From NCBI GenBank assembly GCA_015488685.1, contig WFNH01000074.1:1-64000 (forward strand): 64,000 bases of DNA, read 5' to 3'. The notes under the pieces are model-generated. The model made no database searches. It was not told where the DNA came from and saw only the letters and a program-made list of their open reading frames with translations. The stretch comes from Marinosulfonomonas sp. (GTDB lineage Bacteria > Pseudomonadota > Alphaproteobacteria > Rhodobacterales > Rhodobacteraceae). This document shows, piece by piece, positions 1 to 64,000 of this stretch; within the stretch, counting starts at the first letter, position 1, and each line of letters starts with the position of its first letter. The position numbers and the translations under genes were made by a program.

Positions 1-373
1 CCAGGGGGGCGGTATAAACCGTCACCTTTTCCTGCGCATTCTGCATGAACTGCGCGCGGTCGGCCTCCATGGTGTTCTGGTAATACCGTAAACCGGCATA
101 AGACATCAGCCGCCCGCCCGTGGTGCTGATCGCCTCGTATTCCTGCACACATTTCAGCAGACCCGCGGCATCCAGATCCGCCAGCTTGCCCTCGTATTTC
201 GCTGCAAAATCCGCACATGCCTTTTCCAGCCACGCCATATCCCGCGCAAATTCCGGTGCGTCCGGCGCGGGGTAAAGATCACTCAAATCCCATTCCGGCA
301 GATCACCAAAATTACCGGTGCCACCGGCAGCAGAAGTTGCGTCAAAAACGGGGGCAGGGAGAGCATTGAACAT
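1..373 (-). CDS. M3-family oligoendopeptidase, N-terminal part (runs off window edge)
   Basis: Minus-strand open frame from ATG at 373 to the window edge: MFNALPAPVFDATSAAGGTGNFGDLPEWDLSDLYPAPDAPEF...; typical oligoendopeptidase F N-terminus. Not in supplied ORF track because it has no stop in the window. Confidence 0.75.
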   Translation of the reverse strand, partial: MFNALPAPVFDATSAAGGTGNFGDLPEWDLSDLYPAPDAPEFARDMAWLEKACADFAAKYEGKLADLDAAGLLKCVQEYEAISTTGGRLMSYAGLRYYQNTMEADRAQFMQNAQEKVTVYTAPL

Positions 374-533
374 CAAGGGAACCTCTTTGTGACTGTTTCA
401 AACCACATAAGGGTGCACGGGTGTGCAGTGCAAGGGGGCTGCCCTTCTTCTTGCTGTAAATACCTGTGCCGCAGGCATCAGGCGAGCCCCGTCAGGGGCG
501 AGCCTCGGGTGACGCCGTCAGGCGGCACAAATC

Positions 534-2582
534 CTACCGCTTGCGCCACAAATGCGCATAGCTGGCAAATATCCCCTGAACCTTGGCCAACAGGCGCAAC
601 CGCAACCGTTCAGGCGGCAATTCGCTGTGCTGCAAGCGCTCCACAATCACCTCGGGCGGGCAGGGCAGGTCGGCCACCGGATCATAGTATCGCGGATAAT
701 CGATTAGCACCGCATGAACCATCTGCGCCAGCGTGGGCGAAGCCTGCCGCCGCTCCGGCACCTCGGCCATATCCCGCGTCAGCCCCCACCCAGCATAAAA
801 CGGCATGCCCAGACAAGTCACAGATCGCCCGCGCAACAGCGCCTCGAATCCCAGCAGAGATGTCATGGTCCAGACCTCGTCCACCACATCAATCAGCGCT
901 ACAGGGTCGGCATCCTTTAGCACCAGATCTGCGTATTTCATTATATCCGTGGCCGTCACGGCCCCATCCCGCAGGCCCGCCTCGACATCTGGGTGGGGTT
1001 TGTACAGGATCACCGCATCTGGGTTCTCGCTTCGCACCCGTTTCAGCAAATCAAGGTTGCTGGAAATTTCGGAACAACCCTTGCGCATCGAGGCATCATC
1101 CTCGACCTGCCCCGGCACCAGTATCCGCCGCCCCTTGGGTAAGTCCGGCAGGCGGGCGCTACCAACGTTGTATTTGCTAACCCCCGCATGGGTCAGACAG
1201 GAAATCAGCCGTTTGGCGCGGTGCTGCTCGACCTCGCCCAAATGGACCGAGGCCGCGATCAGCCGTTCCAGACGGCTTTCCCGTGTCGGGTCGTAATAAA
1301 TCCCCAGATCATCCGCCACCAGCGACAGCGGTGCAGTCAGGTTCGCGCCCAACCCGCGCGAGCGCAGAAAGCCGTCCTCGATGCGCAACTGCGCTTCGTC
1401 CGACACGGTTTCCCGGCCTGCCCAAACCATCCGCTTTGCGCCACTTTGGTGGGCCAAAGCACGGGCCTTCTCGGCCCCCTTTGCAAACCGCATCTTGCAG
1501 TAACGTCCGTAAAACGCCTGCAACGGCGCGCGTTTCCACAGGCGCATGCCTGTCGCCACATAACCGCGCCGATCCTCGCGCCATGCCCGCACCTGTGCTT
1601 CCAGCGCATCGACAACATCTTCAAGCGCACACAGCCGGTCGCGGTAAGGATCATACCATTCCGGATACAGGATCATCGACGCCGCAAACAGTTGCGCACG
1701 GGTCAGCGTGCGCTGGCGCCGTGCCAACGGGGTTTCATCCTGCGTCAGCCCCCATCCGGCGTAAAACGGCGTGCCGAAAACGCGGGGTTTGTGGCCCGCC
1801 ATGATCGCCTCGAACCCCAGTTGCGAGGACACGGTGTAGACCGCAATAGCCCCGTCCATCAGCGCCCAAGGCGAGACCGGTTCGGTCAGCAAAGAAACCC
1901 GCCTGCTGGTATCCGCGGCACTGTAATATCCCTTGCGGTGGCCCGCCAGGGTTTCGGGGTGGGTTTTGATGATCACCTGCGCGCCGGGGTGCTCTTCCTG
2001 CGCGAATACCAGCATTTCCTGAAATCTGGCGCGGTCTGCCCCGCTGGCGGTGACCGAGGCATCGCCTTTGGTCTGATCAACCACTAACACATATCCGGGG
2101 GCGGGCAGGGGGATGTCGGGATCATGGGCGTTGTATTTTGACAGATCGGCCGCCTTGATCCGTGCCATCGCGTTACGGGCGCGGTTCAGCAGGGCGGTGT
2201 CGTCCAGCGGGTGTGTGGCCAGCAGTGTTTCCAGATCGCTGACGGTGGACGGGTCGAAATGCACGCCGCTTTTGTCCAGCAACAGGCCCAAAGGGGGTTC
2301 GCCCGACCGGCCCGGATGGATCGAGCGCAGGAACGCATCCTCGACCCGCAGGATGGGCGCGTCGGTGTGGCTGGCCACCGCTTCGCCGCGTGGCGATGTC
2401 GGGCTTTTGCCCCAGACCCCGACCATATCCCCGTCCGCGGGTTTACCCAGCTTGATGTCGTATCCGGCCAGTTGCAGGATACGTCTGATGCGGCTTTGGG
2501 TCAGGAACCCGCCGTTATATACAAAAAGCCGCCGGCGGGTTTCCCCGTCGGCGGCCTGTGTTTCATTATGCAGTGGCATCAA
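534..2582 (-). CDS. kpsC: Capsular polysaccharide beta-Kdo transferase, KpsC-like (tandem duplicated domain)
   Basis: Two internal copies of the PFYAGWGLT...RR...T..Q...A....YP.YYDP motif and paired EDGFLRS/EDAFLRS motifs. Confidence 0.85.
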   Translation of the reverse strand: MMPLHNETQAADGETRRRLFVYNGGFLTQSRIRRILQLAGYDIKLGKPADGDMVGVWGKSPTSPRGEAVASHTDAPILRVEDAFLRSIHPGRSGEPPLGLLLDKSGVHFDPSTVSDLETLLATHPLDDTALLNRARNAMARIKAADLSKYNAHDPDIPLPAPGYVLVVDQTKGDASVTASGADRARFQEMLVFAQEEHPGAQVIIKTHPETLAGHRKGYYSAADTSRRVSLLTEPVSPWALMDGAIAVYTVSSQLGFEAIMAGHKPRVFGTPFYAGWGLTQDETPLARRQRTLTRAQLFAASMILYPEWYDPYRDRLCALEDVVDALEAQVRAWREDRRGYVATGMRLWKRAPLQAFYGRYCKMRFAKGAEKARALAHQSGAKRMVWAGRETVSDEAQLRIEDGFLRSRGLGANLTAPLSLVADDLGIYYDPTRESRLERLIAASVHLGEVEQHRAKRLISCLTHAGVSKYNVGSARLPDLPKGRRILVPGQVEDDASMRKGCSEISSNLDLLKRVRSENPDAVILYKPHPDVEAGLRDGAVTATDIMKYADLVLKDADPVALIDVVDEVWTMTSLLGFEALLRGRSVTCLGMPFYAGWGLTRDMAEVPERRQASPTLAQMVHAVLIDYPRYYDPVADLPCPPEVIVERLQHSELPPERLRLRLLAKVQGIFASYAHLWRKR

Positions 2583-2585
2583 TCC

Positions 2586-3716
2586 CTAATTGCCTGCCAA
2601 TGTATTGATCGTATTGGCAGAATTCAGGGTGCCCATCCATGCGGACAGGGTTTTGCTCCACTGAACGAAAGGTGCCTCGGTGATATAGATTGTATCACCA
2701 TCGTGGATCATGAAATCCCGAGCCATGAATATGCCGTTCGGCTTGGTCATGTCGAGGACATAGATCATGCGCTGGTCTCCGCGCAAATCCTTGCGGTTCA
2801 GGACAGCGTTTGCAATATCCGCATGTTCGGTGCGCAGGATAAACACGCCTTTCGGATCCGCAATATTCGAGCTTAGTCCCCCGACCTGTGCGATGGCTTC
2901 CATTGCTGACATATTTTGCGAAGCGAATTTGACACGGCTTTGCGCGCCTGTTGCGCCAAGGGCTGTAAAGTCGCGTGTATCCTGTTCAATCAGGATGCGA
3001 TCCCCGCCTCGTAGGGGGATGTCCAATTCCGGATGTTTATATAGATCCTCGAACCATATTTTACCTTGCCGTTTTCCGCGGATCACCGTGATTTGTGTGA
3101 CTTCGGGTTCGACGGAAATACCGCCCGCTTTAGCCAGCATTGTGCTTAAGGTGCGGGTCGGGCGTTCAATTGGATACACCCCTTGGCCCCCAACGCCACC
3201 TACGATGGATACTGTGGCCCCGTCACCTGCCAGCCGCCTGACAACAACCTGTGGGTCCGGTGTTTGTTTGTCCAGTTTCTGTGTGATAATCCGGCGCAAG
3301 GCTTCGGGTGAATTGCCGGCGGCACGTATGCGCCCCGCGTAAGGAATAAAGATAAACCCGGCACCATCTACCTGAATCTCTTGCAGGGGGGTCTCGCTAC
3401 TGCCTGGTGCGCCCAGTAAGGGATCATCAACATTTTCCCAAATGGTCAGGCCCAAAACATCCCCCGGATGGATCGTATCAGAACCGACAACGCCGGCATT
3501 GATGAAATCTTTGGAAAAACCCAACGCGGGAATAACATTGGTTTTACGGGTGACGTTGTCGTTAACGGTCACGACAAAAGCATTGCCATCCTTTTCAACC
3601 GAGCCTGAATAGATTTCGCGTTTGGTCGGGCCGGAACGCGGCAAACCACACGAAGAAACCACGGCAACTGCCGCAGTCAGGGCCACTGCTTTGGCCAGTT
3701 TTGAACCCGTAAACAT
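2586..3716 (-). CDS. Polysaccharide export outer-membrane lipoprotein (Wza/KpsD-type)
   Basis: Lipobox-like VSSCG; PGDVLGLTIWE and SLBB-like segments; sits between kpsC and kpsS. Confidence 0.8.
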   Translation of the reverse strand: MFTGSKLAKAVALTAAVAVVSSCGLPRSGPTKREIYSGSVEKDGNAFVVTVNDNVTRKTNVIPALGFSKDFINAGVVGSDTIHPGDVLGLTIWENVDDPLLGAPGSSETPLQEIQVDGAGFIFIPYAGRIRAAGNSPEALRRIITQKLDKQTPDPQVVVRRLAGDGATVSIVGGVGGQGVYPIERPTRTLSTMLAKAGGISVEPEVTQITVIRGKRQGKIWFEDLYKHPELDIPLRGGDRILIEQDTRDFTALGATGAQSRVKFASQNMSAMEAIAQVGGLSSNIADPKGVFILRTEHADIANAVLNRKDLRGDQRMIYVLDMTKPNGIFMARDFMIHDGDTIYITEAPFVQWSKTLSAWMGTLNSANTINTLAGN

Positions 3717-3814
3717 TACGCCGGGTCTCCTTTATATTATTATTATCTGCCTCAAGATTGAGTGGCAAGTTACGGGAAACAGGTTATTTAATCCAGTCTT
3801 TGATTGCGACAAGG

Positions 3815-5107
3815 CTAGTTAACGATGTGCAACTGTTGCCTTGGTGCCGCGTTTCCCGCCTTAAGTGCATCGTATGGGTCTTGTGGTGCCAGCACCAGAT
3901 CAACCGCCAGTCGCATCAACTGATCCCGCCCCCGTGCCGAATAAAACCCGCCCGGAATTTGCGATGTTTCCAGCAAATACTGGCGATATTCCTTATAGGC
4001 GCGCACATCGGGGCGATCCGGTTTGCCAAAGAATTCGTCCAGCGGCAGGGTGGATACCAGTTCCGGTTTGTCAAAAACGGCCACCCCAAATACCTTCAGC
4101 GGAATTCCGCGTCGCAACACTTGCAAGGCGGCGGTGGAATTCACCGTCACAGCGCTTCGGGCGTGGTCCAGCAATTGTGCCAGTTTGCCGCCCGGCACAT
4201 AATGCACCCGACCGGCAACCCCGTGTTTTTCGGCCAGTTGCACCACCAGACGCCGCAAGGCAAGGCGGCCATTTTCCAGCGGATGCGCCTTGAAAACAAG
4301 GTGGTGATGGGTTGGCGCGCCTTTGGCAAAGCCCGCAATAACCAGCTCCAGAAAATCGGCCATCGATGTAAACGGGCTGTGCGCCTGAAAGCTGCTGTCA
4401 TGTTCCAGTTGTAGCAACGCCAGATGGTAAGGATACCCCCCGCGCATGATCCGCCGTGTTGCCACACGGCGGCTGACCCAATGGGCTGGCATCATCAGCA
4501 GGCGGCGTAGATACAGCCGGAATTCGGCCACCACCCCCAAATCGCGGTGTGGCTTGAAATGGCGATAGGCGCTGTTTTTGAACATCACGAACCAGTGGTA
4601 AAGCGCGCCGTAAAACACATGCTGGCGCATGTCGCCCCAATGGGCCGGTGCCTCGGGGCTGGTCAGTTCGGTGTCGGCCAGAACCTTGCGCATGTCATCG
4701 ACCGACATATCCATCAGGCGGGAATGACCGTTGCTGCCGCCGCGTTCATAGGTCACCCAGTAGGGGCGCAAATAGCCCTCTTCGAACACATGCACCGTCA
4801 GTCCGGCGGCTTTGGCGTATTTCACGGCCGCGGCGTGGATAAAACGGGTGTCACCATACAGAACGATGTCGGTCACGCCTTTTTCAGCCACAATCGCGGC
4901 AAACCGGGCGGGCCAGTTTTCCTGCGGTTCCTCAAAGGGAATGTAGCTGTTTGTATCAGCCCAGAACGCACGATCCCCCGCATTGAACCCGACCCGCCAC
5001 ACCTGCGCCCCGGCCGTGCGCAGCATTTTGCCCAGCCGGTTGAAAAAGGGTCCATGCGGCCCTTGAAGAAACAGAAAACAGCGATCCGCGCCGGTTGCCT
5101 TACCCAT
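3815..5107 (-). CDS. kpsS: Capsular polysaccharide export/Kdo transferase, KpsS-like
   Basis: FLQGPHGPFFNRLGKML start and HVFEEGYLRPYWVTYERGG motif. Confidence 0.85.
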   Translation of the reverse strand: MGKATGADRCFLFLQGPHGPFFNRLGKMLRTAGAQVWRVGFNAGDRAFWADTNSYIPFEEPQENWPARFAAIVAEKGVTDIVLYGDTRFIHAAAVKYAKAAGLTVHVFEEGYLRPYWVTYERGGSNGHSRLMDMSVDDMRKVLADTELTSPEAPAHWGDMRQHVFYGALYHWFVMFKNSAYRHFKPHRDLGVVAEFRLYLRRLLMMPAHWVSRRVATRRIMRGGYPYHLALLQLEHDSSFQAHSPFTSMADFLELVIAGFAKGAPTHHHLVFKAHPLENGRLALRRLVVQLAEKHGVAGRVHYVPGGKLAQLLDHARSAVTVNSTAALQVLRRGIPLKVFGVAVFDKPELVSTLPLDEFFGKPDRPDVRAYKEYRQYLLETSQIPGGFYSARGRDQLMRLAVDLVLAPQDPYDALKAGNAAPRQQLHIVN

Positions 5108-5324
5108 AACACCCTATAAATAACGATTACGCCTTTGGTTTTAACGAAAACTCGTGATCTGTCACGCAGTTTTCCGTCATTGTCCCGGGTTCCCCCGATT
5201 GTGTGGCGTTTTCCCTTTAATTGGGGTTAATCTGGTAACAATCCCTGCGGCAATTCGTATATTTCTTTGTATTGCGAGTCGGGGCGGCAGGGGCTAGGTC
5301 TGTCCGGCAAACAGGAGTGCGGCA

Positions 5325-5924
5325 ATGTTCACGGGGATTATCACGGATATAGGTCAGGTTCTGGCGGTCGAGATGCGCGGCGATATGCAGGCGCGGATCA
5401 GCACCGGCTATGACGTGGCGGGCATCGACATTGGTGCGTCCATTGCCTGTGATGGGGTCTGCCTGACGGTGGTGGCGCTGGGCGCGGATCCGCAAAACTG
5501 GTTTGACGTGCAGATTTCGGCGGAAACGCTGGACAAAGCCAACCTTGGCAAATGGGCCAGTGGCAAGCGCGTGAACCTTGAACGCGCGCTGAAGGTCGGG
5601 GACGAATTGGGCGGGCATATCGTGTCCGGCCATGTGGACGGGTTGGCCGAAATCATCGCCATGCAGGACGAAGGCGACAGCACCCGCGTTACCCTGCGCG
5701 CGCCCGATGCGCTGGCCGGTTTCATCGCCCCCAAAGGTTCGGTCGCGCTGAACGGCACGTCGCTGACGGTGAACGAGGTAAATGGCACCGATTTCGGCAT
5801 CAATTTCATCCCCCACACCAAAGCCGCCACCACATGGGGCGATGCGGTAGTGGGGGATATGGTCAATCTGGAGATCGACACGCTGGCCCGTTACGTTGCG
5901 CGATTGCGGGAGTGGGGCCAATGA
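5325..5924 (+). CDS. ribE: Riboflavin synthase alpha chain
   Basis: MFTGIITDIGQV start, SVALNGTSLTVNEVNG motif; rib gene cluster. Confidence 0.95.
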   Translation: MFTGIITDIGQVLAVEMRGDMQARISTGYDVAGIDIGASIACDGVCLTVVALGADPQNWFDVQISAETLDKANLGKWASGKRVNLERALKVGDELGGHIVSGHVDGLAEIIAMQDEGDSTRVTLRAPDALAGFIAPKGSVALNGTSLTVNEVNGTDFGINFIPHTKAATTWGDAVVGDMVNLEIDTLARYVARLREWGQ

Positions 5925-6490
5925 CCCTTGGCCATAACAACGGCCCGACAATGGCCGCCGGTACGGGATTTCGCAAGTATTGCTGGAGCAAGGCCCGTGC
6001 CGACCTGCTGCCCAAACTGCCGATTGAGGTGATCCGCCGCCGTGTGAAACGCGCCGCGGAACTGGGGCTGGATTATAAATCCTACGCCTCGATCCGCGCC
6101 ACCAGTGGCCATGATGTGGTGGCGTTCCTGTTTTCCTCGAATGCGCTGCGCATGCTCAAGGCAAACGGTGGCCTGCCTGCGGAGCGGGGCGAAAAACTGG
6201 TCGCATTGCAACGCTGCGGTCGTCTGGTCGCCGTGCAATCGCCGCTGACCCCGCAGGATATGCAACGCGCCGCCGCCAAGGCCGACATCCCGCTGGACAC
6301 CATCATCACAGCACCCGGCCTGCACCATACATGGGGCCAGACCCGCGCCATTCTGCTGACCGCCCTTGACCCGCAAAACCTGCCCGCTGACCGCGTAGTG
6401 GCCATTGGCGACACCGCGCTTGAACGCGACTGGTGCGCCGCTGGCCGTCTGGCCGGATACCTAACTGCCGAAACCTTTTTCGGCGCCTGA
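5921..6490 (+). CDS. Conserved hypothetical protein embedded in the riboflavin operon
   Basis: ATG at 5921 overlaps the ribE stop; uninterrupted 189 codons; followed directly by ribB. Confidence 0.75.
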   Translation: MTLGHNNGPTMAAGTGFRKYCWSKARADLLPKLPIEVIRRRVKRAAELGLDYKSYASIRATSGHDVVAFLFSSNALRMLKANGGLPAERGEKLVALQRCGRLVAVQSPLTPQDMQRAAAKADIPLDTIITAPGLHHTWGQTRAILLTALDPQNLPADRVVAIGDTALERDWCAAGRLAGYLTAETFFGA

Positions 6491-6503
6491 ACAGGACATA
6501 TCA

Positions 6504-7601
6504 ATGACCGAAACCCCTACCGCCATTTCCCCGATCGAAGACATCATCGAGGACGCCCGCAACGGACGCATGTTCATTCTGGTGGATCACGAGGATCGCG
6601 AGAACGAGGGCGATCTGGTGATCCCCGCACAGATGGCCACCCCCGAGGCGATCAATTTCATGGCCAAACACGGCCGTGGTTTGGTGTGTCTGACCCTGAC
6701 CGGCGAGCGCATCGACGCACTGGGCCTGCCACAAATGGCGTCGGGCAATTCCAGCCGCTATGACACGCCCTTTACCGTGTCGATCGAGGCCCGCGAAGGC
6801 GTGACCACCGGCATTTCCGCCCATGACCGCGCCCGCACGGTGGCGGTGGCCATCGACCAAAGCAAAACCGCCGCCGACATCGCTATTCCCGGCCATATCT
6901 TTCCCCTGCGCGCCCGCGAAGGCGGGGTGCTGGTGCGCGCTGGCCACACCGAAGCCGCCGTGGACGTCAGCCGTCTGGCTGGTCTGAACCCCTCGGGCGT
7001 GATCTGCGAGATCATGAACGAGGACGGCAGCATGGCCCGTCTACCCGACCTGATCGAGTTCGCCAAAGCACATAATCTGAAAATCGGCACCATTTCCGAT
7101 CTGATCGCCTATCGCCGCCGCCATGACCATCTGGTGAATGAAACCGCCGTGCGGGCCGTGACAAGCGAATTTGGCGGTGACTGGATGATGCGGATTTTCA
7201 CCGATGAAACCCAAGGCGCCGAACATATCGTGCTGTCCAAGGGCGACATTACGGGTGATGATCCTGTGCTGGTGCGGATGCACGCCCTGAACCCGCTCGA
7301 GGATGTTCTGGGCCTTGGTCCCAGCCCTGCTTGCGAATTGCCTGCCGCCATGAAGATGATCGCGGACGAGGGGCGCGGGCTGATCGTGCTGCTGCGCGAT
7401 ACCGAAATGAAACTGTCGGACGAGGACGAACAGGCGCCACGCACCCTGAAGCAATACGGGCTGGGGGCGCAGATATTATCGGCGCTTGGCTTGAAACGTC
7501 TGGTGCTGGCCACCAATTCACCTTTGCCCAAGGTCGTCGGCCTTGAGGCTTACGGGTTGTCCATCGAGGGCACCCGCGCCATACCGAAGGAGATGATCTG
7601 A
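6504..7601 (+). CDS. ribB: 3,4-dihydroxy-2-butanone-4-phosphate synthase with C-terminal RibA-like (RibX) domain
   Basis: EDIIEDARNGRMFILVDHEDRENEGDLVIPAQ and HGRGLVCLTLTGER motifs; C-terminal half RibA-like but lacks the GTP cyclohydrolase II Cys cluster. Confidence 0.92.
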   Translation: MTETPTAISPIEDIIEDARNGRMFILVDHEDRENEGDLVIPAQMATPEAINFMAKHGRGLVCLTLTGERIDALGLPQMASGNSSRYDTPFTVSIEAREGVTTGISAHDRARTVAVAIDQSKTAADIAIPGHIFPLRAREGGVLVRAGHTEAAVDVSRLAGLNPSGVICEIMNEDGSMARLPDLIEFAKAHNLKIGTISDLIAYRRRHDHLVNETAVRAVTSEFGGDWMMRIFTDETQGAEHIVLSKGDITGDDPVLVRMHALNPLEDVLGLGPSPACELPAAMKMIADEGRGLIVLLRDTEMKLSDEDEQAPRTLKQYGLGAQILSALGLKRLVLATNSPLPKVVGLEAYGLSIEGTRAIPKEMI

Positions 7602-8158
7602 TGGCCGCCAATGAACAGCACTACACCCCGCCGCTGCCCGCGTTCGAGAAACCCGTGAAGCTGCTGATCGTGGTTGCGCCTTATTACAAGGATATCGCCG
7701 ATAATCTGGTGGCCGGTGCCAAGGCTGCGATCAAGGGGGCGGGGGCCACCTTTGATCTGGTCGAGGTGCCCGGTGCGCTGGAAATTCCCACCGCCATTGC
7801 CATTGCCGATGCCACCAGCAATTTCGACGGTTTTGTCGCGCTGGGCTGTGTGATCCGTGGCGAAACCACCCATTACGACACTGTTTGCAACGACAGCAGC
7901 CGCGCCCTTTCGCATATGGGATTGCGCGGTATTTGCATCGGCAACGGCATCCTGACCGTGGAAAACCGCGAACAAGCCGAAGTGCGCGCCGACCCCGCTG
8001 ACCAGAACAAAGGTGGCGGTGCTGCAATTGCGGCCTTGCATCTGGTGGCATTGTCGCGCAAATGGGGCCGCGAGACAAAAGGGATCGGGTTTTTACCCGC
8101 CTCCGAAGAATTCCTGATGGCCGATGGCGGCCCCGACAATGGACCCGAGACAGCATGA
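7601..8158 (+). CDS. ribH: 6,7-dimethyl-8-ribityllumazine synthase
   Basis: VPGALEIPTAI, GCVIRGETTHYD motifs. Confidence 0.95.
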   Translation: MAANEQHYTPPLPAFEKPVKLLIVVAPYYKDIADNLVAGAKAAIKGAGATFDLVEVPGALEIPTAIAIADATSNFDGFVALGCVIRGETTHYDTVCNDSSRALSHMGLRGICIGNGILTVENREQAEVRADPADQNKGGGAAIAALHLVALSRKWGRETKGIGFLPASEEFLMADGGPDNGPETA

Positions 8159-8610
8159 CCGATAAACGCCAAATGAAATCTGCCGCCCGCCTTTATGCAG
8201 TGCAGGCGCTGTTTCAGATGGAACACTCCGCCCAAACCATCGACGCCGTGCGTCAGGAATTCGAAGATCATCGTTTCGGTGCCACCTATGACGGTGACGA
8301 AATGGCCGAAGGCAACGCCAACCTGTTCCGCGATCTGTTGGAAAATGCGGTGGATGCGCAAGGACCAATCGACCAGATGACCGACCGCGCGCTGGTGGCA
8401 AAATGGCCGCTGAAACGCATTGACCCGACCCTGCGCGCGCTGTTTCGCGCCGCCGGTGCCGAACTGCTGCGCATGGACACGCCGCCCAAGGTGGTGATCA
8501 ATGAATATGTGGATGTCGCCAAGGCATTCTTTCCCGATGGCCGCGAACCCAAATTCGTCAACGCCGTGCTGGACCACATGGCGCGCGAGGCCAAGCCGGA
8601 AGCGTTTTAA
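8155..8610 (+). CDS. nusB: Transcription antitermination protein NusB
   Basis: ARLYAVQALFQME, PPKVVINEYVDVAKAFFPDGREPKFVNAVLD; ATG overlaps ribH stop. Confidence 0.93.
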   Translation: MTDKRQMKSAARLYAVQALFQMEHSAQTIDAVRQEFEDHRFGATYDGDEMAEGNANLFRDLLENAVDAQGPIDQMTDRALVAKWPLKRIDPTLRALFRAAGAELLRMDTPPKVVINEYVDVAKAFFPDGREPKFVNAVLDHMAREAKPEAF

Positions 8611-8702
8611 GCGGCTTTCGCCCAATGCGACAAGAAACCGCTTGGAATCATTCCAACCTTTGCTAAACTGCCCGTAGCGCATCTAGCCAAGGAATGTGAC
8701 CA

Positions 8703-9017
8703 ATGCCCAAACTGATCAGCCTTTATATCCGCAATGTCCTGTTCGGCTTTGCCCTGTCCGGCGTTTTTGTCGGCGCAATGCTGTATCTGAACATCGCGAA
8801 TATGTGGCATCTGGTCAGCACCTCCAGCATGGGCTGGGTGGCGGCGCTGATGCTGTTCATGTTCAACGGCATTGTGTTCGCCGGCGTGCAATTCGCCATC
8901 GTGATCATGCGGATGGAAAAGGATGACGACCCCAAAGGCGGCAAGCGTGATCCGTTGATTGTGGAACTGCAACCGATTGCCATTCCGGTGGACGAGGGGC
9001 AGGGACCGCGCCGGTAA
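8703..9017 (+). CDS. Small membrane protein
   Basis: Two predicted hydrophobic segments; good coding context. Confidence 0.7.
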   Translation: MPKLISLYIRNVLFGFALSGVFVGAMLYLNIANMWHLVSTSSMGWVAALMLFMFNGIVFAGVQFAIVIMRMEKDDDPKGGKRDPLIVELQPIAIPVDEGQGPRR

Positions 9018-9246
9018 GGGCTTGGAGCGTTAGGTGTTTGGGGACCGCAATGTCCTTATCCGCAAAATAGCCATATTGTGGGCTTACCTGCCATTCGGGT
9101 TTTGAAATCTTGTAGATGTCACCATTAAAGAGATCATTTGTGTCCACCGTTAAGAACTTAGAGAATCCAAGCTATCGAGGATGGTCAACTTCGGATCATT
9201 GGTTGGCTATTAAAAACCACGCATAAGCTTTTCAGAAAGCACATAA

Positions 9247-9459
9247 ATGAAGTATATATATAGTGCCTTCGGTGTGATTTTTATGCTGTGGTTGTTTTTC
9301 AAAGTATTTTATGCGGTGCTGTCACCAGGCGTGACAGCCTCCTGTCTTACACGCGCACGAGAGGCCGCAGATAGAAATGACCCCGAACTTATCGCCAAAT
9401 ATTTCGCGTCAAGCTGCGCGCCCATAATGTTAGAAGACCAGCTGAAACTCCGTAATTGA
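9247..9459 (+). CDS. Hypothetical short membrane-anchored protein
   Basis: 70 aa ORF with N-terminal hydrophobic segment; no family recognised. Confidence 0.4.
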   Translation: MKYIYSAFGVIFMLWLFFKVFYAVLSPGVTASCLTRAREAADRNDPELIAKYFASSCAPIMLEDQLKLRN

Positions 9460-9613
9460 CGCGCATAGGTGATGTGGAGTTATTATTGCCGCTCTGCAGA
9501 AGATTTCCAGAAATGGCTCATAGCTGCTACCCATTAACCTGAACCCCACACCCAAAACCAGTCTACCCAACTCGTTTAGAGAAAGGATGTGTTTTCTGCC
9601 AATAAACTCAAAT

Positions 9614-9777
9614 GTGGCGGGCCCGCGCAGGCCGTGGGGTGCGTAAATTCCCGAGAACCTGTATGTACAGGTGGGTGCCGGGTAAATGGACCAGGATCCA
9701 GACAGAGCCAGCTCCCTTTCGGTTGAGTAAGGCCACCGGAATTGAACCCCGTTTACGAGAAAGGCAGAACCCGCCAC
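9614..9777. ncRNA. Candidate structured ncRNA (about 164 nt, strand and family unresolved)
   Basis: Closing stem GTGGCGGG (9614-9621) / CCCGCCAC (9770-9777), internal hairpin ACCTGTA-TG-TACAGGT (9657-9672); intergenic next to rpoH; size and closing stem reminiscent of 6S RNA, but no family signature was confirmed. Confidence 0.35.
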
Positions 9778-9836
9778 TGCTTAACCTAGGGGGCAGGGGG
9801 GCTGCATACAAGGGCCGCCCGACCGCAAGACATCAA

Positions 9837-9861
9837 AAAGGCGGCATAATTTGCCGCCTTT
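9837..9861 (-). terminator. Rho-independent terminator of rpoH
   Basis: aaaggcggc-ataattt-gccgccttt hairpin; on the minus strand it is followed by a T-run (gccgcctttttga). Confidence 0.75.
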
Positions 9862-9908
9862 GTCAGTTAATGCAGTTTCGCGGGATTTATGGGTCTGGCC
9901 CTGACAGC

Positions 9909-10805
9909 CTATGCGGGTTCCAGCAGGCCTTTTTCCTTGGCCAACTCGCGCATCCGTTTCTGGATTTTTTCGAACGCTCGCACCTCGATCTGGCGGATAC
10001 GTTCGCGCGATACATCGTATTGGCCCGACAGTTCTTCCAGCGTCACCGGCTTGTCGCGCAGGCGTCGTTGTTCCAGAATGTCCTTTTCACGGTCATTCAG
10101 AACGTCCATCGCCTGCACCAGCAATTCGCGGCGCACGTCCAATTCGTCCTTCTTCTCGTAATCGCCTGCCTGATCGGCGTTTTCATCTTCCAGCCAATCC
10201 TGCCATTGCATGGTGCCTTCGCCCTCGGACCCGACCACTGCGTTCAGCGAGGCATCCGAGCCTGCCATCCGCTGGTTCATCGAGATCACCTCTTTTTCGG
10301 TGACCCCCAGATCAGTGGCAATGCGTTTGACGTTATCGGGGTGCATATCCCCTTCTTCCAGCGCACCGATGCGCGCCTTGGCCTTGCGCAGGTTGAAGAA
10401 CAGCTTTTTCTGTGCGCTGGTGGTGCCCAGTTTCACCAAGGACCACGACCGCAGCACATATTCCTGAATACTGGCACGGATCCACCACATCGCATAGGTC
10501 GCCAGACGGAAGCCTTTTTCCGGATCAAAACGTTTCACCGCCTGCATCAGGCCGACGTTGGCCTCGGAAATCACCTCGGCCGTGGGCAGGCCATAGCCGC
10601 GATAGCCCATGGCGATTTTGGCCGCCAGCCGCAGATGCGACGTCACCAACTTGTGCGCCGCTTCCGAATCCTCGGTTTCGGCCCAGCGTTTGGCCAGCAT
10701 GTATTCCTCTTCCGGCTCCAGCATCGGGAATTTGCGGATTTCCTGCAAATAGCGGTTCAACCCCCCTTCAGGGGTCGGCGCGGGAAGATTTGTGTAATTG
10801 CCCAA
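9909..10805 (-). CDS. rpoH: RNA polymerase sigma-32 factor (RpoH)
   Basis: MVTSHLRLAAKIAMGYRGYGLP-like core, YAMWWIRASIQEYVLRSWSLVKLGTT, Q..VSRERIRQIE motif. Confidence 0.95.
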   Translation of the reverse strand: MGNYTNLPAPTPEGGLNRYLQEIRKFPMLEPEEEYMLAKRWAETEDSEAAHKLVTSHLRLAAKIAMGYRGYGLPTAEVISEANVGLMQAVKRFDPEKGFRLATYAMWWIRASIQEYVLRSWSLVKLGTTSAQKKLFFNLRKAKARIGALEEGDMHPDNVKRIATDLGVTEKEVISMNQRMAGSDASLNAVVGSEGEGTMQWQDWLEDENADQAGDYEKKDELDVRRELLVQAMDVLNDREKDILEQRRLRDKPVTLEELSGQYDVSRERIRQIEVRAFEKIQKRMRELAKEKGLLEPA

Positions 10806-10963
10806 GTTCAGTGCCCTCTTCGCAGTTATGTTTAGTGCGTTAACATTCAGGTAGTCACGATTTCGCAGATTTCAAGTTTCTTTCCTGCTTATCGTCAATA
10901 TTCAGTCCTCGTTAACTCTATATGAATATAACATGAAAAAACGTCCATCTTTGTGACAAAACC

Positions 10964-12013
10964 TCACGTTGATGTGCTTTTGCGTGTCAGATCGGCAATC
11001 AGTTTCGCCATATCCTCGGGCATTTCTGCCTCAAACCGCATGTTTTCGCCGCTTACGGGGTGTTTGAACCCCAATGTTGCGGCATGTAGGGCCTGTCGTG
11101 GAAAGGCACGCGCGGCGGCCTGTCCGGCCTCGCCAACCGCCTTGACCGACAGCTTGCGCCGCCCGCCGTAGGTGGGATCGCCAATCAGGCTGTGACCGGC
11201 ATGGGCCATATGCACGCGGATTTGATGGGTGCGGCCGGTTTCCAGCCAACATTCGATCAGGGATGCCACCACAGGTTCGCCTATGGTTTGGATGATCCGC
11301 GAACGTGTCACCGCATGGCGCCCCGAGCCGAACAGCACCGCTTGTCGTTGGCGATCCGTTTTGTGGCGGGCCAATTGCGTGGTGATGCGCATGATGTTTC
11401 CGGCCTCGAAATTCACACCCTTCACGCCCCGCACCCGTGGGTCGGATGCATCCGGTGCGCCGTAAACCACCGCCAGATAACGCCGTTCAACCGTGTGTTT
11501 TTCAAACTGCGCCGCCAGCCCCTGATGTGCCACATCCGATTTGGCGACCACCAGCAGGCCCGAGGTGTCCTTGTCGATCCGGTGCACAATGCCGGGCCGC
11601 GCCACGCCGCCCACACCCGATAGCCGGTCGCCGCAATAATGCATCAGGGCGTTGACCAAAGTGCCGTTTGGCGTGCCGGGGGCAGGGTGCACCACCATTC
11701 CGGCGGGCTTGTTGATGACGATCAGATCGTCGTCCTCGAACACCACGGTCAGGGGAATATCCTCGGCCTCGATATGGCTTTCGCTGGCAACCGGCACGGT
11801 GATTTCCACCACATCCCCTTCGACCACTTTAGCCTTCTGGTTCACCTCGACCACCCCGTTCAGACGCACCATACCGGCGGCGATCAGTTTGGCCAGACGC
11901 GAACGGCTAAGGTTCGCGCCCTCTGGCACATCCCTTGATAACGCCTTATCAAGACGCGGAAACGGGTTTGGCCCGATTTCGACGGTTACTGTATCAGAGG
12001 ATGTTTCAGCCAT
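10964..12013 (-). CDS. rluD: 23S rRNA pseudouridine synthase, RluD family
   Basis: RPGIVHRIDKDTSGLLVVAKS motif and S4-like N-terminus; likely start MAETSSDTVTVEIG at 12013. Confidence 0.9.
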   Translation of the reverse strand: MAETSSDTVTVEIGPNPFPRLDKALSRDVPEGANLSRSRLAKLIAAGMVRLNGVVEVNQKAKVVEGDVVEITVPVASESHIEAEDIPLTVVFEDDDLIVINKPAGMVVHPAPGTPNGTLVNALMHYCGDRLSGVGGVARPGIVHRIDKDTSGLLVVAKSDVAHQGLAAQFEKHTVERRYLAVVYGAPDASDPRVRGVKGVNFEAGNIMRITTQLARHKTDRQRQAVLFGSGRHAVTRSRIIQTIGEPVVASLIECWLETGRTHQIRVHMAHAGHSLIGDPTYGGRRKLSVKAVGEAGQAAARAFPRQALHAATLGFKHPVSGENMRFEAEMPEDMAKLIADLTRKSTST

Positions 12014-12329
12014 GAATGACGCCCCGCTTGAGCCGGAAGAGCCGGCCAACCTGAAATTCCTGCGCCGGTTGGTGACAATCCTGACCGGCACAATGATTGT
12101 GGGCGTTGTAGTGATCATCGGCCTGCTTGTCATGCGGATTAATGGCAAACCCGCGCCGGTGGCCACCGGACCGGAACTGCCTGCCAGTATAACTTTGCCT
12201 GAAGGTGCCCAAGCCACCGCATTTACGATGGGCAAGGGGTGGTATGCAGTGGTGACGGACGGGGACGCGATTTTGATCTATGATGCAGATAGTGGCGCAT
12301 TGCGGCAGACAATTCAGGTAGAGCGTTAG
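12012..12329 (+). CDS. Small membrane protein, DUF6476-like
   Basis: MNDAPLEPEEPANLKFLRRLVTILTGTMIVGVVVIIGLLVMRING...; divergent from rluD with overlapping start codon. Confidence 0.75.
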   Translation: MNDAPLEPEEPANLKFLRRLVTILTGTMIVGVVVIIGLLVMRINGKPAPVATGPELPASITLPEGAQATAFTMGKGWYAVVTDGDAILIYDADSGALRQTIQVER

Positions 12330-12409
12330 AAAAATTGGGGCGCGGGATTTGACAACATCTGTTTGGTTTGTCACGCTCCCTGCACAGGGTTTCGGAGAAA
12401 AGGGTTTTC

Positions 12410-13417
12410 ATGCTAATATCAAATCAACAACGTGCATTTCCGCGGGTCGAATTTGGGGGCAACACTATTCGCAACCTTGCCCTTTGCATTGTTACTATCG
12501 CGACTATCGGTGTGGCTTCTGCGGTCTTAGCTGGGTCATTGCCCGCGCCTGATTGCAAAACGGATAAAGATGAAATCGGCTACACCATCGAAGGTAAATG
12601 TTACCCAGAAAAAGCCAAGGTGGTTGTAATACAGCATGATTTCGACCTGTCGCCACTGGCTGGTCTTGCCGATCTTGAGGTGCTTGTTATCTCTAGAACC
12701 CGAGTTAGCGATTTGTCACCATTGGCTGGTTTGACAAACCTTAAAGACATAGAGGCTGCTGGCAGCAAAGTTGCCGATCTGTCACCTTTGGCAAATCTGA
12801 TAAATCTTAACGCAATTGATATCGGCTATACTCAGGTCCAAGATCTGTCGCCATTGGCCATGTTAACAAATCTTGAAGCTATCAATGCTTCCGAAACACG
12901 AATTGACGATCTGAAGCCTCTAGTAAGGCTGACAAATCTTAAACTGTTTTTTATCTCCGGAACAAATGTGCATGATTTGTCACCAATGGCCGGTATGAAA
13001 AACCTTGTCTATTTTTTTGGGGACAAAACCAAAATCCGTGACCTTACAGCGTTGCGGGGACTGGTCGACCTTAAGCAGCTAATTATTAACAATACCAAAG
13101 TTAACGATTTGTCTGCATTGGCAGGTCTGATGAACCTTGAAACGCTTTCTATCCGGGAAACCAAAGTCGGTGATTTGTCACCACTTGCCGGGTTGACCCA
13201 TCTTACAACTTTTGATGCCTATAAAACCCCAATCAGTGATCTATCCCCACTGGCTGGTCTTGAAAGCCTTTCAACGCTTGGTCTCTCGGACACCCGCGTT
13301 AAAGACCTGTCGCCGCTGGCCGGTCTGAAGAACCTTGATCTTCTAATCACACCTGATGGCAATTCGCATCGCGGGAAAGAACCCGTGCAAAACGCCATCA
13401 AAGCATGGTCGCCCTGA
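12410..13417 (+). CDS. Secreted leucine-rich-repeat protein (internalin-type DLSPLAGLxNL repeats)
   Basis: N-terminal hydrophobic signal-like segment then about 10 tandem DLSPLAGLtnL units. Confidence 0.85.
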   Translation: MLISNQQRAFPRVEFGGNTIRNLALCIVTIATIGVASAVLAGSLPAPDCKTDKDEIGYTIEGKCYPEKAKVVVIQHDFDLSPLAGLADLEVLVISRTRVSDLSPLAGLTNLKDIEAAGSKVADLSPLANLINLNAIDIGYTQVQDLSPLAMLTNLEAINASETRIDDLKPLVRLTNLKLFFISGTNVHDLSPMAGMKNLVYFFGDKTKIRDLTALRGLVDLKQLIINNTKVNDLSALAGLMNLETLSIRETKVGDLSPLAGLTHLTTFDAYKTPISDLSPLAGLESLSTLGLSDTRVKDLSPLAGLKNLDLLITPDGNSHRGKEPVQNAIKAWSP

Positions 13418-13540
13418 ATTCAGGAATGCGGTCGGGTAATATTTGCTGCCATTGCAATCCGAATAAATTTGATTTTGCTCCGATGGGCGTTACAGCTATT
13501 GGTGTATTAATGACTGTTACGCATTTAACAGGAGCAATCA

Positions 13541-14062
13541 ATGGACCTTTTCACATCATTTGACGGACGAATTTCGCGCAGTTCCTTCTGGCTGGGGATT
13601 CTCGGGCTGATACTGATTTCTTTTTTATTCATCTTTATTCTTGGTTCCACTATGGCCGTAACAGGCCAAATGCATCAATCGGTATCGCTTATCATTTCGC
13701 TTATACTGCTATATCCCGCAGCGGCCATCACCGTAAAACGCCTGCATGATCGCAACAAACCGGCAATGCCGTGGCTGCTGATCTTCTTTTTTCCCGGAAT
13801 TGTTTCAAATCTGATGAAGGCTTTCAAAATAGATTACACTGTTGTGGATATGAAAGAAGCCATTGAAACCGGTGGCATGATGGGCGTGGGCCGGATGCGA
13901 TCGATGTTTGGAATGGGCGAATTCGAAATGCTTGTTCCAGGGTCAATCGCGATGGCTGTCAGTTTAATTTCTTTTGTGGTTGGAATATGGGCTTTGATTG
14001 AGTTGGGGTTTCTGAAAGGCACAACAGGCGAAAACGACTTTGGGCCTGATCCGCTGGGCTAG
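13541..14062 (+). CDS. DUF805-family membrane protein
   Basis: FTSFDGRISRSSFWLGILGL and VKRLHDRNKPAMPWLL motifs. Confidence 0.85.
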   Translation: MDLFTSFDGRISRSSFWLGILGLILISFLFIFILGSTMAVTGQMHQSVSLIISLILLYPAAAITVKRLHDRNKPAMPWLLIFFFPGIVSNLMKAFKIDYTVVDMKEAIETGGMMGVGRMRSMFGMGEFEMLVPGSIAMAVSLISFVVGIWALIELGFLKGTTGENDFGPDPLG

Positions 14063-14088
14063 CTATGTCAACGCTTGAGAAAACAAAG

Positions 14089-14116
14089 GGCGCGTCTTGC
14101 ATAACGCGCCTTTTTT
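14089..14116 (+). terminator. Rho-independent terminator after DUF805 gene
   Basis: ggcgcgt-cttgcata-acgcgcc followed by TTTTTT. Confidence 0.75.
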
Positions 14117-14165
14117 GTATCCTTGCCTGTGGCTAGGTCCGTCTCTTACCCATCGGTTTAGACGT

Positions 14166-14275
14166 TTTTTATGATGGGTAAGGGCTGGTATAAAGTGGTG
14201 ACGGACAAGGGCGAGATTTTGATCTATGATGCAGATAGCGGGGCGTTGCGGCAGACTGTCAGGATTGAACACTAG
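14166..14275 (+). pseudogene. C-terminal remnant copy of the 12012-12329 gene
   Basis: Frame reads MGKGWYKVVTDKGEILIYDADSGALRQTVRIEH*, matching MGKGWYAVVTDGDAILIYDADSGALRQTIQVER* of the intact copy; no N-terminal part. Confidence 0.75.
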
Positions 14276-14306
14276 CCATACGGATGGGTTATTTCAGGAG
14301 GATGCG

Positions 14307-15146
14307 ATGAAACTGGTAAGATACGGCGAACGGGGCGCGGAAAAGCCCGGTGCGATTGACGAAAATGGCGATCTGCGCGATCTGTCAGGCGTGGTTGCCG
14401 ACATTGCGGGTGACGTGCTGGCCAATCTGGACCGGCTGAAATCGCTGGACCTGTCCACCCAGCCCAAGGTCAATGGCACCCCGCGCCTTGGGGCTTGTGT
14501 CGGACGGCCAAGCAAATTCATGGGTATTGGCCTGAATTATTCCGACCACGCCGCCGAGACGGGCCTAAAGGTGCCCTCGGAGCCTGTGCTGTTCATGAAG
14601 GCCATCAGCGCCATTTGTGGCCCCAATGACCCGATCATCGTGCCGCGCGGCTCGACAAAAACCGATTGGTAGGTGGAACTGGGCGTGGTCATCGGCAAAG
14701 CCGCAAAATACGTGGATAAGGCCGACGCGCTGGACCATGTGGCAGGGTATTGCGTGATCAACGATGTATCCGAGCGTGCCTTTCAGATTGAAATGGAAGG
14801 GCAGTGGTGCAAGGGCAAGGGATGCGACAACTTTGGGCCGGTTGGCCCGTATCTGGTGACCGCCGATCAGGTGCCGGACCCGCAAAACCTGAAACTGTGG
14901 CTGGACCTGAACGGGGATCGAAAACAGGACGGCAGCACCGCGACAATGGCCTATGGGGTTGCGCATCTGGTCAGCTATCTTAGCCGGTTTTTCACCCTGC
15001 ATCCGGGTGATATTATATCAACCGGCACCCCTCCGGGTGTTGGTATGGGGCAAAAGCCACCGCGTTTTCTAAAGGCCGGAGATGTGGTGACGTTGGGTAT
15101 TGAAGGGCTGGGCGAACAAAGGCAGGATGTGGTGGATGATATTTAG
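14307..15146 (+). pseudogene. Fumarylacetoacetate hydrolase (FAH)-family gene interrupted by one in-frame TAG at 14670-14672
   Basis: MKLVRYGERGAEKPGAID...MGIGLNYSDHAAETG...GSTKTDW*VELGVVIGKAAKYV...; the two ORFs are in the same frame, with TAG where the family normally has a Glu codon (DWEVELG). Confidence 0.85.
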
Positions 15147-15224
15147 AGTCAGGACTCGCTGCGCCACCGAATAAAGGCCATCCGAAACAGTAATGCGGGG
15201 CTTGGGCACCCCGCGCCTGCGTTC

Positions 15225-17345
15225 TTACTTTCCCTTGGGTTTATAGGTCTTTTTCTTGCCTGAAGGTTTGGCAAACTTGCCCTTGCCGCTGTCTTTGTGA
15301 CGCGGTTTACGCGCCCCGCCCCGATCATTGGCGCCTAAATTTTTGGGCCGTGGCTTGCCCCCTTTGCGTTTGGGCATCGCATCCGCTTCGCCCCCGAATT
15401 TCGGCGCAAAATCAGACTTGGGCGCCTCTTTGTGACGTGGCTTGCTGTCGTATTTCGTCGCCGACTTTGGCTTGCCCTTGCCGGCCGGTTTGTCGCCGCC
15501 CGTATCCCACTTGGATTTACCCTTGTAGGGTGTGCGTGTGCTTTCGCTATCGTCGCTATCCCATTTCTTTTTGCCCTTATAGGCCGGTTTGCCACCATCG
15601 CGGTCGCCCTTGCCCTTGTAAGCGGGCTTGCCGCCATCGCGATCGCTGTCCCACTTTTTCCTGCCTTTATAGGCGGGTCGCTCATCCCCGCCTTCGCGGC
15701 GTTTGTAGGGGCGTTTTTTGCCACCTTGGGGTTTGCCGCGTGGCTGCGGGCCAAGGTCTGGAGGGGTGTCGAGCACCGTCACCTTGATGCCTTCTTCCAG
15801 TTCTTTCTTGCCGCCCAGTGCCTTCATGAAATCATTGGCGATCTGCGCGTTCAACTGCACGAATGTTTCGTCCGGCTGCATGCGGATTGCCCCGATGTCG
15901 CGTTTGGTGATGTCACCGGCGCGGCACAGCATCGGCAACAGCCAGCGTGGCTCGGCCTTTTGGTTGCGACCGATGGTCAGGGATATCCATGTGCTTTCGG
16001 CAAATTCGTCACGCGGGCTGCGCACGTCCGGTCCTGTGACCGAAACGGTTTGCAGTTCTTCTGGCGCCGAGCGCTGTTCGCGATACTGGGTGATATAGGC
16101 CGCTGCAATCTGCTCGGGCGTATAGGCCGCCAGCAGTTTTGCCACGAATTCCTGATCCACTTCGCCGCTGACCTTGAAGCCTTCCAACAAGCGTTCGTTA
16201 TCGCGTTCCTCGACCTGTTTGGCGGTGGGCGGTGTGTCCCATTTTGCGGTAACCTTGGCCCAGCCCAACAGGCGTTCGGCTTTTTTGCGCTGGCTCATCG
16301 GCACGATCAGGGCCGAAACCCCTTTGGACCCCGCCCGACCGGTGCGGCCCGAGCGGTGCAACAGCGCCTCTTTGTTTTGTGGCAGGTCCGCGTGGATCAC
16401 CAGATCAAGACCCGGCAGGTCAATCCCGCGCGCGGCGACATCGGTGGCGATACAGACCCGTGCGCGTCCATCACGCATGGATTGCAGCGCGTGGGTGCGT
16501 TCGTTCTGGCTTAACTCGCCAGACAGCGCCACAACCGACATGCCGCGATTGTTGAATTTCGCGGTCATATGGTTCACGGCGGCGCGGGTGGAACAGAACA
16601 CCAGCGCATTTTGCGCCTCGTAATAACGCAGCAGATTGACGATCGCGTTTTCCTTGTCGGCCGGTTTCACCACCAGCGCGCGATATTCGATATCACTGTG
16701 TTGCTTGGTGTCGCCCTTGGTTTCGATCCGCACTGCGTCGTGCTGATAAGTCTTGGCCAGCACCGCAATCGGGCGTGAAACCGTGGCGGAAAACAGCAGG
16801 GTGCGGCGATCCTTCGGTGCTTCGTCCAGAATGAATTCCAGATCTTCGCGAAAGCCCAGATCAAGCATTTCGTCGGCCTCGTCCAGCACCACACAGGCGC
16901 AATCGGACAGGTCCAGCGCGCCGCGCGTCAGGTGATCGCGCAGACGGCCCGGCGTGCCGACAACGATGTGAACACCGCGATCCAGCGTGCGCCGTTCGGT
17001 GCGGGCGTCCATGCCGCCCACACAAGAGCCGAATCGCGCACCGGTTTCGGCATACAGCCATTGCAATTCTCGCATCACCTGCAAGGCCAGTTCGCGCGTT
17101 GGCGCAATGATCAGCGCCTTGGGGGCGCCGGCGCGGCCAAAACTTTCGCCACCATCCAGCAATGTCGCGGCCATCGCAATCCCGAAGGCCACGGTTTTTC
17201 CCGAACCGGTCTGCGCCGATACCAATGCATCGCGCCCCACCAGATCAGGATCCGACATCGCCTGTTGCACAGGGGTCAGTGTTTCATAGCCTTTGCGCGA
17301 GAGCGCGCGGGCCAGCGGGGTTATCAGGTCGGATAGGTCGGTCAC
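15225..17345 (-). CDS. DEAD-box ATP-dependent RNA helicase with long basic repeat-rich C-terminal tail
   Basis: SAQTGSGKT, PTRELALQV, VLDEADEMLDLGF, LLFSATVSR, HRSGRTGRAGSKG; probable GTG start (VTDLSDLITPLARAL). Confidence 0.93.
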   Translation of the reverse strand: MTDLSDLITPLARALSRKGYETLTPVQQAMSDPDLVGRDALVSAQTGSGKTVAFGIAMAATLLDGGESFGRAGAPKALIIAPTRELALQVMRELQWLYAETGARFGSCVGGMDARTERRTLDRGVHIVVGTPGRLRDHLTRGALDLSDCACVVLDEADEMLDLGFREDLEFILDEAPKDRRTLLFSATVSRPIAVLAKTYQHDAVRIETKGDTKQHSDIEYRALVVKPADKENAIVNLLRYYEAQNALVFCSTRAAVNHMTAKFNNRGMSVVALSGELSQNERTHALQSMRDGRARVCIATDVAARGIDLPGLDLVIHADLPQNKEALLHRSGRTGRAGSKGVSALIVPMSQRKKAERLLGWAKVTAKWDTPPTAKQVEERDNERLLEGFKVSGEVDQEFVAKLLAAYTPEQIAAAYITQYREQRSAPEELQTVSVTGPDVRSPRDEFAESTWISLTIGRNQKAEPRWLLPMLCRAGDITKRDIGAIRMQPDETFVQLNAQIANDFMKALGGKKELEEGIKVTVLDTPPDLGPQPRGKPQGGKKRPYKRREGGDERPAYKGRKKWDSDRDGGKPAYKGKGDRDGGKPAYKGKKKWDSDDSESTRTPYKGKSKWDTGGDKPAGKGKPKSATKYDSKPRHKEAPKSDFAPKFGGEADAMPKRKGGKPRPKNLGANDRGGARKPRHKDSGKGKFAKPSGKKKTYKPKGK

Positions 17346-17481
17346 GGATTTTTCTTTCAGATTGCAAATTGGGCGGAACGGCGTGTCGCGGTTGTACCCG
17401 AAGCGTGCCACCTAGGCATTAACAAAAGAAAAGGCAACCGGAGTTCACGGCAAAACGGTGCAATAACCCTGAATTATGTGA

Positions 17482-18663
17482 TTATACCCTATCTATTTGA
17501 CCAATCCGGTGTGTCAGCCCCCAAAGTCCAAGGCTGGCGATGGCCAGTAACGGCAAAGCCCCGGCAAGGATCGCACCCCATCCGATGCCCGCAAACAACA
17601 CGCCAGACAGCAGAGATGCGCAAAAGGAGGCGATTGCCAGAAAAGTATCGTTCACCCCCTGCACAATAGGGCGTTCTTGCTCGCTCAGGACCGATTGGAG
17701 CATATGGGTGCCACCAATGAAGCCAAAATTCCAACCCACCCCCAGCAACACAAGCGATATGTAAAAATATCCAAGGCCCGTCCCGCCAAGTGCCACCATT
17801 GCCGAGGCCCCAAGCGTGAGCAGCCCTGCGGCAATGATCTTGCCCGCACCGAAGCGCCGTATCAGCGGCCCCGTCACGAACCCCGGTGCGAACATCGCAA
17901 TCACATGCCAGCGGATCACATCCGCCGCCTGCCCCTGTTCGAACCCGCAAGCCACCATCGCCAGCGGTGTAGGCGTCATCAACAAGACCATAATCGCTTG
18001 CGATAGCGCCGCAGCACAAATCGCCAACGCCACGTCCGGCCGCCGCGCGATAACGTGCCATGTATCCCCCGTGTGTTTGGATTTTGCCCCTCCCCTTTGC
18101 TCTAACACTCCTGATAAGAACAAAACGGGGATCGCGCCGATAATAGCCAAGACACAAATCGCCAAATAGGCCCCCGCAAATGAAACAGGCGCGAAATAGT
18201 CGTTGCTAAACGAAAATACCGCTGGTCCGACATATGCAGCCACAATCCCAGAAGCCAGCGTCAGGGAAATGGCACTGGCTTTGCGCTCGGCGGGGACGGA
18301 CTCGGCAGCGGCAAAGCGAAAATAGTTAACCGCAATTAGTGCAGCACCCATCAGAAAATGGGCCAGACACAGGATAACAAACCACCCCTTAACCAGCGCA
18401 ACAGCCCCCATTAAACCGCCACTCACCAACAAGTTTGCCCCCAACAAAAAACCTGCCTTGCGGCCGAACCGCCCCATAAACAATGAAATCGGAGCCGCCA
18501 CCAGAATGCCTGACAACATTTGGATCGATGGTGGCAGCGTTGCCAGAAACGGGCTGGGAGCCAATTGCGCCCCGGCCAGACCACCAGTGATGATCAGGAT
18601 CGGCATGGCCGACCCCAGAATGATATTGGCAAGCAGGATAAGGGTGAAATTGCGGGTAAACAT
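17482..18663 (-). CDS. MFS transporter
   Basis: About 12 hydrophobic segments; ISLFMGRFGRKAGFLLGANLL loop motif. Confidence 0.88.
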   Translation of the reverse strand: MFTRNFTLILLANIILGSAMPILIITGGLAGAQLAPSPFLATLPPSIQMLSGILVAAPISLFMGRFGRKAGFLLGANLLVSGGLMGAVALVKGWFVILCLAHFLMGAALIAVNYFRFAAAESVPAERKASAISLTLASGIVAAYVGPAVFSFSNDYFAPVSFAGAYLAICVLAIIGAIPVLFLSGVLEQRGGAKSKHTGDTWHVIARRPDVALAICAAALSQAIMVLLMTPTPLAMVACGFEQGQAADVIRWHVIAMFAPGFVTGPLIRRFGAGKIIAAGLLTLGASAMVALGGTGLGYFYISLVLLGVGWNFGFIGGTHMLQSVLSEQERPIVQGVNDTFLAIASFCASLLSGVLFAGIGWGAILAGALPLLAIASLGLWGLTHRIGQIDRV

Positions 18664-18740
18664 AAGGGCTCCTTTTACAATGCCGTGTTGCCAGATTAAT
18701 CATTGCCAAGTTTGTCCGAAATGTCATATCATCATCAAAT

Positions 18741-19751
18741 ATGGACAAAACGCCCCGCTACATCGACTTGCTGATCTATGATGATGCCAATATCGTTGAT
18801 ATTGCCGGACCAGCGCAGGTGTTTTCCTCGGCCTTGCGCGACGACACTCCGGCCTATTCCGTCAGATATGTTTCAACGAATGGTCAACCAGTGCGCAGCT
18901 CTTGCGGGTTGTGTTTGATGGCTGACGCGCCCTTGTCCCCCGATAGTATGGCGGATGATCTTCTGATCCCCGGCGGCAATGGCACGGATCATATGCTGGG
19001 CGATGAAACCACATTAAACATTATCGGCAATTGGCAATCCACCCGCCCCCACGGGCGTCTGATCTCGGTCTGCTCCGGCGCTTTGATTTTGGCGGGCGCG
19101 GGTATGTTGGATGGGCGGCGCGCTACAACCCACTGGAACCGCAAAGGTCAGGCACACCGCCTGTTTCCCGCAGTGGATTGGCAGATAGGGCAGCTATATT
19201 TCGCCGATCCTCCGGTGATGACATCGGCGGGGGTGGCCTCGGGTATTGATCTTGCATTGGCCGTGGTGCGGCGTGATTGCGGCGCGGCCAGCGCCTTGAC
19301 TGTGGCACGCGAGATGGTGGTCTATCTACAGCGGGCAGGTGGGCAAAGCCAGTTTGCCGATATACTGGAAGCACAATTTTGCGCCGACACCGGCCTGCAA
19401 AAACTGCTGGATCAGATCGTCCAATCCCCACAACATGAATGGACCCTGAACAGCATGGCCGATGTTGCCGGGATGACACCGCGCACCCTGTCGCGCCGTT
19501 TCGTCAAAGAAGCCGGTGTGGCACCTGCGCAGTTTCTGGAACGCCTGCGGGTGAAACGTGCCAGTGACATCATCGCGGCAGGCAGCACCGCGGCCAAAGC
19601 CATCGGCCTTGCGGGGTTCAGCAATTATCAGCACATGCAGCGCGCCTTCAAACGGCAGCTAAACGTCACCATCGGCGCGTATGAAGCGCGCTTTCGCAGC
19701 CCAATATTGGATCGTCAGGAAAATTTGGATGGTACCAGCGCCCCGAATTGA
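18741..19751 (+). CDS. GlxA-family AraC-type transcriptional regulator (DJ-1/PfpI-like domain plus HTH)
   Basis: DLLIYDDANIVDIAGPAQVFSSA N-terminus, SVCSGALILAGAGMLDGRRATTHW, C-terminal AraC HTH. Confidence 0.9.
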   Translation: MDKTPRYIDLLIYDDANIVDIAGPAQVFSSALRDDTPAYSVRYVSTNGQPVRSSCGLCLMADAPLSPDSMADDLLIPGGNGTDHMLGDETTLNIIGNWQSTRPHGRLISVCSGALILAGAGMLDGRRATTHWNRKGQAHRLFPAVDWQIGQLYFADPPVMTSAGVASGIDLALAVVRRDCGAASALTVAREMVVYLQRAGGQSQFADILEAQFCADTGLQKLLDQIVQSPQHEWTLNSMADVAGMTPRTLSRRFVKEAGVAPAQFLERLRVKRASDIIAAGSTAAKAIGLAGFSNYQHMQRAFKRQLNVTIGAYEARFRSPILDRQENLDGTSAPN

Positions 19752-19806
19752 ACGGGGGACCTCTTGATCCACAATCAAGCGCTCTAACCAACTGAGCTAC
19801 GCCGGC
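19730..19806 (-). tRNA. tRNA-His (anticodon GTG)
   Basis: Minus strand GCCGGCGTAGCTCAGTTGGTTAGAGCGCTTGATTGTGGATCAAGAGGTCCCCCGTTCAATTCGGGGCGCTGGTACCA: acceptor, D, anticodon and T arms fold; CCA encoded. Confidence 0.95.
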
Positions 19807-19913
19807 ACACGGTGTCCAATTAGCGCCCGATTGTGCGCTTTGCAAGAGGCCATGCTTGAAAAAGCGGATGAATCTGCGTATCGCTGTCCTTCATTCAACC
19901 GGAGACCCGAATA

Positions 19914-20098
19914 TGAGCATCGACAGCGAAAGCGATATCACTGCAAATATCCAGATCGGCCCCACCTCGCTGGGCATGGTCCGCATCTATATCGAGGCCG
20001 AAGGGATCGACCTGCCAATGGATTTCTCGCCAGAAGAGGCGCTGGAAATCGCCGAGGAACTGACAGCGGCGGCGAAAACCGTTACGGGTGGAAAATAG
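19914..20098 (+). CDS. Small conserved hypothetical (DUF6324-like)
   Basis: MSIDSESDITANIQIGPTSLGMVRIYIEAEGIDLPMDFSPEEALEIAEEL... Confidence 0.65.
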
Positions 20099-20531
20099 CG
20101 CCTGCATCGGGGTCTTGCAGACGTTGCAAACGGGCGGCGGCATGGCGGGCAAATTTGCGTGTCAGGGCGCTGCGACGCGCGGCGGGCAGTTTGGTTTGCG
20201 GACCGTTTCGAATGATTTTGGCATCGAAAGCGTCGGCAATGATCAGGCCGGTTTCGGTTGGTAGCAGATCGGTGTCAAAGTCCTGATCCACCGCCCAGAA
20301 ATACCGGTCACACCATTCCAGATAGCCCTGCCATTTCTGATCGGCCTGAAAATCGGCACGGGATGATTTGCACTCGACCACCCAGATTTCACCCTTTGGC
20401 CCCAGCGCCATCACATCCACCCGCAAGCCCCGCGCGGGCACCAGTTCGGTGACGCAGGCATAGCCCAGATCGCGCAGATGGCGGCAAGTGCCACGCGCCA
20501 GAAGCTGGCCGGGTTGAAGGCTGGATATCAT
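20082..20531 (-). CDS. MmcB-family putative nuclease/DNA-repair protein
   Basis: RVDVMALGPKGEIWVVECKSSRADFQADQKWQGY; PD-(D/E)xK-like core. Confidence 0.85.
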   Translation of the reverse strand: MISSLQPGQLLARGTCRHLRDLGYACVTELVPARGLRVDVMALGPKGEIWVVECKSSRADFQADQKWQGYLEWCDRYFWAVDQDFDTDLLPTETGLIIADAFDAKIIRNGPQTKLPAARRSALTRKFARHAAARLQRLQDPDAGAIFHP

Positions 20532-20610
20532 TCCGCGATCATGAACAATAGGTGAACAAAATGCAATTGCGAAAATAGCAAAACAAAGGAAGTGGTTGGG
20601 GTTTATTAAG

Positions 20611-21168
20611 TTAACCAAGCCAATGGCGGGGCAAAGTTCTCCTGTGAACTTTTATCTGATGTTTAAGGCTGACTATTTGTTCAGTTACAGCAAGAACTAT
20701 CTCTTTATCAATCTTACGATCTGGATCGCCAAAATCTTTACCACTTGCTGTCTTGATGATTTCTTTTATTGATTTCTTGTTGTCTTCTTTATGATCGATA
20801 TCACATCGAAATAATTCGGAATTTATTAGGGTTAGTAATTTTAAATTAGCGGTAATGATAGCTTGCAGTTCTATCTCTTTAGTCCCAAGGTCTTTTGGAT
20901 TTTCGAGCCACATTCTCACACAGCACTTTTGAATACCATCTAGAGCATCGCAAAAAGCTGCAAGATCAACATCCTTGCGTTTTTCAGCTTCAGCACCAAT
21001 GGTAAATTGGCGGTCAATAAATTTCGCGACGAAATGAGCGGTGAAAGCACCAGCTGCTCCTGCACCAAAAGTAACCCACGAAAACATATTATTATGGTTC
21101 TGCCATATGATTTGCTGCGTCCTGAATATACTCCCATGCAAGATCAGAATATACAGAATAAAGATCAT
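20611..21168 (-). CDS. Hypothetical protein with N-terminal hydrophobic segment
   Basis: Third ORF of AT-rich operon; overlaps the upstream ORF (21092-21168). Confidence 0.65.
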   Translation of the reverse strand: MIFILYILILHGSIFRTQQIIWQNHNNMFSWVTFGAGAAGAFTAHFVAKFIDRQFTIGAEAEKRKDVDLAAFCDALDGIQKCCVRMWLENPKDLGTKEIELQAIITANLKLLTLINSELFRCDIDHKEDNKKSIKEIIKTASGKDFGDPDRKIDKEIVLAVTEQIVSLKHQIKVHRRTLPRHWLG

Positions 21169-21454
21169 TCTCTGCTTTAATAGTTAGTACGCGTTCGAGT
21201 TCCACTAAGGAATATCCTTTTTCCCGTACAAGCCCCCCAAATGCTTCCTCTAAGAAGGAGGCTGGGTATCCGGCAACATCATCCAAATATACCGTAACTT
21301 TGTTCTCACTTTCCAGAGCAGGCCCAAGAATGGTTTCGCGAAATTCTTCACCACTTCCGTTTCCGTGTCTGCGATATCTTCCGCCAGGGAATTTAGTATA
21401 GTCTGCTATGCGTATATTTGTCATGATCCTATCTATACTATCAAAATGCATCAA
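21092..21454 (-). CDS. STAS-like (DUF4325-type) protein
   Basis: NKVTVYLDDVAGYPASFLEEAFGGLVREKGYSL; overlaps the upstream ATPase ORF. Confidence 0.75.
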   Translation of the reverse strand: MMHFDSIDRIMTNIRIADYTKFPGGRYRRHGNGSGEEFRETILGPALESENKVTVYLDDVAGYPASFLEEAFGGLVREKGYSLVELERVLTIKAENDLYSVYSDLAWEYIQDAANHMAEP

Positions 21455-22502
21455 TGGGTATACTCCATTCTACCAGTGTCCCACCTATATGGGCAGGAAG
21501 TTGCTGTTTTTCACTATTGCGGCTACAATTATACTTCACATCTCCTTTACCACTAACAATACGGATGTATGCATTATCTGCAATTTCAGTGGCTTCTCTC
21601 ATTTGATTTAACCCACGTCCTCGACCATCTATTCCAGTGCTTGTACGCCCAATTTCGAATGCACCATCGATTGTAGTCGCATCATTTGACATGCTTATAC
21701 CTGGAATTTTTGATAATGCTTGCCGCCAATCGGCTTTCTCTCCAATAGTTCTTGGAATGCCTACCCCTTGATCGTAGATGAAAAATCTTAACGAATTGTT
21801 TCGCATGTCAACGCAGGCTGTTGCCCACCATCGGTGCCCCGCATATGAGTATTTGGGTCTGATTGCTCCCATGTCAGGGTAAGCGTGGTCAATACAGTTG
21901 TTGGCAGCTTCTAATAATCCTTGGTAGATTTTGGGGTTTGCAACGAATGCCTGAAATATCCGTGATAAATCTAATTGCAGTTGTTGAAGCTCTTGGCCAT
22001 TAGACTTTTCTCCAGATCTCAGTTTTAGAACAGTGATGTTCTCCTGATATTTTTGCGTGGTTGGGTAAACTCTTTGCGCTCCAACAAGCTCAAAACAGCC
22101 TAAATCAGCCAGCAAGCTTTTAACTCGAGGCTCCCAAGATGATAGATTTCTAGCGCGTAAGTGTGTGTTTTGAAGCCGTCGCCATCTATCAAGTTCCGCT
22201 GATAGTATTACTGCTGCGGGAACGGAAATGCGTGTGATCCTTGATAGGTCTATGTAGGCTGATGCAGTTTTCCATCTCCCCCTTTTTTGGATTTTTTTCT
22301 TTGTGAATACGGCGCTTTTAAATTCGTCAAAGAAGTTTATTGTACCAGAAGGGTTCATTGATATGCTGAGGATTGTTGGGGCATTTACGATAATTTCTTG
22401 ATGAATGCTTTTAAATTTCTCGCTTCGGGAAAGTACAATTTCTCGACGGCGTCTTTTCACTTTCAACCATCTATGGTGATCTCCCAATATTAATTTCTTC
22501 AT
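21441..22502 (-). CDS. GHKL-type ATPase with N-terminal STAS-like segment (no histidine-kinase H-box seen)
   Basis: N-box LLEAANNCIDHAYP, G1 FFIYDQGVGIP, G2 GRGRGLNQMRE; AYIDLSRITRISVPAAVILSAEL STAS-like segment. Confidence 0.8.
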   Translation of the reverse strand: MKKLILGDHHRWLKVKRRRREIVLSRSEKFKSIHQEIIVNAPTILSISMNPSGTINFFDEFKSAVFTKKKIQKRGRWKTASAYIDLSRITRISVPAAVILSAELDRWRRLQNTHLRARNLSSWEPRVKSLLADLGCFELVGAQRVYPTTQKYQENITVLKLRSGEKSNGQELQQLQLDLSRIFQAFVANPKIYQGLLEAANNCIDHAYPDMGAIRPKYSYAGHRWWATACVDMRNNSLRFFIYDQGVGIPRTIGEKADWRQALSKIPGISMSNDATTIDGAFEIGRTSTGIDGRGRGLNQMREATEIADNAYIRIVSGKGDVKYNCSRNSEKQQLPAHIGGTLVEWSIPIDAF

Positions 22503-22679
22503 GCGACTCGTTTCTTTCGATTAGGGCCTTTATAAATATTCGCCTTTTAAACTATCGGCAATGTAAATAAACATTGTTATTCTTTACTTTAAGTGGTGCC
22601 TATCCAGCAATAACTCTCCCGTTTGGTTGTCTGTCAGAAATACCTAGCTATCCAATATTCAGTGACAGCGCATAAACGC

Positions 22680-22718
22680 TTGCGTGGCGAGCTACACACA
22701 GTGTAGCTCGCCACGCAA
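22680..22718. terminator. Perfect 18-bp inverted repeat with 3-nt loop, probable end-of-operon terminator
   Basis: ttgcgtggcgagctacac-aca-gtgtagctcgccacgcaa, followed by tttt on the + strand. Confidence 0.6.
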
Positions 22719-22781
22719 TTTTACAGTGTTTGCCACAGATATTTACAGCAGAAGGTTTTTGGGGGCATTAGGGTTTGCTCC

Positions 22782-23597
22782 TTATTGTGACGGCAGATCG
22801 TAATTTGCAATCAGAACCTCGCCGCGTTCGCCGCGTGCTTCGCTCTTCAATCCGATTGTATAGGTGGTTTTGATCTGCGCGATATTGAACCGCCCAAAGG
22901 TTTCACGCACCCCTTCAACATCATTTAATGACATTATGAAGCGGCCTTTAATGGCCGATAGAACATCTGCCAACCGGGTGAAATCCGCGCGGGTGAACAC
23001 CTCTTTGCCGTAATCGTTCTCGCAGCCCCAGTATGGCGGGTCCAGATAGAACAGCGTCTTGCGGCTGTCGTAACGTGGGATGAAGTCACCGAAGTCCAGA
23101 CACTCGATCACCACGCCCGTCAGGCGGCTGTGCAGATCCTCGAGCATTGGTTCCAGCGTGGTCAGGTTGAACCGTGCCGGACGGTCCTTGGACACGCCGA
23201 AATTGCGGCCCGAAACCTTGCCGCCAAAGGCTGTGCGCTGCAGATAAAGGAAACGTGCGGCACGCTCCAGATCGGTCAGGGTGGCCGGATCGGTATCGAG
23301 CAGGCGCTGGAACTCGACGCGGGTGGTCAACTGGAAGCGCAGGTGGTCCAGAAACTGCGGGTAGTGGCGTTGCAGAATCCGGAACAGATTGGCCACGTCG
23401 CGGCTGTAGTCATTGATGACCTCGGCGCGTGGCTGACGGGTGCGCCGCAGGAAGATACCGCCCATGCCGACAAACGGTTCGGCATAGGTGCGGTGGTCAT
23501 CTGCATCAATCAGGGCGCAAATGCGCTTGGCAAGATTGCGCTTGCCGCCCAGATACGGGGCGACTGGGGCGGTTTTCTGGATGGAATGTGTAGACAT
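22782..23597 (-). CDS. D12-class N6-adenine DNA methyltransferase (Dam-like)
   Basis: YLGGKRNLAKRI, AEPFVGMGGIFLRR, FYLDPPYWGCENDYG (DPPY). Confidence 0.92.
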   Translation of the reverse strand: MSTHSIQKTAPVAPYLGGKRNLAKRICALIDADDHRTYAEPFVGMGGIFLRRTRQPRAEVINDYSRDVANLFRILQRHYPQFLDHLRFQLTTRVEFQRLLDTDPATLTDLERAARFLYLQRTAFGGKVSGRNFGVSKDRPARFNLTTLEPMLEDLHSRLTGVVIECLDFGDFIPRYDSRKTLFYLDPPYWGCENDYGKEVFTRADFTRLADVLSAIKGRFIMSLNDVEGVRETFGRFNIAQIKTTYTIGLKSEARGERGEVLIANYDLPSQ

Positions 23598-23737
23598 AAT
23601 TAACCGAATCGTTTCTAGATTGGCGCTCCCTCGAGGGACAGGAGCGGCCTTGATCTTGTTGGGGTCGGCGGGGTTAGCTGTGAGAGGTTTGGCCCCGTGT
23701 CGGAGGGTGTGTCTAGCACCCTTTGACCTCCTGCTAT

Positions 23738-25897
23738 TTAGAAAAATAAACCAGTAACCCACGCACTGACCGTTAGGGTCGCAGCCCCGCTTTCAATGCT
23801 ATCATATTCGATCTCGCCAGCCGCGCTTAACCCCGCAGTAAACTCGGCCTGTCTTGGCTCGCTGTCCGGCACACCGCGAACATTCAATTCATGGAAGTTG
23901 GCCGAGGTCGCATAATCAGGGTGGTGAATGCGAAACCGGGGCCGCGCCGCAGTTGCTGCGGCTGATCCTGTGTCGGCCATTTTGAAACGCATTCGAGCAG
24001 ATATGGGGCCTATGCCCCCAACGGTTTTGTATTTGGGGAAATCGGTAGCAAGGTCAATCATTGCCCCGCTATTAGTCGCTACGGTTCCAACAGCCTTTGC
24101 TGACCAGCCCGTCACAAGCTCCGGCAGACTATAGGTCGTATTGAATTCTGACAGGTCCAATTCCGTTCGGGACATGCCGTTCAGGTCAATCACGCCGGAA
24201 CTGAACATGGCCGGTTTTTTGACCCGCACAGATTTGCAGGAGGCGTCAAATTTAATCGGCACACCACCAGCAGCTGTTTGTGAAAAGCGCCCGACAATAT
24301 CCACCTCGGACAGATTTTCCAATACCAGTCCGACCGCCGCGCCACCATTGATGCCTACCGATCCCAGATCTAGATCAAACTGCACAGAACCCTGCCCGCG
24401 TTTGATACGGTCACGCAAGCGGACACCAACTGCCCCTGCTGCGCCGGAACCGCTTTCGAAATGGTTCGCGCCTTTTATCTTAAAATTCTGCCATGTCGGG
24501 TTCTGCACGATATAGGCTGCGTTGCCCTCGATCACAGCCGTTGCCCCGCTGGTTCCGCCAGTCAGAGTTTCACCTGCGACAAAGTTAGCCACCGACTTGT
24601 CTGTTCCAACCAGCCACGTTAATGGTTGTGCAATTTGGAAGGGGAAAGGATGCGTATACATTTCGGCAACCAGCATTGTTGCACCACTCGCCGCGCCGGT
24701 AACGGTCTCGCCCGCCGTGAACGCGCCTGTGACCGTGTTAACCCCAATCAGGACGGACCGCTCAATATCCAATGCGGCAACGTGTGCAGCGCCAGTTCCA
24801 AGGTTAAATGAGACATCCCTGACTTCACTATCTGCCAACGGTAAGTATGATTTGATCGCAGGGGTTGTTACATTTGCATGGCTGTTGTGGATGTTGTGTA
24901 TGTTGACCAGCAGTGGCCCACCGATAGCAGACCAAGGCGGGAACAGGATATTGTGCTGGCAGTTGTATGATTTGAATTCACCCACCCGCAGCGTGTCTTT
25001 GCCACCCATAATGATATTGGTATGGAACCCCTCGAAATGCGCAGGTCGCAGGGTGGAGTTGCGGAAACCCATCCACCGGAACGCGGCGGCCTTTGTCGGG
25101 CTGGCCAATGTGCATTTGAAATTCCCACCGGTCCAGTTGAAATTCTGGCGGCTTTCGTTGTCGCTATAGGTCGGATCAGCCTTTGCGTTCAGATCAAACA
25201 TCAGAATGTCGTTCGCGGTTTCAAAAGTAGCCCCACGCGCGTCAATGTGCATTCCATGAGGGTCTGCGATGTAACAGCCGCTTGTTAGCGTATAATGTCC
25301 GCAGATTCTCACGGCCTTGTTGGTGGCGACGCTGGCATAATCGAACATAGCCTGAAAGGCTGGGCCATCCGGTGTTGTCCCGAAATGCTCCGGGGTGACA
25401 ACGCCATATGGTTCGAAACCAGATAGTGCAGGTAATCCTGAAGCGCCTGAAACAGAAATGAACGGAGCACCTCCTGCCAATACAATTGTGCCCGCAACCC
25501 ACTGAACACCCCGCGCAACAGCCTCCTCGAACCGTTGCAAACTGGTGAAAGTATTTCCCGATTCATACAGCTTGATGCCGCCAGATGTTGTTTCATGTTG
25601 ATCTGTGGCGGTAGAGGACGCCACTTCGAGAATGTACCCGCCCACTGAAATCAGATCTCCCTGAGACACAGTGCCGGGCTGATCCAGCGAGTATGTCATC
25701 AAATTATCAACGGTTAGTGCTTGATGGTTGCCGAAACCGGCCCTGATTGGCAATGTATCAAATGCCCCACCTGATTTTAATTGTTGTGCCATATCCGGCA
25801 CAAGTATTTTTACGGTCGTCCCCGCAAAATTGCCAAGAAGGGAATCCAGCGTTGCAGATTCAAGCAGGTCTGTTGTCTTTACGCCGTTTTGTGCCAT
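23738..25897 (-). CDS. Phage tail spike/fibre protein
   Basis: Position after the J-like protein; pectate-lyase-like N-terminal region (GVVTPEHFGTTPDGPAFQAMFDYA). Confidence 0.75.
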   Translation of the reverse strand: MAQNGVKTTDLLESATLDSLLGNFAGTTVKILVPDMAQQLKSGGAFDTLPIRAGFGNHQALTVDNLMTYSLDQPGTVSQGDLISVGGYILEVASSTATDQHETTSGGIKLYESGNTFTSLQRFEEAVARGVQWVAGTIVLAGGAPFISVSGASGLPALSGFEPYGVVTPEHFGTTPDGPAFQAMFDYASVATNKAVRICGHYTLTSGCYIADPHGMHIDARGATFETANDILMFDLNAKADPTYSDNESRQNFNWTGGNFKCTLASPTKAAAFRWMGFRNSTLRPAHFEGFHTNIIMGGKDTLRVGEFKSYNCQHNILFPPWSAIGGPLLVNIHNIHNSHANVTTPAIKSYLPLADSEVRDVSFNLGTGAAHVAALDIERSVLIGVNTVTGAFTAGETVTGAASGATMLVAEMYTHPFPFQIAQPLTWLVGTDKSVANFVAGETLTGGTSGATAVIEGNAAYIVQNPTWQNFKIKGANHFESGSGAAGAVGVRLRDRIKRGQGSVQFDLDLGSVGINGGAAVGLVLENLSEVDIVGRFSQTAAGGVPIKFDASCKSVRVKKPAMFSSGVIDLNGMSRTELDLSEFNTTYSLPELVTGWSAKAVGTVATNSGAMIDLATDFPKYKTVGGIGPISARMRFKMADTGSAAATAARPRFRIHHPDYATSANFHELNVRGVPDSEPRQAEFTAGLSAAGEIEYDSIESGAATLTVSAWVTGLFF

Positions 25898-25909
25898 AGT
25901 ATGAACACC

Positions 25910-28900
25910 CTATTCAATCTGTGTGGTTATAGGCCCCGATAATGGCCCGGGCAGCACTTGGGATAAGCCCCCAAGGGTTTGCGGTTCCAGATAGTAATCA
26001 TAAAGACCCGAGGCGATGCAGACGGGCGTTTCCATGAAGGTCACCACATCATCAACAGAGCCGTCGAAGTCGGATGAGGCGACCAGCTCGAACGTCGCAT
26101 TGCCCGTGGCTGCTTGAATGCGATCGAGCGCCAGACCGTTCACAGCAACAGCAGTGCCATCGACAACCGATCCACCGGACAGCCGTGGAGTTACGGTTCC
26201 TGCCGTCCGCCCCGAAACGGTAAGCGCAATCCGGTAATATTCCCCAGCCGTCACATTGACCGGTTGGTGCAGGCTGTCAGCCGCGCCCGTAAAGTGAACC
26301 GCATGACCATCTGTCACCGTCCAGTTCGTATCTGCCACCCAAGTGGCGGCTGTTGTAAACTCGCCATTGTCCAGCAGGTTTGACCGTGTGCCATCCCCGT
26401 CGATGTAGACAGCCGTTGTGCCGGGGCTGACCGGGAAGGGATCGCCAACCGCATGCAGTGTGCGATCCAGAGCAACGCCTGTCGGGGCGCGAAACAGCTG
26501 GATTTGCTCCGGCGGATTGACTGTCCCGATAGCCACGGTCACAGCTGCACTGCCCATACTGCCGCGAATAACAATCGAGCTGATCGGCATAAAGTTCGGG
26601 ATCCACGGATCATTCGCCCCGATCATTACGGATATTACAGGCGTGTACGGGCCTTGCTGCCCGTCATCTCCGATAGCCGAGGCGCGCAATTCGACCGTGG
26701 CACCGCTGGTATAGCTTTCAATCAGCACACCTCCATCAGCCACAGGCACATCAACGGGTGTCCAGACCGAGTCCCCTTCTAACCTGTGTTCTATTTTCAG
26801 GGTTTTTACTGTTGCGGTTGATCCCGCCCCGACCCCGACCAACACACGAATATGGTCAGCATTGCCCGTGCCGTCCAGCCCTGTTGCTATCGTCCGGAAT
26901 TCAGGTGCGGCAGGGGCCGGTGGCGGGGTTGTAGGAACAAGGGATGAGCCGACCCGACCGTCCCACGAGGGCGGGATTTCCGCATCTGCCAGATCTTCGA
27001 TTTCAGGCGCGGCCGCAACCATATTCAGGATGCTGGAAAAATTCTCGCCCGCCTCGACCCCCTTGATCTTCAGGGCAATGCTTTCGGTTGTCTTGATCCC
27101 GAAATGCACCAGATCACCCACTTGCGGGCCGCTCTGGCCGGATTGCAGGCGTAGGGCAGAGGTTTCCCCAATCGCCCCTGCCACCGCACGCACGATGGAT
27201 TGGCCGATCGTATCCGCAGCCCCGAACACCCGGAACCGGATGGCATAGTTTTTGTCCGGCTCGATTGTGACAGTTTCGTCCAGAATGATCAGATCATCCC
27301 TGACCTCGAGCACCCGTGCGGCTGCCTGACTGCGTTCCAGCGCATCAAAGCTGCCCATGATCGTGTCTCCACGGGTGGCAACACGCACCGCGCCATCCTG
27401 CATTGCGGTAAACACATCCGGTCTGTGCATCAGCTCGTACATGCGGCGGCGCGCCTCAATCCAGATTTCGTCCGGGTCCGTCTTGCCCGGCAGGTTCAGG
27501 GCCTCGGTCAGGGTGATATCGCCGGTATGGCCGACCCACGGCACAATGCGTTCAGCATCCTGATAGTCGTTTGTTTCATCAAAGAATTTCACACGGAAGG
27601 CATGGGGCGGGTCAAAATACGAACGGCTCCATGTGAAGTCCGTGCTGTTGCGCGGATTGATGTGATCCACAATCAGATCGTCGGGACGGTCCACCACAAC
27701 TCCCCAACGCAACCCGTCATGGCGCGGGGTTGCCCGGCCAGCCGCGCAGATTTTCAATAGCATGTCGGAGAGGGTTTCGGCGGACTGGTGCACATAGTCG
27801 TATTTCAGACCTTTGGCGGTGCAGTATTCATGCCAGCGGGCCAGCATATCCCAGTCGATTTCGCTGTCGGAAACCGGATAGGGATTTGATGGCCCCGCCA
27901 GCGCCTGAATATAGGCTGTGGCAGGGTTGCGGGACAGGTTTTCTATCCATTCCGACCCATTCCAGTCCCGCGCATAACGCTGGACGATAGCATTGAAATT
28001 ATCCAGTGCGCCGTTCAACTGGTATGTCGCCCTGATACGCATGGCGACAAGGGCTACGGGTTTGTCAAAATTGATCGGATATTCCGGGCGGATCGACTGG
28101 ATTGCCGACAGGTAGGATCGGGTCGATGCACTGGAGGATGTCGACTCGGCCGTCATTCTGGTGACCTCGATCTGCCAGCGGCCGCGCGATGGCAATTTCC
28201 ATGTATGCTGGCGAAAGAAACCTGACCGTTCGCTCGCCGAGATCGACAGGGTTTCAACATCTTGCCAGCTTACATCCCCTACCAGACGTTGCCGGATTCT
28301 GATTTCCACGGTTGCAGCGCGGACTTTGCCTTTGCCATCGACCCAGAACAGCCCACTGGGAAATGCCAGAATGACCGATGCGGTTTCTGTATCCACCGCA
28401 GTATAGCGGCGGATCGGGGTTTCGATCGGTGTGCCTCCGGGTACATATTCACCCGCATCATCACGCGGATATGGACGGGTCAGCTCGATGCTGGTTGGAT
28501 CCTCGAGCACCTGATTTGGATACAGTGTTATGGGCGCATCACCCTCCACACCTTCACGCACCTCGATATCGACATCCCTGTAATCGTCGATCAGGGTTTC
28601 TCCCAGTTTGAAACCGCTTAAGGACAAACGGCCATAGCCAAAACAGAACAAGGCGCGGATATACTGCTGGTCCCCCACGATCTCGGTGTAGGACATCGCA
28701 CCGTATGGCGGCGCAAACCGGTGTTTTCCCAGAACCAGAGGAACGGGTTCATCCCGGCGCAGGGCGTTCTGCAAACCGGAAATCGAATAGGTGTTCTTTT
28801 TGCTGATATCATCGGGTGTCGGCACCGGTATCAGTGCATTCAAAAGCAGCGACCCGACCACATTTAGACCGGCAGCGATCAGACTGATCCCCAGTTTGCT

Positions 28901-29239
28901 GGTGATCCCGAAAAAACCCGCAACTGCAGGTGCAAAGGCCAGTGCCACCACCGAAATAACAACGGTCAGGATGCTGCGCAGGGCCGACTTGCCCGGAATC
29001 AGCCGGATGATGACCTGCACGCCGGTGCATGGGCGGGTGCAGTGCCAGAACCGGCGCTCGATGATTTGTGCCCCGTTGGCGGTCACCAGACAGAGCCGCA
29101 AATTCTCGTGCTCGTAAACCGGCAGGTCCGGCATCGTGCGCTTTACCATTTCCAACAAGGTCAGCCCCTCGGGCAAGGCAGCATTGATGCGGCCCTGTCC
29201 GGGATCAAGCAGCGGGGAGGCCATTACAGGGACCGTCAT
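25910..29239 (-). CDS. Phage host-specificity/central tail tip protein (gpJ/GTA-like)
   Basis: 1109 aa; follows the NlpC/P60 gene; TIGEV-type baseplate protein layout. Confidence 0.85.
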   Translation of the reverse strand: MTVPVMASPLLDPGQGRINAALPEGLTLLEMVKRTMPDLPVYEHENLRLCLVTANGAQIIERRFWHCTRPCTGVQVIIRLIPGKSALRSILTVVISVVALAFAPAVAGFFGITSKLGISLIAAGLNVVGSLLLNALIPVPTPDDISKKNTYSISGLQNALRRDEPVPLVLGKHRFAPPYGAMSYTEIVGDQQYIRALFCFGYGRLSLSGFKLGETLIDDYRDVDIEVREGVEGDAPITLYPNQVLEDPTSIELTRPYPRDDAGEYVPGGTPIETPIRRYTAVDTETASVILAFPSGLFWVDGKGKVRAATVEIRIRQRLVGDVSWQDVETLSISASERSGFFRQHTWKLPSRGRWQIEVTRMTAESTSSSASTRSYLSAIQSIRPEYPINFDKPVALVAMRIRATYQLNGALDNFNAIVQRYARDWNGSEWIENLSRNPATAYIQALAGPSNPYPVSDSEIDWDMLARWHEYCTAKGLKYDYVHQSAETLSDMLLKICAAGRATPRHDGLRWGVVVDRPDDLIVDHINPRNSTDFTWSRSYFDPPHAFRVKFFDETNDYQDAERIVPWVGHTGDITLTEALNLPGKTDPDEIWIEARRRMYELMHRPDVFTAMQDGAVRVATRGDTIMGSFDALERSQAAARVLEVRDDLIILDETVTIEPDKNYAIRFRVFGAADTIGQSIVRAVAGAIGETSALRLQSGQSGPQVGDLVHFGIKTTESIALKIKGVEAGENFSSILNMVAAAPEIEDLADAEIPPSWDGRVGSSLVPTTPPPAPAAPEFRTIATGLDGTGNADHIRVLVGVGAGSTATVKTLKIEHRLEGDSVWTPVDVPVADGGVLIESYTSGATVELRASAIGDDGQQGPYTPVISVMIGANDPWIPNFMPISSIVIRGSMGSAAVTVAIGTVNPPEQIQLFRAPTGVALDRTLHAVGDPFPVSPGTTAVYIDGDGTRSNLLDNGEFTTAATWVADTNWTVTDGHAVHFTGAADSLHQPVNVTAGEYYRIALTVSGRTAGTVTPRLSGGSVVDGTAVAVNGLALDRIQAATGNATFELVASSDFDGSVDDVVTFMETPVCIASGLYDYYLEPQTLGGLSQVLPGPLSGPITTQIE

Positions 29240-29656
29240 TCAATCCTCCTTTAACCGGGTTTGAATATGGCGATAAACGCCGACAAAACGCGATACCCAG
29301 CGCGGATCTGTGCGGTCCTCGATCTTGGCTGCATCATCGGACTGGATATGCAACATCCAGCGATCATCGATCACGATGGCCACATGGGTCGACAACCGCC
29401 CGTGCCGGTACAGGATCAGATCGAACGGACGCGGGTTTTCGACCGGCTGCCATATCTGTTTGTCATGGCGGCGATCCAGCAAAGCGGCGACTTCTGCGGC
29501 TTCCTCGGCGCTGGAATAGCTTTCTGTGTAGGATGGCAGGGCGATCCCCAGTTCCCGCGCATAGACCAGCCGTGCCAGTCCCCAGCAATCGCACCCGTCA
29601 AAGCCGCGCCCCCGATCAGCATAGGGGATGCCGATATATCCGTCGGACCACGCCAT
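29240..29656 (-). CDS. NlpC/P60-family tail peptidase
   Basis: YADRGRGFDGCDCWGLARLVY (catalytic Cys) and LSTHVAIVIDDRWMLHI (His). Confidence 0.85.
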   Translation of the reverse strand: MAWSDGYIGIPYADRGRGFDGCDCWGLARLVYARELGIALPSYTESYSSAEEAAEVAALLDRRHDKQIWQPVENPRPFDLILYRHGRLSTHVAIVIDDRWMLHIQSDDAAKIEDRTDPRWVSRFVGVYRHIQTRLKED

Positions 29657-30180
29657 CAGCGGAACAGCCCCGGAAAACGGTCTTTGGTAAATCTGTCCAT
29701 CGGCACGGATTCCTCCTCGATGGGCGCGCGGGAAATCGAGATCGAGACCTCGCCTGCATTGCCGTCTACACCGATGATGTTCAGGTTGCGGTATTCCGCC
29801 TCGACCAGATCGGGCGAGGAGGCCAGAACCACCGCCATATGCACCACAGGCCGGTCGGTGAAACTGCGCAACAGATGCGCGATTTCATTGTCGACATTTT
29901 CCAGCACCAATGTGGCCGCAGCGGGTGCGTCTTCCAGATCGGACGGGAACTCGGCCGAGGCCAGAATGAACAGATAAGGGTCGGTCTGCGGGTCCGCCCC
30001 GGACCAGCTGGATCGGGTGCCATAAAGCAGTGGATCGATCGACAGGCGTTCGGTCGGATCGGTTGACAGGCGCACAGGGGCGGGTAACTCCGGATGCTCG
30101 ACGGTCAGCAGAACGACCTCGACTTCGGGGCTGCTGGCTTCTTCAAGGGCCGCACGGGCGTTTAGTGAAACCCGTCTCAT
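29656..30180 (-). CDS. Phage tail protein (DUF1833-like)
   Basis: MRRVSLNARAALEEASSPEVEVVLLTVEHPEL; gene order. Confidence 0.75.
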   Translation of the reverse strand: MRRVSLNARAALEEASSPEVEVVLLTVEHPELPAPVRLSTDPTERLSIDPLLYGTRSSWSGADPQTDPYLFILASAEFPSDLEDAPAAATLVLENVDNEIAHLLRSFTDRPVVHMAVVLASSPDLVEAEYRNLNIIGVDGNAGEVSISISRAPIEEESVPMDRFTKDRFPGLFR

Positions 30181-30599
30181 GGCAGCACCGAGATCTGGAA
30201 TGCGATCCGGAACCGGATGCCCTTGACGGTTTCGCGCGGGGTCGATGCACCGAACAGGCACAGCCAGCGGGCCGACAAAAGCAGCGGCGCGCCGCTGCCA
30301 GTCAGCAACGGGTTGCCGCTGGCATCCAGCATTGACCAGCCATCGGTTGTCGGGTCGGGCATCCAGAACGGTTTGGTGCCCAGTTTTGTTGCTGTCCGGT
30401 AAAAATTGTCAAAGACCGCTTTCTCGGATCGCGGCACGTCAATCGTCATTGAATATTCCCGCACCACGCTGGAAAAACGTCGCCGGTATGCGGGTGGGCC
30501 GGTTTCACCGGATTTGCTTTTGCGTCCGTCCTGCAGCTGTGACTGGAACCCGTTTCGCATCGGGCGCGGCAGGCTCTCGGGCCAAGTGGCAATGTTCAT
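30177..30599 (-). CDS. Phage minor tail protein
   Basis: Between tape measure and DUF1833-like gene; MNIATWPESLPRPMRNGFQ. Confidence 0.7.
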   Translation of the reverse strand: MNIATWPESLPRPMRNGFQSQLQDGRKSKSGETGPPAYRRRFSSVVREYSMTIDVPRSEKAVFDNFYRTATKLGTKPFWMPDPTTDGWSMLDASGNPLLTGSGAPLLLSARWLCLFGASTPRETVKGIRFRIAFQISVLP

Positions 30600-33280
30600 C
30601 GTAAGGCCCCCCCGGGCCGCAACCCGTATTTACGCTTCAGAACGCGATCGGCCCCGCCTCCGGCCGTGGTCATGGCATCCCCCACGGCATCGGCCAGCAC
30701 CAGCTTGTGCGATCGCCGCCCGCTGCTGTCGACGGATTCCTCGACTTCGCCGTGAACCGGTGTAGAGGACTGGTTTTCGATCACGATCAGCGGAGCCTGT
30801 GACACAGCACCGGACGCACCCTGACCGCGCATATAGGCAGGGGCAACCAGCCCACCGGCGGCAAGGCCCGGAATGTCATTACCCGCATTGATCAGTTCCA
30901 GCAGCCCGCGATGTTTTTTGGTTGCGGCGGCATTGACCATAAATTCGCCACTGCTGCCCCACATCAGCACATCATCCGACGTACCGGACCCGGGGCCGTA
31001 GATCATGCCGCCATCGGCATTCGCCGGAATGGAGGCGGGTTTCAGCCCGGGGAAAGCCGCTCCCAAAACCATACCGATCAGCCCGCCCGAGCCGCCCGTG
31101 CCCAACAGGGCGGCCAGCGGGCCTTCCCCTAGCAGAATGGCTTTCAACGCGGCCGCCTCTATGCTCTGGGCTACATTGTCCATCACATCGGCCAATGTAT
31201 TGCCTTGCAAGATCAGACCATCCAGCGCGTTATAGGTTGTGTCGGTCAGAAGATCCCATGTTTCCTTTTGCTGTTCCAGCGTCCGGGTCTCGTTGTTGCG
31301 CTGTGCGATCAGATCGGCGATGGTCTGCTTTTCCGCCGCTGTTGCATGCGCCAGTGCCTCGCGGTTGCGCAGCATTTCCTTTTGCACCGGATCGGTTTCC
31401 CGCAGGACCGCCAGTTCGTCCTTCAGACTCTGGATCAGCTTTTTGGCCGCATCTTCCTGTTTGCGGCTTCCACCGCCACCACCGCGATGTTTGCGGGGCG
31501 GCTTCCAGTTTTCAAGGAACACGATGGCATCTTTATTCTGCCAGTCCGAAATACTGCCGCCCTGTTTGCGTGGATCACCACCGCGACCGGCACCCGCGCC
31601 GGATTGTCCCATTGCAGCGATCTGGGCGGCGGTTTGCAAGGAAATACCAAGGGCAGCGGCCAGCCTTTCGGCCTCTGCAGCTGCACTTGAAACTCCGCCT
31701 GCCATATTGAGTGAAGCCAGCGCCTGGCCTTTCTCAAACGCCGCCAGCAGTTCAGCCTTCAGATCGGCAGACACATTCATTGTGTCCAGCGTATTCTCGA
31801 ATACCTGACGCTCGGATTGCGCGCGCAATTGTGCAACCTGCGCCGATCCTTCACCATACCGCAGGATCGCGGCACGGATCGCGTTTTCCTGCTGCAGAGT
31901 TTGCAGCATCTTTTGGGCCGAGGCGGCTTCCTGATAATTTGATTTCACCCGGGCAGAGGCATATTCATATGCACTTGCTGCCCATTCCGCCATCGGGTTC
32001 CGGGGCTGGTTGGCCTTGTCCCATGTGGCCATCAGCGTGGCCTTCAATTCTTTGGCCACCCCCAGTTCTTCAACCTTCTGCGCATAAATTTCGCGCTCGT
32101 GCGCCAGTCGCAGGTTCGCCACTTGTGCGCTGTCAGCCCCGAATTGTGCTGTTGCCTCGTTGATCTGGACCTCGCGCTCCAGTTCGGCCAGCATATCCCT
32201 TTGCTTTGAAACCTGCGCATCTGCCGCACGTTTGCTGGCCTCGTCCAGCGCCAACAATTCCTGAAGACGCAAGATCTGTTCCGCGATCAGACTAAGGTGC
32301 TTGTTCTCGCTATCAGACACACCGTCAACGGCCTCGGCCGCTTTGGATGTAACATCATAGGTGCGTTGCCATGCGGCGATCTGTTTTTCAATCGTATCAT
32401 TGGTTGTTGCATCGATTTCTGCATAGGCTGCCCCAACCTCCTTCACGAGATTTTGGCGCAGATCGTTTCCAATTCGATCCGTCCCCAATCCAAACTGGGC
32501 GGCGATGTCGCGTTGGCTAAATTGATCGGCATAGGCGGCAGAACCACGGCCCACAGTTACTTTCTCTGCAATGGCCCCTGTTTTCAGCAAAGCCTCTCGA
32601 CGGCGCACCTCGGTTAGCGCCTCCAGATATTTGCGCGCTTCTGTTGCTCCAGAACCAAAACGTTCGATCAAAGAGGCCGTGTCCATCCGCGCGTCATGCA
32701 CCGATGCGCGATAGCGGTCTATGCCCTCTGACAGGCTGTCGATGCGTTCTTCCAGCGACATTGCCGCAGGGCCTGACTCCCGGAACCATCCAACCAGCGC
32801 AGCCCCGGCCGCAATCGCGCCAATGGTGATAAAATTGATCGGGCTTAACATCGACACAAACGCCGATCCCAGCGCATTGACCGCCCCTGCCGCACCCATC
32901 GGTCCGATCACCTGCGTGATCTGGGTGCCTTGCTGCAGGGCCAGTTGCAACGGGTTCTGCCCTGCCGCCATCATGACACCAACGTCATTGAACTGGGCAA
33001 CCAGATTGCCGACGCTGCCTGCAGCTGCTTTGTTTGCTGCCCCCAGCTTGCCAACAGTATTGGCGGCGGCAACCTCGGCAGCGGAAAGCTGCCTCACTTG
33101 CGTCTTAGCAACTACCGCACTGACCCCGAGCGCTTTGGTTCCGATAGTTGCAGCTTTGCCTTTCCGGCCCAGATTTTCGGTGGACTTGGTTACGGTGTCG
33201 GTGGCTTTACCGGTAGCGGTCAACTCGGCCTTGGCCTGACGAGCGTCGGCCTTCAGCAACATAGACATATTAATGGTCAT
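30596..33280 (-). CDS. Tail tape measure protein
   Basis: 894 aa, coiled/hydrophobic, MLSPINFITIGAIAAGAALVGWF; gene order. Confidence 0.9.
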   Translation of the reverse strand: MTINMSMLLKADARQAKAELTATGKATDTVTKSTENLGRKGKAATIGTKALGVSAVVAKTQVRQLSAAEVAAANTVGKLGAANKAAAGSVGNLVAQFNDVGVMMAAGQNPLQLALQQGTQITQVIGPMGAAGAVNALGSAFVSMLSPINFITIGAIAAGAALVGWFRESGPAAMSLEERIDSLSEGIDRYRASVHDARMDTASLIERFGSGATEARKYLEALTEVRRREALLKTGAIAEKVTVGRGSAAYADQFSQRDIAAQFGLGTDRIGNDLRQNLVKEVGAAYAEIDATTNDTIEKQIAAWQRTYDVTSKAAEAVDGVSDSENKHLSLIAEQILRLQELLALDEASKRAADAQVSKQRDMLAELEREVQINEATAQFGADSAQVANLRLAHEREIYAQKVEELGVAKELKATLMATWDKANQPRNPMAEWAASAYEYASARVKSNYQEAASAQKMLQTLQQENAIRAAILRYGEGSAQVAQLRAQSERQVFENTLDTMNVSADLKAELLAAFEKGQALASLNMAGGVSSAAAEAERLAAALGISLQTAAQIAAMGQSGAGAGRGGDPRKQGGSISDWQNKDAIVFLENWKPPRKHRGGGGGSRKQEDAAKKLIQSLKDELAVLRETDPVQKEMLRNREALAHATAAEKQTIADLIAQRNNETRTLEQQKETWDLLTDTTYNALDGLILQGNTLADVMDNVAQSIEAAALKAILLGEGPLAALLGTGGSGGLIGMVLGAAFPGLKPASIPANADGGMIYGPGSGTSDDVLMWGSSGEFMVNAAATKKHRGLLELINAGNDIPGLAAGGLVAPAYMRGQGASGAVSQAPLIVIENQSSTPVHGEVEESVDSSGRRSHKLVLADAVGDAMTTAGGGADRVLKRKYGLRPGGALR

Positions 33281-33635
33281 TGCCGCCCTCCGTTCATTTC
33301 CGCGCGTGCCGCCCGTTCAATCACTCTCAATTCCGCCCAGCCTTCCGGCTTCAGTTTGATGCCGGCCATTTTCAGGCCGACCTTGACGCCGCAATAGTCC
33401 AGACCCGTGGCGATCAGGCTGCCGTCCGGCCGACAAACCGTGCGCCATTGTGATTGCACGGCCAGAAAGGCCTCGAGTGCCCGTTTGTTTTCCGGCCAGA
33501 CACCGTCAGCACCATCCGGTTCCAGATCGGCCGCTTGCAGATCAAGACCCAGCTGGCGCGCATCGGACAATGCCCCATCCTGTTCTTCGGATTTCGGGCC
33601 AAGCGATCCGTTTGCCCACGCCCGCCCGGCCCATT
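33277..33635 (-). CDS. Downstream (-1 frame) part of tail assembly chaperone (DUF1799-like)
   Basis: KLEWAGRAWANGSLGPKSEEQDGALSDARQLGLDLQ... continues in the -1 frame from GGGAAAC at 33639-33645. Confidence 0.7.
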
Positions 33636-33965
33636 CTAGTTTCCCACGCGCGCTTTCATCACGGCGCGCAGGTATGCATTCACCAATGCGATCCGCACAA
33701 AATACAGGCCCAGAAGCCGGTCGCGCAGCGCGTCGTTGTAAGGCAGCGGTTTTTTGTTGTCATCGACCACATCCTCGATCGAAACAATGACCTCCTTCAG
33801 AAAGTCTGTTGTGCCCTCGGCGGTATTCAGATCGAATGTCTCGGCGGCATCGGCTGGCAAAACGCGAAACCGCACAGACATGGTATCTTCCTTGTGCCCC
33901 CCGTCGACGGGAACCATGACAGGAACCTGATGGGTGAACTCGGGGCTGGTGGCAATTTGAAACAT
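33636..33965 (-). CDS. Tail assembly chaperone, zero-frame product
   Basis: Between tail tube and tape measure; ends VMKARVGN* at the slippery heptamer. Confidence 0.75.
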   Translation of the reverse strand: MFQIATSPEFTHQVPVMVPVDGGHKEDTMSVRFRVLPADAAETFDLNTAEGTTDFLKEVIVSIEDVVDDNKKPLPYNDALRDRLLGLYFVRIALVNAYLRAVMKARVGN

Positions 33966-33986
33966 GGTTTTTCCTTTTGAAGTTTA

Positions 33987-34916
33987 TCAGGTCAGCGTCA
34001 GGGTCCACTGGTCATTTCCGACCGTGGGAACCGGCACCATGCGCAAGGGCCATTCGGTAATGTCCTGTGCATTTTCCAAGCCCTGCGGGCGCTGCATCTG
34101 GGCTGTCGGCAGCGACAGCGTGGCGATCTTGCCCGCCCCGACACCATGAACCAGAGAAACCGGCACGGACGACTGATCATTGGCCATCTGGTATGGATCC
34201 AGCGTTGTCAGCGGTACGGCTTCGACTGTCGCTTCGACAGATTCCGATTTATCCGTGATCAGGATGCCTTCCGAGCCGACCAGAAAACGCGGCTCGACCG
34301 CGTTGCCAAGGTTCAGCATACAGCTGCGCATCACCAGTGACGTGCCGTTGATTGTGAACGTCGTGGTGTTGGCGCTGGTGACGACCTGCGGCTTCTGGAA
34401 TGCATTCAGCGCGGGGGCGACACGGGGTTGTTCGCTGGGCAGTTTGAACAGCCCGGTGAATTCGAATTTCAGATACGGGATGCCTTGTGCGGTGAATTCC
34501 ATCGTGCATGTGCCACGGGTGCCCAACATCACATATTGCGTCCCGCCGATCCAGACATAGAGCGCGATGCTTTCGTGGCTGTCGGATACGGGATTATAGG
34601 TCACCGAGGTGCTGGCAACGATTGTTTCTGCAACCGCACAGGCCCGCAGCAACGGACCCCACGCAGGTGCTGTGCCTGCCGTGCCGCTGGGAGCCAGTTC
34701 GACGTTGAATGCCAGTTTGGAGTGCAGTTCGACAGGCACGGTGCCCTGTGCGCCGAGATACGGCAATTCCAGTTCACGGTCGACGTCATTGCCTTCCATT
34801 GGCGTCAGGGTCACTTGCGTGGCCAGAATGCCGTTTGCGCCAGTCGGGGTCGGATCCACGCCATAGGCGGATTCGATCTTTGCCAGCAGGATTTTACTGC
34901 GCCATTTAATAGCCAT
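33987..34916 (-). CDS. Phage tail tube protein
   Basis: MAIKWRSKILLAKIESAYGVDPTPTGANGILATQ... Confidence 0.85.
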   Translation of the reverse strand: MAIKWRSKILLAKIESAYGVDPTPTGANGILATQVTLTPMEGNDVDRELELPYLGAQGTVPVELHSKLAFNVELAPSGTAGTAPAWGPLLRACAVAETIVASTSVTYNPVSDSHESIALYVWIGGTQYVMLGTRGTCTMEFTAQGIPYLKFEFTGLFKLPSEQPRVAPALNAFQKPQVVTSANTTTFTINGTSLVMRSCMLNLGNAVEPRFLVGSEGILITDKSESVEATVEAVPLTTLDPYQMANDQSSVPVSLVHGVGAGKIATLSLPTAQMQRPQGLENAQDITEWPLRMVPVPTVGNDQWTLTLT

Positions 34917-35069
34917 TTAAGCCTCCTTTTTTGCTGGCTTGGAAACCGCCGGTTTTACGGGGGCATCAGCCGGTTTTGTCTGATCGTCAGGGTTGGGTTT
35001 CAGCGAACCATCCTTGGCACGCAGGAAACTGCCGCCGGTCTGTGGCAATGCATGGGGGGGCTTTGTCAT
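34917..35069 (-). CDS. DUF2635-like short phage protein
   Basis: 50 aa: MTKPPHALPQTGGSFLRAKDGSLKPNPDDQTKPADAPVKPAVSKPAKKEA; start and stop overlap neighbours; below the ORF-track length cutoff. Confidence 0.7.
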   Translation of the reverse strand: MTKPPHALPQTGGSFLRAKDGSLKPNPDDQTKPADAPVKPAVSKPAKKEA

Positions 35070-35497
35070 GGCGTAATCCTCAACTGGTCCTTGATGTTGA
35101 AATCGATCTGGTAGATCACTGTGCCCGCCTTCATGGTGACAAGGTTACCGCGCGCCAGCCGGAACACGCCGACCTCGTCATTCGGTCCCCATCCGGCAAT
35201 CGCGACAATCACCTGATCCAGCAACCCCTCGATATCGTCCAGAATACGGTCGGCCGTGGCGTCATAGCTTTTGAAGGTCAGCACCACCGCAATCGCCCGA
35301 TCAAACAACTGGGTGTAAAATCCGGCACCGGCCTCGCTTTGACCGCCCTGCAGCCCAAGACCAAGTACATAGGCTGACGGGGTCTGTTTGGGCAGCGTGT
35401 TGGTGCGCATCAGGTTGGCAAAATCAGCTGCACCGTAGATCCGGTTGTTCAATGCCGGAACCTTGGATTGCAGGCGGGCCATCACATCGGCAATCAT
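35066..35497 (-). CDS. Mu gp37-like tail completion protein
   Basis: MIADVMARLQSKVPALNNRIYGAADFANL; gene order. Confidence 0.75.
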   Translation of the reverse strand: MIADVMARLQSKVPALNNRIYGAADFANLMRTNTLPKQTPSAYVLGLGLQGGQSEAGAGFYTQLFDRAIAVVLTFKSYDATADRILDDIEGLLDQVIVAIAGWGPNDEVGVFRLARGNLVTMKAGTVIYQIDFNIKDQLRITP

Positions 35498-35925
35498 CAG
35501 ATGAACCCCTTCAGATTGTCGGCGGTCAGGGGACGTTCACGATCGGTAATACGCACTCCGGTGCCGCCGGTTCCCGCAGGCTCGGCCCCTGCAACATCCA
35601 GACGGATGGTGCCTGACGCGATATCCTTCAGGGTGCGGATGGCTGCGTCATAGTCCTTTTCGATCTTGGGTTCGGCATCAGAGACATGCAGCTTCCAGAT
35701 TGCGATTGCCTCGGCCAACTCCTCGATCAGGCGGGGCGTGGCTGTGAGCGGCAAGCTGTACCGCGCGGCCAGATAGCCGTCGATCATGGCCTCTGCACCC
35801 GTAATGGCACTGTCCACCACAGCCGTATCGATTACACCGTTGGCAATCTCGGCCCGATCGGTCAGCGCAATCAGCATGCGCTCTCCGTATCGCTCGGTCA
35901 GTTTTGCAAGTGTTGTATAGGCCAC
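35497..35925 (-). CDS. Mu gp36-like (DUF1320) protein
   Basis: MAYTTLAKLTERYGERMLIALTDRA. Confidence 0.88.
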   Translation of the reverse strand: MAYTTLAKLTERYGERMLIALTDRAEIANGVIDTAVVDSAITGAEAMIDGYLAARYSLPLTATPRLIEELAEAIAIWKLHVSDAEPKIEKDYDAAIRTLKDIASGTIRLDVAGAEPAGTGGTGVRITDRERPLTADNLKGFI

Positions 35926-35960
35926 GACGGGTTTCCTTGACGGGGTTTAATTGCGGATGG

Positions 35961-36479
35961 TTATTCGTCACCTTCAAGCGTGGTGACAGTCAGGGCCGGA
36001 TCCAGACGGATTGCGGCCATCTCGTCCTCGGTCAGATCGGCCAAAGGGATCAGTGTGGCCTCGGCCGTGAAATGCCGACCCGCCCGCCAGCGGCCACGCT
36101 TGGGGCCAACAATCGAGACACAGGGGCCTGTGATGCCCGTATCCCCGCCTTCAGGGCTGTCGGGGCCGGTGGCAGAATTCACCGGCCCCTCATTTGCCGC
36201 AGGTTCACCTGCGGCCACCGGGGGGGTATTGGTATTCGGGGCGGGTGCGACCGCAGATCCGTTCGCACCCTCATCCGACGGCCCGGCAGTATCAGGGTCC
36301 GAGGGGAAATTCCCGGCTTCGGGCAAACCGCCACCGGTCACACGGGTATCGGTCGAGTGGGCTTGCGCATCATTGATCCGCTTTTCCAGCTTGGCATCGC
36401 CAATATTCGCAGGAAATTTCAGGCCCAATGCATTGGCCTGCGCTTCCAGTTCCAAACGCTCTTTAGATTTGGTCGACAT
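35961..36479 (-). CDS. Mu-like gp35-type protein with Pro/Gly-rich linker
   Basis: Position between capsid and DUF1320; C-terminal RAGRHFTAEATLIPLADLTEDEMAAIRLDPALTV. Confidence 0.65.
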   Translation of the reverse strand: MSTKSKERLELEAQANALGLKFPANIGDAKLEKRINDAQAHSTDTRVTGGGLPEAGNFPSDPDTAGPSDEGANGSAVAPAPNTNTPPVAAGEPAANEGPVNSATGPDSPEGGDTGITGPCVSIVGPKRGRWRAGRHFTAEATLIPLADLTEDEMAAIRLDPALTVTTLEGDE

Positions 36480-36551
36480 GTTCCGGCTCCTTATTGATTT
36501 GATAAAGCGGCCCAGCCCTGCCGGGCCGCTCTAAAAATCAACGTGCGGGGA

Positions 36552-37445
36552 TTAGGCCAGCCACGGAACGACCAGCAATTCGGCGGTGCCTTTCCAGACA
36601 TTGGTGGCACCGGCAGCGTCACGCTCGGCGTTCAGCAACATCATGCCCGCCTCTTCCAATGCAGGCGGAACCACCAGCAGGTTCGGTGTGATCCCCATCG
36701 GGGTGCCATAATCGCCCTTCATGCTCTGCAGCGCGCTGCGGGCCGTTTTGTAATGGGCGGCATCCAGCGTCTGTTTTGAACCCCACGCCATATGCGGGAA
36801 ACCATAGCCAACCGCGCAACGGCTTTCCGCGCCATAGATGAATTTGCGGTTCATGAACACATTGTCGTCGGTCTGGCGATCCTTGGCCACAAATGTCGGG
36901 GCTTTGCGTTGCTGGAAGATGATCGGCTTGACCACCTCGTTTGTGGCCAACAGGAACCACGGGGTGCCGGACCCACCATCAGTATTGGCAAAGGTGGTCA
37001 TCTTCTCATCCTCACCAATCACAGGATGATCGGTGTCAAAGAAGTACTGGCCATCATAGCATTCGGAGGTGAAGCCGTTTTTCAACGCATCCCAAACCAG
37101 TTGTTCGGGGTGGCGCGCGGCAGTGCGGCCCATGATCTCGAACCGCTTGGTATACATGCCGAAGGTATCATCTTCGATATCATTACGATCCACGCCGACG
37201 GTTTGTTCCCAGTCGCGGTTCTTGATGCGGTAATCATGGCTTTTCAGGTTCTGGACCACACGGGGGCCAAGCCATTCCTTCATGCTGGGCAGTTCTCCCA
37301 GCCAGCCATAGATATTTTCGCCGGTGCTGGATGGCACGGTTTCGGATACCGCATCGCGCATGGTTGGCACCGCATCGAATGCGCCTTGATAGGCTGTGCT
37401 AAAGCCGACGCGCAGGGCATTGATATTTGCAGAGTTGATAATCAT
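36552..37445 (-). CDS. Major capsid protein (Mu gpT-like)
   Basis: MIINSANINALRVGFSTAYQGAFDAVPT. Confidence 0.93.
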   Translation of the reverse strand: MIINSANINALRVGFSTAYQGAFDAVPTMRDAVSETVPSSTGENIYGWLGELPSMKEWLGPRVVQNLKSHDYRIKNRDWEQTVGVDRNDIEDDTFGMYTKRFEIMGRTAARHPEQLVWDALKNGFTSECYDGQYFFDTDHPVIGEDEKMTTFANTDGGSGTPWFLLATNEVVKPIIFQQRKAPTFVAKDRQTDDNVFMNRKFIYGAESRCAVGYGFPHMAWGSKQTLDAAHYKTARSALQSMKGDYGTPMGITPNLLVVPPALEEAGMMLLNAERDAAGATNVWKGTAELLVVPWLA

Positions 37446-37457
37446 TGCTGGGACTCC

Positions 37458-37907
37458 TTAAGGTGCAGCGATTTTGGTGATGGCTTCGTCAAAACGGACC
37501 CAGACGCCAAGAGGATCCACATCCTCGATCAGCCCGGCTGCAGAGCGGGGCATGCCGACACCAGTGCCGTCTGTCTTGGCAACCGTTTGGTCGTCGTCGA
37601 TCCATGCGACCGCGCCGATATCAGCGACGGTGATCTGATCGGCTGGCGATGCCGAATTTTCATAGCGGAAAATGCCCGGATCAAAACGCACAGTCAGATC
37701 ACCGTCGGCACCAGTGGAATTGTCGACAGGTTCATGGGCGCGACCAACGCCGTGCGATCCGGCGACTGCCTGACCATTCACCAGATATCCGGCGGCATTA
37801 CGCATCAGCATCGCCCCCGCGAAAATCTTGGTGGAGGCCGCGACAAGGCCGACACGGTTGTCACCCAAGCTTTGCGGTGTGTTACGGTCTTCGGTCAGTG
37901 CAGTCAT
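37458..37907 (-). CDS. DUF2190-like capsid decoration protein
   Basis: Between gpT and gpI; MTALTEDRNTPQSLGDNRVGLVAASTKIFAGAML. Confidence 0.75.
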   Translation of the reverse strand: MTALTEDRNTPQSLGDNRVGLVAASTKIFAGAMLMRNAAGYLVNGQAVAGSHGVGRAHEPVDNSTGADGDLTVRFDPGIFRYENSASPADQITVADIGAVAWIDDDQTVAKTDGTGVGMPRSAAGLIEDVDPLGVWVRFDEAITKIAAP

Positions 37908-39010
37908 TACAGGGCCTCCTCGGCTGCGCGCTCTTCAGCGAGCGTTTTTGCGTAATCTTCAGGATCAATGCCCAACTGCACAGCAATCTTGGTCTGCTCG
38001 GCATTCAGGGCAATTTTGCCATCCGTTGTCTCGGGCGGGACGATCATGGTGGTGGTTCCGTTCAAAACCGGCATTGCGCCGATTTCCTTCTGGACCCGGT
38101 CCGCATCTTCCATGTGCATGGCAATATAGTGGTCCCGCAGCGGCTTGACCCCGACGCGCCCTTCGGCAATTGCCGCATCGACAAATGCAGTGGCCTTGTC
38201 GCGGGCAGTTGTTTCGCTGATTGCGTTCAACTGTTTGGTCAGGTCGCTGATTTCCGATTGCAGCGCGACAATTTCTTCGGGCGCGGCGGAACCATTCTCG
38301 GATTTTGCCTTGGCGGCATCCAGAATGGCGTCAATATCCGCGTCCGCATCGACACCCAGCGCAACACCGATCTCGCCGATCTGCGACTGCAGCGCCTTGG
38401 CATCCTTGCCCTTATCGCCATCTGCATCGGACCCCTTTGCCGACAGCTTTGTTTTGACTGCGGCTTTGACCTGATCTTCGGTCGCATCCGCTTCCAGCCC
38501 CAGAAGGCCGGTCAGAAACTTCATCCAGTCCATTTGATTTTCCTGTTGTTGATGAAGCGCGGTCAGACCGCGCAGGTTGGGTTTGTTCACAAGGCTGACC
38601 CGCAGAATGCTGCGGATCACGTTGTTGCTATCGTGAAGAATGACCGGGGACAGGCCGCGATAGGCACGATCCCCGACCAGCTGGTGGCCGCTCTTGGTCC
38701 ATTCGACCTTGCCCCAGATGCCGTCTTCGCGCGCCTGCATCTCCACAATCCAGCCATGTGCAGGCGCAGGCTCGCCGCGCGGGGCGGCCAGATCGGTTGA
38801 GTGATTTTCATCAATCGGCAAGCGCGGGGCGGTGGCAAAGCTGGCCGCGATGACCTTTTGTGCATCATAGCGGTAGGGGCCGCGCGCATCGCCCGTGCCC
38901 ACTGTTCCTTTTGGCAGGATATGCACCCACTCGGGCACATCCGTTGCATCGGCGGTGTCCGGCAGGCTGCAGGCGCTCATAAGGGCAATGGTATGGTGGC
39001 GTTTTGTCAT
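37907..39010 (-). CDS. Mu-like protease/scaffold (gpI)
   Basis: LPIDENHSTDLAAPRGEPAPAHGWIVEMQAREDGIWGKVEWT. Confidence 0.9.
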   Translation of the reverse strand: MTKRHHTIALMSACSLPDTADATDVPEWVHILPKGTVGTGDARGPYRYDAQKVIAASFATAPRLPIDENHSTDLAAPRGEPAPAHGWIVEMQAREDGIWGKVEWTKSGHQLVGDRAYRGLSPVILHDSNNVIRSILRVSLVNKPNLRGLTALHQQQENQMDWMKFLTGLLGLEADATEDQVKAAVKTKLSAKGSDADGDKGKDAKALQSQIGEIGVALGVDADADIDAILDAAKAKSENGSAAPEEIVALQSEISDLTKQLNAISETTARDKATAFVDAAIAEGRVGVKPLRDHYIAMHMEDADRVQKEIGAMPVLNGTTTMIVPPETTDGKIALNAEQTKIAVQLGIDPEDYAKTLAEERAAEEAL

Positions 39011-39111
39011 GCAGCGATAATCGCGTTGCAGGACGGCTCAAAACACCCACAACGGCTTGCGGGTGGCGGTGATCACGGCCTCTTACAAGATGGCCGAGGC
39101 ATTGGGCTGCG

Positions 39112-39618
39112 TCAATCCTTTGTCTCGATGACCTGCTCCAGCCACTCTTCGACTTCCGCTGTGATATTCTCGCGGTCCGTATCGGATATGCCCAGAAACG
39201 GACGGGCGGGGATGGTGCCCCACGGGACCGGATGCCCCTTGCTGTCGGATCCGAACGCGCCTTTGCCAGCCCCGGACTGCATGACGGCTGCATAAATCTT
39301 GTTGGTTCCGATCTCGACAAAATCGGGACCATAATTGCGAAAGAAACTAGAGCGCAGCGGCATGCCATCCGCGTTCGGCCCGAACAGCGGACGGAAGTCC
39401 ACCGGCTGGCCGCGCCGTATATAGGCCTCGATTGTGGTTTGCGATTTCGGTGCCCAGGGGATGCCGTCTGGTGAAACACCCTGATCAAACCGCTGTTCAG
39501 TCTGGTATTCCAGCTGCTCGCCGATCGCATTCATCGGCTGCGACATGTCCGTCATGTGGCTGGCAAGGCGTTGCAGCGCGGCCGTGATCTCGTCATCCTT
39601 GATTTCAATAGTGATCAT
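39112..39618 (-). CDS. Virion morphogenesis protein (Mu gpG-like)
   Basis: MITIEIKDDEITAALQRLASHMTDMSQPMNAIGEQL. Confidence 0.88.
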   Translation of the reverse strand: MITIEIKDDEITAALQRLASHMTDMSQPMNAIGEQLEYQTEQRFDQGVSPDGIPWAPKSQTTIEAYIRRGQPVDFRPLFGPNADGMPLRSSFFRNYGPDFVEIGTNKIYAAVMQSGAGKGAFGSDSKGHPVPWGTIPARPFLGISDTDRENITAEVEEWLEQVIETKD

Positions 39619-39687
39619 GCCTATATTTCCTTTCAGGCACCATAGAAACACTGTCTCGTACACAGCACGGGTTCTGGCCGTTGAGTA

Positions 39688-40932
39688 CTAGGGTGCCTTT
39701 CCAACAAATATCCGCATCGACACCAGTGACAACATCCGGCGTTTCCGGCGGGCTTCGAATATTGCAACGTACCGTTCATTGCCGAATAGCCCCTCGATCA
39801 GAACCTGTGCCCCGTCAATTCTGAAGGATGCCGGGTTATTCAGCATCAAAGCCAGCCGGGCATAATCCGATGGAACAACCGCACGCTGGCCGCGTGGCCC
39901 CTCCACCTTCTGGTCACCGTGTTTGCTGAATATATGCCGGATGGCATATTCGGATATCGTATAGTCGTATCCTTCGGATTCGATCCCGAGTGACCGGAGT
40001 TTTTGGACATCACGGGATGCCAACCGCCCGAATGTCCGGTATGGCTGGATCACCGGCCCGTTGGTCACAGCCCCGCTTTGCTTTGCCAATACCCGTTCGA
40101 CATAGCGGCGGGTCTCGTCAGCCAGTGACGGTGAGGCGCGATAGGCTGTAACAAAATCATCCACTACACTTTCCGGCAGGCTGTCCATATAAGCCTTGGC
40201 CAGTTCGAATGGCCAATTGACTGTTTTACGGGTCATTGTGTTGATTACCGGAGCCACGCTGCGCCCCGGGGCGTAGTCCCACCCTTTGCCAATGCCTACC
40301 GGTGTGCCTGACTTGGGATCAATGTTGTTCCAGTTGTCGGGCAACGGTTTGTCCGGATCGCCCCCGACACGGCGTGCACCTGCCAATGTGTGCGCACCAC
40401 GCACCTTGCAGCCGCAGCCCCAGCCGTTGGGCGGGTAATGCGTTTGCCAGAATTCGTGATCGAACGGCAGCACCATTTTATCCCATGACAAGTGGTCCAG
40501 TCGCGGGTGGGCCGCACCGCTGTGCTGGTAGATCAGGTATTTGAATTTGCCATCCACCAGTTGCGCCCAGCGACCGGCAGCCATCGAGGTGGCCATGTTG
40601 GTGCGATAAATCACCTTGGTGCGCCATGCCTCGCCCTTGGCCGATCCTTCGCCGGTCCAGCCGTGCCAGCCGTGGCGGGCGACGATCTCGCGGAAATCCG
40701 CACGGAAAGCCTCGATGCCGGTGCCCTCGGCGATGGCCTTGTCCACGGCCGCACCCAGATCGGCCAGCAGGTCGGCTTTCATTGCCCCGGCAACCATGAA
40801 CCCGCGATCATGTGCGCTGTGCTGCAGGTCATCCCACGCCGAGGTGGGCACCAGATTGCCCAGCCGCAACCGGAATGCGGCAACCTGCTCTGTGAAGGGC
40901 TTACGGAATGTGGCGCGGATCGGTTCAGCCAC
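39688..40932 (-). CDS. MuF/SPP1 gp7-type head morphogenesis protein with extra C-terminal nuclease-toxin-like domain
   Basis: FDHEFWQTHYPPNGWGCGCKVRG MuF signature; GTG start at 40932 overlaps the portal stop; extra C-terminus after about residue 300. Confidence 0.88.
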   Translation of the reverse strand: MAEPIRATFRKPFTEQVAAFRLRLGNLVPTSAWDDLQHSAHDRGFMVAGAMKADLLADLGAAVDKAIAEGTGIEAFRADFREIVARHGWHGWTGEGSAKGEAWRTKVIYRTNMATSMAAGRWAQLVDGKFKYLIYQHSGAAHPRLDHLSWDKMVLPFDHEFWQTHYPPNGWGCGCKVRGAHTLAGARRVGGDPDKPLPDNWNNIDPKSGTPVGIGKGWDYAPGRSVAPVINTMTRKTVNWPFELAKAYMDSLPESVVDDFVTAYRASPSLADETRRYVERVLAKQSGAVTNGPVIQPYRTFGRLASRDVQKLRSLGIESEGYDYTISEYAIRHIFSKHGDQKVEGPRGQRAVVPSDYARLALMLNNPASFRIDGAQVLIEGLFGNERYVAIFEARRKRRMLSLVSMRIFVGKAP

Positions 40933-42568
40933 GGTCTTCCTCCACCAGCACCCGCCCGCCTGCCTCGGCGGCAGCAAGCGCCTCGGCCATGATTTTGGCC
41001 AGTGCAGAAGCGTCCAGATTGTCAAATCCGTTACGCAGCATTTCGGCAAACTCGTCCAGCGATCCGGCGGCATCCAGCATCGCCAAAACGGTTTCGATCA
41101 TGTCCCCGACTGCTGGCTGTGCCTCCCGGGTCAATCTGTCCGCCAGAATGTCCTCCGGCGCGTCCTCTGGAAATTGCCCGTCTGTCGGCGTTTGGGCCTG
41201 TAGCGCTCCAATGTATCCTGAAAAGCCGTTCCGGCCCTTTAAGTGGTGTTTAACGGCGCTCTGGGGCGCAATTTGATCCCCGTTGCCATCTGCATTTCCC
41301 GCGCTCGGCTTTAGATCTGGGGCCTGACCCAGAATTTCGTCGCCTTCTTTGGGTTCGGCAAGAGCAAAGCGATCCCGCACTTCGCTGGCACTGACCCGAA
41401 GTCCTATCGGCACCAGAGTGCCCAGAGCACTTGCCAGAGCGGTCAGGTCTTCGGCCTCGGGCCGAGCGATGACCAGACGCGGATAGCTGGACTGTGGCCC
41501 GTATTCCAGATCGATCCACGGACGGACCAGATCGCGGTTCAGGATGGCCGACAGGGCGCGGGCATCCGCGCGTTCCAGATCTTCCTGAACCTCGCGATGT
41601 TCCTTTCCTGACCCCAACCCGCCTGTCACCGAATCCGTTGTGCCGGTCTGGCCCAGCACCGCTTTTGAAATCTGCTGATCCAGCCAGTCGGACCGCTCTT
41701 TGTAAAGCTGGTGGGCCGATCCGACATTCTTTGACTCGATGAAATCAACGGTCATGCTTTCGGGCATGATGGCGGCGCAATCACCGGCAATATTGGCCAC
41801 CGCGTTGAACAGGGTGGCTTTGTCCTCTTCCGAGGCACCCGCCGCCCATTTGCCGATCCGCAACGGCTGGCCATAGGTTTGTGTGAATATCGCCCAGTCG
41901 CGCTGGGTGAATGCCTTGAACATCCAGCCCCATGTTGCCACCCGCGCCAGACCGGCGCGCAGAGCCAGCCCCGACTTGGCCTTGATGTTGGCATAGATGA
42001 ATTTGAAAGGGTCCAGTGGCACCTGCTGGCCGCTGTCGTTCAGCATTTGCGGTGTGGCCAGATCCACGCGATCAAACCGGAACCAGCGGGGATCGCGCCA
42101 TTCCAGCCGGTTGGGGCGCCATTGGCCTTCGGATGTGTCCCAGATGATTTCGGTGAAGGAATACCCCTTGCCGATGCAATCGAGGATATCGAACACCTCC
42201 TCGGTCAGCTCGTCACGCTTGAGCCATCCACGCACCATATCCGCCATTTCAACATCACGCCGGTCATCGCTTGCAGCCTCGACGGTGATATCGATTTGTC
42301 CGACCGAGCGTTTGCGGGTCGATAAAACCGCCAGATAATGCGGATCGCGCTCCTCAATGACCTCGGCCAGTTCCAGATACTGGACCGGATCGCCCTGATC
42401 GGCGGCACGCAGGATGTTGGCCAGCCGAACCGGGTTCAGCCCGTCTGCCGGATGACCGGACAGGGGCGAGCGCACCCCGCCAAGAGTGGGGGCCGAGATT
42501 TCCTCGGCCAGACTGGAGCGTTTGACGGGTTTGCCCCATCGGTCAAGCAGCTGTGGTTTGCGATCCAT
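40925..42568 (-). CDS. Portal protein (DUF935/Mu gp29-like)
   Basis: LEWRDPRWFRFD, QTYGQPLRIGKW motifs. Confidence 0.93.
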   Translation of the reverse strand: MDRKPQLLDRWGKPVKRSSLAEEISAPTLGGVRSPLSGHPADGLNPVRLANILRAADQGDPVQYLELAEVIEERDPHYLAVLSTRKRSVGQIDITVEAASDDRRDVEMADMVRGWLKRDELTEEVFDILDCIGKGYSFTEIIWDTSEGQWRPNRLEWRDPRWFRFDRVDLATPQMLNDSGQQVPLDPFKFIYANIKAKSGLALRAGLARVATWGWMFKAFTQRDWAIFTQTYGQPLRIGKWAAGASEEDKATLFNAVANIAGDCAAIMPESMTVDFIESKNVGSAHQLYKERSDWLDQQISKAVLGQTGTTDSVTGGLGSGKEHREVQEDLERADARALSAILNRDLVRPWIDLEYGPQSSYPRLVIARPEAEDLTALASALGTLVPIGLRVSASEVRDRFALAEPKEGDEILGQAPDLKPSAGNADGNGDQIAPQSAVKHHLKGRNGFSGYIGALQAQTPTDGQFPEDAPEDILADRLTREAQPAVGDMIETVLAMLDAAGSLDEFAEMLRNGFDNLDASALAKIMAEALAAAEAGGRVLVEEDRG

Positions 42569-44241
42569 TAGATATTTCCTCTCAATCCGGCCCCGAGCGG
42601 TGTTCTCCACCAATTCCGACGGCGGGAACCATTGTCGGACGGGGGCAGGTCGTGTAACTGGCCGTCGTCACCACCCCGCGCAGGTCCAGCCCCTTGATAG
42701 CCGTATTCCACATGCCGCTGTCGACTGGCAAAATGGGCCAGTGCCAGCGCGATCAGATAATCGCCGTGGCGTTTCTTTCCGGTTTGCCCCTCGCGGGTGG
42801 GCGGGACACGCGGTGTGCCGCGAATGACCTTGGCCACGCGGATATCGGACAGGTGGTCGTCATCCGGAGCGATGGCAATCTTGTCGTCCTCGAATGCGGC
42901 CTTCAGGGGCGGCATGTTGATGCGATACCATTCTTCGGTAAACTTGATGGCCCAGATCAGGCCCGCCCCATCCTCGCTTTCGCGCAACCCGAACCGCCGC
43001 CCCATTTCCTCGGCCACGATCCAGCCCATGCCGGTGGCATCGAACGCAGCACCGGTCAGGCGTGGTTTTACATGCTCAAGAACCATGCCGACGATTGCAA
43101 TCTGCTCTTTGCCCGGCACTCCGCGCATTTCAACCGACAGGGTTTCACGCCGTTTTAACCGCTGTTCAATACCGATTAAATCCAGCACTGAAAGGTCCGA
43201 CACCCGGGCAAAGTCGAAACCGGCTGCATAGCGCAGCGACATATCCATCCCGCCCAATGCCTCCTCCAGTTCCTCCATGAATGGCGCAATCAGGTTCTTT
43301 TGCTCCAGATCGGGGCGCTGCAAATAATCGGCAGGCAGTTCCAGCCGCAGGATCGGTGCGGATTTTTCGGTCATCCGCGCCTCGATCAAGGGTGCGGGTA
43401 TCCATGCGCCGGTGCCAAGGGACGGAATGCAGAACAGTTCTTCATCCGCGCCGTCACCGTAAAAATCGATAATGTCCTGTCGCCATTTCGCTTCGGCTTC
43501 GGGCGACCATTCGGCTCCGGTTACAAGTGCAATCCGCTGATACAAACCGTCACGCAGCGCATCGTCTAGATCGATGCGGATGTGTTCATAGGGCAGGCGT
43601 TCGGCCAGAATATCCTGTATCTGGGAATTGAAATAGTTTTCGGCCCCGTTGTGGGTCGAGCAGACAATCACCTGACCACCCCACATCAAAAACGCCATTG
43701 CCGCTTTTTGCAACTCGGCCAGATCGTCGACAAACGCGGCCTCGTCGATGATCACCACACCCTGTTTGCCGCGCAGGGATCGCGGGGCGGAACTGAGGGC
43801 CATGATTTCGAAACCGGATGCGAACCGGATGCGGAACGCCGCAATCGAGCGATCCCCGTTTTTGTCCGTATCCGGGAACAGGGTTTCCTCGGCATCATGT
43901 GCGGCAACCGAAAAGGCCCGCGCCCACATTGCACATGCGTCGACAAACTCGCGGGTCATTTCTTGGCTGAACGAAATATACATCACGTCCATCCCGCCCG
44001 CAGATTTGTCCCGTCCGGCGCGCAAAACGGCATAGGCCGCCAGCCCCCATGTCAGGCCGATCCGGCGGGATTTCTCGACAAACAATGCACGGGTCGAGGC
44101 CGAGTCCAGCAATGATACCACCCGCGCCTGATAGGGCAGCAGGATTTTGGGCAGGCCCACATCCTCGATCAGCTCGGGCATTGCCTCGGTGGCTTCGCGC
44201 CGCTGGCGCTCCCATTCTTCTTGTGAAATCGGGGCGGTCAT
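42568..44241 (-). CDS. Terminase large subunit (Mu gp28-like)
   Basis: VEKSRRIGLTWGLAAYAV (Walker A-like), VVIIDEAAFVDD (Walker B). Confidence 0.93.
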   Translation of the reverse strand: MTAPISQEEWERQRREATEAMPELIEDVGLPKILLPYQARVVSLLDSASTRALFVEKSRRIGLTWGLAAYAVLRAGRDKSAGGMDVMYISFSQEMTREFVDACAMWARAFSVAAHDAEETLFPDTDKNGDRSIAAFRIRFASGFEIMALSSAPRSLRGKQGVVIIDEAAFVDDLAELQKAAMAFLMWGGQVIVCSTHNGAENYFNSQIQDILAERLPYEHIRIDLDDALRDGLYQRIALVTGAEWSPEAEAKWRQDIIDFYGDGADEELFCIPSLGTGAWIPAPLIEARMTEKSAPILRLELPADYLQRPDLEQKNLIAPFMEELEEALGGMDMSLRYAAGFDFARVSDLSVLDLIGIEQRLKRRETLSVEMRGVPGKEQIAIVGMVLEHVKPRLTGAAFDATGMGWIVAEEMGRRFGLRESEDGAGLIWAIKFTEEWYRINMPPLKAAFEDDKIAIAPDDDHLSDIRVAKVIRGTPRVPPTREGQTGKKRHGDYLIALALAHFASRQRHVEYGYQGAGPARGGDDGQLHDLPPSDNGSRRRNWWRTPLGAGLRGNI

Positions 44242-44414
44242 TACGGACCACCGAAGCATTGAATGGTAGATCCTGTAATGCCGAAAATAACAAGCATCAC
44301 CCCGGCAATAATGAAGGACACGCCAAACATCTGGAAATCGGAACCATGCGGTGCTTTTGCAGTTAACAACCAACCCGCGATAAAAAGTAAAACTCCGGCA
44401 TATAACAAAATCAT
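44241..44414 (-). CDS. 57-aa two-TM membrane protein
   Basis: MILLYAGVLLFIAGWLLTAKAPHGSDFQMFGVSFIIAGVMLVIFGITGSTIQCFGGP; overlaps neighbours (ATGA, TAATGA). Below ORF-track length cutoff. Confidence 0.7.
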   Translation of the reverse strand: MILLYAGVLLFIAGWLLTAKAPHGSDFQMFGVSFIIAGVMLVIFGITGSTIQCFGGP

Positions 44415-44980
44415 ACTTCCACCCCCAGAATTTCAGCCTTGATGCCCTCGACAGTCGCCGCCGTCATGCCCGCTTTCTTGGCGATCTTTTCAACCATCGA
44501 GGCTGCGCGGTTGCGCTCCTCTTCCTGAATGCGTTCTTTCTCTTTGGCGATCAGCTGCTCGCGGATGCCGGAGCTGGCCATGATGTCCTTCATCATCCGG
44601 CCGATGAAGTGCAGTTCCTTGGGGTCGACCTCGCGGCCATCCTCCATCTGGCTTTTCATGAACTTGAACGCCAGTGTGGTCAGCATCTGGAACAGAACCC
44701 CGTGGCGGCTTGCCTCTTCCTCCAGCCCCTGATCATTGATCCAGTCCGCCGCCCATGCACCGGCTTCTTCCTGATATTTGACGAACTCCCGATATTCCGA
44801 GCCGAACCGCTGTGCGCCGGATTTGGAAATGCGTAGGGAATACCCGGCCTCCTCGAGGCGGGCATTCAGATCATCCGCGATCTGTTCATAGCCGGAAAAC
44901 CCGCCATCCTTCAGGGCCTGCTTGAACCAGTCCTTCATTTCGGCAGGCAACAGATCGGTTTTGCGAGGTGGCGGCATATT
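44411..44980 (-). CDS. Terminase small-subunit-like (DUF3486, Mu gp27-like)
   Basis: MPPPRKTDLLPAEMKDWFKQALKDGGFSGYEQIADDLNARL. Confidence 0.88.
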   Translation of the reverse strand, partial: NMPPPRKTDLLPAEMKDWFKQALKDGGFSGYEQIADDLNARLEEAGYSLRISKSGAQRFGSEYREFVKYQEEAGAWAADWINDQGLEEEASRHGVLFQMLTTLAFKFMKSQMEDGREVDPKELHFIGRMMKDIMASSGIREQLIAKEKERIQEEERNRAASMVEKIAKKAGMTAATVEGIKAEILGVEV

Positions 44981-45200
44981 ATCCTCCCTTTCCGGGCAGG
45001 GCCTTGCGGCGGGCGATTTCGTCAGACAGGCATTCAATGGCTTTTTCCAGATCCTCGACGGGCTTGCCCTTGAGATCGCAGCGCCAGATATATTTGACCG
45101 CGCTGCCCAAATTGAAATTCATATGGCGGGTGATTTCGCGGCATTCCACACCGGAGGGGTGCGAGGTGTAATGGGCCGGGCTATGAACGCGGTGATACAT
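44979..45200 (-). CDS. DUF3310-like protein
   Basis: FNLGSAVKYIWRCDLKGKPVEDLEKAIECL. Confidence 0.75.
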   Translation of the reverse strand: MYHRVHSPAHYTSHPSGVECREITRHMNFNLGSAVKYIWRCDLKGKPVEDLEKAIECLSDEIARRKALPGKGG

Positions 45201-45209
45201 CCTGCGCTC

Positions 45210-45509
45210 CTACTGTCCGGGTCGCGGACGCTGCACGCCTTCATGGCGCGCCTTGCCCTCGGCGATTTCAACACCGCGCTGGGTGGCCGTCACCACGATA
45301 AAATCACCCTTGCCGTCATAGCTGACAAAACCTTGCTCGCGCAGCCATTCCAGATCGGTGATCACCTGATCGCGGTTTGATGTGACCCCGAACTCGTTGC
45401 AGACCTCTTCAAGGATTGACACGTTGGATGTGTATTCCGGACTGTCAGCCAGAAACCGCAGAATTGTCAGGCGGCGGTGACGGGACAGGGTTTCGACATA
45501 ATCGCTCAT
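45210..45509 (-). CDS. Phage winged-helix protein (VpaChn25_0724-like)
   Basis: RHRRLTILRFLADSPEYTSNVSILEEVCNEFGVTSNRDQVITDLEWLREQGFV. Confidence 0.75.
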   Translation of the reverse strand: MSDYVETLSRHRRLTILRFLADSPEYTSNVSILEEVCNEFGVTSNRDQVITDLEWLREQGFVSYDGKGDFIVVTATQRGVEIAEGKARHEGVQRPRPGQ

Positions 45510-45853
45510 CGGTTCTTATTCCCCTCGATCAGGTGGTCCTCGTGGCGGCTGACAATGGTCTCCAGCCGCTCCATTATTTTGGCGTTGCCCTCCATCACCG
45601 CCTGCATTTCGCTCAACCGCCCGACCATGCGGGTCATTTCGATCTGCAGATTGTGCATATCGTCCTTGTCCGGCATGGCGGTCACTGTTTGCTCAAGGAC
45701 TGTCAGCCGTTTGTCGTGGCGATCCATTCGATCCGATCCAGCCTTGAATTTGTCATCTACGTTATGGTTGCGGGTGCGGAACCACGCAAAGACCATCACA
45801 ATCACCGACAGGATCAGGTTCATTGTAATGGTCGGGTTGAATTCGAAACTCAT
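45506..45853 (-). CDS. DUF2730-like membrane/coiled-coil protein (Mu gp25-like)
   Basis: N-terminal TM then coiled coil; Mu gene order. Confidence 0.8.
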   Translation of the reverse strand: MSFEFNPTITMNLILSVIVMVFAWFRTRNHNVDDKFKAGSDRMDRHDKRLTVLEQTVTAMPDKDDMHNLQIEMTRMVGRLSEMQAVMEGNAKIMERLETIVSRHEDHLIEGNKNR

Positions 45854-45877
45854 GCAATCATATCCAGTTTTATTGTG

Positions 45878-46474
45878 TCATTTTGCGGCGCGCCATGCCG
45901 CTTCCCAATCTGCCAGCGCGGGGTTGGCCTCGCTGGTCAGCGCGTCCAGTTCGGCAGACGCATCCGTGCCCGTGCTGGCCGTGCCCGGGGTGGCAGGGTG
46001 GTCGGGGCGCATCTCTTCAAGCTCGGATATGGTTTGAAGTACCGCAGGCACACCGGCGGCAACACTTGCCAGCCGCGCCTGCATCTCGTTCGCCTTGGTC
46101 TGGTAGCGCCCCCCGAAATAGAACGTCACAATCGCCAGAACCACATACCAGAACTCGGTCGGGATGATGGCCCAGCTGGTAAACACCTGTGCGGCGGCAA
46201 TCGGGTCAATCGATGTCCAGACCAGAATGCCGAAAACCCCCAGCACCAGCAGCGGTCGCGGCATCCGGTTCACGCCATCCATCATCCGGTCGAACGCGCC
46301 CCGCTGGCGTGTGCCCGAAAATTCTGCCGCCATCTGGTTTAGTGTGGCCGTGTCCAGATCGAACCCGCGCTTTGATTGTGCTTCGGCATTGGGCCGAAAT
46401 ACCTCGACGGTTTCCTTCATCACATTTTTTCCGCTACCGAACAGCACCCTAAAAACATCCGTGATCAGCCCCAT
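45878..46474 (-). CDS. 3-TM holin (GTA-type)
   Basis: RPLLVLGVFGILVWTSIDPIAAAQVFTSWAIIPTEFWYVVLAIVTFYFGGRYQ next to endolysin. Confidence 0.78.
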   Translation of the reverse strand: MGLITDVFRVLFGSGKNVMKETVEVFRPNAEAQSKRGFDLDTATLNQMAAEFSGTRQRGAFDRMMDGVNRMPRPLLVLGVFGILVWTSIDPIAAAQVFTSWAIIPTEFWYVVLAIVTFYFGGRYQTKANEMQARLASVAAGVPAVLQTISELEEMRPDHPATPGTASTGTDASAELDALTSEANPALADWEAAWRAAK

Positions 46475-47076
46475 TTTGAAACCCTCGCTTTGAACTGCGC
46501 GTCGGTCAGGTGGTAACGCGGGGAAATGAATTCCTCGGCCCGCTTGATCCAGCCGCCTTTCCCACCGGCACGGGTGCGGGCATATTTGCGCGAGGCCGGG
46601 CGGCTATCGGCCAGCCGGAAGTAATAATTGCGCCGCTCGATTCCGTAGGCATCGGCCAGATAGCCGGGCGCGTCGGCAAATGCTGCTTTTGCAGCCTTGA
46701 TGGTTTTGGGGCCGATTGCACCGTCGACAGATATGTTGTGACCCATTTTGCGCAACAGACGTTGCAGGATTTTGACGGCATTTCTGCCCGCATTGACATA
46801 CATGTCGAAAACAGTTGCCCGCAGCGGTTCCGGCAGCTGGTAGATGCGGGGCCTGCGATAATAATGTTTGATGAATATCTGTTCGGCGTCTGCCCGTGTC
46901 AGGGCGCGTACATCTGCCACCGTCACCCGCCCGTCACCGGTCTTGTCCAGCCCCAAACGGCGCATGGTGCCGATGGTTACGCCGTATTTGGTTGCCCCGC
47001 CCGGGTCGGATGGATCATTCACGAACCCGCCTTCGCGCGCGACGATTTCCTTGGCGATTTCCGATACGGTTTTCAT
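46465..47076 (-). CDS. Endolysin, GH108-type
   Basis: EIVAREGGFVNDPSDPGGATKYGVTIGTMR. Confidence 0.92.
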   Translation of the reverse strand: MKTVSEIAKEIVAREGGFVNDPSDPGGATKYGVTIGTMRRLGLDKTGDGRVTVADVRALTRADAEQIFIKHYYRRPRIYQLPEPLRATVFDMYVNAGRNAVKILQRLLRKMGHNISVDGAIGPKTIKAAKAAFADAPGYLADAYGIERRNYYFRLADSRPASRKYARTRAGGKGGWIKRAEEFISPRYHLTDAQFKARVSKWG

Positions 47077-47157
47077 TGGCTGCTCCAGCTGTGCTTGCTG
47101 AAAACAGAATGCTCTTTAACGAGGCGTTAAAAACACCCGCAAGGGTTTGTGGTGGCG

Positions 47158-47532
47158 TTAGAGCGGCAGCATACCCTGCCGCTGGTCCAATGCAGGCCCC
47201 ATGCCGGATTTTTTCAACCAACTGCGCACGGACACGTCGCTGGAGTGCAGTTTGCGGGCAATTTCGGCCGTAGGCAAGCCTTTTGATTTCAGCACTGCGG
47301 CAATCCACGGCTTTGCGGTAGGAATACGTTTAGGCAGGCGTTCGGATACCTTTGCCAGCTCAATAGCCTTTTCCGTGCCGACGAACTGCGCCAGCCGGTT
47401 GCGGCTTTTCGGGGTGGCGGTCAAATACAGCTCTGCCCCGCCGAACTCGAGTAGAAAATCGACTGTTCCGTCGGCCCCCAGAACATCAACATAAAGCGCG
47501 ATGTGGGCGGGTGGTTTGGGGGTGTCAGTCAT
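47158..47532 (-). CDS. Mor/C-like phage transcription activator (tentative)
   Basis: FLLEFGGAELYLTATPKSR N-terminal dimer-like segment and HTH LPTAEIARKLHSSDVSVRSWLKKSG; sits between GemA and lysis genes. Confidence 0.5.
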   Translation of the reverse strand: MTDTPKPPAHIALYVDVLGADGTVDFLLEFGGAELYLTATPKSRNRLAQFVGTEKAIELAKVSERLPKRIPTAKPWIAAVLKSKGLPTAEIARKLHSSDVSVRSWLKKSGMGPALDQRQGMLPL

Positions 47533-48136
47533 GTCCAGCCCCCTTTGCAAACTTATCGACCTCGTTGCCCCAGACATCGTTTCCGGCCCAAGGCTCGCGG
47601 GCAAACAATTCCACCTTGTAGGCGCGCGGCAACAACCGGTCGATCATTTGGCGCATCTGGACGGGCTTGCGTGAATGTCCCTCGCGGATGGCCTCGATCT
47701 TGTCGGACATGCGCAGTGGGATGCGCGGTGCATCAATCACGTTGCGTTCGGATTTCGATTTCACTTGCGGGCTGTTCAGCTTGCCAACCAGATACGGCTC
47801 GCTGGCCGAGCGCTGGATGTATCCGGTCCCGAATGACAGCTTCCAGTTCTTGGTGCGCTTGATCCATGCCCCACCAGTGACATAGGTAAATCCCCAAGCC
47901 TGCATGACCTGTAGCGCCTGATCCAGATGTGGCCATGTCGACCACATGAACAACAGGCAGTCCGGTCCGGCCAGATCGGCAACAGGCAGGGCCTTGATCT
48001 GCTCCAGTGGCATCGTGTCGTAATGGGCCTCTGGTGATTTCTCGTATCCTTTATCCGAGCGCATGGCATAGGCCCACGGCGGATCGGCAAGGATCGCGCC
48101 GTATTTCATCGGAGTGAGTGTATCGAAGGGCCAGTC
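47525..48136 (-). CDS. MT-A70-family adenine methyltransferase
   Basis: MKYGAILADPPWAYAMRSDKGYEKSPEAHYDTMPLEQIKALPV; DPPW motif. Listed ORF extends to 48160. Confidence 0.9.
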   Translation of the reverse strand, partial: DWPFDTLTPMKYGAILADPPWAYAMRSDKGYEKSPEAHYDTMPLEQIKALPVADLAGPDCLLFMWSTWPHLDQALQVMQAWGFTYVTGGAWIKRTKNWKLSFGTGYIQRSASEPYLVGKLNSPQVKSKSERNVIDAPRIPLRMSDKIEAIREGHSRKPVQMRQMIDRLLPRAYKVELFAREPWAGNDVWGNEVDKFAKGAGHD

Positions 48137-48380
48137 AGTCACGTCTAACCCTCCGTCCACGCCGGATATCCGGACGGCTGACGGTGGTGATTGTCACAAC
48201 CGATCTGTTTTCCATCCGGTATTGGTAGCCGTCCATCTTCACCGAACTGGCCTGACCCGAAGTCCGCGCTGCAATCTCGTGCCCGATCTGGCGGCGCAGG
48301 GTCTCGATGTCATAACCCAGCACCCGTTCCAGATAGCGGATCAGCGCATGGTCGGTGACATGGATGGCGGGCTTTTTCAT
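48135..48380 (-). CDS. Hypothetical phage protein
   Basis: MKKPAIHVTDHALIRYLERVLGYDIETLRRQIG... Confidence 0.65.
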   Translation of the reverse strand: MKKPAIHVTDHALIRYLERVLGYDIETLRRQIGHEIAARTSGQASSVKMDGYQYRMENRSVVTITTVSRPDIRRGRRVRRD

Positions 48381-48823
48381 TTGCGCAGCTCGATTCCGGC
48401 ACGGGTGCACCATGCTTTCAATGCGCGGACCACAGCATTGATCTTGTCTGCATCTCGCAGGGTGTCGATGTCGATCGGAACCGACCCCCATTTGGCCGCA
48501 AACTGCGTGCGCACGAATGTGTTCAGTCCGGCTCGGGTCGGCTGGTCGAGTTCTCCGGCAGACCCCAGTTTGCCCCACAGCACATGCACCAGCCGCAGAT
48601 CCGCGCGGCGGGCGGCGGGATAGCGTTTCCTGCCTGCCCGTTTGTCCGGCGCAAACCCGCGCGCTTTAAGGGCGTCAACGACCTGTTTCAGATCCTCCTC
48701 GTCCATCTCGGTCATCGAGGCCTTGCCACAGGCCACCAACTGCAACGCACGGCGGGTGTCACTGTCGATGCCCAATTCGCGGCAGCCGACATGGATCAGT
48801 TTTTGCAGGCGGCGGGTGGTCAT
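48377..48823 (-). CDS. GemA-like regulator (DUF1018, Mu gp16)
   Basis: LQKLIHVGCRELGIDSDTRRALQLVACGKASMTEMDEEDLKQVVDALKARGF. Confidence 0.9.
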   Translation of the reverse strand: MTTRRLQKLIHVGCRELGIDSDTRRALQLVACGKASMTEMDEEDLKQVVDALKARGFAPDKRAGRKRYPAARRADLRLVHVLWGKLGSAGELDQPTRAGLNTFVRTQFAAKWGSVPIDIDTLRDADKINAVVRALKAWCTRAGIELRK

Positions 48824-48853
48824 GCTGGCACCCGATGAACGATGATGAGGTGA

Positions 48854-49441
48854 TTATGTTTTGATAATCTCCAGTTTTTTACCAAGCAACCAGCTGAAAA
48901 ACTGTATAAGGGTAGGAAATTCCTCACCAGAGTAAATCTGGTCAACACCAGTTGGGTGCGTAGTTTCTGGATTAATCTGGTTCCAACATTTTGGGAGTTC
49001 CTTTTCAGGAATGCCACCAACCCGCCTAGCGCCGTTAATAGAATAGCTACCACGGATTTTACAATAACAGCCCCAATCTTTTGGTGGGTAATGAATCTGC
49101 CAAAATGCATGATGCGGTGGCAATATAAGACCGTTAAATTGGTGATGATTTGGGACGGGACAATCGCGATCGGCTCCAAATACCCAAAATTTGCAACCAT
49201 CATTGATTTGTTTTCTGCGCAGCTCCCACAAACTGCGCCGCTCAAGATGACCACGCAGCATTCTAATACGCGACCTGAAAGCACTTTTGTCTTCAGGGCG
49301 AAGTATTTTTTGCCAAGAATACTCTGCGCAGAATGCCAAAACCTCCCGTTCAAAGTCAGTGAAGCCACTATTGAGGTTGCGGGTAATGATCCTTTCGAAC
49401 TCATCCCACTCTTTGGATTTGATTTGCAGGCGCTCATACAT
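48854..49441 (-). CDS. Stand-alone protein homologous to the C-terminal module of MuF head proteins
   Basis: LPPHHAFWQIHYPPKDWGCYCKIRGSYSINGARRVGGIPEKELPKCWNQINPETTHPTGVD aligns with the MuF at 39688-40932; visibly AT-rich against its neighbours. Confidence 0.8.
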   Translation of the reverse strand: MYERLQIKSKEWDEFERIITRNLNSGFTDFEREVLAFCAEYSWQKILRPEDKSAFRSRIRMLRGHLERRSLWELRRKQINDGCKFWVFGADRDCPVPNHHQFNGLILPPHHAFWQIHYPPKDWGCYCKIRGSYSINGARRVGGIPEKELPKCWNQINPETTHPTGVDQIYSGEEFPTLIQFFSWLLGKKLEIIKT

Positions 49442-49508
49442 TTTTGATTCGTCCCAATTGGTTCGAATGTATTTTGATTAAGCGTTTTATTAAATTGCAA
49501 GGATTGCA

Positions 49509-49754
49509 TCACACGAACCCCGCAGCTTCCATTCCGGCACGGAAATTCCGGATCATGTCCAGCGCCTCGAGACTGCTTTCAGCCTCGGTCACTCCGGGGA
49601 CATGCATCCGTCCGGCATCGTATTCGGCAGCCTCATAAAGCCGATTCATAAACGCACTGTCACCGCGCCCGACCAAGGGCTGGCTCATTGCGCTCTGTGG
49701 TCCATCATATACTTTGATCTCGCCATCACCGGTGGCATATGCAAAATATTCCAT
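49509..49754 (-). CDS. Hypothetical phage protein
   Basis: MEYFAYATGDGEIKVYDGPQSAMSQPLV...; early operon. Confidence 0.6.
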   Translation of the reverse strand: MEYFAYATGDGEIKVYDGPQSAMSQPLVGRGDSAFMNRLYEAAEYDAGRMHVPGVTEAESSLEALDMIRNFRAGMEAAGFV

Positions 49755-49756
49755 GA

Positions 49757-50368
49757 TCACACCCCCGCCAGATCAAGCGGGATTGCTGTGCGCACGCCCG
49801 TTTCAGGATCACGTTGATAAAACCGGATATAGGTCTTGGAGCTGTCGGTGCGCACCGCATCCGAAATCGCCTCCATCGCGCGCTGCCATTCGCCATCCTT
49901 GATGTCCAGACGCCGCAGGCCCAGCACACGTCCGGTGTCGATCCGGCCCTCCTTGTTGACCTGAAACGCATGGTTGACCAGTGCATGGATGTTGTCGTTC
50001 AGACCCTCGCTCCAGCGCTCGACACAGCGGTCGATCAATTCCTTGGCGGCATGCAATTCTGGCCCGAATGTCAGCCGGTCAGACACGGCGACCTGCATTT
50101 CAAACGCACCGTCATAGGATTTCAGGGTCATATTGCCCTTTTTCCCACCGATGGTCGCGCCGTAATTCTGCGCCACCATATCGCGCAAGGCCTGTGCTTC
50201 GGACAGGGCGGTTTCCTTGAACGTCGCAAGGGTTTCATTCAATTTAAGCGCTGACATGGCAAGGCGGCGCACCAGTTCGTCTTCCAGCTTGTGTTCCGGC
50301 TTGACCTTTTCTTGCGGCACAAGGTTGCCTTGGGCATCCTGCATATATCCTTCGGGGGTGTCTTTCAT
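49757..50368 (-). CDS. DUF3164-like phage protein
   Basis: YMQDAQGNLVPQEKVKPEHKLEDELV...IGGKKGNMTLKSYDGAFEMQVAVSDRLTFGPELHAAKELID. Confidence 0.88.
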   Translation of the reverse strand: MKDTPEGYMQDAQGNLVPQEKVKPEHKLEDELVRRLAMSALKLNETLATFKETALSEAQALRDMVAQNYGATIGGKKGNMTLKSYDGAFEMQVAVSDRLTFGPELHAAKELIDRCVERWSEGLNDNIHALVNHAFQVNKEGRIDTGRVLGLRRLDIKDGEWQRAMEAISDAVRTDSSKTYIRFYQRDPETGVRTAIPLDLAGV

Positions 50369-50371
50369 TTT

Positions 50372-50578
50372 TCAATCTCCTTTGTTCGGTTGATTGGCGG
50401 CGGATACGGGTGGTTCGGTGGGGTTCAGCCCCAGACAAACCAGCAGCGTTGCCATTGCCTCGATCTCGGCCATTGTCACCAGCGTGACACCGCGTTTACC
50501 AAAGTAATCGACCTTGCCGACACCATTGGCAGCCAGTGCCAGCATTTCGGTCTCTGTCATTGGGGCAGGATCAGTCAT
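50372..50578 (-). CDS. Hypothetical phage protein
   Basis: MTDPAPMTETEMLALAANGVGKVDYFGKRGVTLVTM...; overlaps upstream gene end. Confidence 0.6.
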   Translation of the reverse strand: MTDPAPMTETEMLALAANGVGKVDYFGKRGVTLVTMAEIEAMATLLVCLGLNPTEPPVSAANQPNKGD

Positions 50579-50900
50579 CACATCCTCCGTCATCCAGAAT
50601 GGCGTCGACCAGATCATCGCGAGCGACCTCGGCCAGCAAACGCTTTGCCAGAACGCGCAGCGGGATGCCCCTGCGATCAGCGTGCGGGCGCAGGGCGGCG
50701 GCAGTCTCATGGTTGATATGCGCGTAACCGGCTGTTTGGTTGGGTCTGCCATTGGTGAATTTCGGGATGCGCATTCCGGCGCGGCGGGCGGCACTGATAT
50801 ACTGGTAAACCGTGTCCGGTGCGCAATTCAGGCGCACCGCAATATCGCAGGGCTGGACGCGCTGGTGTGCCAGATCTATGACGCGTTGCTTGGTGCTCAT
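50571..50900 (-). CDS. HTH DNA-binding phage protein
   Basis: VIDLAHQRVQPCDIAVRLNCAPDTVYQYISAARRAG. Confidence 0.7.
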   Translation of the reverse strand: MSTKQRVIDLAHQRVQPCDIAVRLNCAPDTVYQYISAARRAGMRIPKFTNGRPNQTAGYAHINHETAAALRPHADRRGIPLRVLAKRLLAEVARDDLVDAILDDGGCDD

Positions 50901-51268
50901 CACACGCCCCCTTTCTGGTTGCGCGGGCAGCGCGCACAGGCGCGGTACATCCGCACCCGCATCGCATTGACATTGACGAACCGGCGGGCCTTCATGCGCC
51001 AGTCCTGACAATCGTTGGCCGGTATCCGCCCCAATGCAGGGCACTCGATAACGGCCGACATGAACACCCCTTGAACCAGTTCTTCAACGGCACTTAAATC
51101 GCCGGGGTATTTGCGCCGCAGAACCTGACTGATCATTGCGGCAGAACGGTTCATGGCCTTGGCCACCCTGTTTTGTGAGGTTGCTGCGCATTCCAGTGCG
51201 AGGCGTTCCACCCAATCCGGCAGATCGTCCCCCCATGCCTTATGGGCTGTTTCGACAGGGCCGCTCAT
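50900..51268 (-). CDS. HTH protein with C-terminal Cys motif
   Basis: TSQNRVAKAMNRSAAMISQVLRRKYPGDLSAVEELVQGVFM...CARCPRN. Confidence 0.7.
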   Translation of the reverse strand: MSGPVETAHKAWGDDLPDWVERLALECAATSQNRVAKAMNRSAAMISQVLRRKYPGDLSAVEELVQGVFMSAVIECPALGRIPANDCQDWRMKARRFVNVNAMRVRMYRACARCPRNQKGGV

Positions 51269-51837
51269 AGCCGGCCACCGGCGATATGGGTGAATTCGTC
51301 ACGATTGGAATCGTATACAGCACGGATGCGCTTCTCGACGGGTGGTTTGGGACCGGTGTTGTTGATCAGCCGGTACAGCGGGTCGCGCCGCCCGGGAATG
51401 GCCTTTTCCACCACCCGCAAGTAACCGGCGCGCAGCAACATGCGGCAATATTCCTTCGCGGCCTGATCGGTTACATCCACTTCGTCTGTGGTGGAGTGGA
51501 TGGCCAGGTCGACAGGTGAAAACTGTTTCATCATCCGCATTGTCCGCCATAGGTTGCCCTGAATGGTCTGGTTCGGAACCGCACTCATATCCGTGCGAAA
51601 GCTGGGTGGCAGTGGCGCATGTTTGCCGGTCACCCTGTAAAACCGCTTCTTGTGTTCCGATCTGACAATCCGGATCAGTTTTTCTTTTTCCCACTGGTAA
51701 ATCCAGTTCTGCGCGGTCGAGGCGGCACAACCGGTTGCACGGGCAATGTCCTCGGCCCTGAACTCTGTCTGGCTCTGGATATAATCCCATGCGGCCTCCC
51801 GAAGGCCGGTTTTGTTCTGGTCTGGAATAATGGTCAT
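51265..51837 (-). CDS. HTH-containing phage protein
   Basis: FRAEDIARATGCAASTAQNWIYQWEKEKLI. Confidence 0.7.
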   Translation of the reverse strand: MTIIPDQNKTGLREAAWDYIQSQTEFRAEDIARATGCAASTAQNWIYQWEKEKLIRIVRSEHKKRFYRVTGKHAPLPPSFRTDMSAVPNQTIQGNLWRTMRMMKQFSPVDLAIHSTTDEVDVTDQAAKEYCRMLLRAGYLRVVEKAIPGRRDPLYRLINNTGPKPPVEKRIRAVYDSNRDEFTHIAGGRL

Positions 51838-52577
51838 GCCAGTTTCCTCCGTGGTGCCGGAGCCTCGCCGGTAAAGAAGGTGGCGCTGCCCCAGTCTGCC
51901 TGACTGACAGCCTTCAGACCGCGCGTTTGTGCAAATTCATGGACGCGGCCCAGATTGATGCACATGCGGCGGATCGATTTGTTGCTGACTTTCAGCAGGT
52001 GGGATTTCAGCCCCTCCGACAAATTGATGCCGGGGCAATAAAGCGGGGCCAGATGTTCCAGATCGTCCGCATTTCCGGGCAGAGCGCCAACCCAGTCCAG
52101 CATCCGGCCGTGAACCCGTTCCCATGCCTGCAGTTTTTGCGGTAACAGTTCCTCTCCGATCAAAATGACTGTCGCGCCAGAACCCTCGTAGATATCGCGC
52201 ACAATCTCGACCATGTTGCGGGTGACCAGATGGTCGGCCTCGTCGATCAGCAGCGGGCGTCCTGTGCGCGCCAGCTCCTCTGAAACCTGATCCACCATAT
52301 CGGCAATTGTGCGGGCCGGTTTTACGCCTTGGTCGATCAGGATCGCTTCGCACAGCTTCTTTGCCGTCCATGCCGATTTCACCTGCACCTGATAGGCGTC
52401 AAACTTGTTGGCTGCATAGATGGCGGCGGTGGTTTTGCCATAGCCGCTCGGGCCATAGAATACCGCCATCCCCGGCAGGCCGACCATCCGCGTCTCGACA
52501 CGGTTGATCAGCGCCACCAGCGCCGCCACATTGCGCAGCGGGGCCACACTGTTGAATAATCTGGTATCGTCTGTCAT
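51834..52577 (-). CDS. Transposition AAA+ ATPase, MuB-like
   Basis: MAVFYGPSGYGKTTAAIYAA (Walker A), RPLLIDEADHLV (Walker B). Confidence 0.92.
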   Translation of the reverse strand: MTDDTRLFNSVAPLRNVAALVALINRVETRMVGLPGMAVFYGPSGYGKTTAAIYAANKFDAYQVQVKSAWTAKKLCEAILIDQGVKPARTIADMVDQVSEELARTGRPLLIDEADHLVTRNMVEIVRDIYEGSGATVILIGEELLPQKLQAWERVHGRMLDWVGALPGNADDLEHLAPLYCPGINLSEGLKSHLLKVSNKSIRRMCINLGRVHEFAQTRGLKAVSQADWGSATFFTGEAPAPRRKLA

Positions 52578-52590
52578 TATTACCTCCGTA

Positions 52591-54783
52591 CTACTGCTCA
52601 ATATCGCCGCCGCTGGGCCTCTGACCGCCCACGGCGGCACCTCTTGCGAGATACCTGTCCCCGAAATCCTCCCACATGCCGCGCTCGGCTGCGTATTCGG
52701 GCTGTGTCTGATAAATGGATAGCCAGCGCTGCTGGTCGGCCGTGACCGGCTCTCCGGCCTCAAGGCGGCGCTCAAGCTGCAATGCCCGACTAAACCGCTC
52801 CTTTGGGGTCTCTACCGGATCAGGCTGGTCACGATGCGCGGCGATATCGGCAACAATCGCCGCTTGTGCGGCTGCCACATCTGCCCCCACCGGCTCCGGC
52901 TTGCTGATCTTTGCCGGTTTGTCGAAAACCGGACGCACAACCTTGGCCTCGACCGGATCGGCAGCGGGCATGGCGACCGCATCCAGCGCATTGCCGATTT
53001 CGGCAGCGCGCAGTTTGCGATGTGCGGCAAGGGCGTCCTTCTCGGCACGCAGCCAGTTCTTGCGCGCTTTGGAATGCGCGCGGGCCTCGGCCATATCGAA
53101 GAAACCGGCCTTCAGTTTGCATGGTGCAAAGCCCAGATAGGCGTTGTCAGCGGAATAGATGTGGATGCCGGAAAACAGATCGGCCGGATCAAAGCGGGCA
53201 ATGATGCGCTCACCGGCAATGTCCTGCATCCATTCGGCGTAATATTCGTTTTTCTGGAATTTGACCAACCCTGTGCTGCTGTTGGCGCGCAGGCCCTCGG
53301 CTCCCAGCAGCCACAACCGGCGCTGTTCGGCAGTCGCCTTGCGGATCGGTGCCGTGGCATAGCTTTCATCGAACACCTCGGCAAATGACCGGCCCCATGC
53401 AACCTCGGACCTGCGCCCTTGGCGGGTGTTGTGTTCCTCGATGCCTTCGGCCAGCACTGTCAGGAATTCGTCCAGATCAATCGCACGCGAGCCGTAATCC
53501 TCGGGCTTGGCATCGGGCCGGTTGCCGGTATAGGCCCCGTCGAACCTCGGATCCTTGGCGATGTTGTCACACATGTCGCGGAACGCCCGCTCGATGGGTT
53601 TTGACTGGCCGGAATAGGGTGTGGCCCAATGGACCTCGCTGCCCATCGCCACAAACAGGCCCTGCACATCATCCTCGCGGACGCGAAACCGGTAACGTGT
53701 CGGGGTGCCGCCAGTCAGGGCTTTGGCAGCAAATTCACGGCCGTTATCCAGCAGGATATGATCCGGAATTCCGAAATCCTCGATCATATCGCCAAAACAT
53801 AGGGTCACGGCGGCAGAGTTCGGCGTCATATCCACGCGCCACGACAGTATCCGGCCCGAAAATATATCCTGAAACGCCACCATTTGCGGGCGGGTGACCA
53901 GACCTTCGCCGGAATTGCTTCCCGGCTCGGCGGGCCATCGCACAAACACGTCGAATTTGTGGAAATCAGCATTGACTGCCTCAAGAGCATGCAATGCGGT
54001 CTTGTCGCGGGTCTGGCTGGGATACAGCCGTTTGAGGGCGTCCACCCCTTTGCGGGCCAGCACCATTGTTGGTTGGCTGACCTCCTGTTTCAACCAGCGG
54101 CGCAGGGTGCGCTCCGGCGCGATGGCCCAGCCATTGGATTTGGCCACTCGTACAGCGCGGCGGTAGCAACTTGAAAAGCTTGGGCCTGCGGGGCGCAGGT
54201 AGTCTGATTTCAACTGATCCCAGAATTCCAGACTGAATTCGGTCTTCTTGGCCGGTTTGCGGGCAGCGGCACGGTGGCGCGGGGCAAGGTGTGGCAGGCG
54301 GTCATCCGCCCGCACACCTTCGATCAGTGCGAACCAGTTCCACAGGGTCTTTTCCGAGACGCCTGTCACACCGGCCACTTCCGATACCGCCAAAAACTTG
54401 GTGGTGCCGCTGGCAACCATTGCTTCGACCATCTGGACCCGCCGCAACCGGTCTGCGGCCTTCGATTTCACACTGTCCGGCAGCTCGTCATACCACGCCC
54501 AGATATCGTCGCGGCTTAGGGCTGCCGTTGCGGGTTTGACCCGATCCTGCGGGGCCGCTTCGGCCAGCAGCTTCTTTTGTGCGGCGATCGGGAATAGTTT
54601 CCAGTGATATTCCCAGCCACCGCCCCGTCCGGCCCGACGACGCGCATGCTGCGGATCATTGCGCCAGCCCTGTTTCTTGACCTGATTTTCGACGCCCTGA
54701 CGACTGGAAGGCATGTCCGGCAGGCGGGCGGCGGCGATCTCGGCGGCTGTCCACCAGATTTGTGTCGGGGCGGCGGCACTCAT
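52591..54783 (-). CDS. Transposase, MuA-like (DDE)
   Basis: WWTAAEIAAARLPDMPSSRQGVENQVKKQGW N-terminal domain; integrase core PDHILLDNGREFAAKAL. Confidence 0.94.
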   Translation of the reverse strand: MSAAAPTQIWWTAAEIAAARLPDMPSSRQGVENQVKKQGWRNDPQHARRRAGRGGGWEYHWKLFPIAAQKKLLAEAAPQDRVKPATAALSRDDIWAWYDELPDSVKSKAADRLRRVQMVEAMVASGTTKFLAVSEVAGVTGVSEKTLWNWFALIEGVRADDRLPHLAPRHRAAARKPAKKTEFSLEFWDQLKSDYLRPAGPSFSSCYRRAVRVAKSNGWAIAPERTLRRWLKQEVSQPTMVLARKGVDALKRLYPSQTRDKTALHALEAVNADFHKFDVFVRWPAEPGSNSGEGLVTRPQMVAFQDIFSGRILSWRVDMTPNSAAVTLCFGDMIEDFGIPDHILLDNGREFAAKALTGGTPTRYRFRVREDDVQGLFVAMGSEVHWATPYSGQSKPIERAFRDMCDNIAKDPRFDGAYTGNRPDAKPEDYGSRAIDLDEFLTVLAEGIEEHNTRQGRRSEVAWGRSFAEVFDESYATAPIRKATAEQRRLWLLGAEGLRANSSTGLVKFQKNEYYAEWMQDIAGERIIARFDPADLFSGIHIYSADNAYLGFAPCKLKAGFFDMAEARAHSKARKNWLRAEKDALAAHRKLRAAEIGNALDAVAMPAADPVEAKVVRPVFDKPAKISKPEPVGADVAAAQAAIVADIAAHRDQPDPVETPKERFSRALQLERRLEAGEPVTADQQRWLSIYQTQPEYAAERGMWEDFGDRYLARGAAVGGQRPSGGDIEQ

Positions 54784-55655
54784 TCTGTGTCGCCTCCGTC
54801 AACGGAATCGCAAAGCGGATCCCAGACCAGTTCGTAAAGCTCAGTTCCAGCAGCACCCACAAACCGGCGCTTGGCCGCTTTCGGGGCGCGTTTCCAAGCG
54901 GTTAACAGGGCTTTGAAACTGTCTTCAACAGGGTCTTTAACAACGGGTTTTTCGCCATTGCTTACAGCGGCAAAATTCCGGCGGGCGGTGGCGGCATTCT
55001 TCACATGACCACCCGCCAGCATTTTGACGATATAGTCGCGCTCCTGCGGGTCAGTGGCTTTCCCGATTTCTGCCAAATCTTTCAATGCAACCGGTTTGCT
55101 GGCAGACCGCAAGGTTGCCACTTCCGCTGGCAGAAGATTGCTGCCAGCCGATACCAACCGGTGTATCTGTCGCTCTGACAGCCCGAATTTCTCGGCTGTC
55201 GATGTGGTGAATGACACGATGTCAGGGACCAGATTTCCAGTATGCTGATTGCCGCGAAATCCGCCCTGCGCCATTTCCGGATGCAGCTTTTCAAAGAGGC
55301 GTTTGCGTTCTGCGAGAAAAACAGCACTATCAAGCGCGCCCAGTTCTGCACCGGCCAGATTGTCATCCAGCTCCATCATCCGCGCCCAATCGTCAGAGCA
55401 GTCATAAATCTTTGCCGGAACCTTGCGACCCGTGCGGCGACAGGCTTCTAACCGGTGTGCTCCGGCGACCAATACCAACCGGTTGTCCTGATGACGGACC
55501 TTCCGCACGATGATTTCATCTTTCAATAGATGCAATGCCTCGACAGAGGCCATCACGCTTTGAACGCCGGACTCTGACACCGGACGCAGACGGTTCTCTA
55601 CAGCGACAACTTCCGGATCCAGTTCTGTCACCTCGATCAGTCGTGCTTCACGCAT
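54780..55655 (-). CDS. ParB/RepB-like nuclease-domain protein
   Basis: NRLVLVAGAHRLEACRRTGRKVPAKIYD; C-terminal HTH-like FGLSERQIHRLVSAGSNL. Confidence 0.85.
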   Translation of the reverse strand: MREARLIEVTELDPEVVAVENRLRPVSESGVQSVMASVEALHLLKDEIIVRKVRHQDNRLVLVAGAHRLEACRRTGRKVPAKIYDCSDDWARMMELDDNLAGAELGALDSAVFLAERKRLFEKLHPEMAQGGFRGNQHTGNLVPDIVSFTTSTAEKFGLSERQIHRLVSAGSNLLPAEVATLRSASKPVALKDLAEIGKATDPQERDYIVKMLAGGHVKNAATARRNFAAVSNGEKPVVKDPVEDSFKALLTAWKRAPKAAKRRFVGAAGTELYELVWDPLCDSVDGGDTE

Positions 55656-55878
55656 CCTTCGGCCCTTCCAACATCGTATAATAAAACCGGCGCGATCCGT
55701 TTACGATCCGCGCCTCGCAGTCGATCACCGCGCCGTGCTGGCGCAGCTCCGCCACACAGGCATTCACCGCCATCACATGTGCCCGCCGCACGATGTCGCG
55801 CGTTGTATGGGGCTGGCCGTCCTTCAGTAGACGCAGAACCCGTTGCAGGCGGGGAGATGTCAGCGTTGCAGCGTGCAT
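55648..55878 (-). CDS. Winged-helix-like small protein
   Basis: LQRVLRLLKDGQPHTTRDIVRRAHVMAVNACVAELRQHGAVIDCEA. Confidence 0.7.
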   Translation of the reverse strand: MHAATLTSPRLQRVLRLLKDGQPHTTRDIVRRAHVMAVNACVAELRQHGAVIDCEARIVNGSRRFYYTMLEGPKDA

Positions 55879-56153
55879 GGATCAATCATCTCCTTGCCCA
55901 GCCCGTTATGACCACAATTGCGACACAACCGGTTGTGAATGCCCTCGGACAAAAACGTGTTGCCGCAACACATGCACTTGCGCTTGGTGGTGGCTTCGCG
56001 TTTTTTCTTGTCGCGGTTCAGCGTGTCGCAATAGCTTTCGGCCAGTGGCCGTCCGGTGTAAAATCCGCTCTCGCGTTCATTGGTGCTGCCGTTGTAAACA
56101 GCGTATTCAACACGCCCGTTTCGCCTGACCCCGCGAACCTCGAAATCCTTCAT
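55860..56153 (-). CDS. Zinc-ribbon hypothetical protein
   Basis: CMCCGNTFLSEGIHNRLCRNCG. Confidence 0.7.
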   Translation of the reverse strand: MKDFEVRGVRRNGRVEYAVYNGSTNERESGFYTGRPLAESYCDTLNRDKKKREATTKRKCMCCGNTFLSEGIHNRLCRNCGHNGLGKEMIDPCTLQR

Positions 56154-56383
56154 TTCGGCCCCCCGTATGTTACTGCCAGAAATTCAGCGAGATCATCGAG
56201 AACACCGGCCGTGGCCAGTGCGTTAAGCTCGACCATGATCCGGTCAACCGCGCGGGTGTAATCCTTGATCGCCTGATCCAGCTCGCCCCGATGCAGGCTT
56301 GTATCCATGATATGCTTGGCTGTGATCGCCTTCACCCGCTCGCAACAGATGGTCGCAAACCGGCCTTCCGGACAAATGCTCAT
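56150..56383 (-). CDS. Hypothetical phage protein
   Basis: MSICPEGRFATICCERVKAITAKHIMDTSLHRGELDQAIKDYTRAVDRIM. Confidence 0.55.
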   Translation of the reverse strand: MSICPEGRFATICCERVKAITAKHIMDTSLHRGELDQAIKDYTRAVDRIMVELNALATAGVLDDLAEFLAVTYGGPK

Positions 56384-56691
56384 GACAAAACCCACCCGAT
56401 AAGCAGAAACCCGTAGATCGCAGCCGCCAGAGACAGCAACGCCAGCACATCCCCGACCCAGCTGTCCTCGATCCGGCGGGCAGCCCCAGCCACCCACCGC
56501 CAGCCCGCCCTCAGGGAGGGGAAGGACGGGCCAGCAACGCCGCGCAAGCGCGGGTCCGGAGTGGATGGGGGTGAAAGATCGGCAGCCTCTAGTTCTGCCC
56601 GCCGTTTTGCGGCATAGTCCTTGGCTGCCTGCAAATCGAAAAATCCTGCTTTCAACATCATCCACACTCCATCTCGAAGGCCGCGCGACAC
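56380..56691 (-). CDS. Hypothetical membrane protein
   Basis: C-terminal TM VLALLSLAAAIYGFLLIGWVL. Confidence 0.5.
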   Translation of the reverse strand: MSRGLRDGVWMMLKAGFFDLQAAKDYAAKRRAELEAADLSPPSTPDPRLRGVAGPSFPSLRAGWRWVAGAARRIEDSWVGDVLALLSLAAAIYGFLLIGWVLS

Positions 56692-56863
56692 AGCATATGC
56701 CCGTGTCGGCCGATTTCATTCGAGGCGGCAGCGATTGCCCCGCCCAGTTTTGCGTCATGAATGCCGGTGATGATCTCGGTGGCGAAGGCGATCTTTTCCC
56801 GATCGCTCATCCCCTCAAGCGCCACATGCGCCATTGTCACAGCCGGAACCTTGCGGATTAACA

Positions 56864-57352
56864 TCACGCCACCTCCTTTTGCTTGTCTGATTTCGGGGGG
56901 CGTGGAATACCTTCTGGCCATTCCAGACTTTCAGGCCATTTTTCGGAGAACAGGGCTAGGGATTTGAAATAATACTTTTCCCGACACCCACTTAACTTGT
57001 CACGACTCAGCCTCTTCAACAGCCCGAACACAGCGTATGCGTCGTAATAATCAAGGACATCAGAGTTTATTGGAGCGCCGCGTCCGCTCTTTATATCCCG
57101 CCAGCAAAGCTCTCTCCCGCGATGAACCCCAATAATACGGGCAATAGTGCGCAGGTGATCAGCCATCTCTAGCTGTTTCGCCTCGTTTGGAGTGCGCATA
57201 ATACGGGGCTGCGGGCGAACTGGGCGTGCAAGCTCTAGAATTTCCCGCCCAAGCTCCGGACATACCCAAAAGGCGATCCTGCGACGTATACCCATCACGC
57301 CACCTCCTGCTTCTGTTCTGATTTCGGGGTGCGTGGAATACCTTCCGGCCAT
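56864..57352 (-). CDS. Hypothetical early phage protein with WPExLEWPEGIPRPPKS tail
   Basis: Tail duplicated in the upstream gene 57295-57552. Confidence 0.6.
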   Translation of the reverse strand: MAGRYSTHPEIRTEAGGGVMGIRRRIAFWVCPELGREILELARPVRPQPRIMRTPNEAKQLEMADHLRTIARIIGVHRGRELCWRDIKSGRGAPINSDVLDYYDAYAVFGLLKRLSRDKLSGCREKYYFKSLALFSEKWPESLEWPEGIPRPPKSDKQKEVA

Positions 57353-57552
57353 TCCAGATCTTCAGGCCAGTGGTCCGAAAACCACTGGAACAACCTGCTG
57401 GCTGTCCGCGTGCGACAATCGCCGTTTGGCTTCATCAGGTTTTTGAAGAAATCGCCTTTTCCAAGCGCCCGCATAGAGATTGCAAAATGCGTAACCCCTT
57501 CGTGCGCGGCCATCTGCTCGGCCAGTTTTATAAGTGCGTTTTTCTGTTCCAT
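57295..57552 (-). CDS. First early gene product (Ner-position), hypothetical
   Basis: MEQKNALIKLAEQMAAHEGVTHFAISMRALGKGDFFKNLMK...; divergent from repressor across the operator region. Confidence 0.65.
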   Translation of the reverse strand: MEQKNALIKLAEQMAAHEGVTHFAISMRALGKGDFFKNLMKPNGDCRTRTASRLFQWFSDHWPEDLEWPEGIPRTPKSEQKQEVA

Positions 57553-57640
57553 ACCGCCTTATAGCCTGTAGCGGCCCTCGCAGTCAAGCCGCTACAGGCT
57601 ATTGCATTGCTGTTTTAGCCGCTACAGGCTATTAAGCGAT
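57553..57640. promoter_or_regulatory. Repressor operator/early promoter region with three 13-bp sites
   Basis: CCGCTACAGGCTA at 57589-57601 and 57619-57631 (+) and its reverse complement at 57562-57574. Confidence 0.8.
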
Positions 57641-58321
57641 ATGGACCCGATTCTAACTGCCATAGATGATGCCTTGAAAAAAAAGGGATTAAGCGATGCG
57701 GCTGCTTCAAAGCTTGCTGTTGGGCACCCTTCTTTAATTAAGAATTTCCGCGCGCCTCGATCCGGTGAGAAACGCTATAATGTGGCAGGCCTCCAAAAAC
57801 TGGCCGATGTTCTTGACCTCGAATTCTATTTCGGCCCCAAGCGGGATGCAGAGCCTGAACTGGTCACCTCAATCGCCTCTGAAGACTTTACCCCGGTGCG
57901 GGTTTACACGGCCGAGGCCTCGGCAGGCCCCGGGCTGCTGAACCCCGAGGATGACCGGATCGGCACTCTGGCGTTCAAGAGGACGTGGTTGCAGCAAATC
58001 GGCCTGAACCCCGCCAAGGCAAGCATCCTGCGGGTCAAGGGTGACAGTATGGAACCGACCATCAAAGATGGCTCGATTGTCCTTGTGGACGAACAGAAAA
58101 AGCAACCTGTTGGCAACAGCATATTCGCGTTCATCGAGGATGATGAATTGCGGATCAAGCGGCTGGATGTGATCGATGGTGGCAAAAGCAAGGTGCTGAC
58201 CATCACCAGCGACAACCCGGACTATCCATCCGAGGTTCGTATAAACTCGGACATAAATAGGCTGCGCATATTGGGGCAGGTTGTCTGGACTGGGTATAAT
58301 TTGAAGGAAGGCGATAAATGA
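57641..58321 (+). CDS. Phage repressor, LexA/S24-like peptidase
   Basis: ILRVKGDSMEPTIKDGSIVLVDEQ and N-terminal HTH. Confidence 0.93.
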   Translation: MDPILTAIDDALKKKGLSDAAASKLAVGHPSLIKNFRAPRSGEKRYNVAGLQKLADVLDLEFYFGPKRDAEPELVTSIASEDFTPVRVYTAEASAGPGLLNPEDDRIGTLAFKRTWLQQIGLNPAKASILRVKGDSMEPTIKDGSIVLVDEQKKQPVGNSIFAFIEDDELRIKRLDVIDGGKSKVLTITSDNPDYPSEVRINSDINRLRILGQVVWTGYNLKEGDK

Positions 58322-58449
58322 GCAAGGAAACAAAACCGGCGTCCAGTAAGCGCTCGCAGCAACCGCTGACCAAAGTCATCAATTCCCAGCAGCCATCGAA
58401 AAACACATCCGAATTGAAACCGCCACCGCCCCCAAAGGAGAAAGAATAA
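58318..58449 (+). CDS. 43-aa Pro/Lys-rich protein translationally coupled to repressor
   Basis: ATGA overlap; MSKETKPASSKRSQQPLTKVINSQQPSKNTSELKPPPPPKEKE. Confidence 0.5.
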   Translation: MSKETKPASSKRSQQPLTKVINSQQPSKNTSELKPPPPPKEKE

Positions 58450-58450
58450 C

Positions 58451-59059
58451 CTATTTTGTTCTTAATTTAATCAGGGCAACATCATCAGCCGGAACGACAG
58501 TGATCATGTCGCCGAATGGGTCGCGCAGATTTTCGACCTCTTCCCATTCATCTGCCCGGCGGATATGTGTGACATAAAGAGCCACCGATCCGTCCTCGCC
58601 AAACCAGTGCGGGCCAGTGGCTGTATCTTCGAAGTCTTTGGTATTATCGCACATCAGATCGGTTCCATTGCTGCGTTGCACGATAATCTGCCTGACTTCG
58701 ATACTCTCTCTTTTGACCACCGACTTCAGCGCCGTATTGTGACCGTCCGCCATCGAGACCTTCGCCTTTCGAAGTGCGCGAAAGGTTAATTCCTGTCCCC
58801 ACCGCCGCCATCCTGCAGCAGCCAGCAACGCCATGACCAGCCCCGCAGTGATCCCGCACCATTGAGGCCATTCCATCGCGCCAGCCAGAGCCATCATGGC
58901 GCGCGCTATCAGGCCGAATACCAGACTGCGGAACACCACATCGACGGCTTGAAGGTTCTCGTCCTTGCCAATATAGGCCAGCCGGTATCCTAGATATCCG
59001 GCCACCAGCATGGTCAATGTGTCTATCGGCAGGGAAAGAAGGATGATAGCATCCTGCAT
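58451..59059 (-). CDS. Membrane protein of unknown function
   Basis: Two or more N-terminal hydrophobic segments; convergent with repressor operon. Confidence 0.6.
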   Translation of the reverse strand: MQDAIILLSLPIDTLTMLVAGYLGYRLAYIGKDENLQAVDVVFRSLVFGLIARAMMALAGAMEWPQWCGITAGLVMALLAAAGWRRWGQELTFRALRKAKVSMADGHNTALKSVVKRESIEVRQIIVQRSNGTDLMCDNTKDFEDTATGPHWFGEDGSVALYVTHIRRADEWEEVENLRDPFGDMITVVPADDVALIKLRTK

Positions 59060-59120
59060 TGTGACATCTCCTGTGGTTTCAGAAGTATCCTATCAGGCCG
59101 GATGGCATGTGTGTATCCGC

Positions 59121-59420
59121 TTATTCTCCGCGTTTCAGTTGCTTAATTCTTTCCGCCATTTCGACCATTTCCGGTGTATCCATCTGCATCGAAGGAAGTA
59201 TACTCGGCATCTTGCTTTCCTTTTCAAGCTTTGGCGCAACCGCATCCCGGATTTCCACAAGGGTGTCGATGATCTTGTCCAGTGCGGAAAACAGAACACC
59301 TGCAATCAGGGCCGACATGGCTGGCACCAGATAAAGGGCAATACCGGCGTTGAACATCGCGAATGCGAGGATGGCCGCAGCTGCGTAACAGGCCAGTGAC
59401 ATATACATCAGTATCAGCAT
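59121..59420 (-). CDS. Small membrane protein of unknown function
   Basis: MYMSLACYAAAAILAFAMFNAGIALYLVPAMSALIAGVLFSALDKIIDTLVEIRDAV. Confidence 0.6.
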   Translation of the reverse strand: MLILMYMSLACYAAAAILAFAMFNAGIALYLVPAMSALIAGVLFSALDKIIDTLVEIRDAVAPKLEKESKMPSILPSMQMDTPEMVEMAERIKQLKRGE

Positions 59421-59505
59421 AGTTTTCGCTCCATAAGAATTCTACTCTGGCGTGATCCTGACAGATTGAAATCTATTGGTCCATCCAGATTGGAAGCAAA
59501 ATCGT

Positions 59506-59619
59506 TTGCATGTTCGTGATTAGTGTCGCGCCCTCATTGGAAGCATAATATTTATAAATAACAATGATTTGCGCCGAACATGCAACTGGCGAACAAACAT
59601 GCAAGCCGATTTGCATGTT
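59506..59619. repeat. Four copies of AACATGCAA/TTGCATGTT near prophage left end
   Basis: 59506-59514 (inverted), 59577-59585, 59596-59604, 59611-59619 (inverted). Confidence 0.65.
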
Positions 59620-59982
59620 CCATTTGCGCCGATTGTGCTGGAACACCCCGTTAAAAGCCCTTTCAAGCCTTGTTTTATAGGGTCTTCAAGGTTGGCGCCG
59701 ATCCCCACGTTAAACGCCCTCACGCTCCGCTGCACCGCCCTACATGCCAGTTTTCCGGATTACTGCAATGTCACCGCAAAACCACCTGTTCTCCTGCTAC
59801 CCATGCCGTAATCCCTTTATTTATAAGGCCTCAACCCACTTAAGCCCAGAACATCCCGGATAAACCCAGTTACTGTAATAATCTCTGTCAACGCACACAC
59901 AGCTTGCACAACGCCCCATTGACCCGAATCCTGCTTGTCGCTATTAATTGAACAATCGTTCAATAATGTAAGCGAGGCCGCC

Positions 59983-61146
59983 ATGTTCAATGCTGTGATG
60001 AATTTCGATTTGGGTGAAGATGTTAACGCCATCCGCGACATGGTGCATCGCTGGGCGCAAGACCGGATCAAACCAATCGCCGCCGAGGTGGACGAAAAGA
60101 ACGAATTCCCCAATGATCTGTGGCGCGAGTTTGGCGAAATGGGCCTGTTGGGGGTGACGACGCCCGAAGAATACGGCGGGGCGGATATGTCCTATCTGGC
60201 GCATGTGATTGCGGTCGAGGAAATCGCGCGGGCGTCGGCCTCTATTGCGCTGTCTTATGGCGCGCATTCCAATCTGTGTGTGAACCAGATCAAAAGGAAC
60301 GGTACGGAAGAGCAGAAGATGAAATACCTGCCCAAACTGATCTCGGGCGAGCATATCGGCGCGCTTGCGATGTCCGAGGCGGGTGCGGGGTCGGACGTGG
60401 TTTCGATGAAGCTGAAGGCCGAGAAAAAGAACGGCTATTACACCCTGTCGGGCACCAAATACTGGATCACCAACGGGCCGGATGCCGACACGATCGTGGT
60501 TTACGCCAAAACCGACCCCGATGCCGGTGCGCGCGGGATCACGGCGTTTATTGTGGAAACCGACACCAAGGGGTTCTCGACCTCGCCGCATTTTGACAAG
60601 CTGGGGATGCGGGGCAGTAACACCGCCGAGCTGATTTTCGAAAATGTCGAAGTGCCGTTTGAAAACGTGCTGGGGGAAGAGGGGCGCGGGGTTGCCGTGC
60701 TGATGTCCGGTCTGGATTACGAGCGCGTGGTTTTGTCGGGTATCGGCACCGGCATCATGGCTGCCTGCATGGACGAGGTGATGCCCTATATCGCCGAGCG
60801 CAAGCAGTTCGGCCAGCCGATCGGGAATTTCCAGCTGATGCAGGCCAAGGTGGCCGATATGTATACCGCGATGAACTCCGCCCGTGCCTACACCTACGAG
60901 GTGGCCAAGGCCTGTGATCGCGGCGAGGTCACGCGGCAGGACGCGGCGGCCTGTGTGCTCTATGCGTCCGAGCAGGCGATGGTACAGGCGCATCAGGCCG
61001 TGCAGGCGATGGGCGGCACGGGGTATATGAACGAAAGCACCGTTTCGCGCCTGATGCGGGATGCCAAACTGATGGAGATCGGGGCAGGGACAAGTGAAAT
61101 CCGCCGGATGCTGATCGGGCGCGAGTTGATGGGGGCGATGGGGTGA
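59983..61146 (+). CDS. ivd: Isovaleryl-CoA dehydrogenase
   Basis: Acyl-CoA dehydrogenase signatures AMSEAGAGSDVVSMK and QAMGGTGYMNE; followed by mccB. Confidence 0.88.
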   Translation: MFNAVMNFDLGEDVNAIRDMVHRWAQDRIKPIAAEVDEKNEFPNDLWREFGEMGLLGVTTPEEYGGADMSYLAHVIAVEEIARASASIALSYGAHSNLCVNQIKRNGTEEQKMKYLPKLISGEHIGALAMSEAGAGSDVVSMKLKAEKKNGYYTLSGTKYWITNGPDADTIVVYAKTDPDAGARGITAFIVETDTKGFSTSPHFDKLGMRGSNTAELIFENVEVPFENVLGEEGRGVAVLMSGLDYERVVLSGIGTGIMAACMDEVMPYIAERKQFGQPIGNFQLMQAKVADMYTAMNSARAYTYEVAKACDRGEVTRQDAAACVLYASEQAMVQAHQAVQAMGGTGYMNESTVSRLMRDAKLMEIGAGTSEIRRMLIGRELMGAMG

Positions 61147-61254
61147 TGGGTATTCCAACCTGCTGCAAGATTATGCATCCCGCTCCTTGTTCTGTTCAAT
61201 TCGATTGCGACGATCTCCAATGCCGATCCAGAATTCCGACAAGAGTGGAAGTCC

Positions 61255-61698
61255 ATGATCACTAAAATGGACAAATGTTTTCAACAAAACGAGGTGTCGG
61301 CCTCTGTTTGCGTTGTTGGTATCCGTAATCAGTGTGTCAGTGATTTTAAGGCAGGGCGTGCGATTGCAGACTGGGGAACCCCTCGCTATTGTACAGATAT
61401 ATTAGTGCAATATGCGGAGGCGTTATTAGAGCAAGAGATTGTGCAAAACCTTGCTTGGGCCAGAAAAGAAAAGCTAAGGTTCCCTTTGACTTACGATAAT
61501 ACCTTTAATGATTTTATGCGTGCCGAAGTGAGTTGGAATGATTACATAGGGTCATATTGCCATGCGGTTACAAGCGAATATTCCAATGGAACAGCGCGTG
61601 GCGGATACATTCAAATTTGCCGTCTCAGATTGATTGTTAGCCGTGTTGTTGAAATGCGAACGTTTGGGCCGGAAAACGCGAGAGGAGCGATAAAGTGA
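61255..61698 (+). CDS. DUF1311/LprI-like protein, probably with damaged 5' end
   Basis: WNDYIGSYCHAVTSEYSNGTARGGYIQICRLRLIVSRVVEM pattern; in-frame signal-like LLVLFNSIATISNADPEF upstream but no ATG/GTG/TTG start in that frame. Confidence 0.6.
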   Translation: MITKMDKCFQQNEVSASVCVVGIRNQCVSDFKAGRAIADWGTPRYCTDILVQYAEALLEQEIVQNLAWARKEKLRFPLTYDNTFNDFMRAEVSWNDYIGSYCHAVTSEYSNGTARGGYIQICRLRLIVSRVVEMRTFGPENARGAIK

Positions 61699-62201
61699 AA
61701 CGAACTGTATTAGTAATGAGTATTCTTGCAACCCCCCTTTGGGCAGAGGAAAGCATAGTCAAACGCTATGGCCCCTTGCTGACCCAATGCTATGCGCAAG
61801 CCGCAGATACCGCCGCGCTGAAGGACTGTATCGGTGCGATGTCGGGCAACTGCATGGCCAAAGAGGATCAGGGTGAAACTACCTATGGCATGGCGACTTG
61901 CACCTCGTCCGAGACCGAGGTCTGGGACGGGTTTCTGAACAATGAATATCGCCAGACAATGACCTACTTCAAGGTGCAGGATATGGACGAGGCCGAATTA
62001 TTTCCCGAATTTGCCAACCGCGCCAATGCATTGAAAAAAGCGCAGCGGGCATGGCTGGTCTATCGGGATGCCGCCTGTGATCTGGAATATGCGCTGCCGG
62101 GGGCCGGGTCTATCCGGCAGCTGACCGGAACGGGGTGTATGTTGCAGATGACAGCCGAACGCACGATCGAGTTGAAGCAGATGCGGGAGGGCGAGAATTG
62201 A
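61695..62201 (+). CDS. DUF1311/LprI-like secreted protein
   Basis: Signal peptide; AWLVYRDAACDLEYALPGAGSIRQLTGTGCMLQMTAERTIELKQM. Confidence 0.78.
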   Translation: MKRTVLVMSILATPLWAEESIVKRYGPLLTQCYAQAADTAALKDCIGAMSGNCMAKEDQGETTYGMATCTSSETEVWDGFLNNEYRQTMTYFKVQDMDEAELFPEFANRANALKKAQRAWLVYRDAACDLEYALPGAGSIRQLTGTGCMLQMTAERTIELKQMREGEN

Positions 62202-62707
62202 GACGGAACGGTTTGAAATATGCAGCACCCGCGTTGCTGGCCCTGTGGACTGGGGCGGGGGCAGTTGCCGCACAAGAGTTGGTCTTTTCGATGCAAGCCA
62301 GCGAAAGTTGTCTGTCGGAAATGTCGGGTGATACGGACCCTTTGGCGTGCCTGGGCAATTCGGCAAGCCGGTGCATGGAGGAAACCGATGGCGGTTACTC
62401 CCGACTGGGAACACTCGGGTGTATTCAGGCAGAGTTGGTCGGGTGGGAAGACCGGATGAACGGCAGTTTCGCACAAATGCAGGTAAAAGATCAGATTGCC
62501 GATACCGAAGAGGGTGCGCAGGAGGTGTTCGGGCCAATGCTGCAAAAGATGCAGCGTGAATGGCTGGATTACCGCAATGCGCGTTGTGATTACATCGGTG
62601 CCAAAGAAGGCGGGGACGAGGCCTTTGAAGAGCGGCGCGATTGGTGCCGGCTGGAAATGACCGGCCTGCAAACGCTTCTTTTGCGCGATCTGGTGCGGAA
62701 TTATTAG
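62198..62707 (+). CDS. DUF1311/LprI-like secreted protein
   Basis: [22 protein letters not shown]...[17 protein letters not shown]; coupled to previous gene. Confidence 0.75.
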
Positions 62708-62781
62708 GGAGTGGGTGCGGGAATGACAGGGTGTCAGCCGGTGGTTTTGGGAATGAATATTACAGGAAAGAGAGCTGGAAT

Positions 62782-64000
62782 ATGTCGAAACTGAACAGCA
62801 CGGCTTTGCCGTCCTCCGAAACTTTCCAGACCAACCGCAAGGGGCATCTTGCGGCCTTGGCGGTGATCAGCGAGGCGGCGGCTTTGGCCGCAGCGGGCGG
62901 TGGTGAACGGTCGCGAGACCGGCATTTGTCGCGGGGCAAGATGTTGCCGCGCGAACGGGTGGCGAACCTGCTGGATGCGGGCAGCCCTTTTCTGGAAATC
63001 GGCGCCACGGCGGCGCATGGCATGTATGGTGGTGCGGCCCCTTGTGCCGGTGTGATCGCAGGTGTCGGGCAGGTGCATGGCCGCGATGTGATGGTGGTTT
63101 GCAATGACGCCACCGTCAAGGGTGGCACCTATTATCCGATGACCGTGAAAAAGCACCTGCGTGCGCAAGAGATTGCCGAGGAGTGCAATCTGCCCTGTGT
63201 CTATCTGGTCGATAGCGGCGGGGCCAACCTGCCCAATCAGGACGAAGTATTCCCCGATCGCGACCATTTCGGGCGGATTTTCTATAATCAGGCGCAGATG
63301 TCTGCCAAGGGCATTGCCCAGATCGCCGTGGTGATGGGGTCTTGCACCGCGGGCGGGGCCTATGTGCCGGCGATGTCGGATGTGTCGATTATCGTTAAGG
63401 AGCAAGGCACGATCTTTCTGGCGGGGCCACCGCTGGTCAAGGCGGCAACAGGCGAAGTGGTGACGGCCGAGGATCTGGGCGGCGGGGACGTGCATACCCG
63501 CCTGTCCGGTGTGGCGGATTATCTGGCCGAAGATGATACACACGCGCTGGCGCTGGCACGGGAAGCGGTGCGGAACCTGAACGGGGGCGGCGGGGTGAAC
63601 CCCGCCCTACGGATGATTGCGCCCGAGGCGCCTGCCTATGATCCCGAGGAACTGTTGGGGGTGGTGCCAGCGGATTTGCGCACGCCTTATGACATTCGCG
63701 AGGTAATCGCGCGGGTGGTGGATGGCAGCCGGTTTGATGAATTCAAGGCACGGTTTGGTGAAACGCTGGTGACGGGGTTTGCGCATCTTAAGGGCTGTCC
63801 TGTCGGGATCATTGCCAACAACGGGGTGCTGTTTAGTGAGGCCGCACAGAAGGGTGCGCATTTTGTCGAGCTGTGCAGCCAGCGGAATATCCCGCTGATT
63901 TTCCTGCAAAACATCACCGGTTTCATGGTGGGTCGCAAATACGAAAACGAGGGCATCGCGCGCCACGGGGCCAAGCTGGTAACAGCCGTGGCAACCACCA
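62782..64000 (+). CDS. mccB: Methylcrotonoyl-CoA carboxylase beta subunit (runs off window edge)
   Basis: Carboxyltransferase motifs [65 protein letters not shown]; next to ivd. Confidence 0.9.

Follow-up and report, generated by a model that had tools for sequence, protein, structure and literature searches.

A stand-alone MuF core among the early genes of a Mu-like prophage, and its relatives in other prophages

Phage genes for MuF usually lie close to the portal gene. The prophage in the window analysed here (64,000 nucleotides of Marinosulfonomonas sp., positions 1 to 64,000 of contig WFNH01000074.1) carries, in addition to such a regular MuF, a small stand-alone version of the MuF core encoded among its early genes. 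We hold with high confidence that this gene is a MuF-derived moron maintained by selection. The evidence for this comes from its relationship to MuF, from a small family of similar genes in other prophages, from its base composition and from a second, independent case.

Results

The stand-alone gene (48854 to 49441, 195 aa), here called mini-MuF, is located in the early region of the Mu-like prophage, and its immediate neighbors are, like the gene itself, on the minus strand. GemA (48377 to 48823) lies 30 nt downstream. Upstream, across an AT-rich gap of 67 nt (49442 to 49508), follows an 83-aa ORF (49509 to 49760) with a weak PHROG match to a host nuclease inhibitor (E = 0.03), which adjoins the gene for the DUF3164 early protein (49757 to 50368). 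The regular MuF of the same phage (39688 to 40932, minus strand), directly downstream of the portal, is 8 kb away, as is the portal itself. BLASTP aligned the two proteins with 49% identity over 74 aa (E = 1e-26), a likeness far above chance level, and they were the only two MuF relatives with a meaningful E-value in the whole genome. An earlier sequence-only reading of this DNA had proposed the open reading frame, its homology to the phage's own MuF and its position far from the head genes in the GemA/DUF3164 interval; all three were borne out, with the refinement that the 83-aa ORF separates the gene from DUF3164. A consensus scan, by which alphaproteobacterial promoters may be missed, detected no sigma-70-like promoter in the 67-nt gap. 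In the same kind of scan there was no terminator between mini-MuF and GemA, the only terminator-like site being within the gene.

The MuF core domain (PF04233) aligns collinearly, in its whole length, with residues ~24-170 of mini-MuF. The MuF of Thiobacimonas phage vB_ThpS-P1 matches query residues 24-168 in the same collinear manner, and many Rhodobacterales prophage MuFs match from ~24 to ~170. In the 414-aa MuF of the same prophage, Pfam places PF04233 at residues 60-177, and the C-terminus is formed by a PBECR3 nuclease-like domain (residues 313-408). Judged from these alignments, mini-MuF is a divergent but complete MuF core followed by a short C-terminal tail of about 25 residues (171-195), after which the protein stops. 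It has neither the first ~50 residues of MuF nor its toxin-like C-terminal part, and no toxin domain was found in it. This corrects two points of the first interpretation, which had taken the shared segment for a C-terminal module of MuF and had assigned to the protein an N-terminus of ~100 aa of its own: the matched part is the core, and the alignment to other MuFs already runs from residue ~24. Core-profile matches place mini-MuF in the MuF superfamily. PHROG 220 matched it with E = 4e-12, and PF04233 with E = 8e-5 at a score of 23.8, below the curated cut-off of 29.6; the NCBIfam MuF model also scored below its cut-off (15.4 versus 39.65).

Relatives were sought with a protein query and then with profiles that were enlarged step by step. 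This search for other stand-alone copies and their gene neighborhoods, suggested at the outset, recovered four relatives in other Mu-like prophages, three full-length and one shortened, located in early or repressor operons. They come from Tropicibacter alexandrii LMIT003 (L047, 6896 to 7438, minus strand, 180 aa), Tabrizicola flagellatus (L049, likely start at 5425, 182 aa), a metagenomic viral contig (L085, 8001 to 8600, 199 aa, full-length) and a second viral contig (L202, 746 to 1057, the shortened copy of 103 aa). The Tropicibacter and Tabrizicola proteins matched PF04233 above its cut-off (E = 2e-8 and 3e-8, respectively). The L085 protein is about 38-41% identical to mini-MuF over its full length, and part of the tail is common to both (motif PTLxQF). 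In L202 only the half of the protein with the putative metal site described below is kept; an open frame precedes it in a different reading frame, which points to a deletion or frameshift.

None of the five stand-alones adjoins a portal gene at the loci inspected. A regular MuF is found behind the portal in four of the five phages (window, Tropicibacter, Tabrizicola and L202), the L085 contig being without a head region. In the tree, the five form one group apart from the portal-linked MuFs with support of 99/99 (100/99 in another tree, which set them against 74 MuFs), although they are on long branches, which could inflate the grouping, and the branching inside the group is unsure. Among the Rhodobacterales genomes searched there were three stand-alones (in the window genome, G549 and G557); short MuF matches in loci without a portal match (e.g., L225, L106, L137 and L124) are distant MuF types and were left out of the count. 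Cultured phages gave no match to a stand-alone MuF core, and the plasmid collection gave none to mini-MuF. Exact-peptide scans of the viral and species-genome collections with a single protein query returned nothing usable; they thus provided no close relative for a proper dN/dS estimate, and distant pairs were used instead.

His99, Trp114, Cys125 and Cys127 are invariant in 59 aligned cores comprising both MuFs and stand-alones. Two further residues of the MuFs, His90 (present in 93%) and Arg96 (in 100%), are both absent from all five stand-alones, in which the conserved His90 is replaced by a Cys three to five residues before His99. A putative metal site may thus have been kept by a ligand swap, from H-H-C-C in MuF to C-H-C-C in the stand-alones; in the window, the codons of these putative metal-binding residues (Cys94, His99, Cys125 and Cys127) fall within 49061 to 49162 on the minus strand. 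The stand-alones have also lost the MuF motifs IYxTN and KGWxYxPG and the GWTGEG...GEAW stretch.

Structure prediction by AlphaFold2, a check likewise suggested earlier, yielded a confident, complete domain for mini-MuF (59 sequences, mean pLDDT 90.8, pTM 0.78) with no disordered segments. Short strands are predicted at residues 4-8 and 189-193, and this predicted secondary structure suggests that both ends of the protein join one closed domain. A model of the MuF core (pLDDT 82) has its main helices and strands in the same order. When compared by Foldseek with predicted viral structures (BFVD), mini-MuF had phage head-morphogenesis (MuF) proteins as its best matches (best E = 4e-4); the PDB, searched by sequence and by fold, contained no match to it.

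The location of the gene varies among the phages. It lies between DUF3164 and GemA in the window and in Tabrizicola, just upstream of GemA in L202 (no DUF3164 match in that locus) and after GemA in L085. The Tropicibacter phage has no stand-alone at the DUF3164-GemA site and carries its copy elsewhere, on the strand of the repressor gene and starting 3 nt past the stop codon of the latter, so that expression in the lysogen is predicted. This is the only copy in a repressor operon; in Rhodovulum phage RS1 the place beside the repressor is taken by another accessory gene, which encodes a YbjQ homologue. In L049 and L085 the stand-alone is followed by the same ORF6N (antirepressor-like) gene (57.5% identity) and a small ORF, and this shared company suggests a cassette moving between sites.

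Some other features of these loci deserve mention. The DNA between the stand-alone and ORF6N (L049, 5973 to 6230; L085, 8600 to 8839) aligns well between the two distant phages, the flanking proteins being only 42-57% identical, and may encode a regulatory RNA that has been conserved, or serve the antirepressor-like gene as a leader. A C4-type antisense RNA ahead of ORF6N was considered and rejected, Rfam having no family at gathering score there. Two similar plus-strand ORFs of the Tropicibacter locus (L047, 5061 to 5663 and 6431 to 6931), DUF1643-like by eye, are to the left of the repressor/stand-alone pair and adjoin a cobalamin riboswitch and a TonB-type receptor gene, which are probably host DNA. 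In the window, two further open frames extend across the whole mini-MuF gene, one of 230 aa on the minus strand (48820 to 49512) and one of 163 aa on the plus strand (48956 to 49447), which is unexpected in AT-rich DNA. They were rejected as genes because inspection by eye of the +1-frame translations from L085 and L049 revealed no conserved protein.

The sequence-only reading described the mini-MuF gene as more AT-rich than its flanks, and its GC content is indeed 44.4%, compared to a window mean of 56.7%, with a GC3 of 0.43 versus 0.57-0.73 in 11 other genes of the phage. The gene is below its surroundings in all four cases measured (0.444/0.567, 0.616/0.66, 0.614/0.669 and 0.545/0.627). Its proposed status as a moron is backed by this foreign composition together with its patchy occurrence, its varying insertion site and its absence from most related prophages. 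The stand-alones appear to be under purifying selection, since pN is lower than pS in both pairs compared: 0.41 versus 0.82 for the window and L085, a distant pair in which pS is saturated and inflated by base composition, and 0.28 versus 0.64 for L049 and L202, also a distant pair.

A sixth stand-alone MuF core (L351, 11792 to 12409, minus strand, 205 aa) was found in a Mu-like prophage from a different alphaproteobacterial family (genome G910), as the one such gene among 250 genomes of that order. It sits after MuB among the early genes, at a distance of 7 kb from the MuF of its own phage, of which it is the sister in the tree (100/91), and an AU test rejected descent of all six stand-alones from one origin (p = 1.1e-7). 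Its cut points are about the same as in the others. The Cys change is also the same in kind: three Cys precede the invariant His, and WRYRCGPCIPPCNH stands where its own MuF has WRYRHNACLHPRLEH. A separate origin combined with similar cuts and a similar Cys change looks like convergent evolution.

Discussion

MuF proteins (PF04233 Phage_Mu_F, including Mu gpF and SPP1 gp7; PHROG 220, "minor head protein and DNA pilot") share with mini-MuF the core at ~24-170 and the invariant motifs His...HxFW...PP...CxC and GG.P. A survey of 611 phage genomes counted 614 muf genes, nearly always one each, and 85% of them were near the portal or terminase (Jamet et al., 2017; PMC5576092). Mini-MuF departs from this pattern in having no adjoining portal, in its early/lysogeny module and in its sequence, as it lacks the first ~50 aa and the part after the core, has a Cys near the position of His90 and has lost TN and KGWxYxPG. 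It has the MuF domain in common with the MuF polymorphic toxins (PMC5576092), from which it differs by the lack of a toxin domain and by its location outside the packaging module. The regular MuF in the window (39688 to 40932), with a PBECR3 match of E = 1e-8, is itself likely to be such a toxin.

Accessory genes are concentrated in the left arm of Pseudomonas Mu-like phages (PMC4378225), and in one of them, phage Fc02, superinfection exclusion is due to a gene that shares the transcript of the repressor (PMC9936078). Such exclusion genes of transposable phages are likewise small accessory genes in repressor or early regions; the likeness to mini-MuF drawn here is one of gene size and location, and exclusion by mini-MuF is hypothetical. 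The literature consulted, mostly without subscription papers, contained no account of MuF paralogues that stand alone among early genes.

It is a little short of an even chance, in our judgement, that mini-MuF is an old MuF paralogue and moron retained by selection for a task unrelated to head assembly, in which it competes with the MuF/portal of other phages. The protein would appear in the lysogen, or soon after induction, ahead of any head. Retaining the MuF fold, it would act before or without head assembly, and would compete with or poison the MuF/portal (DNA pilot) apparatus of other phages, with exclusion or phage-phage competition as the outcome. Because SPP1 gp7 binds the portal (PMC5576092), the most direct use of a lone early MuF core would be to disturb this step in other phages. 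Interference with the MuF/portal of competing phages is our leading mechanism by this analogy, put forward tentatively and with clearly less assurance than the identity as a selected, MuF-derived moron. The motifs lost from the stand-alones (IYxTN, GWTGEG...GEAW and KGWxYxPG) could include the portal-binding surface, which would speak against a simple portal decoy; decoy or superinfection roles are compatible with the data. A broader version is somewhat unlikely: that these proteins constitute a new anti-phage class, in which the MuF core was repeatedly cut from minor head genes and its metal site rebuilt so as to block the DNA-pilot/portal step of rivals.

The main rival to competition with other phages is also somewhat unlikely, namely that mini-MuF is an early, regulatory or host-takeover protein of its own phage (e.g., DNA-binding or anti-defence) with a MuF fold and no link left to MuF or portal. 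The early-operon sites by GemA, DUF3164, MuB or a repressor, the ORF6N partner in L049 and L085 and the loss of MuF-specific motifs would all fit such a role, and the title of a work cited in PMC5576092 calls SPP1 MuF a DNA-binding protein. However, the window copy has no ORF6N partner, and the PADLOC defence-system models did not match mini-MuF. It is improbable that mini-MuF is a virion-linked accessory made early, either a second MuF-type cargo or a modifier of the phage's own MuF/portal complex. The presence of a regular MuF wherever a head region is visible (window, Tropicibacter L048, Tabrizicola L049, L202 and L351) and the predicted retention of the fold are consistent with it; the location in early or lysogeny modules far from the late head genes, the copy within a repressor operon and the absence of the gene from most related phages argue against it.

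Even less probable is immunity against a MuF-linked toxin, of the same or another phage. The PBECR3 domain of the window MuF and a sub-threshold MuF_C match in the Tabrizicola MuF would suit this role. The Tropicibacter phage, however, has the gene although its 262-aa MuF carries no recognised C-terminal domain, which weakens the toxin neutraliser proposed in the sequence-only reading; moreover, the homologous part is the structural core rather than the toxin, and immunity genes are expected directly behind the toxin gene (PMC5576092). That the gene is functionless recombination debris of a foreign muf gene is just as improbable and largely refuted: rare and patchy occurrence, foreign base composition, a relative cut to 103 aa and the loss of many MuF-conserved residues would agree with it, but three full-length relatives beside the shortened one, ORFs intact in four phages, common start and end points, a common Cys change, pN/pS below 1, a confidently predicted complete fold and a second, convergent origin do not. 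The grounds on which the sequence-only reading would have accepted debris (homologues invariably truncated and free of selection, or a gene missing from the relatives of the phage) did not hold.

MuF cores that lie apart from the portal in early or repressor operons and evolve on their own, having arisen at least twice, suggest that phages have recruited a structural protein for competition or control. As neither the MuF domain nor Mu gpF is stated to have a known function (PMC5576092), a small and confidently folded stand-alone version would be a convenient handle for finding the binding partner of this domain.
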